Assembly (NCBI GenBank): GCA_945888535.1
Contig: CAMDAN010000013.1
Coordinates: 1 to 37,926, forward strand
Length of the DNA: 37,926 nt
Direction: 5' to 3'
Origin: Bordetella parapertussis
GTDB lineage: Bacteria; Pseudomonadota; Gammaproteobacteria; Burkholderiales; Burkholderiaceae_C
The notes under the pieces were generated by a model that was not told the origin of the DNA, ran no database searches, and worked only from the letters and a program-made list of their open reading frames with translations. A program made the position numbers and the translations under genes. How positions within the stretch are numbered: position 1 is the stretch's first letter; each line of letters begins with the position of its first letter. Below are positions 1 through 37,926 of the stretch, one piece after another.

Positions 1-674
1 TCGGTATAGCCCGTCTTCAGGCCGTCTACTGTGGGGTCGCGCTGTAACAGCAAATTGCGATTGGTATCGTTAGCGGCCGGCGTTCCTGGGTAGCGGTATT
101 TTTTGATGGCGTAAAACCCGACGTACTCGGGAAAATCCGTCATTAAACGCATCGCCAATATGCTCAGATCGCGTGCTGTCGTGATGTGCCCAGGCTCGGT
201 AAGTCCTTCGGGGTTTTTGTAAGCCGTTGATTTCATGCCCAGCACCTTGGCTTGGTCATTCATCATTTGGACAAAGTGGGCTACGGTACCGCCTACGCCC
301 TCGGCCAAGGCCATCGTGGCATCGTTGCCAGACTGAACAATCATTCCCTTGATCAAGTCTTCTACGGGAACTTGCATTTTGGGGTCGATAAACATCCTCG
401 AACCTGGCATCTTCCAAGCGTGCTCACTGACAGGAAAGGTCTGCTTAAGATCGATTTTTTTAACCCGCAGCGCATCAAAGACCAAATACGCAGACATCAA
501 CTTGGTCAAGGAGGCTGGCTCCATGGGGGTGTCCACGTCTTTTGCAGCTAACACTTGATTGGCTGTGACGTCAACGAGCAAGTAGGAGCGGGCTGCAATT
601 TCTGGTGCTTGAGGGATTTGCGAAGCTGCTAAACCGCACCAAAAGGCCAACACAATAGACAAGTGTAGTTTCAT
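1..674 (-). CDS. D-alanyl-D-alanine carboxypeptidase (S11 family, PBP5/6-like), C-terminus outside window
   Basis: This penicillin-binding carboxypeptidase trims the terminal D-Ala from peptidoglycan pentapeptides in the periplasm. I translated it from ATG at 674; 224 codons are visible and the frame is still open at the window edge. An N-terminal hydrophobic segment (residues 1-18) looks like a signal peptide. All three serine-acyltransferase motifs are present: SLTK (nucleophile Ser55, Lys58), SGN at 115-117 and KTG at 220-222. The spacing suits family S11. The PBP5-type C-terminal domain and amphipathic membrane anchor are not visible. The gene is last in a minus-strand run that begins at hemJ. 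dacA and dacC types cannot be told apart from this part, so no symbol is given. Confidence 0.92.
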   Translation of the reverse strand, partial: MKLHLSIVLAFWCGLAASQIPQAPEIAARSYLLVDVTANQVLAAKDVDTPMEPASLTKLMSAYLVFDALRVKKIDLKQTFPVSEHAWKMPGSRMFIDPKMQVPVEDLIKGMIVQSGNDATMALAEGVGGTVAHFVQMMNDQAKVLGMKSTAYKNPEGLTEPGHITTARDLSILAMRLMTDFPEYVGFYAIKKYRYPGTPAANDTNRNLLLQRDPTVDGLKTGYT

Positions 675-720
675 AACAATTTTCAACTAACGCACAGGCC
701 TCTTTTGAGGCGTTAAGGGA

Positions 721-1371
721 TCAAGGCGATAGAAGGTGTCGCAACACCAAACTTCGCAAAAGCGGCAATTGTCCATGAAAGAAGTGGCCGCCTCCAGGAA
801 TCACGGTGACAGGCAGTGTTTGGGGTCTTGCCCACGCCATCACATTAGCCAAGGGGACGGTATCGTCCTCTTCACCATGCAACACCAAAGTTCGCTCATG
901 CAAAGCGGCATCAATCGGGGCCACTTCAAATCGACTTGCAGCCGTTCCCACCATCACCAATTTATCAATAGGACGCATTGGAAATAGGGCTTGCGCGGCT
1001 TGACTGGTTACAAAGGAGCCAAAGGAAAATCCCGCCAAAGCCAAGCCCCCTTCGTGACTGTTCTGAGGCGCCATATGCGCAATGACATCCAACAAGTCTT
1101 GTAGCTCTCCACGCCCTTCGTCATAGACGCCTTGGCTTTGTCCGACACCACGAAAATTAAAACGAACCGCACGCCACTTTGCCAAAACAAAGGCACGCGC
1201 CAAGGTTTGCACGACTTTGTTATCCATCGTCCCGCCGAACATTGGATGTGGGTGGGCAATCACCGCTACACCCGTGCATTTTTCGCCCTCTGAAAGCTCT
1301 GGCTCGTCAACCAGCATTTCCAATATGCCAGCCTGACCCTGCATGGTTTGCTTGAGCGTCCGAGGATTCAT
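721..1371 (-). CDS. alpha/beta hydrolase, COG2945-like
   Basis: A 216-residue cytoplasmic serine hydrolase of the compact type often annotated COG2945 or dienelactone hydrolase-like. The substrate is unknown. Visible landmarks are the N-terminal HPHPMFGGTMDNKVV segment, which is typical of this subgroup, the nucleophile elbow GFSFGS, the acid loop HGEEDDTVP, and the C-terminal histidine in GGGHFFHG. The Ser-Asp-His triad is therefore complete and the enzyme should be active. There is no signal peptide. It lies 9 bp downstream of the ferredoxin-like gene on the same strand and 46 bp upstream of the carboxypeptidase start, which suggests co-transcription. Confidence 0.85.
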   Translation of the reverse strand: MNPRTLKQTMQGQAGILEMLVDEPELSEGEKCTGVAVIAHPHPMFGGTMDNKVVQTLARAFVLAKWRAVRFNFRGVGQSQGVYDEGRGELQDLLDVIAHMAPQNSHEGGLALAGFSFGSFVTSQAAQALFPMRPIDKLVMVGTAASRFEVAPIDAALHERTLVLHGEEDDTVPLANVMAWARPQTLPVTVIPGGGHFFHGQLPLLRSLVLRHLLSP

Positions 1372-1380
1372 GTATCCCCG

Positions 1381-1731
1381 TTAAGCATTTAAACGCAATC
1401 GCTCTACTGGATTGCCTGCTTTGAGGTGTGACTCCACAATTTCATCAATGTCTGTTTCATCGACAAAGTTGTACCAAGTACCCTCTGGGTAAACCACTGC
1501 AACAGGTCCTTCATCGCACCGGCCTAAGCAGCCCGCTTGGTTGACGCGGACCTGTCCTTGGCCGGAAAGATTGGCTTCACGGATTTTTTGTTTGCAATGG
1601 TCAAATGCCTTTCTTGCTTGGTGTTGCGCGCAGCAGTTTTCCCCATTTTTTCTTTCATTGAGACAGAAAAAAATGTGGCGCTCGAAATACAATTTTTCGG
1701 GCAAAGGCAATTCAAAGAAGTTGTCAGTCAT
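1381..1731 (-). CDS. thioredoxin-like (2Fe-2S) ferredoxin
   Basis: A small 116-residue protein of the thioredoxin-like 2Fe-2S ferredoxin family. These proteins carry a cluster on a thioredoxin fold and are thought to transfer electrons in the cytoplasm. Cysteines occur in HIFFCLNERKNGENCC near the N-terminus and in the later CLGRCDEGP motif, the usual ligand arrangement. The start at 1731 (MTDNFFEL) is preferred over an in-frame start at 1764. The longer form would overlap the end of the VanZ gene, and its extra eleven residues are not family-like. The partner enzyme is not evident from the neighbours. Confidence 0.85.
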   Translation of the reverse strand: MTDNFFELPLPEKLYFERHIFFCLNERKNGENCCAQHQARKAFDHCKQKIREANLSGQGQVRVNQAGCLGRCDEGPVAVVYPEGTWYNFVDETDIDEIVESHLKAGNPVERLRLNA

Positions 1732-1741
1732 AAGTTTGTCT

Positions 1742-2854
1742 TTAACGATCTGTGCGCCGCCCAAACTGGGTCAGCACGACCAAGGCGGCAGCATAGGGCC
1801 AAATCCATCCCAGCCATTGAGCCAGGCCATTAAAACGAATAAAGCGCCCCTGCTCCCAGGCCTGCAGAGTTTGAGAAAAGTACGGGCTCTCTGGCGCTTG
1901 GTTGAGTATGCTCAAGTCCACCCCCAAAGCTAGCAAAACCAAGGCTGCACTGGCTCTCACGGGCAGCCAAACCAGCGCCAGCGTCAAAAGCACCGCCGTC
2001 ACGACAGCACTACGCACTGGCACATCCAACCAAGCCCATGCATGCGCAGGCCCCCAGCTCAGCGCCGAGGAAAACCCAGTGGTACCAACACCAAGCAGAA
2101 CCAAGCCCAAGGCGGCAATGGCTCGGTGCAACGGGTTTCGAACCACGCAAAAGGCTAAAAAGCAAGGAATCAACAAGCCGAGAAGCACGCACAGATACAC
2201 CCCACTTGGCGACAGCGCATCTCCCACTGCGTTGGGCGCAGGAAGCCAAGCCAGCCAAATCGTCGTGGCCTCGGGTCCACCGAGCTCTTCAACCATTTCC
2301 TCCATTGCCGCGATGGAACGCGCAAGCACTTGACCTACTCCAAATGGAATCGATGCAGGAAACAACAAAGCAAAGGGCCATGTGGCCAACAACACCAAAT
2401 ACCCCCTGCCGTAGTCACCCAGCCAGCGGCTGCGAACACGGTCCCAACGCGCCAACCCGCCCAATCGTTCTAAAGTAACCGCCGTCCCCGCACCAATCGC
2501 AGCACCCACCGTATTCAAAATCCAATCTTCTTTAGAAGCAACCCGCTGCGGCAAGTAACTTTGCAAACCTTCCAAGACCAACGAAAGGACAGCCCCCGCT
2601 AAAAGAGGGATCAAGATCGGATATTTACTGCGCGGGTTACGCAAAATCGCCAAAGCAAGCAACGCCCCCAAAGGCGCATAGCCAATCACGTTAATCGCAA
2701 CGTCAAAGCCCGACCAATACCTCGGCAAAGGGGCGGTTAAAAAAGACCAAGTGGAAATGCCTTGGTCGCGCCAATGGGCAAAGGGGTAAATGCTTGCGTA
2801 AATTACCAAGCCGGCATACATCCAAAACAGAGGCCAAGCTGCAGATTTACGCAT
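1742..2854 (-). CDS. VanZ family membrane protein
   Basis: A 370-residue, very hydrophobic protein with roughly nine or ten predicted membrane segments. The N-terminal third matches the VanZ-like pattern: an early helix, then YPFAHWRD, then the FDVAINVIGYAPLGALLALAI segment followed by a positively charged loop. In enterococci VanZ contributes low-level teicoplanin resistance; the role of the long proteobacterial versions is unknown. The C-terminal half adds several helices not found in the short Gram-positive VanZ. It starts 12 bp downstream of the hemJ-like gene and ends 10 bp before the ferredoxin gene, so it sits inside the same probable operon. Confidence 0.8.
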   Translation of the reverse strand: MRKSAAWPLFWMYAGLVIYASIYPFAHWRDQGISTWSFLTAPLPRYWSGFDVAINVIGYAPLGALLALAILRNPRSKYPILIPLLAGAVLSLVLEGLQSYLPQRVASKEDWILNTVGAAIGAGTAVTLERLGGLARWDRVRSRWLGDYGRGYLVLLATWPFALLFPASIPFGVGQVLARSIAAMEEMVEELGGPEATTIWLAWLPAPNAVGDALSPSGVYLCVLLGLLIPCFLAFCVVRNPLHRAIAALGLVLLGVGTTGFSSALSWGPAHAWAWLDVPVRSAVVTAVLLTLALVWLPVRASAALVLLALGVDLSILNQAPESPYFSQTLQAWEQGRFIRFNGLAQWLGWIWPYAAALVVLTQFGRRTDR

Positions 2855-2866
2855 GGCGGCCCGTGC

Positions 2867-3295
2867 TTAAAAAGGCTTAACTACCACCAGTACAACGATA
2901 GCGGTCAGCATCAAAACCGGAACCTCGTTGAACCATCTAAACCAAACATGGCTGCGGTGCATGGATTGGGACTCAAATTTTCGCAAGATCACCGAGCAGC
3001 TGTGGTGATAGCCAATCACAAGAATCACCAACAGGAATTTGACATCCATCCAACCGATACCCGGCCCTCGCCCGATACCGTAAACCCACCACAACCACAA
3101 ACCCAGGCCCAACGCAGGCAGCGAAAGCAAGGTCGTAAAACGCAAAAGCTTACGCGCCATCAGTAGCAAACGCGCGCGCTCCTCATGCGAGTGTGGCTCC
3201 ACCATTGCCAAGTTCACAAAAATTCTTGGCAAGTAGAACAATCCCGCAAACCAGCTTGCGACGAAAATGATGTGAAAAGCTTTGATCCAGAGCAT
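2867..3295 (-). CDS. hemJ: HemJ-like protoporphyrinogen IX oxidase (CopD/HemJ family membrane protein)
   Basis: A 142-residue protein with four membrane segments, the usual HemJ length. HemJ oxidises protoporphyrinogen IX to protoporphyrin IX, the penultimate step of haem synthesis, at the inner membrane. The N-terminus (HIIFVASWFAGLFYLPRIFV) is the family signature; His8 and Lys86 (WMDVKFLL) match the positions regarded as essential in HemJ proteins. The start at 3295 is chosen because family similarity begins there. An upstream in-frame start at 3373 would place a transcription terminator inside the coding region. It lies back to back with hemB, another haem gene, which supports the call over the copper-related CopD name. 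No good ribosome-binding site is visible. Confidence 0.78.
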   Translation of the reverse strand: MLWIKAFHIIFVASWFAGLFYLPRIFVNLAMVEPHSHEERARLLLMARKLLRFTTLLSLPALGLGLWLWWVYGIGRGPGIGWMDVKFLLVILVIGYHHSCSVILRKFESQSMHRSHVWFRWFNEVPVLMLTAIVVLVVVKPF

Positions 3296-3324
3296 GGGCG
3301 CAGTGTAGCCGTGGCAAAAAGGCC

Positions 3325-3352
3325 AAAAAAAACCCCAGCATAGAGCTGGGGT
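3325..3352 (-). terminator. intrinsic terminator of the candidate sRNA, upstream of hemJ
   Basis: On the minus strand a perfect 7-bp GC-rich stem (arms at 3333-3339 and 3345-3351, 5-nt loop; an extra A-U pair at 3332/3352) is followed by eight T. It stands 30 bp before the hemJ start, so any hemJ transcript from the upstream promoter must read through it. Confidence 0.85.
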
Positions 3353-3422
3353 GGTAAGCCTATTAGCTGTCACACGTCAAGGCCCCGCTCAGGGAGGAAA
3401 AGCGGGAGGCACCAGAGTGCCC
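3325..3422 (-). ncRNA. candidate anti-Shine-Dalgarno small RNA, about 98 nt
   Basis: A probable trans-acting sRNA, predicted from promoter, folding and terminator together. The promoter (3429-3459) puts the first base at about 3422. Reading the minus strand there are three hairpins. The first is GGCAC-TCTG-GTGCC (3408-3421). The second is CCCGCT/AGCGGG (3384-3389 with 3401-3406), whose loop is UUUCCUCCCUG. The third is a terminator, CCCCAGC/GCTGGGG, followed by eight U. A second CCUCCC lies between the first two hairpins. CCUCC in an exposed loop can pair with Shine-Dalgarno sequences. This architecture recalls betaproteobacterial anti-SD sRNAs (the Betaproteobacteria toxic small RNA family, Burkholderia NcS27/NcS35, from memory). 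It could instead be an attenuated 5' leader of hemJ, which starts 30 nt further on. Confidence 0.68.
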
Positions 3423-3428
3423 AAAAAA

Positions 3429-3459
3429 ATTATAGCAGCGGTTTTAACAAAACTGTCAA
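3429..3459 (-). promoter_or_regulatory. strong sigma-70-type promoter driving the candidate sRNA
   Basis: On the minus strand the -35 box is a perfect TTGACA (3454-3459) and the -10 box a perfect TATAAT (3429-3434) with extended TGC in front (3435-3437). The spacer of 19 bp is longer than ideal, but an extended -10 tolerates this. The predicted start is the first G at 3422, seven bases past the -10 box. Confidence 0.75.
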
Positions 3460-3467
3460 ATACAGTT
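3451..3467. promoter_or_regulatory. inverted repeat over the -35 box (possible operator)
   Basis: A perfect 6-bp inverted repeat, AACTGT-CAAAT-ACAGTT, covers the -35 hexamer of the sRNA promoter and lies 65 bp upstream of hemB. A bound protein would block the sRNA promoter. The regulator is unknown. Confidence 0.4.
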
Positions 3468-3486
3468 AATTTCTAGAAATCAGTAG

Positions 3487-4545
<1,059 letters not shown>

Positions 4546-4586
4546 GTTGGCTATCGGCAACGGTAAGAGCAACGCACTGGAAATAT

Positions 4587-5219
4587 ATGGACCTTAAACC
4601 GCTGGTGACTTTGCTAGCGATCGTCAATCCGCTGGCCATCATTCCTTTTTTTATTCACTACACGCAGCACTTCACTGAAGAGCAGCGACGCAATACCGTT
4701 CGCATCTCATCGATCAGTACCTTTGTCGTGATTGCCGTCAGCGCATTGCTCGGTCTTCATATTTTGGAATTTTTCGGTATTTCGCTGGCAAGCTTTCAAG
4801 TTGGAGGCGGCATGCTGCTTCTAATTAGCGCCATGAATATGCTTAACGCCCAGCCCGCTGAGGCAAAAACCACTACGCATGAACTCGAAGATGGCGCAGA
4901 GAAAGCCGCCATGGGCGCCAGCATCGCCGTAGTGCCACTGACGATCCCTTTGCTTACGGGGCCAGCCACCATGTCCACCGTCGTGATTTACGCTGAGAAA
5001 GCAAAAACCGTACTTCAACTCGGGACCTTGGTAGGGTACGGCGTCATCGTGGCCCTTGCGACAGCGCTTTGTTTTTCGATGGCGCAGCCCATTGCCCGCG
5101 CTTTAGGTAAAACAGGAATCAACGTCATGACCCGCCTGATGGGATTGATCTTGGCAGCCCTTGCAGTGGAAGTCATGTCTGACGGACTAACCAAACTCTT
5201 TCCAGTCTTGGGTCACTAA
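4587..5219 (+). CDS. MarC family integral membrane protein
   Basis: A 210-residue inner-membrane protein with about six predicted helices. It matches the MarC/YchE/YhgN family (UPF0056): the N-terminal LLAIVNPLAIIPFF segment, FQVGGGMLLLISAMNML in the middle and VPLTIPLLTGPATMSTVVIY. The name MarC comes from the neighbourhood of the E. coli mar operon, and no transport function is established. The loop between helices 3 and 4 (residues 88-107) is charged and hydrophilic. It starts 41 bp after hemB on the same strand and may share its transcript. Confidence 0.88.
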   Translation: MDLKPLVTLLAIVNPLAIIPFFIHYTQHFTEEQRRNTVRISSISTFVVIAVSALLGLHILEFFGISLASFQVGGGMLLLISAMNMLNAQPAEAKTTTHELEDGAEKAAMGASIAVVPLTIPLLTGPATMSTVVIYAEKAKTVLQLGTLVGYGVIVALATALCFSMAQPIARALGKTGINVMTRLMGLILAALAVEVMSDGLTKLFPVLGH

Positions 5220-5260
5220 CGTCAGGCCATCAACTGCCCTTTTTCGGAGAACCATTTTTC

Positions 5261-6052
5261 ATGTCTACCCACCCTGCTTTCACTTCAAGCGCTGAGCTCA
5301 ACATTACCTTGCAAGGGGAAGTGCTTTGGCTCACCATCACCCGCGAAGAACGACGAAACGCAATGAGCCATGCAGTTTTGCACGGAATGACCCAGGCTAT
5401 TGATGCAGCCCAATCCGAGCGCACTATTCGCGCCATTGTGATCACTGGCGCAGGTGAGAAGGCCTTTTGTGCTGGCGCAGATTTGCAAAGTGCCCAGGCC
5501 TTTACCACCGACTACTCTGAGCCCCATGGCCACCTCGCCCAACTGCTACGTGCTGCCAAGGCCAGCTGCGTTCCGCTGATTGCGCGGGTCAATGGCGCGT
5601 GCATGGCCGGCGGCATGGGTTTGCTTTCTATGTGTGACATGGCGGTTGCCAGCAGCCACGCCATCTTTGGATTACCTGAAGTCAAGGTTGGCGTTTTCCC
5701 CGCGCAAGTACTGAGTGTTTTGCAACATCTCATTCCAAGGCGCACCTTGGTAGAAATGTGCATCACTGGGGAGCCCATCAGCAGTACTCAGGCGCTTAGC
5801 TACGGCTTAGTGAACTATGTGGATGCAGATGTGGACGCCAAGCTGCAATGGCTGATCGATCGACTGCTTGACAAGTCTCCTGCAGCTGTTCGCCGAGGGC
5901 TTTACACCATGAAGCATGTGGAGACAATGGCGTTTGAAGAATCGATGGCCTTTACCGAGAGTCAGATCGCACTTTTCACTTTGACCGAAGATGCTAAAGA
6001 AGGGCAAAAGGCCTTTCAAGAAAAACGCAAGCCCGTATGGACAGGAAAATAA
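5261..6052 (+). CDS. enoyl-CoA hydratase/isomerase (crotonase) family protein
   Basis: A 263-residue crotonase-fold protein that should act on an acyl-CoA thioester in the cytoplasm. The oxyanion-hole segments are visible: ITGAGEKAFCAGADLQ and NGACMAGGMGLLSMCDMAVA. Of the two catalytic glutamates of classical enoyl-CoA hydratase, the second is kept (GLPEVKVG), while the first (in GGGCEL of the rat enzyme) is replaced by Gly in AGGMGL. It is therefore not a plain beta-oxidation hydratase. Methylglutaconyl-CoA hydratase-like or isomerase activities are possible. A GGAG sequence precedes the ATG at 5261. The GMC oxidoreductase start follows only 4 bp after the stop, so the pair is very likely one operon. 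Confidence 0.88.
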   Translation: MSTHPAFTSSAELNITLQGEVLWLTITREERRNAMSHAVLHGMTQAIDAAQSERTIRAIVITGAGEKAFCAGADLQSAQAFTTDYSEPHGHLAQLLRAAKASCVPLIARVNGACMAGGMGLLSMCDMAVASSHAIFGLPEVKVGVFPAQVLSVLQHLIPRRTLVEMCITGEPISSTQALSYGLVNYVDADVDAKLQWLIDRLLDKSPAAVRRGLYTMKHVETMAFEESMAFTESQIALFTLTEDAKEGQKAFQEKRKPVWTGK

Positions 6053-6056
6053 CAAC

Positions 6057-7766
6057 ATGAGCGACACCACATTTGACTACGTCATCATCGGCGCTGGAAC
6101 GGCCGGTTGTTTATTGGCCAATCGCTTGAGTGCTGACGCATCAAAACGGGTTCTCTTGATTGAAGCCGGACGCAGAGACGACTACCACTGGATCCATATC
6201 CCCGTGGGTTACCTCTATTGCATGGGCAACCCCCGCACAGATTGGATGTTTAACACCGAGCCCAATGCCGGTCTCAACGGGCGCAGTCTGAGCTATCCGC
6301 GTGGGAAAACTTTAGGCGGTTGCAGCAGCATCAACGGCATGATTTATATGCGCGGCCAAGCCAGAGACTACGACCAATGGGCGCAGTTATTGGGCGACGA
6401 CAGTTGGACTTGGAAGCAAAGCCTGCCTTACTTCAAGCTTCACGAAGACCATTACCAAGGTGCCAATGCGATGCATGGTGCGCGTGGGACAGCGCCTGAA
6501 CTGATGCAAGACAGCGCCACACCCTACCGCCAAGTTTTGCGCCACCGCAATGCCGGGGGCGAATGGCGCATTGAGAAGCAACGCGTGCGCTGGGATGTGC
6601 TCGATGCATTTGCCCAAGCCGCCGTCCAAGCAGGCATCCCCGCCACACCTGACTTCAATACCGGCGACAACCACGGTGTGTCTTACTTTGATGTGAACCA
6701 AAAAAACGGCTGGCGCTGGAATACCGCCAAAGCCTTTTTACGCCCTACCTGCTATGCCCGCCCTAACTTTGAATTGTGGACTGGCGCACAAGCCTCCAAA
6801 TTACTGATAGAAGAAGCAACGGATGGCAAGGCGGCGCTTCGGTGTACCGGCGTTGACATTTGGAATGGCCAAGAGATGGTGACTGTCCACGCAAAGGGTG
6901 AAGTGATTTTGAGCGCAGGAAGCATCGCCTCGCCGCAATTGCTTCAGCTCTCTGGATTAGGACCGGCGCAACTGCTCCAAAGCAAAGGGGTTAGCGTTGT
7001 CAAAGATATGCAAGGCGTTGGCAATAACTTGCAAGACCACTTACAAATTCGATCAGTTTTCAAAGTCAAAAATACGCCCACCCTCAACACCATGACCCAG
7101 AGCCTGTGGGGCAAGGCGCGTATTGCATTGGAATACGCACTCAAGCGCACCGGCCCCATGAGCATGGCGCCCAGTCAACTGGGGGCGTTTACGAGAAGTG
7201 ATCCGAGCCGAGCGCACCCGAATTTGGAATACCACGTCCAACCCTTGAGCCTTGATGCCTTCGGTTCTCCGTTACATCGTTTTAACGCGATCACCGCCAG
7301 TGTGTGCAACCTCAACCCCACCAGCCGGGGCACGGTTCACATCAAGACCAACCGTTTTGAAGATGCACCCGCGATTGCACCGAACTACTTGAGCACAGAA
7401 GAAGATCGAAAAGTAGCAGCGGATTCTTTGCGCGTCACCCGCCGCATCTTGGACCAAGACGCCTTGAAACCCTTTGCCCCCGAAGAATACAAACCCGGCG
7501 TGCAATACCAAAGCGATGAAGAACTGGCCAAATTGGCTGGTGACATTGCCAGCACTATTTTTCATCCGGTAGGAACAACCCAAATGGGCCGCACCGACAA
7601 CCCCCAATCTGTCGTAGATGCGAGGCTGAAAGTACATGGCGTCACAGGTTTACGGGTGGTTGATGCTGGCGTAATGCCTTTGATTACCAGCGGCAATACC
7701 AACTCTCCAACGCTCATGATTGCAGAAAAAGCGGCCCAATGGATTGCCGAAGATGCGATCAGCTGA
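6057..7766 (+). CDS. GMC family FAD-dependent oxidoreductase (choline/alcohol dehydrogenase-like)
   Basis: A 569-residue flavoprotein of the glucose-methanol-choline family, which oxidises alcohols to aldehydes. The FAD-binding Rossmann motif GAGTAG lies at residues 12-17. The first GMC signature appears in YPRGKTLGGCSSINGMIYMRGQ, and the second in the GSIASPQLLQLSGLGP segment. The catalytic C-terminal motifs are HPVGTTQMG (His) and SGNTNSPTLMIAEKAA (Asn). The start at 6057 (MSDTTFDYV) is taken because the FAD motif follows directly; an in-frame start at 5991 would overlap the hydratase gene. Coupling with an acyl-CoA hydratase suggests catabolism of an alcohol or a carboxylic side chain, but the substrate cannot be read from the sequence. 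Confidence 0.92.
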   Translation: MSDTTFDYVIIGAGTAGCLLANRLSADASKRVLLIEAGRRDDYHWIHIPVGYLYCMGNPRTDWMFNTEPNAGLNGRSLSYPRGKTLGGCSSINGMIYMRGQARDYDQWAQLLGDDSWTWKQSLPYFKLHEDHYQGANAMHGARGTAPELMQDSATPYRQVLRHRNAGGEWRIEKQRVRWDVLDAFAQAAVQAGIPATPDFNTGDNHGVSYFDVNQKNGWRWNTAKAFLRPTCYARPNFELWTGAQASKLLIEEATDGKAALRCTGVDIWNGQEMVTVHAKGEVILSAGSIASPQLLQLSGLGPAQLLQSKGVSVVKDMQGVGNNLQDHLQIRSVFKVKNTPTLNTMTQSLWGKARIALEYALKRTGPMSMAPSQLGAFTRSDPSRAHPNLEYHVQPLSLDAFGSPLHRFNAITASVCNLNPTSRGTVHIKTNRFEDAPAIAPNYLSTEEDRKVAADSLRVTRRILDQDALKPFAPEEYKPGVQYQSDEELAKLAGDIASTIFHPVGTTQMGRTDNPQSVVDARLKVHGVTGLRVVDAGVMPLITSGNTNSPTLMIAEKAAQWIAEDAIS

Positions 7767-8057
7767 CGTGAATTTAGTGAGCGAGGGGGAAGGGTAAATC
7801 CTTAGACTTTTTATCCCTCATGCGCGTTACAGTTCGTTCGGAACTAAAGTAGTGGCAACTGCAAATAAAAAGAAGAGCTCGCTCGAACCAAAATCGAAAG
7901 CCGAGGAGACCCATAAAAACCATTGAAATACAATGGAACACGCCTTGTTAAAAAAAGGTGAAAAAGCACTGGCTAGCCGGTGCTTTTTTTATGCCCCAAA
8001 CTTGACCTGAGTCACGCCGCCAGCGCTTCAAAACTTTTTGAAAAGACACCCACCTCC
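7767..8057 (+). other. gene-free stretch with successive hairpins ending in a terminator
   Basis: No convincing protein gene is present. On the plus strand three hairpins follow each other: CCATTG/CAATGG (7920-7936), CGCCTT/AAGGTG (7941-7960) and the terminator at 7962-7990. Further upstream is a small GTTC-GTTC-GGAAC stem near 7833. It may be a long structured 3' UTR of the GMC gene or a separate small RNA; I found no convincing promoter. A 24-codon GTG frame (7852-7926), rich in lysine, is noted but not called. Confidence 0.4.
7962..7990 (+). terminator. intrinsic terminator
   Basis: A stem of about ten pairs (AAAGCAC-T-GGC with GCC-G-GTGCTTT, one G-T wobble) is followed by seven T on the plus strand. 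Five A precede it, so it may also work weakly on the minus strand. It closes the hydratase/GMC transcript or a small RNA before the TSUP gene. Confidence 0.8.
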
Positions 8058-8816
8058 ATGGAACTCCTCTTTGTAACGCTTGCCTCCATGCTCGCTGGCT
8101 TTGTAGATTCCATCGTTGGCGGCGGCGGCCTCATATTGATGCCCGCGCTCTTCGCCGCGTTTCCGACTGCACCACCTGCAACTCTGTTGGGGACCAATAA
8201 AGGTGCCTCGGTTTGGGGCACGGCGATGGCAACACTACAGTACAGCCGCAAAGTTTCTATGCCTTGGCACGCCTTGCTACCAGCAACGGTTTGCGCCCTC
8301 GTCGCCTCCTTTGCTGGAGCTTGGTTGGTGACTATGGTCTCTCCCGAATACTTGCGTAAAGCATTGCCTTTCGTACTTACTTTGGTACTGTTTTACACCT
8401 TGGCAAAAAAGGAATTGGGGCGTGACCATGCACCGCGTTTTTCGGGTCGCCTCGAAATGGTGGTGGTCTGCTTGATTGGCATGGGTATTGGTTTTTACGA
8501 CGGATTTTTCGGACCTGGAACGGGCAGCTTTTTGGTGTTTTTGCTGGTGCGTATCACTGGCTACGATTTTTTACATGCATCGGCCAGTGCCAAACTACTC
8601 AACACGGCGAGTAACTTCGCAGCCTTAGTTCTCTTTACGCTCAAAGGCCACGTCTGGTGGCACTTCGTTATTGCTATGGCGGTTGCCAATATCGTTGGTA
8701 GCTTGGCAGGAAGCCACTTAGCCATGAAGCATGGCGCCGGCTTTGTACGCAGCGTATTTTTATTTGTGGTCAGCGCCCTCATCCTCAAAACGGGTTGGGA
8801 TGCTTTTCTTCGTTAA
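8058..8816 (+). CDS. TSUP (TauE/SafE) family sulfite exporter-like permease
   Basis: A 252-residue inner-membrane protein with about eight hydrophobic segments. The first TSUP repeat shows the family pattern AGFVDSIVGGGGLILMPAL with the following GTNKGASVWGT; the second repeat shows GIGFYDGFFGPGTGSFLVF with SASAKLLNTASN. Family members export sulfite, sulfoacetate or other organosulfur anions; the substrate here is unknown. The start at 8058 is preferred because the in-frame ATG at 7980 would begin inside the terminator hairpin. It converges with mrdA, with 9 bp between the stop codons. Confidence 0.9.
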   Translation: MELLFVTLASMLAGFVDSIVGGGGLILMPALFAAFPTAPPATLLGTNKGASVWGTAMATLQYSRKVSMPWHALLPATVCALVASFAGAWLVTMVSPEYLRKALPFVLTLVLFYTLAKKELGRDHAPRFSGRLEMVVVCLIGMGIGFYDGFFGPGTGSFLVFLLVRITGYDFLHASASAKLLNTASNFAALVLFTLKGHVWWHFVIAMAVANIVGSLAGSHLAMKHGAGFVRSVFLFVVSALILKTGWDAFLR

Positions 8817-8825
8817 ATCAAAGCC

Positions 8826-10811
8826 TTACTGCGGATTGTCTACGGCGGGCGTGAGTACGGATGTGGGACTAGGATTTAAAGGCCAAGGCACTTCAGCCGC
8901 TTTACGGGGTTTACCCATAGGTGCAGCAGCTTGACCAATCCGAACGGCGGCTAAATCAGCCTCATTGGGGTACTGTTTCATCAGCCAATAATCAAACACG
9001 CGGCGAACAATAGGCGCAGCAGAAGCGGATCCAAACCCTGCGTTTTCTACAATCGCAGCGACTGCAATTTGGGGGGCTTCTGCTGGGGCAAAAGCGATAT
9101 AGAGCGCATGGTCGCGTTGGCGCTCTTCTACACGCGAAGCGCTGTACTTTTCATTTTTTCCCCAACTCACCGCTTGTGCCGTTCCCGTTTTGCCACCACT
9201 CAGATACCCTGCTCCAGCAAAAGCGCGTGCCGATGTACCCTCCTGCGTAACGCCAACCATGGCTGGCAAAATTACATCCAAGTGTTCGGGTTTGTACTTC
9301 AAATCTTCACCCGGGTTATCAGGCATGACCGTACGGTTTTTTGCGCCCGCTTCTTGGGTTGCGATTACCAATCGGGGCGTATGTTTCACTCCCCGGTTGG
9401 CCAAGGTCGCAGTGGCTTGGGCCAATTGCAACATCGTAAAACTGTTATAGCCTTGGCCGATACCAAGTGAAATTGTTTCTCCGGCGTACCATTTTTTTTG
9501 CTCTGGTTTTTTATAGTAATTGCGCTTCCATTCTTGGCTTGGTAAGACACCACGCAGTTCTCCGAAAACATCAATTCCCGTCATCTGCCCAAAACCCAAT
9601 GGTTTCATAAAGTCATGCATTTGATCAACGCCCAACTCGTTAGCCAGCGAATAAAAGTAGGCGTTACTTGATTCCACAATCGCGCGGCGCATATCCATAA
9701 TGCCGCCGCGCTCGTTCTCAGGGCTGCCAAAGCGGTGCCCACCAAACATATAAAAACCAGGATCATTGATTAAGGTCTTGGCAGAGCGAGTTCCTGTTTC
9801 AAGCGCGGCCATCGCCATAAACGGCTTATAGGTAGATCCCGGCGGATAGGTCCCGCGCAGGGCGCGGTTAAGGAGCGGGTGGTCAGGGGACTCATTGAGC
9901 ATGGCCCAGTTGTCCTGATCAATCCCCTCGACAAATAAATTGGAATCAAAGGTAGGCTTACTTACAAAAGCCAAGACTTGACCTGTTTTAGGATCGAGGG
10001 CTACCAAAGCGCCGCGCCGGTCTCCAAACATGGTCTCAATCAACTGCTGTAATTTGATATCGATGGACAAAATCACCGTATCGCCGGGGGTTGAGTTGCT
10101 GCTCGAGAGGCGGCGCATCGCGCGTCCGCCAGCGGAGGTTTCAATATGCTCTACCCCCGTCGTTCCATGGAGTTGGTGCTCGAAACTTTGCTCAATACCG
10201 AGCTTTCCGATGTACTCCGTTCCTCGGTAATTGGCTTGGTCTTCAGACTCTGCAAGTTGCGCTTTTTCACTTTGGTTTATCCGCCCGATGTAGCCAATCA
10301 CGTGGCTGGCAAGATCCCCATAAGGATAGTTACGAAACAAACGCGCTTTGATTTCTACACCAGGAAAACGAAAGCGCTGTGCGGCAAATCGGGCTACTTC
10401 CGCATCGCTGAGTCGGTTACGGATAGGCATGGACTCAAAACTTTTTGACTCCTCCAGCATTTTCTTAAAACGCCTACGGTCTCGAACCGAGATATCCACG
10501 AACTGGGCTAATTCATCAATTGTTTTTTCGAGGTCCTCTACTTTAGAAGGCGTGATTTCTAAAGTGTAGGCAGAGTAGTTACTTGCCAGAACAATACCGT
10601 TACGATCCAAAATAAGACCCCGATTGGGGACGATGGGGATGATGGCAGTTCGGTTGCTTTCGGCCTGTGCTCGCAAATCTTCATGACGCCACATTTGCAA
10701 ATACATCAAGCGCAGAATTAGCAAGAAAAAGCAGACCAAAATAAGTACGGTCACTGCAAAGACCCGTACCCGAAAGTCTGCCAGTTCTGCTTGTACGTTG
10801 CGTAATTCCAT
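8826..10811 (-). CDS. mrdA: penicillin-binding protein 2, elongasome transpeptidase
   Basis: A 661-residue class B penicillin-binding protein that cross-links lateral-wall peptidoglycan together with the Mre/Rod complex. It has a short cytoplasmic N-terminus, one membrane anchor (about residues 17-38), the PBP dimerisation/pedestal domain and the transpeptidase domain. Motifs are STYK (nucleophile near residue 326), SSN in VESSNAYFYSLANELG, and KTG in SGGKTGTAQ near residue 540. The C-terminal tail of about 30 residues is proline-rich. It starts 12 bp downstream of mreD, the last gene of mreBCD-mrdA. rodA, which often follows, is absent here; the next gene converges on mrdA. Confidence 0.97.
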   Translation of the reverse strand: MELRNVQAELADFRVRVFAVTVLILVCFFLLILRLMYLQMWRHEDLRAQAESNRTAIIPIVPNRGLILDRNGIVLASNYSAYTLEITPSKVEDLEKTIDELAQFVDISVRDRRRFKKMLEESKSFESMPIRNRLSDAEVARFAAQRFRFPGVEIKARLFRNYPYGDLASHVIGYIGRINQSEKAQLAESEDQANYRGTEYIGKLGIEQSFEHQLHGTTGVEHIETSAGGRAMRRLSSSNSTPGDTVILSIDIKLQQLIETMFGDRRGALVALDPKTGQVLAFVSKPTFDSNLFVEGIDQDNWAMLNESPDHPLLNRALRGTYPPGSTYKPFMAMAALETGTRSAKTLINDPGFYMFGGHRFGSPENERGGIMDMRRAIVESSNAYFYSLANELGVDQMHDFMKPLGFGQMTGIDVFGELRGVLPSQEWKRNYYKKPEQKKWYAGETISLGIGQGYNSFTMLQLAQATATLANRGVKHTPRLVIATQEAGAKNRTVMPDNPGEDLKYKPEHLDVILPAMVGVTQEGTSARAFAGAGYLSGGKTGTAQAVSWGKNEKYSASRVEERQRDHALYIAFAPAEAPQIAVAAIVENAGFGSASAAPIVRRVFDYWLMKQYPNEADLAAVRIGQAAAPMGKPRKAAEVPWPLNPSPTSVLTPAVDNPQ

Positions 10812-10823
10812 CTTGGTAATCCG

Positions 10824-11354
10824 CTACAAGGGACGGTTTTCGTCTGGGTCGGGCGCTCGCCGCTGAGGCGCCAGTAAAACGACGCTAAGCACAGGCCAGA
10901 GCATGGCTTCAAACAAGGGGGCAAAAATCACCACCCATGAAGGCCAACTCCCTCCCAGTAGCAAAGTCAAGACGATTTCTACGACATGAACAACGGCAAA
11001 CAAAGGTAAGACCTGGAGCGCTTGTGAGGACAAAGAAAACCAAAGCAAGCGCCGGTGAATCATGATGGCCAAAAAGCTCAAAACGGTATAGGCCATGGCG
11101 TGCTGACCCAATAAGCCGCCTTGGTAAACATCCATGAACAGACCAAAAATAAAGGCGGCTGTTACGCCAACGCGCAAAGTCTGGTTCACCGTCCAAAACA
11201 CCAACACCACAGACAAGATATCGGGAACCCAGGCGCTGCGTCCCCACAACAACATATTGAACAACATGTTGGCAAATAGTGCCGCAAAAAGAGTGGCCCA
11301 AATAAAAAATGGGTTCGCTTGCAGCAGCAACTGCTGGCCCGGACGCATGATCAT
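10824..11354 (-). CDS. mreD: rod shape-determining protein MreD
   Basis: A 176-residue inner-membrane protein with five or six helices that links MreC and the cytoskeleton with wall synthesis. Hydrophobicity and the LFMDVYQGGLLGQHAMAYTVLSFLA segment are typical of MreD. The start at 11354 overlaps the mreC stop as ATGA, which suggests translational coupling; a second ATG at 11348 is possible and changes only two residues. The C-terminus is charged (QRRAPDPDENRPL). It lies between mreC and mrdA in the usual order. Confidence 0.93.
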   Translation of the reverse strand: MIMRPGQQLLLQANPFFIWATLFAALFANMLFNMLLWGRSAWVPDILSVVLVFWTVNQTLRVGVTAAFIFGLFMDVYQGGLLGQHAMAYTVLSFLAIMIHRRLLWFSLSSQALQVLPLFAVVHVVEIVLTLLLGGSWPSWVVIFAPLFEAMLWPVLSVVLLAPQRRAPDPDENRPL

Positions 11355-12271
11355 CGGCGGCCCCTTGGCTTTGATATAACTGCAAGCGGCTCACTCGCAG
11401 GTCGGGGTTCAATTGCTGGAGATAAGGGCGCAAGAACCAATACATGGCCTGCGCCTGCCACTAAGGCCAGCGGCATGCAGTAAATACGAGCAAACACGTC
11501 GGTAGTGCTGCGTTCTACCTTTTCAACCCGTGCAACCGGCAGGCCCGGCGGATATACGCCATCCACACCGCTGGTAGTCAGCAAGTCACCCACCGCGACG
11601 TCGGCATTTGCCGCCATAAATCGCAACTCAATCGCATCGGCATGGATCGAGTTTTCCCCGTAAGCCACCCCACGTGCGCCGGTGCGCGCATTCAGCACGG
11701 GCGTGGCATGGTCATGGTCCGTGATCAAGGTCACTTCGCTGGTTAAAGGGTACAAACGGGTAATCTGACCCAGCACACCCAAGTCATCAATCACAGGGGC
11801 GCCTAATGCGAGGCCCTGCAGAGAACCTTTATCTAAAATAATTTTTCGAGAATACGGATCGGCAGCGTCATAAATCGCTTGGGCAGCAATGCCAGCAACG
11901 CCAGGGCGTTCTTTGAGCTCTAACAAATCGCGCAGTCGGCGATTTTCTAAAGTCAGCTGATCCACCTGCAAAGCGCGTTGTGATTGCAAGGTGAGTTTCG
12001 TCCGCAAAATTTCACGGTCTTGCTCTGTTTCTCCCAAAGAAATCGCCCAAGAGTCGACCTCTTGCACCAATAAGACAGGGCGCATCGCCAACCACTGGAA
12101 GGGGTAAATCACGGTGGCTAACACCGTGCGCAAAGGCTGCATCATTTGAAAGCGCACGTCGGCAACCATCAAAAAAAGCGCCAATGCGCTAAAGAAAATA
12201 AGTTTTGACAAGGCCGACGGGCCTTGTCTGAATAAGGGAGGGGGTTCTCTACCTAGCGGAGCCAGGGCCAT
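11351..12271 (-). CDS. mreC: rod shape-determining protein MreC
   Basis: A 306-residue bitopic protein: a short cytoplasmic N-terminus, one membrane helix at about residues 22-40, a coiled coil (residues about 75-115, rich in Leu, Glu and Arg), then the periplasmic beta domains with DPYSRKIILDKGSLQGLALGAPVID. MreC scaffolds PBP2 and MreD in the elongasome. The C-terminus carries a proline- and alanine-containing tail, common in Burkholderiales. It begins 15 bp after the mreB stop and overlaps mreD by 4 bp. Confidence 0.95.
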   Translation of the reverse strand: MALAPLGREPPPLFRQGPSALSKLIFFSALALFLMVADVRFQMMQPLRTVLATVIYPFQWLAMRPVLLVQEVDSWAISLGETEQDREILRTKLTLQSQRALQVDQLTLENRRLRDLLELKERPGVAGIAAQAIYDAADPYSRKIILDKGSLQGLALGAPVIDDLGVLGQITRLYPLTSEVTLITDHDHATPVLNARTGARGVAYGENSIHADAIELRFMAANADVAVGDLLTTSGVDGVYPPGLPVARVEKVERSTTDVFARIYCMPLALVAGAGHVLVLAPLSPAIEPRPASEPLAVISKPRGRR

Positions 12272-12286
12272 GGCTGCTGTTGGTTC

Positions 12287-15326
<3,040 letters not shown>

Positions 15327-16859
15327 ATGACTGCACCTAAATTAGTCCAAGGCTACGAAGTCGTTATCGGCTTTGAAACACACGCTCAACTGTCAACGAA
15401 GAGCAAAATTTTCAGCCGCTCCTCGGTGGCGTTTGGTGCCGAGCCCAACACCCAAGCCTGCGCACTGGACATGGCCCTGCCCGGTACGCTGCCCGTGATG
15501 AACATGGGTGCCGTTGAACGGGCCATTGAATTTGGTCTTGCTATCAACGCACACATCGCAGAGCGCAGCATCTTTGCGCGTAAAAACTACTTCTATCCCG
15601 ATCTGCCCAAGGGCTACCAGATCAGCCAGTTCGAGATTCCCGTGGTGCAAGGCGGCGAAGTCTCATTCTTTTTAGAAGAAGGCAAAGAGACGGTGCGCAA
15701 AACCGTGCGCCTAGAACGTGCCCACCTCGAAGAAGATGCGGGCAAATCACTGCATGAGGATTTCATTGGCCAATCAGGCATTGACCTGAACCGCGCTGGA
15801 ACGCCTCTTTTGGAGATCGTGACCCAACCCGACATGCGCAGCAGCGACGAAGCCGTGGCCTACGCCAAAGAGTTGCACCAAATTGTCACATGGATTGGTA
15901 TTTGCGACGGCAACATGCAAGAAGGCTCATTCCGTTGCGACGCCAATGTATCGGTGCGCAAGCCTGGCGCGGAGCTTGGAACACGCCGCGAGATCAAGAA
16001 CCTAAACAGCTTCGAGTTCATGCAACAAGCCATCGACTATGAAGTGCGTTGGCAAATCGAGCAAATCGAAGACGGCCACGCTATTCAACAAGCCACTGTT
16101 TTGTTTAACCCCGATACGGGCGAGACCCGCGCTATGCGCACCAAAGAAGATGCCGCCGACTACCGTTACTTCCCTGACCCCGACCTGCCGCCTTTGGTGA
16201 TTGGTCGTGATTGGGTGGAGCGCGTGCGCAGTCAGATGCCCGAGAAACGCCGTGAAATGGCCAAGCGCTTCGTCAAAGACTACGCCCTGCCCGAATACGA
16301 TGCGACGCAACTCACCCAAAGCAAGACGATTGCTGCTTACTTTGAAGCCACGGCCAAGGCCTGCGGCCAAGCCAAACTGGCCAGCAACTGGATCATGGGC
16401 GAGGTCTCACGCCGCCTGAACGCCAGTGAAATGGCGATCGAGCATGCACCCGTTAGCGCCGCCCAACTGGCCGCTCTGATCGGCCGCATCAACGACAACA
16501 CCATCAGCAACAACGCAGCGCGTCTGGTATTTGAAGCTTTATGGGCACAAGGTGAAACTCAGCCTAAATCACTTTTCGATGGCAATGGTGTTCTTCAAGC
16601 AGATGGAGTATTGACCCATTCAACGATATTAGGAGTCGATGACATCATCGAAGCCAAAGGCCTCAAACAAATCAATGACACCGGTGCGTTGGAAGCCATC
16701 ATCGATGAGGTACTAGCCGCCAACCCCAAGAACGTCGAAGAGTTCAAGGGGGGCAACACCAAAGCCTTGAACGGTTTGGTGGGCCCCATCATGAAGGCCA
16801 GCAAAGGCAAGGCCAACCCGGCGCAGGTCAACGAACTGTTGATGAAAAAACTGGGGTAA
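15327..16859 (+). CDS. gatB: aspartyl/glutamyl-tRNA amidotransferase subunit B
   Basis: A 510-residue kinase/amidase subunit that phosphorylates the misacylated tRNA side chain and transfers ammonia from GatA. The N-terminal [19 protein letters not shown] and the motif [16 protein letters not shown] are the GatB cradle signatures. The GatB/Yqey tail domain is recognisable at the C-terminus ([33 protein letters not shown], with short interruptions in other homologues). The first residue follows the gatA stop with no spacer. It is the third gene of gatCAB. Confidence 0.98.
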
Positions 16860-16862
16860 TTT

Positions 16863-17483
16863 ATTTCTGAACTGGCGCCCACGCCCCCACCTGCTCCCCA
16901 CAGCCACCTAGAAGACGCCCAAGGCTTGCTAACTGGCTGCCTTTTTGTGGCGTTGGCGGTGTGTATGTTTCGTGAAGTCGGCTTGTTTACAGGTGGGACC
17001 ACCGGCTTAGCATTTTTGGTTCACTACCTTGCAGGCTATCCCTTGGGCGCGGTGTTGTTTGTCATTAACTTGCCGTTTTATGTTTTTGGATGGCGCAAGT
17101 TGGGCCGGGTCTTTACGCTGAAGACTTTTACGGCAGTGGCTTTGCTCTCCATCTATGTTGAGGTGCTGCCGCAATGGCTTGGGTTTTCCCATCTGAATCC
17201 AGTCTTTGCTGCAGTCATGGCTGGCTTGTTGGCAGGAACAGGAATACTGATTTTGATCCGCCACGGCGCAAGCTTAGGCGGCGTCACCATTACGGCGGTG
17301 TACTTGCAAAAATCCCGCGGTTGGCGGGCGGGCAATGTGCAAATGGCCGTTGACTTTTTGATTTTGTTGGCCGCGTTCGTGGTTGCTGACCCAAGCAAGG
17401 CCTTGCTCTCGCTCTTAGGCGCTGCCGCTCTAAATCTCGTGATTGGCGTCAACCACCGAACCGACCGTTACTACGGGGTTTAG
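16863..17483 (+). CDS. YitT family membrane protein with a non-standard start
   Basis: A hydrophobic protein with five or six membrane segments of the YitT/DUF161 type (FTGGTTGLAFLVHYLAGYPLG, then INLPFYVFGWRKLG, RHGASLGGVTI). Function unknown. The first canonical start codon in frame is TTG at 16926, but family-like sequence (HSHLEDAQGLLTG) already lies upstream of it. Between the gatB stop (16857-16859) and that TTG there is no ATG, GTG or TTG. The best candidates are ATT at 16863, with GGGG just upstream, or CTG at 16872. I list the ATT version (206 residues); the TTG version has 185. It probably belongs to the gatCAB transcript. Confidence 0.7.
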   Translation: MSELAPTPPPAPHSHLEDAQGLLTGCLFVALAVCMFREVGLFTGGTTGLAFLVHYLAGYPLGAVLFVINLPFYVFGWRKLGRVFTLKTFTAVALLSIYVEVLPQWLGFSHLNPVFAAVMAGLLAGTGILILIRHGASLGGVTITAVYLQKSRGWRAGNVQMAVDFLILLAAFVVADPSKALLSLLGAAALNLVIGVNHRTDRYYGV

Positions 17484-17487
17484 GCCG

Positions 17488-17616
17488 TTAGTGACCTGCG
17501 ACCCAATTTTCCAACTTCAAGCCTGGGTATTTTTGAAAGTCACTCAAGTTGTTCGTTACCAGCGTGACGTCTAAGGCCAACGCATGGACTGCAATCAATT
17601 TATCAAGCGCGGCATT
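17488..17616 (-). pseudogene. vapC: vapC remnant (C-terminal end of a PIN-domain toxin)
   Basis: Reading the minus strand after the vapB stop gives about 42 codons ending in TAA at 17488: AALDKLIAVHALALDVTLVT followed by NNLSDFQKYPGLKLENW. This is the C-terminal part of a VapC ribonuclease (usually GxNDxLIAAHAxxLGxTLVTNN...VPGLxxENW). The N-terminal two thirds of the PIN domain, with most catalytic acidic residues, are missing. The vapB stop still overlaps an ATG (TAATG), as in intact vapBC pairs, but that ATG frame stops after six codons. A deletion has therefore removed the toxin body, and the piece cannot be active. Confidence 0.75.
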
Positions 17617-17851
17617 ACAAAGCCTTACGCTCAGACTGCACTTGCTCTTCACGCCCGTGCGCCATGAAATCCGAAGAAAAGCGCTTGAGGGTGCCCATCA
17701 CATCGCCTATTCGCTTTTGCGCTGGGCGAATACGCAACTCTTCCCCCACCCGCTCAATCACCAAATCCATGTCGTTTGGGCTGTATGCCAGATCGGCAGG
17801 GATTCGAACCGCTTGGGAATTCCCCTTTTTAAAAAGTTTAGTTGTTTGCAT
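17615..17851 (-). CDS. vapB: VapB-type antitoxin (SpoVT/AbrB domain)
   Basis: A 78-residue protein with an N-terminal AbrB-type DNA-binding swapped-hairpin domain (MQTTKLFKKGNSQAVRIPAD) and the C-terminal toxin-binding tail (FSSDFMAHGREEQ) of VapB. It normally neutralises VapC and represses its own promoter. Its toxin is only a remnant here, so it is an orphan antitoxin. The start at 17851 is preferred over 17881 because the family begins at MQTTKLF. It begins 39 bp after the pyrE stop on the same strand and may be read from the pyrE promoter. Confidence 0.85.
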   Translation of the reverse strand: MQTTKLFKKGNSQAVRIPADLAYSPNDMDLVIERVGEELRIRPAQKRIGDVMGTLKRFSSDFMAHGREEQVQSERKAL

Positions 17852-17890
17852 GCCCTTAGCCCCATGTGTGTGCATGTACACGTTAGCAGT

Positions 17891-18589
17891 TTAAACCCCG
17901 TACCGCTCCCGGTACGCTTTCACTTGTGGCAAATGCGCTGCCAAGTTGGGTGAGTCGCTGTGAGACTCTAAGTACTTCAATAAATCCCCTAACTCCGCAA
18001 TCGCGCAGACCTGCAAGCCTTCGTGCTCGCGCACGTACTGCACCGCGCTGTAGGGTACGTCTTTGGTGGTGCCGTCGGCTTGTTTTTCAGTGGCCATTTC
18101 TTGGCGGTCCAGCGCAATCGCCACTGCATGCGGCGTAGCGCCTGCGGCCTTGATCAGGGCAATGGATTCACGCGCTGCGGTGCCTGCGCTCATCACGTCG
18201 TCGACGATCAGCACCCGGCCTTTAAGTGGCGCACCGACCAAGCTGCCGCCTTCGCCGTGGTCTTTGGCCTCTTTGCGGTTGTAAGCGAATGGTACATTCT
18301 TACCCAACCGAGCCAACTCAATTGACACCGCCGCTCCCAAAGGAATTCCTTTGTAGGCAGGGCCAAAGATCATGTCAAACACGATACCACTGCCCAAGAT
18401 GCGCTGGGCATAAAATTGCGCCAAGCGGCCTAATTTTGCGCCGTCGTCAAAAAAACCTGCATTGAAAAAATACGGACTTTGGCGGCCCGCTTTGGTGGTG
18501 AATTCGCCAAAACGCAAAACGCCACAATCGACCGCAAACGCGACAAATTCTTGGGCCAGATTCGGGCTGGCCTTTTCAACATTCACCAT
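17891..18589 (-). CDS. pyrE: orotate phosphoribosyltransferase
   Basis: A 232-residue cytoplasmic enzyme that joins orotate to PRPP, giving orotidine 5'-phosphate in pyrimidine synthesis. The PRPP-binding motif VLIVDDVMSAGTAARES is present, and the flexible catalytic loop is AYNRKEAKDHGEGG. The length is slightly above the E. coli enzyme (213) because of an extra segment in EMATEKQADGTTKDVPYS, usual in Betaproteobacteria. An AAGGA ribosome-binding site precedes ATG 18589. The gene is divergent from xth, with only 11 bp between the start codons. Confidence 0.97.
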   Translation of the reverse strand: MVNVEKASPNLAQEFVAFAVDCGVLRFGEFTTKAGRQSPYFFNAGFFDDGAKLGRLAQFYAQRILGSGIVFDMIFGPAYKGIPLGAAVSIELARLGKNVPFAYNRKEAKDHGEGGSLVGAPLKGRVLIVDDVMSAGTAARESIALIKAAGATPHAVAIALDRQEMATEKQADGTTKDVPYSAVQYVREHEGLQVCAIAELGDLLKYLESHSDSPNLAAHLPQVKAYRERYGV

Positions 18590-18602
18590 TAGGACATTCC
18601 TT
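18590..18602. promoter_or_regulatory. overlapping ribosome-binding sites of pyrE and xth
   Basis: The 12-base segment AGGACATTCCTT carries AGGA for xth on the plus strand and, read on the minus strand, AAGGA for pyrE. One short imperfect palindrome thus serves both starts. The two promoters must lie inside the opposite coding regions. Confidence 0.6.
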
Positions 18603-19392
18603 GTTTAAATTAACCAGCCTCAACCTCAACGGCATCCGCTCGGCCACCAGCAAAGGACTTGAGCCTTGGTTGCAAGCGCTTGCGCCTGATTGTATTTGCG
18701 TGCAAGAAGTGAAAGCCCAGGCCGACGATATTGCGGGAAAGTTTGAGTCCTTGGCCGATATGAAGGGCTACTTTCACTTTGCCCAAAAGAAAGGCTACTC
18801 CGGCGTGGGCGTCTACACCCGCCACGCCCCCAGCGACGTCATCGTGGGTTACGGCTCTTCTGAATTTGATACCGAAGGGCGCTACGTCGAACTGCGCTTT
18901 GACACTCCACAACAAAACCGTTCCATCATTAGCGCCTACTTCCCCAGTGGCTCATCCGGCGAGGAACGCCAACAAGCCAAGTTTCGCTTTTTGGCGGAGT
19001 TTTACGAACATCTTGCAGCGTTAAAAAGCCAACGCGAATTCGTACTGTGCGGCGACATCAACATCGCCCACCAAGAGATTGATCTCAAGAACTTCAAAGG
19101 CAACAAAAAGAACTCCGGCTTTTTGCCCGAAGAACGCGCATGGCTGAGCAAGCTACTGAGTGAGGCGGGCATGGTCGATGTCTATCGCCAACTCGAGCCT
19201 ACCGCTACCGATGCGGCTTACACCTGGTGGAGCAATCGCGGTCAAGCCTACGCGAAAAACGTAGGCTGGCGTTTGGACTACCACTTGGCAACCCCCGCAT
19301 TGGCCGCGGGTGCGAAAACACATGCCGTTTATAAAGAGGTGAAGTTCTCAGACCATGCGCCGCTGACGATTGCGTATGACTGGGCGGCGTAA
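18601..19392 (+). CDS. xth: exodeoxyribonuclease III
   Basis: A 263-residue DNA-repair nuclease (AP endonuclease and 3'-5' exonuclease) of the exonuclease-endonuclease-phosphatase fold. Motifs are LNLNGIRSATSKG near the N-terminus, the metal-binding Glu in CVQEVKAQ, CGDINIAHQEIDLKN in the middle, WRLDYHLATP, and the C-terminal FSDHAPL with the catalytic Asp-His. The start is TTG at 18601, with AGGA six bases upstream; no ATG or GTG in frame gives a family-like N-terminus. Its stop lies 5 bp from that of the RND transporter, which comes from the other side. Confidence 0.95.
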   Translation: MFKLTSLNLNGIRSATSKGLEPWLQALAPDCICVQEVKAQADDIAGKFESLADMKGYFHFAQKKGYSGVGVYTRHAPSDVIVGYGSSEFDTEGRYVELRFDTPQQNRSIISAYFPSGSSGEERQQAKFRFLAEFYEHLAALKSQREFVLCGDINIAHQEIDLKNFKGNKKNSGFLPEERAWLSKLLSEAGMVDVYRQLEPTATDAAYTWWSNRGQAYAKNVGWRLDYHLATPALAAGAKTHAVYKEVKFSDHAPLTIAYDWAA

Positions 19393-19397
19393 CTGCG

Positions 19398-22300
19398 TTA
19401 CTCCGCTTGCTTTTCCCGAAACACCCAACGGCGCAGTTTGCCTAAGAACTGTTCGATGTCATCCATCACCGTAAACACCGACGGGATCACCAACAGGCTT
19501 AACACGGTGGAGGTGATTAAGCCTCCGATCACAGCAACTGCCATGGGGCTGCGAAAACTGCTATCGGCAGCGCCCCAACCAGCGGCAAGGGGCACCATGC
19601 CCGCGCCCATTGCCAGTGTGGTCATCACAATGGGGCGGGCCCGTTTGTGACAGGCGTCCATCAACGCATCAAAGCGGCTCATCGGCGTCACCACGGAGCG
19701 CCCGTCAGAACCGTCATTTCCACGCCGCGCAAGAATGGCGTACTCAACCAACAAAATGGAATTTTTAGTGGCAATACCCATGAGCATGATGAGGCCAATA
19801 AGCGAAGGCATCGAAAAGCTTTTATCGGCAACTAAGAGCCCGACAAATGCGCCGCCAAGTGAGAGTGGCAAGGCGGCAAGAATGGTGAAGGGGTGTAAAA
19901 AGTCTTTAAACAGCAAGACCAACACAATGTAAATACACAACACGCCCGTGAGCATGGCCAAGCCAAAACTTTCGAACAGTTCAGCCATCACTTCGGCATC
20001 ACCCAAGGTGAGTTGCTTTACTCCAGCAGGAAGGTTTTTGATGGCGGGGAGTTTGTCTACGGCGGCAGTGACGTCACCCAACGCCGCACCCGAGAGCTCG
20101 ACTTCAAAGGTGATGTTTCTGCTTCGGTTTAAGCGGTCAATGACAGCGGGGCCGCCCGTGACTTCAAGGGTTGCGACTTGGCTGAGCATGACCGGACCCT
20201 TGGCGCCAGGAATGGCAAGGCGGCCTAAGACTTCGAGGTCTTGGCGAGCAGTTTGCTCGAGTTTGACGATGATGGGGATTTGGCGTTGGCTTAAATTGAG
20301 TTTGGCCACAGCGGTGTCGTAGTCACCCACGGTTGCGATTCGTAAGGTATCGCCAATTGCACTACTGGTTACTCCAAGATCAGCAGCCCGAACAAAGTCA
20401 GGGCGAACGGCGATTTCTGAACGAATCAAACTTGCGCTACTCGTGATGCTGCCCAAACCAGGGATGGTGCGTAAATCTCTCTCAACCGCAGCCGCTGCAA
20501 GCGTTAAGGCTTGCGGGTCTTCCCCCGCGAGCACAAGCACGTACTTTTCACCAGAGCCGCCCAAGCCCACTTTGCTGCGTACTCCAGGCAAAGCCGACAT
20601 CGCAGCGCGAATGTTGTTTTCGATGCCTTGTTTGCGCGGGCGTTTGCCGCGCTCGCTCAAAAGAACGGTGAGTGTGGCTTTGCGAACTTCGGACGCGCCT
20701 GCGGGCGCAAAAGGATCTGAGCCTGCGGCGCCACCCCCGATAGTGGTGTAGATGCTCTGGATGTGCTCCACCTTGGTAAGAAGTTTGCGAGCGGCTTCTG
20801 CGGTGTCACGGGTTTGGGCCAAGGTCGCGCCCGGAGGAAGCTCGAGGTACACCTGGGTTTGAGAGTTATCGTCAGGCGGAATAAAGCCCGTAGGCAACAA
20901 GGGAATCAGCATGATGGAGCCGACAAAAAACGCAGCTGCTCCCGTCATGGTGATCCAACGGTGGTTCAAGGCCCAGCGACTCACCTTTAAATAAGCCCCC
21001 ATCCAAAAGGGTTCTTTGTGGCCGCCCTTGCTGGGTTTCATCAAGTAGGCCGCCATCATGGGTGTCAGCACTCGCGCCACTACCAACGATGCAAAAACAG
21101 CCAAGGCTGCAGTCCAACCAAACTGTTTAAAAAACTTGCCGGGAATTCCACTCATAAAAGCAGTGGGCAAGAAAACAGCAATCAAGGTGAAAGTAGTGGC
21201 AATCACTGCCAAGCCAATTTCGTCAGCCGCTTCCATCGCCGCTTGCATCGGGGTTTTGCCCATGTCTAAGTGGCGCTCAATGTTTTCAACTTCCACAATC
21301 GCATCGTCCACCAAGACGCCAATCACCAACGATAAGGCTAAAAGCGTAACGGTGTTGATGGAAAAACCGAGGTAAGCGATGCCAATGAAAGCAGGGATCA
21401 CCGATAGCGGCAAGGCCACTGCAGAAACAAACGTGGCCCGCGCATTGCGCAAAAAGAGCCACACCACAATCACCGCTAGTACCGCACCTTCTAACAACAT
21501 GATCATCGAGCCTTCGAATTCTTCGGCAACGGGTTGCACAAAGTCAAAGGCTTGGGTGAGTTCCAAATCGGGGTGTTGTTGCTTGAGTTCTTTAAGCGCA
21601 GCTTGAACCGCAGCGCCCACTTCGACTTCACTAGCGCCTTTGCTACGAGTCACCTCAAAACCGACCACGGGCACGCCGTTTAAAAGCGCCAACGCGCGGG
21701 GCTCGGCCACGGTGTCTTTGACTGTTGCCACTTCATCAAGGCGAATGTGTTGGCCGTTGTTCAAGGCCAGTTCCAGGCGTGCGAGTTCTTCTGCAGTTTT
21801 AACGGTCGCCAGGGTGCGCATCGGTTGTTCGCTGCCCGCTAAATCAGCCCGCCCACCGGCGCTTTCGGTTTGTACTTGTTTGAGTTGGCGAGAAATTTCA
21901 GCGGCAGTTGCGCCCAAGCTTTGAAGCTTCATCGGGTCCAGTGCAACTTCCACTTGCCGGTTGACCCCGCCGACGCGGGCCACCGAGCCCACGCCTTTGA
22001 CACCCAACAATCGCCGCGCAACGGTGTTGTCGACAAACCAACTCAAGGCTTCGTCGTCCATGCTCGGCGCTCGCACGGTAAAGGCCAAGATAGGCGCACC
22101 GGAGAGATTGATTTTGCTGACCACCGGGTCGCGCACATCGCTTGGCAACTCGGAGCGCACGCTTTGCATGGCCGAGCGCACATCATCAACCGCCTCTTGG
22201 GTTGGCTTTTCTAAACGAAACTCGGCAGTCACCAAGACGCCGCCGTCTTGGACCTTGGTGTAAATGTTTTTCAAACCCTGCAATGGCGCAATCGCGTTTT

Positions 22301-22502
22301 CTAATTTGCGAGCGACTTCGGTCTCGAGTTGCGCAGGGGCAGCACCGGGCAGCGAAGCAGACACGGCGACCGTAGGAAGTTCGAGGTCAGGGAACTGCTG
22401 CACCTTCATCGACTTGAAGGCCAAGATTCCAGCAAACGTCAGCATCACAAAGAGCATGACGGCGGGAATCGGATTTTTAATCGACCATGCGGAGACATTC
22501 AT
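19398..22502 (-). CDS. RND efflux transporter, inner-membrane pump (HAE-1/AcrB family)
   Basis: A 1034-residue proton-driven pump with twelve membrane helices and two large periplasmic loops. The TM4 aspartate pair required for proton relay is present in VIGVLVDDAIVEVENIERHLDMG. The N-terminal NPIPAVMLFVMLTFAGILAF and the second-half FTILAALPLSLGGAFVGLL follow the AcrB-like plan. Substrates cannot be deduced; the HAE-1 group exports drugs, detergents and solvents. It starts 12 bp downstream of the adaptor gene and is third in an OMF-adaptor-pump operon. No local regulator gene is visible. Confidence 0.95.
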   Translation of the reverse strand: MNVSAWSIKNPIPAVMLFVMLTFAGILAFKSMKVQQFPDLELPTVAVSASLPGAAPAQLETEVARKLENAIAPLQGLKNIYTKVQDGGVLVTAEFRLEKPTQEAVDDVRSAMQSVRSELPSDVRDPVVSKINLSGAPILAFTVRAPSMDDEALSWFVDNTVARRLLGVKGVGSVARVGGVNRQVEVALDPMKLQSLGATAAEISRQLKQVQTESAGGRADLAGSEQPMRTLATVKTAEELARLELALNNGQHIRLDEVATVKDTVAEPRALALLNGVPVVGFEVTRSKGASEVEVGAAVQAALKELKQQHPDLELTQAFDFVQPVAEEFEGSMIMLLEGAVLAVIVVWLFLRNARATFVSAVALPLSVIPAFIGIAYLGFSINTVTLLALSLVIGVLVDDAIVEVENIERHLDMGKTPMQAAMEAADEIGLAVIATTFTLIAVFLPTAFMSGIPGKFFKQFGWTAALAVFASLVVARVLTPMMAAYLMKPSKGGHKEPFWMGAYLKVSRWALNHRWITMTGAAAFFVGSIMLIPLLPTGFIPPDDNSQTQVYLELPPGATLAQTRDTAEAARKLLTKVEHIQSIYTTIGGGAAGSDPFAPAGASEVRKATLTVLLSERGKRPRKQGIENNIRAAMSALPGVRSKVGLGGSGEKYVLVLAGEDPQALTLAAAAVERDLRTIPGLGSITSSASLIRSEIAVRPDFVRAADLGVTSSAIGDTLRIATVGDYDTAVAKLNLSQRQIPIIVKLEQTARQDLEVLGRLAIPGAKGPVMLSQVATLEVTGGPAVIDRLNRSRNITFEVELSGAALGDVTAAVDKLPAIKNLPAGVKQLTLGDAEVMAELFESFGLAMLTGVLCIYIVLVLLFKDFLHPFTILAALPLSLGGAFVGLLVADKSFSMPSLIGLIMLMGIATKNSILLVEYAILARRGNDGSDGRSVVTPMSRFDALMDACHKRARPIVMTTLAMGAGMVPLAAGWGAADSSFRSPMAVAVIGGLITSTVLSLLVIPSVFTVMDDIEQFLGKLRRWVFREKQAE

Positions 22503-22514
22503 AGCATTAGCCTC

Positions 22515-23729
22515 TTATTTGGCAGCAGCAGCGGGCGCGGGAACGACTTTGACCAAGTCGCCTTGGCTCAAGAAACTCCCACCGCTGGCAACCAACTTGT
22601 CGTTGGGGCCCACCCCAGTTTGAATTTCAAGGTGGTCTCCCACCATGCGGCCGGTTTGTACTTTGAGTTGGCTGACCAAGTTGTCAGCGCCTACGCGGTA
22701 AACATAGCTAAAGCCATCACGCACCACCACGGCTGATTGCGGAACCGTCAGTGCGGTAGAACTTCCCAATTCAAACTCGCCTTTGGCATACATGCCGGGC
22801 TTGAACGCGCCAACCGATGCGGTGCCAGATTCGACGGGACCAATCAGATCCACATAAACCAAGCCGTTGCGGGTTTGCGCATCCACAGTGGGCGCCAACA
22901 TGCGCACCTTGCCTTTGAATTTAACGCCACCGGGCGCTGTGACGGTCACCGCCGAGCCCACAGGGATCCGCGCCATTTCGGAGGATGTCACTTCAGCCCG
23001 CCACTCCAAACGACCTTGGCGAATGAGTTTGAACAACTCTGTCCCAGCCCCCACCACGGAGCCTACGGTGGCGCTGCGGGCGGAGATGATGCCAAAGTCA
23101 GGCGCTATCACTTGCGTGTGTTTCAAACGCAAAAGCTGAGAATCTAACTGGGCGCTGGCCGAGTCCACGCGGGCTTTGGCGGTTTGCTCTTGGGTTAAAT
23201 ACTGGTTGAACATTTGGGCGCTGATAGCGCCGCTGGCTTGCACTGAACGGGCTCGGTCGGCATTGAGAGTCGCATCCGCCGCATTGGCTTTGGCTTCGGC
23301 AAGCATGGCCCGCGCTAAAGCGACATCGGATTGAACGCTTTCGGTTGCGAAGCTTGCCAAAACCTGGCCGCGCTTGACTTGGTATCCCACTGCGGCATTG
23401 ATTTCAGCAATGCGCAAACCGCTGACCTCAGCGCCTATCGACGCTTCTTGCCAAGCGGCAACACCTCCGTTAGCGGCGAGCTTGATAGGAAGTGTGGTGC
23501 TTTTGGCTTGTACCACCGAGACGGTTAAAGCCGCTTTCGCTGCTACCTTTTCTACGGGTTTTTCTGGTGGCTTTTCAGCAGGTTTCTCTGCGGGCTTTGA
23601 TGCAGCAGCTGTGGGTTTGTTGGGCTCTGCAGCATTAACTCCATACAAGCCCATTCCAAGGCCGATGCAAGTCACAAGGAGGGTCGTGATGAGGCCCACT
23701 GCGCGGGGTTGGCTTTGAATACGGTTCAT
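22515..23729 (-). CDS. RND efflux periplasmic adaptor (membrane fusion protein)
   Basis: A 404-residue HlyD/AcrA-type adaptor linking the inner-membrane pump and the outer-membrane channel. A signal-like helix at residues 12-33 leads to a mature part that starts with a flexible linker of repeated KPAEK/KPPEK/KPVEK units (about residues 40-65). The lipoyl halves (VAAWQEASIGAEVSGLRIAE and VIAPDFGIISARSATVG), the coiled-coil hairpin between them, and the beta-barrel region (SAVTVTAPGGVKFKGKV) follow. No lipobox cysteine is evident. It lies between the outer-membrane factor (14 bp upstream) and the pump (12 bp downstream). Confidence 0.93.
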   Translation of the reverse strand: MNRIQSQPRAVGLITTLLVTCIGLGMGLYGVNAAEPNKPTAAASKPAEKPAEKPPEKPVEKVAAKAALTVSVVQAKSTTLPIKLAANGGVAAWQEASIGAEVSGLRIAEINAAVGYQVKRGQVLASFATESVQSDVALARAMLAEAKANAADATLNADRARSVQASGAISAQMFNQYLTQEQTAKARVDSASAQLDSQLLRLKHTQVIAPDFGIISARSATVGSVVGAGTELFKLIRQGRLEWRAEVTSSEMARIPVGSAVTVTAPGGVKFKGKVRMLAPTVDAQTRNGLVYVDLIGPVESGTASVGAFKPGMYAKGEFELGSSTALTVPQSAVVVRDGFSYVYRVGADNLVSQLKVQTGRMVGDHLEIQTGVGPNDKLVASGGSFLSQGDLVKVVPAPAAAAK

Positions 23730-23743
23730 GTCAAAACTCTTTG

Positions 23744-25165
23744 CTAATTAACGTTGGACTGCTGGGGCTCAAAACCACCCCCTACTGCACGGTATAAAGC
23801 GACCCACGCGAGGTTGCGCTGCATTTGTAATGCAAGTAATGCCGAGTGGGCTGCGTAGGCATTTCTACGGGCGTCTTCGAGCTCGACCAGACTGGCCATG
23901 CCTTGGTTAAAACGCGCCTGGGTTGCTGCCAGTGATTGACCGTAGCCTTGGCTGGCGACTTGGGAATCGGTTTCGCGGGCTTGGCTGCTGCTTAAGTTGA
24001 CCAAAGCCTCTTCAACCTCGCGCACCGCGTTACGTACCTTGAATTGGTAGCCCACGATAGCGCTTTGGTAAGCGCTCTCAGAAGCAGTTACCGCTGCCAC
24101 TCGCCGGCCGCCGTCAAACAGGGGCAGGCTTAAAGTCAGCGGGCCGAACGACCAAGTTGATTCATCTTGCTCGATGCCACCGGTTCCGACGCGCAAAGCG
24201 CCAATCGATCCGTTCAAGCTCAAGCGCGGAAGGCGCTGTGCTTTGGCGCTACCCACTTGAGCTGCAGCGACCACCAAATCGCGCTCTGCGGAATACACAT
24301 CCGGGCGTTGGGTAATCGTTTGCGCAGGCACGCTAGGCACTGCAAAAGGAAGCGTTTTTTTAGGATGCTCGAAACTTTTTTGCAACCGGGCTTTCAACTC
24401 GGCTTCTGGCATGGCTGTTAAAACGACCAGGCTTTTCGTCAAAATTTCACATTGGCCGGTTTGCTGGGTCCAACGGCTGTTGCTGTCAGCTGCACTAGCG
24501 CGGGCGAGTGCGGCAAACGACTCGGCAACAAAACCCGCCTTAGCATTGATCGCTACTAGGCGGGCCGTTTCTAGGTGCGACTGTGCATCGCCTTGGGCCA
24601 AGGCTTGCATTTGCCTGCAACCAAATAGCGAAAAATATACGTTCGCCACTTCAGCGGCCACAGACACTCGGGCTTCATGCCACTGGGCCTGTGACCCTTC
24701 GACTTGGGCTACCGAGGCTTTGCTGACTGCGCTGTTGGCGCCCACCACATCGAGCTCCCACGACGAAAGAACGCCAAGCTGTGTGCTCGTTGCAACCGGA
24801 ATCCCGACTTGCGACACGCCGCGGGTCGAGCCGATTTGGGCGCTCAGGTTTGGGAGCAGCGCAGAGTTAGCCAACGCTTGGTTGGCGCGGGCTTCTTCAA
24901 TGCGCGTGGCGGCTTTGGCAACCGTTGGGCTTTGGCGCTGCGCTGCTTCGATCAAGGACACGAGCAAGGGGTCGCCTTGCTGCTGCCACCACTGCGACAA
25001 GCCACCCACGCTACCTTGGTGCGGCAAGGGGGCCAACCATTGCGGAGCAATGCTTGCAGGCGGGGGTGGCGACGGCAGAAGGCTTGAGCAGGCCGACAAG
25101 GCTAGCACCATTGCGAGTGCGAGCGAGCTAGTGGTTCTGCTGACTGTTTTTAACGATTGGTACAT
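23744..25165 (-). CDS. outer-membrane efflux lipoprotein (NodT/OprM-type)
   Basis: A 473-residue TolC-like channel that completes the tripartite pump. The N-terminal signal peptide ends in the lipobox LSAC (Cys26), so it should be an outer-membrane lipoprotein. Two outer-membrane efflux repeats, rich in alanine and glutamine, follow, with the typical LPRLSLNGSIGALR and LFDGGRRVAAVTASESAYQ segments. The ATG at 25165 is preferred over an in-frame TTG two codons upstream. It is the first gene of the operon; about 90 bp separate it from the methyltransferase stop, and its promoter should lie there, but I see no clear boxes. Confidence 0.93.
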   Translation of the reverse strand: MYQSLKTVSRTTSSLALAMVLALSACSSLLPSPPPPASIAPQWLAPLPHQGSVGGLSQWWQQQGDPLLVSLIEAAQRQSPTVAKAATRIEEARANQALANSALLPNLSAQIGSTRGVSQVGIPVATSTQLGVLSSWELDVVGANSAVSKASVAQVEGSQAQWHEARVSVAAEVANVYFSLFGCRQMQALAQGDAQSHLETARLVAINAKAGFVAESFAALARASAADSNSRWTQQTGQCEILTKSLVVLTAMPEAELKARLQKSFEHPKKTLPFAVPSVPAQTITQRPDVYSAERDLVVAAAQVGSAKAQRLPRLSLNGSIGALRVGTGGIEQDESTWSFGPLTLSLPLFDGGRRVAAVTASESAYQSAIVGYQFKVRNAVREVEEALVNLSSSQARETDSQVASQGYGQSLAATQARFNQGMASLVELEDARRNAYAAHSALLALQMQRNLAWVALYRAVGGGFEPQQSNVN

Positions 25166-25237
25166 AGACAAAGGGGCAATGACTCGGTTCTTCGCAAAGG
25201 AGTTTGCCTCAATTTAATGACGATTGGAAAGAAGCCG

Positions 25238-25262
25238 AAAAATACCCTCAGCTTAGCTGGAG
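25238..25262 (-). terminator. probable intrinsic terminator after the methyltransferase gene
   Basis: On the minus strand, directly after the TAG stop, a short stem around CAGC-TAA-GCTG with imperfect flanking pairs is followed by TATTTTT. The stem is weaker than the other terminators in the window. It separates the methyltransferase gene from the efflux operon. Confidence 0.45.
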
Positions 25263-25988
25263 CTACATCGCCCGGGAATACGTCAGCATCCGGCCTTTGT
25301 AAGCATCTATATCGCCGTCGCTCGGGCGGTCAATTTTTTCTTCTATTAAGGTAAATCCAAGCGCGGTCATGTTGCGGTGAAAGTGGGCCCGGTTGCCTCG
25401 GTTGGGGTCTACCACCCACACTTCTGAACTTGCAGCGGCGTGGCTTTCAATGAAGTCTGCGAGTGCGCCTCCCTCATCGCGTTCGTACAAAATATCACTG
25501 CCAATAATCAGTTCAAACCGGCCGCTGACGTCTGCGTCCAGACTCGGTGCTGGCGCAGCCACCGATGCGTCATCTTCAAATGGCAGACGGCCCCAGTGCC
25601 CATGGCGGTACTTCAAGGGAGGCAGGCCATTGAGTCGCACGTTTTCTGCCAAAAACTCACCCGCCAAGGGGTGGCAGTCGCTAGCGGTCATATCTGCACC
25701 TCGGCGGTGCCCTACCAAACTAGACAGCGCCAAGCCACAGCCGATTTCCAAGATGTGCTCAGTTGCGACAACAGGTCTTTGGGCCATGCGCTCAGCCAGT
25801 CGTGATCCCGAAGGCCAAAGCAATCCAAACAAAGGCCAAGTGGCCGATGAAATTCCCAAGCGCAATGCAAGCTCCAAGGGGTCATAAAACTGCTGCTTGT
25901 CCTGCAGCGATCGGATCACCATATTGGAGACGCCCTGCACCGCAATACTTTCTTGCTTGGTCAGGTAGCCCAAGGGTGCGGGGTTCAT
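25263..25988 (-). CDS. SAM-dependent methyltransferase, METTL21/nicotinamide N-methyltransferase-like
   Basis: A 241-residue seven-beta-strand methyltransferase. The SAM-binding motif I is ILEIGCGLALSSLVGHRRGA and motif II is MTASDCHP; a later ELIIGSDILYERDE segment matches the DxxY region of METTL21-like protein methyltransferases. WPSGSRLAERM before motif I is also typical of that group. The substrate, probably a protein or small molecule, is unknown. It starts 55 bp after the dehalogenase gene on the same strand and may be co-transcribed with it. Confidence 0.8.
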   Translation of the reverse strand: MNPAPLGYLTKQESIAVQGVSNMVIRSLQDKQQFYDPLELALRLGISSATWPLFGLLWPSGSRLAERMAQRPVVATEHILEIGCGLALSSLVGHRRGADMTASDCHPLAGEFLAENVRLNGLPPLKYRHGHWGRLPFEDDASVAAPAPSLDADVSGRFELIIGSDILYERDEGGALADFIESHAAASSEVWVVDPNRGNRAHFHRNMTALGFTLIEEKIDRPSDGDIDAYKGRMLTYSRAM

Positions 25989-26043
25989 GGAGGCCTTTGG
26001 AGTGAAGCCCCATTAAGCGCCTTTTTAGCGCGTATTTCAGCCG

Positions 26044-26958
26044 TTATTTTGTTTTGCGAATAAATTTAACAATGTGCTCGGCGACTTCGCTGCCTTTGTC
26101 TTCTTGCAAAAAATGCGACGCGCCACGAATTTTGGTATGGGGTTGGCCTTGGGCGCCGGGGACCAGTTTTTGCCACATGACCTCCCCGCCTTTGGTGATG
26201 GGGTCACGGGTACTAAACAAAGTGAGAAAGGGTTTGTTCCACTGTTTAAAAACTTCCCAGGCAGCTTCGTTGTTTGTCCGCTCTGGATCGGTGGGCGTAG
26301 TCGGTACAAACCCAGGAAAAACGCGAGCGCCAACGCGGTACTTGGAGGTGGGGAAGGGTGCGTCGTACGCAGCTACTTCATGAAGGGTCAAACCATTGGT
26401 GCAACCCGCTTTGACGATTTTTCCAATCGGGAACCACGGACTAAATCGGGCAAAAGCACGCCACACTTTGAATGCAAACGGAACCGGGGTGGTACCGGTG
26501 GGCAAGGCCCCATTGGCCAACACAACCCGGTCAAAGCGTTCTGGCATTTCAGCCACCACACGCAAGCCCACCAAGGAGCCCCAGTCTTGGCCAAAAAAGG
26601 TCATGTGCTCAAACTGGTTGGCTTCCACCCATGCTTTCATCCACTGCACATGGTTGAAGTACGAGTAATCTTTGGCATGGGCGGGTTTGTCGGAGCGCCC
26701 AAAACCCACCAAATCGGGGGCAATCACACGCAAGCCCGCGCTCACGAGCACGGGAATCATCTTGCGGTACAAGTAAGACCAGGCGGGCTCACCGTGCATC
26801 AACAACACGATGGGTCCATCGCGCGGACCTTCATCCACATGGGCAATACGCAAACCACCAAGCTCGGTGTAGTGCGCTGCGAATGGATAGTCGGGAAGGT
26901 TAAAGAAACATTCTTCAGGGGTGCGAAGAACGTCAGAAATAAGCGGAAGTGCCACCAT
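26044..26958 (-). CDS. haloalkane dehalogenase-like alpha/beta hydrolase
   Basis: A 304-residue alpha/beta hydrolase closest to subfamily I haloalkane dehalogenases, which hydrolyse carbon-halogen bonds to alcohols. The N-terminal LRTPEECFFNLPDYPFAAHY and HGEPAWSYLYRKM are characteristic of DhlA/DmbA-type enzymes. The nucleophile Asp and a halide-binding Trp sit in GQDWGSLVGLR, the acid region is FSTRDPI, and the base His is in GASHFLQED. The ATG at 26958 has GGAG nine bases upstream and is chosen over an in-frame TTG at 26973. Some proteins of this subgroup act on other substrates, so the activity is only inferred. A palindrome lies about 55-70 bp upstream. Confidence 0.82.
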   Translation of the reverse strand: MVALPLISDVLRTPEECFFNLPDYPFAAHYTELGGLRIAHVDEGPRDGPIVLLMHGEPAWSYLYRKMIPVLVSAGLRVIAPDLVGFGRSDKPAHAKDYSYFNHVQWMKAWVEANQFEHMTFFGQDWGSLVGLRVVAEMPERFDRVVLANGALPTGTTPVPFAFKVWRAFARFSPWFPIGKIVKAGCTNGLTLHEVAAYDAPFPTSKYRVGARVFPGFVPTTPTDPERTNNEAAWEVFKQWNKPFLTLFSTRDPITKGGEVMWQKLVPGAQGQPHTKIRGASHFLQEDKGSEVAEHIVKFIRKTK

Positions 26959-27010
26959 GCAAACAAACTCCAAAAAACTTGAACATGAATCTCTTCAGTG
27001 TAACTGCCTC

Positions 27011-27028
27011 ACATACAGTGGTGTATGT
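27011..27028. promoter_or_regulatory. 18-bp palindrome, probable operator upstream of the dehalogenase gene
   Basis: ACATACA-GTGG-TGTATGT is a perfect palindrome with 7-bp arms and a 4-bp centre. Its size and TGTATGT arms are usual for a TetR-family operator. It lies between the epoxide hydrolase-like stop (27033) and the dehalogenase start (26958). No TetR gene is in the window. Confidence 0.5.
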
Positions 27029-27032
27029 TGCA

Positions 27033-27926
27033 TTAGGCTAAAAATTCTCGGAGTACGCGGTTGACTTCAGTGGCGTGGGTACGAGCCAGCCAATGGCTTG
27101 CGCCGCTTATGCGGTGAATGCGCAAATCAGAAACCCATTGGTTCAAGCCGTCTAATAAAACGGGGCGCAGCGCGGTGTCTGCCTCGCCCCAAATCACTTG
27201 GGTCGGGACCTTGACCTTGAAGTTTTCCGCTTGGGTTTGTAATTGCGCAGCCAAAGCGGCCATACGCCCGTTCTGTTCTGGCACGTCTGGGTCATCCGGA
27301 TGCAAGGGGGACGAGCGGTAGTAGTTGCATCCGCCGGTAAGCCCTTTGCTCCAACACGCTCTGTAGGCGGCCAAGTCTTCTGGGGTTTGGATGTCAGCCA
27401 TGGCGCACAGAAGTTGAAACTGCTTTTTAGCAAGCGCGTCTTCGCTGCCGGGTTTGCGCAACCAGTTCATGTACAAGCTCGCCGCAATTTGTTCAGGATC
27501 ATGCGCCAAGGCATTGGCGAAAGCCAGCGTGTGGGGGGAGTTGAGGATGGCAAATTTTTTCAATAGTTGCGGATGTTGTGCCGCCAAACTCCATGCCACC
27601 GCCCCGCCCCAGTCGTGGGCGATCAGGGCTTGGATCGGCGCACCCAAAGCTTGGATCACAGCGCACACATCCGCCAAAATTTTGCTTGGTTTGTACGCGT
27701 CTAGTTGCGCAGGCTGCGAAGACAAATTGAAACCGCGCAAATCTATCGCAACACAGCGGTAGTCGCGCCCTAAATCCGACAACTGCTCACGCCAGGCGTA
27801 CCAAAACTCAGGGAACCCGTGAACAAATAAAAGCACAGGCGCATCCACGGGGCCTGTCACTTTGGCGTGTATTTTGATATCCGGCGCGGTATCAAAATAC
27901 ATCGACTCAAATAGAGCGTCTGTCAT
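27033..27926 (-). CDS. epoxide hydrolase-like alpha/beta hydrolase
   Basis: A 297-residue alpha/beta hydrolase resembling epoxide hydrolases and fluoroacetate dehalogenases. The oxyanion motif is HGFPEFWYAWREQL, the nucleophile Asp lies in AHDWGGAVAW, and the cap region GGCNYYRSSP matches the NWYR motif whose Tyr opens the epoxide ring. The C-terminal His is in GASHWLARTHATEV. The start at 27926 follows the stop of the M48 gene at 27931; a longer form from 27950 would overlap that gene. Epoxide hydrolase and haloacetate dehalogenase activities cannot be separated by eye. It is transcribed with the M48 gene and probably with the dehalogenase. Confidence 0.82.
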   Translation of the reverse strand: MTDALFESMYFDTAPDIKIHAKVTGPVDAPVLLFVHGFPEFWYAWREQLSDLGRDYRCVAIDLRGFNLSSQPAQLDAYKPSKILADVCAVIQALGAPIQALIAHDWGGAVAWSLAAQHPQLLKKFAILNSPHTLAFANALAHDPEQIAASLYMNWLRKPGSEDALAKKQFQLLCAMADIQTPEDLAAYRACWSKGLTGGCNYYRSSPLHPDDPDVPEQNGRMAALAAQLQTQAENFKVKVPTQVIWGEADTALRPVLLDGLNQWVSDLRIHRISGASHWLARTHATEVNRVLREFLA

Positions 27927-27930
27927 CCAT

Positions 27931-28782
27931 TTATTTTTTAGTGCGCTCATACAGCGGCATCACTTGTGGAAGACTGGCTTCCATATCAGAAATACGCGAG
28001 CTGCTTGAGGGATGGGTAGAGAGCCATTGCGGCGGTGCGCCTTTATTTGCGGCTGCCATTTTTTGCCACAGGGTGACCCCTGCGCGGGGATCGAAACCGG
28101 CACGAGCGGCCAATTCCATGCCGACCAAATCGGCTTCTGATTCGTCTTCACGCCCAAACTTCAATGTCAGTAAATTCGCCCCGCCTTGTGCGACCGCGTC
28201 CGCCAGATTCGGGTCGATCCCCAGCCAGCTCGAGGCCAATAAGCCGCCCAAACGCGCCAAGCCTTGGGTGGCTGTGCTTTTGCCCATGCGCTCACGGGCG
28301 TGCTCGCGCAGGGCGTGGGCCATTTCGTGGCCCATGACAACGGCAATCTCATCGTCGCTCAGATTGAGTGTTTTGATGATTCCGGTGTAGAAAACAATTT
28401 TGCCCCCGGGCATGCAATAGGCGTTGATTTGGTTCGAGCCAATGAGATTAATTTCCCACTTCCATTGGTTCACGCGCGGGTTCCATTCGTTGGCGAAAGG
28501 AATAATTTTTTGGGCAATCTCACGCAGTCTTTTCAGCTGGGCGTTATCAGCAGGCGCTAAGGCTTGTTGTTTTGCCGCCTCGGCCAGGGTTTCGCGGTAT
28601 TGCAAAGCCGCTTGGCGCTCTACCTGGTCGGCGGGTACCAGTTTGCTAAAGCCTGAAGCCTCGCCCACCTGCACCCCTTCACGGGCCGCTGCGTTTGGGG
28701 ACCAAACCGCAAATACGGCCACGGCAAGGGTCACGGCACTGGCAAACCCCGTCATGTTTTTTAAAGCATTTAAATGAAACAT
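27931..28782 (-). CDS. M48 family metallopeptidase (periplasmic, LoiP/BepA-like)
   Basis: A 283-residue zinc metalloprotease related to the single-domain envelope proteases of Proteobacteria that act in outer-membrane protein quality control. A signal peptide spans about residues 1-33 and ends NAAA. The zinc motif HEMAH is at 152-156 and the third ligand Glu is in ESEADLVGMELAARAGFDP. The C-terminal HPSSSSRI motif is typical. The start at 28782 is set by a clear AGGAAG ribosome-binding site six bases upstream; longer in-frame starts run into the ampG region. No C-terminal TPR domain is present, so it is not BepA itself. Confidence 0.88.
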   Translation of the reverse strand: MFHLNALKNMTGFASAVTLAVAVFAVWSPNAAAREGVQVGEASGFSKLVPADQVERQAALQYRETLAEAAKQQALAPADNAQLKRLREIAQKIIPFANEWNPRVNQWKWEINLIGSNQINAYCMPGGKIVFYTGIIKTLNLSDDEIAVVMGHEMAHALREHARERMGKSTATQGLARLGGLLASSWLGIDPNLADAVAQGGANLLTLKFGREDESEADLVGMELAARAGFDPRAGVTLWQKMAAANKGAPPQWLSTHPSSSSRISDMEASLPQVMPLYERTKK

Positions 28783-28813
28783 CCGTTTCTTCCTATCCAT
28801 TATTATTGCCCGC

Positions 28814-30169
28814 ATGCAAGCCTCGCCCCACAGCCCTGACGCCTCATCCACTTCTGCGCCCAAGCTGACTTGGGCCCAAACCCTCAAAGTCTACTTGGAG
28901 CCGGCCTCTTTGCGCATGCTCTCCTTGGGTTTCTCGGCAGGTCTTCCCTTGCTTTTGGTTTTTGGGACTTTGAGTTTTTGGCTGCGAGAAGCCGGCATTG
29001 ACCGTACCACGATTGGATTTTTAAGCTGGGTGGGTTTGGCTTATGGCTTTAAGTGGGTGTGGTCTCCTTTGGTCGACCGCATGCCTATTCCTTGGCTGAC
29101 CCGTACTTTAGGGCGCAGGAGGAGCTGGCTCCTGGCATCGCAGGCCGTCATCATGCTGGCCTTGGTCAGTATGGCAATGACCGATCCGCAACAGTCTCTC
29201 GCCCCGGTGGTCTGGTGTGCGATCGCGGTGGCTTTTGGCTCTGCAACCCAAGACATTGCGCTTGATGCGTTTCGCATTGAGTCGGCCGACACCGAGCACC
29301 AAGCCGCTTTGGCAGCCACTTACCAGACCGGTTACCGATTAGCGATGATTTGGTCAGGCGCCGGTGCGCTTTGGATTGCTGCGCGGGCTGAAATTCCGAG
29401 CGCGGTTGCGGGTGTTGCCGCTCCTTACCAACATGGACCGTGGCAAATCGCCTATCTCGTGATGGCGGTTTCGATGTTGCCCGGCGTTTTGACGGTGCTG
29501 TTTTCTCAAGAGCCTTTTCAACGCGCCATTGCGCCATCGAAAAACATCGGTGAATGGTTGCGCGGTGCTTTGGTTGAGCCGTTCGCTGACTTCATTGGGC
29601 GCTACCGCTGGCAAGCTGCTCTGATTCTTGGCTTGATCGCCACTTACCGTATCAGTGATGTGGTGATGGGGATCATGGCCAACCCGTTTTATGTCGATAT
29701 GGGGTTTAGCAAAGATGAGGTTGCCGCAGTCACCAAGGTATACGGCGTAGCGATGACTTTGGTGGGCGCCTTTGTCGGTGGCATCTTGTCTTTGCGCATA
29801 GGCGTGATGCGGGTGTTGATGCTCGGCGCGATTTTGAGCGCTGCCAGCAATTTGTTGTTTGCATGGCTGAGTACCCGTGGGCATGACGTGACGGCGTTGG
29901 TGTGGGTTGTCTCCGCTGACAACTTGGCAGGCGGTATTGCTTCCTCTGCTTTTATTGCCTACCTGTCTTCTCTCACCAACGTACAGTACTCCGCGACGCA
30001 ATACGCACTCTTTAGCTCCATGATGCTGCTACTACCTAAATTTGTCGCAGGGTTTTCAGGGAAGTACGTAGACGCTTTTGGCTATGCCGACTTCTTTACC
30101 AGCACCGCTTTGCTTGGAGTTCCGGTGCTGATCTTGGTGGCATTGGCATCGCGAACCAAAACCAGGTAG
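28814..30169 (+). CDS. ampG: AmpG family muropeptide permease
   Basis: A 451-residue major-facilitator transporter of the inner membrane. AmpG imports anhydro-muropeptides for cell-wall recycling and so influences beta-lactamase induction. Typical segments are MLSLGFSAGLPLLLVFGTLSFWLREAGID, written here as two adjoining parts in the protein, then GLAYGFKWVWSPLVDR, GSATQDIALDAFRIES and KFVAGFSGKYVDAFGYADFF. About twelve helices are seen. The N-terminus has a cytoplasmic stretch of about 20 residues rich in Ser and Pro. It is divergent from the M48 gene, with 31 bp between the starts. Confidence 0.9.
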   Translation: MQASPHSPDASSTSAPKLTWAQTLKVYLEPASLRMLSLGFSAGLPLLLVFGTLSFWLREAGIDRTTIGFLSWVGLAYGFKWVWSPLVDRMPIPWLTRTLGRRRSWLLASQAVIMLALVSMAMTDPQQSLAPVVWCAIAVAFGSATQDIALDAFRIESADTEHQAALAATYQTGYRLAMIWSGAGALWIAARAEIPSAVAGVAAPYQHGPWQIAYLVMAVSMLPGVLTVLFSQEPFQRAIAPSKNIGEWLRGALVEPFADFIGRYRWQAALILGLIATYRISDVVMGIMANPFYVDMGFSKDEVAAVTKVYGVAMTLVGAFVGGILSLRIGVMRVLMLGAILSAASNLLFAWLSTRGHDVTALVWVVSADNLAGGIASSAFIAYLSSLTNVQYSATQYALFSSMMLLLPKFVAGFSGKYVDAFGYADFFTSTALLGVPVLILVALASRTKTR

Positions 30170-30244
30170 AAGGTTTACCAAACTTTACCGTCGCTTTAGC
30201 TCTACGCCATCTCCAGTCACCCCAAGAAGACTAGACTGAGCGCC

Positions 30245-30967
30245 ATGAGCCAACACCTTTTGATGATTGAAGACGATTCCAGACTCGCCGCCATGGTGGG
30301 CGAGTATTTGGAGCAAAACGGTTTTCGCGTTTCGCGGGCTGCCGACGGCCACAGTGGGTTGGCGCATTTGCGCTCTGAAGGCACCGGCTCCGGCATTGAT
30401 TTGGTAATTTTGGACTTGATGCTGCCCGATATCGATGGGCTTGAAGTCTGCCGCTCCATTCGCGCCTTAGCCGGCAGCGCAGGCCAAACACCCGTCTTGA
30501 TGCTGACAGCCAAAGGCGACCCGATGGACCGGATCATTGGCTTAGAAATTGGCGCTGATGATTACCTTCCTAAGCCATTCGAGCCCCGAGAATTACTAGC
30601 GCGTATTCGAGCGATTTTGCGACGCAAATCAGAACCCGCTCCTATCTCCGGCAACCAAAAAGAGTTGCACTTTGGTACGCTTGCTATTGACCGAGATACC
30701 CGCACCGTGTCTGTTGTTGGCACGGTTTGCGACCTGACTTCCTACCAGTTTGACTTGTTGGTGGCCTTGGCAGAGAGGGCCGGGCGCGTCCTTACGCGCG
30801 ACCAAATCATGGAGGCCGTTCGTGGCCGCGAACTTGAAGCGTTTGACCGGTCGATTGATGTACACATGGGGCGCATTCGCGCTGCCATTGAAGTCGATGC
30901 CAAATCACCCAAGCGCATATTGACAGTGCGCGGCGTGGGTTACGTTTTTGCGCGTCAACAAGATTAA
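30245..30967 (+). CDS. OmpR-family response regulator
   Basis: A 240-residue two-component regulator. The receiver domain has the acidic pocket (MIEDDS), the phospho-acceptor Asp57 in VILDLMLPDIDG, and the Lys in DDYLPKPFEPREL. The C-terminal winged helix (about residues 140-236) shows LTSYQFDLLVALAERAGRVLTRDQIMEAVRG and the RVLTVRGVGYVF-type end. It is the partner of the adjacent kinase, whose start at 30978 follows after 10 bp. The regulon is unknown. Confidence 0.95.
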   Translation: MSQHLLMIEDDSRLAAMVGEYLEQNGFRVSRAADGHSGLAHLRSEGTGSGIDLVILDLMLPDIDGLEVCRSIRALAGSAGQTPVLMLTAKGDPMDRIIGLEIGADDYLPKPFEPRELLARIRAILRRKSEPAPISGNQKELHFGTLAIDRDTRTVSVVGTVCDLTSYQFDLLVALAERAGRVLTRDQIMEAVRGRELEAFDRSIDVHMGRIRAAIEVDAKSPKRILTVRGVGYVFARQQD

Positions 30968-30977
30968 TTTCGCGTCG

Positions 30978-32294
30978 ATGTTTCAAAAGCTCTACGTTCG
31001 TATCTGGCTCGCTGTGGTCTTGGCTGTTGCGGTGCTTACTTTTTTGGTTGGCATGGCTTGGCGCATGGCCGCTGACCCTCCGCTACGCGAAGTGGTTGTT
31101 CGCAATGCCCAAGGTGAAATCATTGGAACCGGAAAAGCAGATCATCCCCATCACGGCCCGAGGAATCATCACAACGAGGAAGAGCGCGAACACGCCGAGC
31201 CGCGCCACCATGAAACACGCGACTCAGATGCAGAGCCCGTGGGACAGTTTGGGCGTGGTCCTGAATTCACCGTTCAGCTTCAAGACGGCCAAACGGTTCA
31301 CTTGCACCTGCCCCGCCCACCGCGAACGGGATTGACTGCACCCTTTGGATTTTTTTGGACGCTAGGCTTAGTCGCCGTGGCTGTCGCTTTAGCCACCTAC
31401 CCCATCGTGCGCCGCCTCACCCGCAGATTGGAAACCTTGCAAAGCAGCATGCAACGCTGGGGCAATGGCGAATTGAGTGTCAGAGCGCCCATCACAGGTG
31501 GCGATGAGGTGGGTTTGCTGGCAGAGCGATTCAACGCTGCGGCTGAGCATATTGAAAATTTAGTGAAAGCCCGCGACGCTTTACTGGCCTCACAAAAATC
31601 GCTTTTAGCCAATGCCTCACATGAGCTGCGATCACCTCTCACACGCATTCGCATGGGACTCGAACTCATGGGTGATGGGTCCAATGCGAGCACCTTACAA
31701 CGGCGACTTGAAATTGAGCGCAACCTGGCTGAGTTAGACCAACTGATCGATGAGATTTTGCTAGCAAGTCGTCTTGATGCCAAGGAATCTGATTTAGGGT
31801 CAGTTGAGTCGGTTGACTTGGTCGGCTTAGCTGCTGAGGAATGCGCCCGAACCTCCGCACACCTCGAAACCCAAGACGCAAGCGTCATGGTTCCAGGCAT
31901 CAGCAAGTTGCTGCGTCGCGCGGTCCGCAACCTGCTTGAAAACGCGCGGCGCTACGGCGCAGGCGATGTCAGCGTGTTGCTGCATCAAGAGAATGGCTTT
32001 GCCGTGATTCAAGTGAACGACCAAGGCCCCGGAGTACCTGAGGCCTTACAAACCCGAATTTTTGAGCCGTTTTACCGCTTACCTGGCGCATCAGAACACG
32101 ATGGCGGCGTCGGTCTAGGCTTGGCATTGGTGCAGTCGATTGCTCTTCGTCATGGCGGCAACGTGTCTTGCCATAACCGCGCCGCAGGAGGGGCGAGCTT
32201 TGTAATGCGACTTCCTTTGATTTTAGCATCAACGATCAGCCTTTCATGGTGGTCGGTTTTCTGCATTTGCAACTCAGTCGTACTCTGCGATTAA
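30978..32294 (+). CDS. sensor histidine kinase with histidine-rich periplasmic segment
   Basis: A 438-residue membrane kinase of the RstB/CpxA type. Helix 1 is at residues 8-31 and helix 2 near 122-142, enclosing a small periplasmic part of about 90 residues with eight His between positions 56 and 78. A HAMP domain follows (about 143-195), then the H-box SHELRSPLTRIR with phospho-acceptor His215. N-box NLLENARRYG and G-boxes DQGPGVPEAL and GGVGLGLALV are intact. The His cluster suggests binding of a divalent metal. The C-terminus runs about 24 residues beyond the usual RLPL end into low-complexity-looking hydrophobic sequence, as if the original stop had been lost. Confidence 0.9.
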   Translation: MFQKLYVRIWLAVVLAVAVLTFLVGMAWRMAADPPLREVVVRNAQGEIIGTGKADHPHHGPRNHHNEEEREHAEPRHHETRDSDAEPVGQFGRGPEFTVQLQDGQTVHLHLPRPPRTGLTAPFGFFWTLGLVAVAVALATYPIVRRLTRRLETLQSSMQRWGNGELSVRAPITGGDEVGLLAERFNAAAEHIENLVKARDALLASQKSLLANASHELRSPLTRIRMGLELMGDGSNASTLQRRLEIERNLAELDQLIDEILLASRLDAKESDLGSVESVDLVGLAAEECARTSAHLETQDASVMVPGISKLLRRAVRNLLENARRYGAGDVSVLLHQENGFAVIQVNDQGPGVPEALQTRIFEPFYRLPGASEHDGGVGLGLALVQSIALRHGGNVSCHNRAAGGASFVMRLPLILASTISLSWWSVFCICNSVVLCD

Positions 32295-32305
32295 GAACGA
32301 TCAGC
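32231..32305 (+). repeat. short direct repeat at the kinase/ars boundary
   Basis: AACGATCAGC occurs at 32231-32240 and again at 32296-32305, each followed within three or four bases by TTTCATGG. The copies flank the abnormal C-terminal tail of the kinase gene and precede the ars operator. They may mark a small duplication or a recombination junction. Confidence 0.5.
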
Positions 32306-32334
32306 GAGTTTTCATGGGTTCATAAAATAGTCAC

Positions 32335-32358
32335 ATACTTCAATTATCATTGAAGTAT
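32335..32358 (+). promoter_or_regulatory. ArsR operator (10-bp perfect inverted repeat)
   Basis: ATACTTCAAT-TATC-ATTGAAGTAT is a perfect inverted repeat with 10-bp arms. It ends on the first two bases of the arsR start codon at 32357. ArsR binding there would stop transcription of the operon. The repeat leaves no room for a separate ribosome-binding site, so arsR may be leaderless. Confidence 0.75.
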
Positions 32359-32683
32359 GGAAGATAAATTCGTCATCGCTGCCCTTGCCGCATTGGCCCA
32401 GCCCCATCGACTGCAGATTTTTCGCGCCTTGGTTGTCAAAGGCCGTGATGGCCTAACGCCTGCTTTGATGGCGCAAGCGCTAGGAATCGCGGCTAATGCG
32501 CTGTCATTTCACTTGAAAGAGTTGATGCACGCTGATCTGATTTCTCAGGAGCGCAGTGGTCGCAACCTGATTTACCGAGCGCAGTACGACCGCATGAATG
32601 CGGTACTGGCTTATCTGTCTCAAAACTGTTGCCAAGGGGACGCCTGCGAGGTGAATCCTGAGGAAATTTGTAAAACCTGTTAA
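32357..32683 (+). CDS. arsR: ArsR family arsenite-responsive repressor
   Basis: A 108-residue winged-helix repressor. The recognition region is LGIAANALSFHLKELMHADLI. There is no CVCD motif in the DNA-binding helix. Instead the C-terminus carries five Cys: Cys91 and Cys92, Cys97, Cys105 and Cys108. A CC-x4-C arrangement resembles the arsenite site of Acidithiobacillus ferrooxidans ArsR (adjacent Cys plus a third nearby), so As(III) should release the protein from the operator. It is the first gene of the operon; arsC follows after 16 bp. Confidence 0.92.
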   Translation: MEDKFVIAALAALAQPHRLQIFRALVVKGRDGLTPALMAQALGIAANALSFHLKELMHADLISQERSGRNLIYRAQYDRMNAVLAYLSQNCCQGDACEVNPEEICKTC

Positions 32684-32699
32684 ACCTAAGGACTCCAAA

Positions 32700-33203
32700 G
32701 TGACTGAAGCAACACCCTTGAACGTACTTTTCTTGTGCACCCACAACTCGGCTCGAAGCATTTTGGCGGAGGCCTTGCTTAACCATTTAGGCAAAGGCAA
32801 ATTCAAAGCCTTTTCAGCGGGTAGTAGCCCCAGGGACAATCAAAAACCCAATCCAATGGCCATTGCCACACTGGATAAAGCAGGAATTCCAACGGGTGAG
32901 TTAACCAGCAAAAGCTGGGACGTTTTTGCGACACCGGATGCGCCGCATATGGATTTGGTGATCACTGTTTGCGACAACGCGGCAGGAGAAGTTTGTCCAT
33001 ATTGGCCAGGTCAACCAGCCACCGCGCATTGGGGCTATGCAGATCCATCTGAGACAGTTGGAACGGATGAGCAAAAACTGGAAGCTTTCAAGCAAACGCT
33101 GCATCAAATTAAAAGGCGTCTTGAACTCTTCACCAGCCTACCTTTAACAAGCCTCAGCAAGATGGCGTTGGAAAATTCAGCTCGCGAGCTAGCCAAGAAA
33201 TGA
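32700..33203 (+). CDS. arsC: arsenate reductase, low-molecular-weight phosphatase type
   Basis: A 167-residue reductase that converts As(V) to As(III) in the cytoplasm. The phosphatase-like loop FLCTHNSARSILAEALL has nucleophile Cys13 and Arg19. ITVCDNAAGEVCPYWPG supplies Cys91 and Cys99, likely the resolving and exposed cysteines for a thioredoxin-linked cycle. The C-terminal tail of about 30 residues is longer than usual. The start is GTG at 32700 with AAGGA upstream. The stop overlaps the aqpS start (ATGA). Confidence 0.93.
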   Translation: MTEATPLNVLFLCTHNSARSILAEALLNHLGKGKFKAFSAGSSPRDNQKPNPMAIATLDKAGIPTGELTSKSWDVFATPDAPHMDLVITVCDNAAGEVCPYWPGQPATAHWGYADPSETVGTDEQKLEAFKQTLHQIKRRLELFTSLPLTSLSKMALENSARELAKK

Positions 33204-33859
33204 GCCATTGGAGACGGTATTTTGCTGAGCTAGTTGGTACCGCCGCTTTGTTGTGTGCCGTGATTGGCTCAGGCATCATGGCGGAACAATTGGCGGTTGG
33301 AAACACAGCCGTTGCTCTTCTAGCCAATACCCTCGCCACCGTCTTTGCCCTTTATGTATTGATTGAAACACTCGGGCCTGTTAGTGGGGCGCACTTCAAT
33401 CCCGTTGTTTCAATGGTTATGGCGTTTCGCAAAGACTTGGCGCGTCATCATTTGGTTGGCTATCTGATTGCGCAACTCATCGGTGCCGCCTTGGGCGCTT
33501 GGGCAGCCCATGCAATGTTTGAGCTTGAAATATTGCAATGGTCCGCAAAAGTGAGAACCGGCCCTGCGCAATGGTTCGCTGAAGCAGTCGCTACTGCTGG
33601 GTTGCTATTCGTGATCTTGCGCTCCCCGCAAGGCAAGGCATCTTCTATCGTGGCTTGCTATATCGGTGCGGCATATTGGTTCACTGCCAGTACCTCTTTT
33701 GCGAACCCCGCTGCAGCCTTCGGCCGCATGTTCAGCAACACCTTTGCAGGCATCTCACCTTCCGATGTACCTGCCTTTATGGTTGCGCAGGTCATTGGTG
33801 GCGCTCTGGGATTGGCATTGCATCAGGCCTTAGCGTACCCCGATAAGCACAAGCGTTAG
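33200..33859 (+). CDS. aqpS: aquaglyceroporin of the arsenic operon (AqpS-like MIP channel)
   Basis: A 219-residue MIP-family channel with six helices and two half-helix loops. The signature motifs are NPV at 67-69 (GAHFNPVVS) and NPA at 169-171 (SFANPAAAFGRMFS). In Sinorhizobium meliloti, AqpS in an ars operon lets arsenite formed by ArsC leave down its gradient; its position right after arsC (4-bp overlap) supports the same role here. A plain water or glycerol channel is less likely in this context. Confidence 0.88.
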   Translation: MSHWRRYFAELVGTAALLCAVIGSGIMAEQLAVGNTAVALLANTLATVFALYVLIETLGPVSGAHFNPVVSMVMAFRKDLARHHLVGYLIAQLIGAALGAWAAHAMFELEILQWSAKVRTGPAQWFAEAVATAGLLFVILRSPQGKASSIVACYIGAAYWFTASTSFANPAAAFGRMFSNTFAGISPSDVPAFMVAQVIGGALGLALHQALAYPDKHKR

Positions 33860-33866
33860 TCTGTCT

Positions 33867-35081
33867 ATGGTGAGCAAGTCATGGCCATTAGTCGCAAGTT
33901 TGGGAGTGACACAAACAATCGCGTGGGCCTCTACCTATTACTTGCCTGCCATTCTTGCTACTCCAATTTCTCTGACTTTAGGAGTTGACGCCTCAGATTT
34001 TTATCTAGCATTTTCAATGGCTCTTGTAGTCTCCGCTGTGTTCGGTCCTATGTTTGGAAAGGTGATCGACTCTTTGAGCGGACACAGAGTATTGCCTGCA
34101 TCAAATATATTGTTTGCAGGTGGTCTAGCCCTTCTAGGATTTGCCAATAGTGAGTTTGCACTTTATCTCTCTTGGTTCGTGATTGGCGTGGGCATGGCAG
34201 GCGGTCTCTATGAGTCAGCCTTTTCAACTTTGGTTCGAATTTATGGACACGATGCAAGATCCGCCATTACTGGCATCACGCTCATTGCGGGCTTTGCAAG
34301 TACGGTTGGCTGGCCATTGAGCGGTTGGATTCTGAGTTATTGGGGGTGGCGAGAGGCTTGTTGGACATGGGCTTTTTTGCACTTATTGCTAGCCTTGCCG
34401 CTTAATTTGGCAATTGATTGGCTATCGTCCGTCAAGCGTTCGGCTAATTCGTATGAAAGTGAGGGTGTTAAGACGCCAACAGACACGCCGTCTGAGCTAT
34501 CAAAAGAAGAGACAGCGCCAACATGGAAACAGGCCCTTCTTCTGTCTTTTGTGTTTTCGGCAACTTGGTTTACAAGCACTGCAATGGCATCACACTGGCC
34601 AAGAATGCTAGAAGCGACTGGCGTCAGCTTGGTCGCTGCGATTGCCATTGGCGCCATCATTGGACCGGCTCAAGTGCTGGCAAGAATTTTCGAGTTTGGG
34701 CTGTTGCGCAAAATGCACCCCTTGTTTTCAGCCCGTCTTGCGGCAATGGCGCATCCATTAGGCGCTCTCATGTTGGCGCTTTTTGGGCCAGTTGTAGCAC
34801 CGGTTTTTGCATTTCTGCACGGGGCTGGCAACGGTGTACTGACAATCGCCAAAGGAACCTTGCCGCTTGCCCTATTTGGCCCTAGCGGATACGGCTACAG
34901 GCAAGGTTGGATCATGTTTCCTGCACGATTAAGTTCAGCATTTGCGCCATGGATTTTTGGAGTGGCGTTAACCCATTGGGGGGCGGGCGCACTAGGACTA
35001 ACCTTCGCACTTGGAGTTCTATCCGTTTGCGCCCTGTACGTAATTAACGTCAATAAACAACCGCACAAGCAATTCAAATGA
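33867..35081 (+). CDS. MFS transporter in the arsenic operon (possible arsenical exporter)
   Basis: A 404-residue major-facilitator protein with twelve predicted helices and a hydrophilic central loop (about residues 187-220: charged, with Thr/Ser and Glu). Segments such as FGPMFGKVIDSLSGHRVLPA between helices 2 and 3 follow the MFS motif A pattern. MFS proteins in ars operons include ArsJ (with GAPDH), ArsP-unrelated ArsK types and uncharacterised ones; no GAPDH gene is present, so ArsJ is unlikely. ArsK-like export is possible but unproven. It starts 7 bp after aqpS and overlaps the next frame as ATGA. The gene looks more AT-rich than the flanking core genes. Confidence 0.85.
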   Translation: MVSKSWPLVASLGVTQTIAWASTYYLPAILATPISLTLGVDASDFYLAFSMALVVSAVFGPMFGKVIDSLSGHRVLPASNILFAGGLALLGFANSEFALYLSWFVIGVGMAGGLYESAFSTLVRIYGHDARSAITGITLIAGFASTVGWPLSGWILSYWGWREACWTWAFLHLLLALPLNLAIDWLSSVKRSANSYESEGVKTPTDTPSELSKEETAPTWKQALLLSFVFSATWFTSTAMASHWPRMLEATGVSLVAAIAIGAIIGPAQVLARIFEFGLLRKMHPLFSARLAAMAHPLGALMLALFGPVVAPVFAFLHGAGNGVLTIAKGTLPLALFGPSGYGYRQGWIMFPARLSSAFAPWIFGVALTHWGAGALGLTFALGVLSVCALYVINVNKQPHKQFK

Positions 35082-35251
35082 TCACTATTTTTCCCAACCC
35101 GAACTGCGAAACATCCCGCAATAGATTAGCCCTGATTCGAAATTCAGGCGTTGAACCCGAGGTTGTTGTCGATATCCTTGTGGATCAGCATGGGACTTTT
35201 ACAAAAGAGGGTGGCGAAGTGGTCATCAACGAAAAGGGTTTGCGTGTCTAA
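35078..35251 (+). pseudogene. arsC: internally deleted glutaredoxin-type arsenate reductase (57 codons)
   Basis: The frame starts [20 protein letters not shown] and continues [10 protein letters not shown], which is the N-terminus of a glutaredoxin-dependent ArsC (E. coli: ITIYHNPACGTSRNTLEMIR), with the catalytic Cys at position 10. It then jumps to [20 protein letters not shown], the extreme C-terminus of the same family (EILPDAQKGAFTKEDGEKVV). About 83 residues, including the three arsenate-binding arginines (60, 94 and 107 in E. coli), are missing, yet the frame is kept. It cannot be a normal reductase. It overlaps the MFS stop by 4 bp and the arsH GTG start by 8 bp, so it may still couple arsH translation. 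Confidence 0.85.
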
Positions 35252-35966
35252 GTTCACTGATAAATTGCTCAACCTGGATGAGCGTTGTTTCCAATCTCCG
35301 CAACAGGCCTTATTAGCGCCTAAGCAGGCGTCAACCCATCCGCCAAGAATTTTGATGTTGTATGGCTCGTTACGGGAGCGCTCATACAGCAAGCTTTTGA
35401 CATTAGAAGCAGCTAGGTTGCTAAAAGCGATGGGTGCAGAGGTAAGGGTGTTTGATCCCTTGGGTCTACCGCAACCCGATGCCGCACCTGACTCACATCC
35501 AAAGGTCAAAGAATTACGAGACTTGGCTGCATGGTCTGAGGGCATGGTTTGGTGTTCGCCTGAACGTCACGGCGCCATGACGGGCATCATGAAAAGTCAG
35601 ATTGACTGGATCCCTCTGTCTCTTGGGGCTGTTCGTCCCACGCAGGGGAAAACCTTGGCAGTGATGGAGGTCAGCGGAGGATCGCAATCTTTCAATGCCG
35701 TGAACCAAATGCGAATACTTGGCCGCTGGATGCGGATGTTGACGATTCCAAATCAGAGCTCTGTGGCGAAAGCTTTTTTAGAGTTTGAGGAGGATGGCCG
35801 TATGAAGCCCTCGGCTTATTACGACAGAGTGGTTGATGTGATGGAGGAGCTGGTGAAGTTCACGCTTCTAACCCGCGATAGTGCCCCCTACTTGGTCGAT
35901 CGCTACAGCGAGCGTAAAGAATCAGCTGAAGCGCTTTCTAAGCGCGTGAATCAAAAATCTACTTAG
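35244..35966 (+). CDS. arsH: ArsH, NADPH-dependent FMN oxidoreductase for organoarsenicals
   Basis: A 240-residue flavodoxin-like flavoprotein. ArsH oxidises trivalent methyl and aromatic arsenicals to the less toxic pentavalent forms. The FMN phosphate loop GSLRERSYS is at 41-49, and the signature [21 protein letters not shown] lies in the middle, with [20 protein letters not shown] after it. Length is normal for the family. The start is GTG at 35244 with AAGGG six bases upstream; a frame from 35151 is open but covers the deleted arsC and adds unrelated residues. It is the last gene of the operon. Confidence 0.93.
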
Positions 35967-36195
35967 ACATGAGCTACCCACTCAATTTTTGGGGCCAAGT
36001 CCCCTGTTTTTGGGCTGCCACTTCATGAACTTTTATGCTCTGCGCCACGCCAGCGCTTTTAAAAGCAAAATAAATCCTGAAATTCACCCATTTGGGGGAT
36101 ACCGCGGATCGTTGAAGCCGCCTAAAGTTCACCCCACTGCTGTCACAGTCTCCAAAATCAATTTTGTAGTTCCAACGAAGTCTCCTCGGAGATGT
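35967..36195 (+). other. gene-free stretch after arsH
   Basis: I see no gene here. A GGGG-CCAAGT-CCCC stem at 35991-36004, followed by TGTTTTT, may be a weak terminator of the ars operon. Further on are a CAAAAT/ATTTTG inverted repeat (near 36159) and a TCTCC-TC-GGAGA palindrome (36181-36192). The stretch leads into the strong terminator at 36200-36225. A short RNA ending there is possible, but no good promoter is visible. Confidence 0.35.
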
Positions 36196-36591
36196 TTACA
36201 AGTCACCTTCGGGTGACTTTTTTTTCATCACGGACAGCCCCAGCGCCAGCCAACCCAGAACGAAGGCCATTCCTCCAAACGGCGTAAGCGGTTTGAACAG
36301 GCCCATGCCAAAGAGTTGGTTCAACAGGATGTTGACACTGAACATCAATATCCCGGCCAAGAAAAACAATGCGCTTAAAAACAAGGGCCACCTGAACCTC
36401 TCATCCTGACCCATCCACGCCACCACCAATAGGGCTAGCGCATGGAACTGCAGCATCTGCATCGCCGAATGAAGTGAGCGCAAAGTAGCCTCACCGAGCC
36501 CAGGCAAATGCGCTACGTACGCTGCGCTTAGAACAGACAGGGCGCCGCCCAAGCAGGCAAGCATCAACAAAATTCGGTAGGTATTTTTCAT
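36196..36591 (-). CDS. DUF423 family membrane protein
   Basis: A 131-residue protein with four predicted helices, matching the DUF423/YgdD type: LLMLACLGGALSVLSAAYVAH at the N-terminus, then LRSLHSAMQMLQFHALALL, and GMGLFKPLTPFGGMAFVLGW towards the end. Function unknown. The last residues (KKKSPEGDL) are encoded by the reverse strand of the plus-strand terminator at 36200-36225. It is divergent from the TMEM165-like gene. Confidence 0.88.
   Translation of the reverse strand: MKNTYRILLMLACLGGALSVLSAAYVAHLPGLGEATLRSLHSAMQMLQFHALALLVVAWMGQDERFRWPLFLSALFFLAGILMFSVNILLNQLFGMGLFKPLTPFGGMAFVLGWLALGLSVMKKKSPEGDL
36200..36225 (+). terminator. strong intrinsic terminator overlapping the DUF423 gene end
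   Basis: AGTCACC-TTCG-GGTGACT, a 7-bp stem (8 with the flanking A-T pair) with a stable UUCG loop, is followed by eight T on the plus strand. It lies inside the 3' end of the DUF423 gene, so the same bases encode SPEGD on the other strand. It should stop transcripts from the ars side. Confidence 0.88.
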
Positions 36592-36668
36592 TGAGAGGTC
36601 CGATTGGGACTTTTAAGACAATGCTGACTTTACCGCGCTCAGGCGCTGGGGAGTTACCATCCTCTCCC

Positions 36669-37223
36669 ATGGAAGCATTCTTAGTCTCAACTGGTATCGT
36701 CGCGCTTGCTGAGATGGGCGACAAAACGCAACTCTTGGCGCTGGTTTTGGCGGTGCGGTTTCGCAAGCCTTGGCCCATTGTCTGGGGAATTTTGGTAGCC
36801 ACCTTGGTCAACCATGGGTTAGCGGGTGCCGTCGGGGCTTGGGTGACCACGTTTTTAGGCCCTGAAATTTTGCGCTGGGTTTTGGCGGGCTCTTTTATTG
36901 CAATGGCCGTTTGGATGTTGATCCCCGATACCCTTGACGATGCGCAATCCGACACGCAGCCGCGTTGGGGCGTTTTTGGAACGACTGTGGTTGCCTTCTT
37001 TTTAGCCGAGATGGGAGACAAAACGCAAATTGCCACCGTGATGTTGGTTGCGCAATACCATGCGTATTTGTGGGTGGTTGCTGGTACAACCCTAGGGATG
37101 ATGTTGGCGAACGCGCCCGTGGTTTGGTTGGGTGAGCGGATGACGCGTTTGGTACCCATGCGTTTGGTGCATACCGTCTCCGCACTGATTTTTGCGGCCT
37201 TAGGGGTCGCGGTTTTAATTTAG
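36669..37223 (+). CDS. TMEM165/GDT1 family (UPF0016) cation transporter, probable Mn exporter
   Basis: A 184-residue membrane protein with six helices and the family motif EMGDKT twice ([20 protein letters not shown] and [16 protein letters not shown]), one in each inverted half. Bacterial relatives such as MneA export manganese; other members move calcium or protons. The start at 36669 (MEAFLVSTG) matches the family N-terminus. In-frame starts at 36621 (ATG) and 36591 (TTG) are possible, and the ATG at 36669 has no close ribosome-binding site. metX begins 5 bp after the stop. Confidence 0.9.
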
Positions 37224-37228
37224 TTTAT

Positions 37229-37926
37229 ATGTTGCTCGCTACTCCTCAATCCATGCATTTTGAAGCGCCGCTTGCGTTAAAGAGCGGCGCGTCGATTCGT
37301 GCCTACAACCTCACCTTTGAAACCTACGGCACGCTGAACGCCGATAAATCAAATGCGGTTTTGGTATGCCACGCACTCAACGCCTCACACCATATAGCTG
37401 GAACCTACGCCGGCCAAGCCAAGTCAGAAGGCTGGTGGGACAGCATGATTGGCCCGGGCAAGCCTTTAGACACCCAGAAATTTTTTGTCATCGGGGTCAA
37501 CAACCTGGGCTCATGCTTTGGTACCACCGGCCCGATGCATACCAACCCAGATAGCCCGAACGGCCAGGTCTATGGCGCAGATTTTCCAGTGGTGACCGTT
37601 GAAGATTGGGTCAACTCCCAGGCCTTGCTACTTGATCGTTTATGGATTGAAATACTTGCCGCAGTCATGGGCGGCAGCTTAGGCGGCATGCAGGCCTTGG
37701 GTTGGGCTTTGCAATACCCCGAGCGCGTCAAACACGCAGTGGTCATTGCCAGCGCCCCCAACCTCACCGCCGAGAACATCGCATTTAACGAAGTCGCCCG
37801 TCGCGCTATCGTGACCGATCCCGATTTTCATGGCGGCAATTTTTACCAAAAAGGCGTGTTGCCTAAGCGCGGCTTGCGCATTGCTCGCATGATTGGTCAT
37901 ATCACCTATTTAAGTGACGATGTGAT
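37229..37926 (+). CDS. metX: homoserine O-acyltransferase MetX, C-terminus outside window
   Basis: The first 232 residues of an alpha/beta-fold homoserine acyltransferase of methionine synthesis. [14 protein letters not shown] and [12 protein letters not shown] are typical N-terminal segments, and the nucleophile elbow is [20 protein letters not shown]. The Asp and His of the triad lie beyond the edge. Whether it uses acetyl-CoA or succinyl-CoA cannot be judged with certainty; many proteobacterial MetX proteins are in fact succinyltransferases. The start at 37229 is chosen for the family-like [15 protein letters not shown]. It follows the TMEM165-like gene by 5 bp. Confidence 0.95.

Follow-up and report, generated by a model that had tools for sequence, protein, structure and literature searches.

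An anti-hemB family small RNA with a conserved anti-Shine-Dalgarno-like loop and a promoter type that differs from that of its relatives

The window, by which we mean the whole stretch of 37,926 nt analysed here, carries a short minus-strand element between hemB and a hemJ-like gene. It was predicted from sequence to be a small RNA (sRNA) with a loop complementary to Shine-Dalgarno sites and a possible connection to haem or iron. We asked to which family this element belongs, what would transcribe it, and whether its haem neighbours reveal its function.

A small RNA of the anti-hemB family

Minus-strand reading and folding placed the promoter, the hairpins and the terminator of an RNA of about 98 nt (3325–3422, ends predicted) where the original prediction had put them. 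The −35 box TTGACA (3454–3459) and the extended −10 box TGCTATAAT (3429–3437) are followed by a predicted start at the G at 3422, and the RNA ends after eight U at 3325. One qualification concerns the spacer, which at 19 nt is longer than the 16–18 nt covered by our promoter scan, and the promoter is absent from the list produced by that scan. The folding energy of the RNA was −41.5 kcal/mol compared with −31.1 ± 3.05 kcal/mol for 200 shuffled sequences (z −3.41), none of which folded as stably. In the predicted structure hairpin 1 (3407–3422), hairpin 2 (3384–3406) and a weaker hairpin 3 (3358–3383) precede an intrinsic terminator with a U8 tail (3325–3352; terminator hairpin 3352–3332). The loop of hairpin 2, UUCCUCCCU, displays the anticipated CCUCCC (3392–3397), which is the presumed seed. 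A further CCUCCC reported just before this hairpin is indeed present at 3409–3404; it is not exposed, since in the fold hairpin 1 takes up its first half as 3′ arm and hairpin 2 its second half as 5′ arm.

The Rfam model RF02837 (anti-hemB) matched positions 3325–3409 of the minus strand over its full length (1–81) with 55.9 bits and an E-value of 1.4e-10 for the whole window, exceeding the gathering threshold of 49.5 bits. It was the sole match at gathering level in the window. The model starts within the 3′ arm of hairpin 1 (at 3409), so that most of this hairpin lies outside it. Together with the fold and the covariation described below, this match supports an sRNA that stands alone, having a promoter and a terminator of its own, and we conclude that the sRNA is real. 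The suggested membership in the betaproteobacterial toxic small RNA family was ruled out by score, RF02278 reaching 23.3 bits where its cut-off is 50. The toxic sRNAs ncS03, ncS05, ncS27 and ncS62 (PMC5688073) resemble the window sRNA in having CU-rich stretches directed against ribosome-binding sites within short hairpin RNAs, but are described with two hairpins, whereas the window sRNA has three plus a terminator. One weak RF02837 match (L184) is itself an RF02278 toxic-sRNA gene (59.9 bits) and contains ACCTCCCTGAGCG, and given this shared element the two families may be related.

The anti-hemB family has been recorded for B. pseudomallei (PMC3521395), and its B. cenocepacia member is ncS04, a 105-nt RNA at 292949–293053. 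The 3′ end of ncS04 was determined by RACE, the RNA co-purified with Hfq, and the surrounding genes are arranged reverse–forward–reverse (PMC5688073, PMC4603805). In the portions of the literature available to us, ncS04 is the only family member for which a discrete Hfq-bound RNA is reported, and what we say of expression, of the 105-nt length and of Hfq binding comes from these B. cenocepacia papers. The window sRNA shares with ncS04 and RF02837 the loop hairpin, the terminator, a similar length (98 nt predicted versus 105 nt) and a divergent hemB gene, which in the window lies at 3532–4545 on the plus strand (NF006762 porphobilinogen synthase, 507 bits). It differs in its sigma-70-type promoter, in having hemJ in the place of engB and in its remodelled third hairpin.

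An invariant loop carried by covarying stems

At an E-value of 0.001, RF02837 matched 56 of 61 relatives (55 over the cut-off) and, across the order, 128 of 160 genomes (108 over the cut-off). For the window's family (f1) we assembled 19 loci, 17 from the set of relatives and two from the order set, leaving out lower-scoring second copies. The order set contributed those of its listed matches that exceeded the cut-off, plus eight that did not; L046, a match to hemB coding sequence, was left out when promoters, loops and neighbours were counted.

The original prediction had proposed aligning the hemB–hemJ spacers; an alignment of the sRNA (18 sequences, the window plus 17 family loci) revealed covarying stems around an invariant loop. 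Hairpin 2, CCCGCUUUUCCUCCCUGAGCGGG, was identical in all 18 sequences. Hairpin 1 had changes on both sides at all six of its pairs, and 97.5% of cells could pair. The covariation score was 0.222, higher than in any of 500 shuffles (mean 0.123), although sequences may pass this control simply by being related. When at most two sequences per family outside the window's were included (77 in total), hairpin 1 and the terminator still covaried and the loop was kept. After addition of 24 gammaproteobacterial copies (101 rows; see below), the consensus fold retained hairpin 1 and the terminator and lost hairpins 2 and 3. CCTCCC was found in the loop region at 19/19 family loci and 107/115 other loci, establishing the anti-Shine-Dalgarno-like loop as a conserved feature. 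The paired first CCUCCC, present as CCTCCCGC at 5/19 family and 19/115 other loci, was not conserved.

Hairpin 3 is remodelled in the window's family, where it carries a GUGUGACAGC element. A motif of the type GTGTGACA[AG]C was present at 17 of the 19 family loci (at one of them as GTGTCACAGC), and a pattern omitting the GTGTCACAGC form was found at none of 116 non-family loci. This GUGUGACA(A/G)C-type element of the Comamonadaceae form may offer an additional site for pairing or binding. Hairpin 2 as in the window, together with the next seven bases, occurred in at least 120 stretches of genome contigs. Of the 80 matches listed, all that carried a genus or family name were from Comamonadaceae, such as Rhodoferax, Curvibacter, Hylemonella and Limnohabitans, except for one labelled Akkermansia and one labelled Burkholderiaceae; many were designated only 'beta proteobacterium' or higher. 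On this basis we assign the window to Comamonadaceae.

Additional copies were also encountered. Several family genomes contain second, mostly lower-scoring RF02837-like copies (L173–L181), in which we saw no sigma-E box by eye, and which kept CCTCCC in most cases, though not all. Clusters of sRNA copies occur beside engB in L198 (two), L204 (two) and L213 (four), and two copies are present in L172; some of these clustered copies have a sigma-E-like box of their own.

Promoter type and gene neighbourhood within and outside the family

Upstream of the sRNA, 93 of 115 non-family loci, representing 37 of 40 other families, carried a box of the form [G/T]GAAC[T/C]..TC[T/A]NA, which we take to be of the sigma-E type. 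The rule demanded [G/T]GAAC[T/C], a spacer of 16–19 nt and a TC[T/A]NA element with no more than one of its four fixed positions wrong, located 40–58 nt before the Rfam core. None of the 19 loci of the window's family carried it (Fisher 4e-12), the window copy having TTGACA/TGCTATAAT instead. All four −10 positions were correct at 72 of the 115 loci, and by the three-of-four rule the box was missing at 22, for example in families f5, f18 and f32. Dinucleotide shuffling (100 rounds of the 115 loci) gave a mean of 0.82 and a maximum of four loci with a box, and a looser rule applied to the reverse strand gave 0/135. The box was first seen in 13 loci and the rule was written afterwards; those loci score 13/13, and the count among the non-family loci obtained later is 80/102. 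The rule was subsequently narrowed a single time, with regard to position, its earlier form giving 97/135. With the start placed seven bases past the box, the RNA up to the model end would have a median length of 105 nt (quartiles 101–108, range 82–119, n=93). This equals the length of ncS04, which we count in favour of a sigma-E start.

For a known family, the presence of a sigma-E-type box outside the window's family and its absence inside are new in the sense that we did not find them in the papers searched. Neither PMC5688073 (RpoE, ErsA, engB or envelope stress) nor PMC3521395 (RpoE, engB or ErsA) mentions the terms given, and PMC4603805 mentions neither RpoE nor ECF factors and reports no sigma-specific motifs. 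The name anti-hemB occurs in a third paper as well, on Bradyrhizobium, whereas the accession RF02837 was found in none of the papers searched. A B. pseudomallei sigma-E paper (PMC4175613) contains none of six terms sought. No link of anti-hemB to sigma-E or engB was found in the literature searched, which consisted mostly of papers accessible without subscription and in part of excerpts; such a negative is no proof of novelty.

Of 30 rpoE loci, 23 had a similar box within 330 nt upstream of the gene, compared with 83 of 1,200 random segments, some of which may contain a true site. A stricter, rpoE-like form of the box was found at 19/30 rpoE loci, in 43/1,200 segments and at 29/135 sRNA loci, indicating that the rpoE and sRNA boxes are not identical in detail. 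RpoE itself (TIGR02939) scored 280–333 bits in all 29 genomes outside the window's family. Within the family, matches of 234–256 bits were obtained in 7 of 11 genomes, two of them just below the cut-off, and a clear TIGR02939 match was missing in the remaining four (G001, G005, G018 and G035, two of which are 99% complete). The box was found at none of six family rpoE-like genes, nor at that of G123. Across 33 genomes the sRNA box and the rpoE box were concordant in 26 (19 with both, 7 with neither; Fisher 0.006), with four genomes having the box only at rpoE and three the reverse; three genomes had no extracted sRNA. The GGAACTT..TCTNA box could be the site of an ECF sigma factor other than RpoE, since such factors are numerous, with up to 12 TIGR02939 matches in one genome. 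The similar box before rpoE and the co-occurrence of the two boxes make this improbable.

The gene neighbourhood differs as well. Long flanks were available for 37 non-family loci, and at 34 of these engB adjoined the sRNA, lying convergently behind it at 30 and upstream on the same strand at four; hemB was divergent at 30 of the 37. In the window there is no engB, and in family genomes such as G002, G008, G034 and G085 it is located on another contig or far off on the same one. At all 19 family loci a hemJ gene instead follows downstream on the same strand, 29–93 nt away. In the window this gene (2867–3295, minus strand) starts 29 nt behind the sRNA end, and its product, with a TIGR00701 score of 96.7 bits below the cut-off of 138.05, likely but not certainly has HemJ function.

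Beyond the order, at class level, 59 of 115 genomes matched RF02837 at an E-value of 0.001, seven over the cut-off, including two of the window's family. We searched for engB in 26 of the 57 matching genomes outside the family and in four genomes with no match. It was found over the cut-off in 23 of the 26, and in 19 of these 23 an RF02837 match lay at engB, the nearest copy being 22–434 nt away; in G210, G231, G288 and G291 the match was elsewhere. The 19 genomes, all from other Gammaproteobacteria, contain 24 engB-linked copies, mostly below the cut-off, of which 22 are on the strand opposite to engB and 17 have a sigma-E box by a slightly looser rule. Of the 19 loci, 16 had a polA match (verified as DNA polymerase I at L187, L190 and L192), and hemB was detected at none. 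A single weak covariance match proves little, but chance would hardly put such matches next to the same gene in 19 of 23 genomes.

The polA–engB slot of enterobacteria houses Spot 42, whose likeness to the sRNA studied here consists in that slot; its model RF00021 gave 13.3 bits against a cut-off of 80, and no similarity was shown. In Pseudomonas aeruginosa the polA–engB intergenic region encodes ErsA, an AlgU/sigma-22-dependent, Hfq-aided sRNA that represses algC and the porin gene oprD (PMC8575079, PMC8395346, PMC5819304), and that has been called a functional orthologue of Spot 42 (PMC8395346). In the family of G300, which PrrF led us to regard as Pseudomonadaceae, we inspected 23 engB loci. 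A pattern search recognized an ErsA-like RNA at 13 of them and visual inspection added L349; sigma-E-like boxes were seen by eye, and polA was detected at 11 of the 23. At the other nine loci (L344, L347, L351, L352, L355, L361–L363 and L365) none was recognized in the 480 nt behind engB, where the gene may have been lost, moved or diverged. The name ErsA is used here on the basis of place, promoter, length and architecture. These RNAs resemble the relatives of the window sRNA in the engB slot, the orientation against engB, the sigma-E-type box and C-rich hairpin loops; unlike those relatives they lack hairpin 2, as judged by eye and by folding. The window copy itself does not share the engB adjacency of ErsA. 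A profile of the anti-hemB-like copies run with nhmmer against 14 loci (13 with an ErsA-like RNA by pattern) gave a best E-value of 0.031, confined to the terminator end, so homology by sequence was not demonstrated. The landing of the matches at engB, together with the boxes, shows that slot and promoter type are shared with ErsA, from which we infer common descent. A Neisseria sigma-E sRNA (PMC3240639), considered as another counterpart, sits at a different locus, by dnaE.

Mode of action and alternative readings

The invariant loop, the covarying stems, the U8 tail and the Hfq binding of ncS04 all point to a base-pairing sRNA that acts on Shine-Dalgarno regions. We propose that it acts in trans, probably with Hfq, its exposed UCCUCCCU loop pairing with purine-rich Shine-Dalgarno regions and so lowering translation; occlusion of ribosome-binding sites has already been proposed for sRNAs with such stretches (PMC5688073). 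Pairing of the loop with an ideal Shine-Dalgarno site was calculated at −20.7 kcal/mol. Stretches exactly complementary to 9 or 10 bases of the loop and lying 3–9 nt before an ATG numbered 7 in eight family genomes and 15 in 12 others, with no recurring gene seen by eye; this pattern is too strict for excluding targets, and one match was antisense to a second sRNA copy.

The position between two genes of haem synthesis had suggested a haem- or iron-responsive regulator of both, a reading to which the long-standing hemB linkage and a modest pairing of the loop with hemJ lend something. The evidence makes it very unlikely. Adjacency to hemB is old and shared with the non-family loci, where engB is the more constant neighbour, and the engB-linked gammaproteobacterial loci mostly have polA, with hemB found at none; the hemJ neighbour was found in the window's family. 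Pairing of the loop with the hemB start region (−6.8 kcal/mol) was no better than chance, 58 of 300 shuffles being as low. With hemJ codons 1–6 the window loop reached −12.5 kcal/mol (10 of 300 shuffles as low). Among the 19 family loci only five showed a hemJ pairing that no more than 5% of shuffles equalled or bettered, so this potential cis target is not conserved. The level of ncS04 did not change significantly in low iron, nor in biofilm, stationary phase, starvation, glucose, osmotic stress or low pH (PMC5688073), leaving a role in low iron unsupported. Less easily dismissed, although still unlikely, is that the element is chiefly a 5′ leader of hemJ in the window's lineage, with the terminator acting as an attenuator and read-through feeding hemJ. 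The constant same-strand position of hemJ would fit, as would its pairing with the loop in the window and the 29 nt left there for a promoter of its own, a distance at which hemJ transcription possibly depends on read-through. Against a leader, the downstream gene outside the family is usually engB on the opposite strand, so the element exists with no such gene behind it; in B. cenocepacia the RNA occurs as a discrete species of 105 nt (PMC5688073), the terminator is intact in the minimum-energy fold, and the hemJ pairing is distinct at few family loci. A leader role could coexist with the sRNA role as a second function in cis.

We consider it probable overall that the window holds the Comamonadaceae form of anti-hemB, a trans-acting sRNA whose gene was ancestrally driven by the envelope-stress factor sigma-E (RpoE) beside engB and is now driven by sigma-70. 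In the ancestral state RpoE would have transcribed a gene beside engB that was the betaproteobacterial counterpart of ErsA, and loci that still have the box would be transcribed by sigma-E today. In the window's lineage control would have passed to sigma-70 as an extended −10 promoter replaced the sigma-E box, with engB elsewhere, hemJ behind the terminator and RpoE diverged or lost; the window copy would then be expressed steadily and constitutively. Counted against this reading are the unchanged ncS04 levels, the 22 of 115 loci with no box, the rarity of the stricter rpoE-like box at the sRNA loci, the seven genomes discordant between sRNA and rpoE, the loss of hairpins 2 and 3 from the 101-row fold, and the few loop complements with no recurring target seen. 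Stresses of 20 min, including SDS, were likewise 'largely' without sRNA induction in B. cenocepacia (PMC5688073).

More broadly, and with confidence falling a little short of even, we suggest that one ancient envelope-stress sRNA gene with an anti-Shine-Dalgarno loop stood beside engB across Beta- and Gammaproteobacteria. Anti-hemB and ErsA would be its descendants, and the Spot 42 slot maybe a third. Its control would have been exchanged while the loop stayed fixed, the exchange for sigma-70 in Comamonadaceae accompanying RpoE divergence or loss and the capture of hemJ.

Anti-hemB, listed since at least 2012 under the name of a neighbour, gains a probable regulator in sigma-E, a locus identity in engB and a conserved working part in its loop, and its function becomes directly testable by genetics. 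The ErsA-type envelope-stress sRNAs are offered a betaproteobacterial counterpart, and the window's lineage would provide a case of a regulatory RNA whose transcriptional control was exchanged and whose presumed seed was kept.
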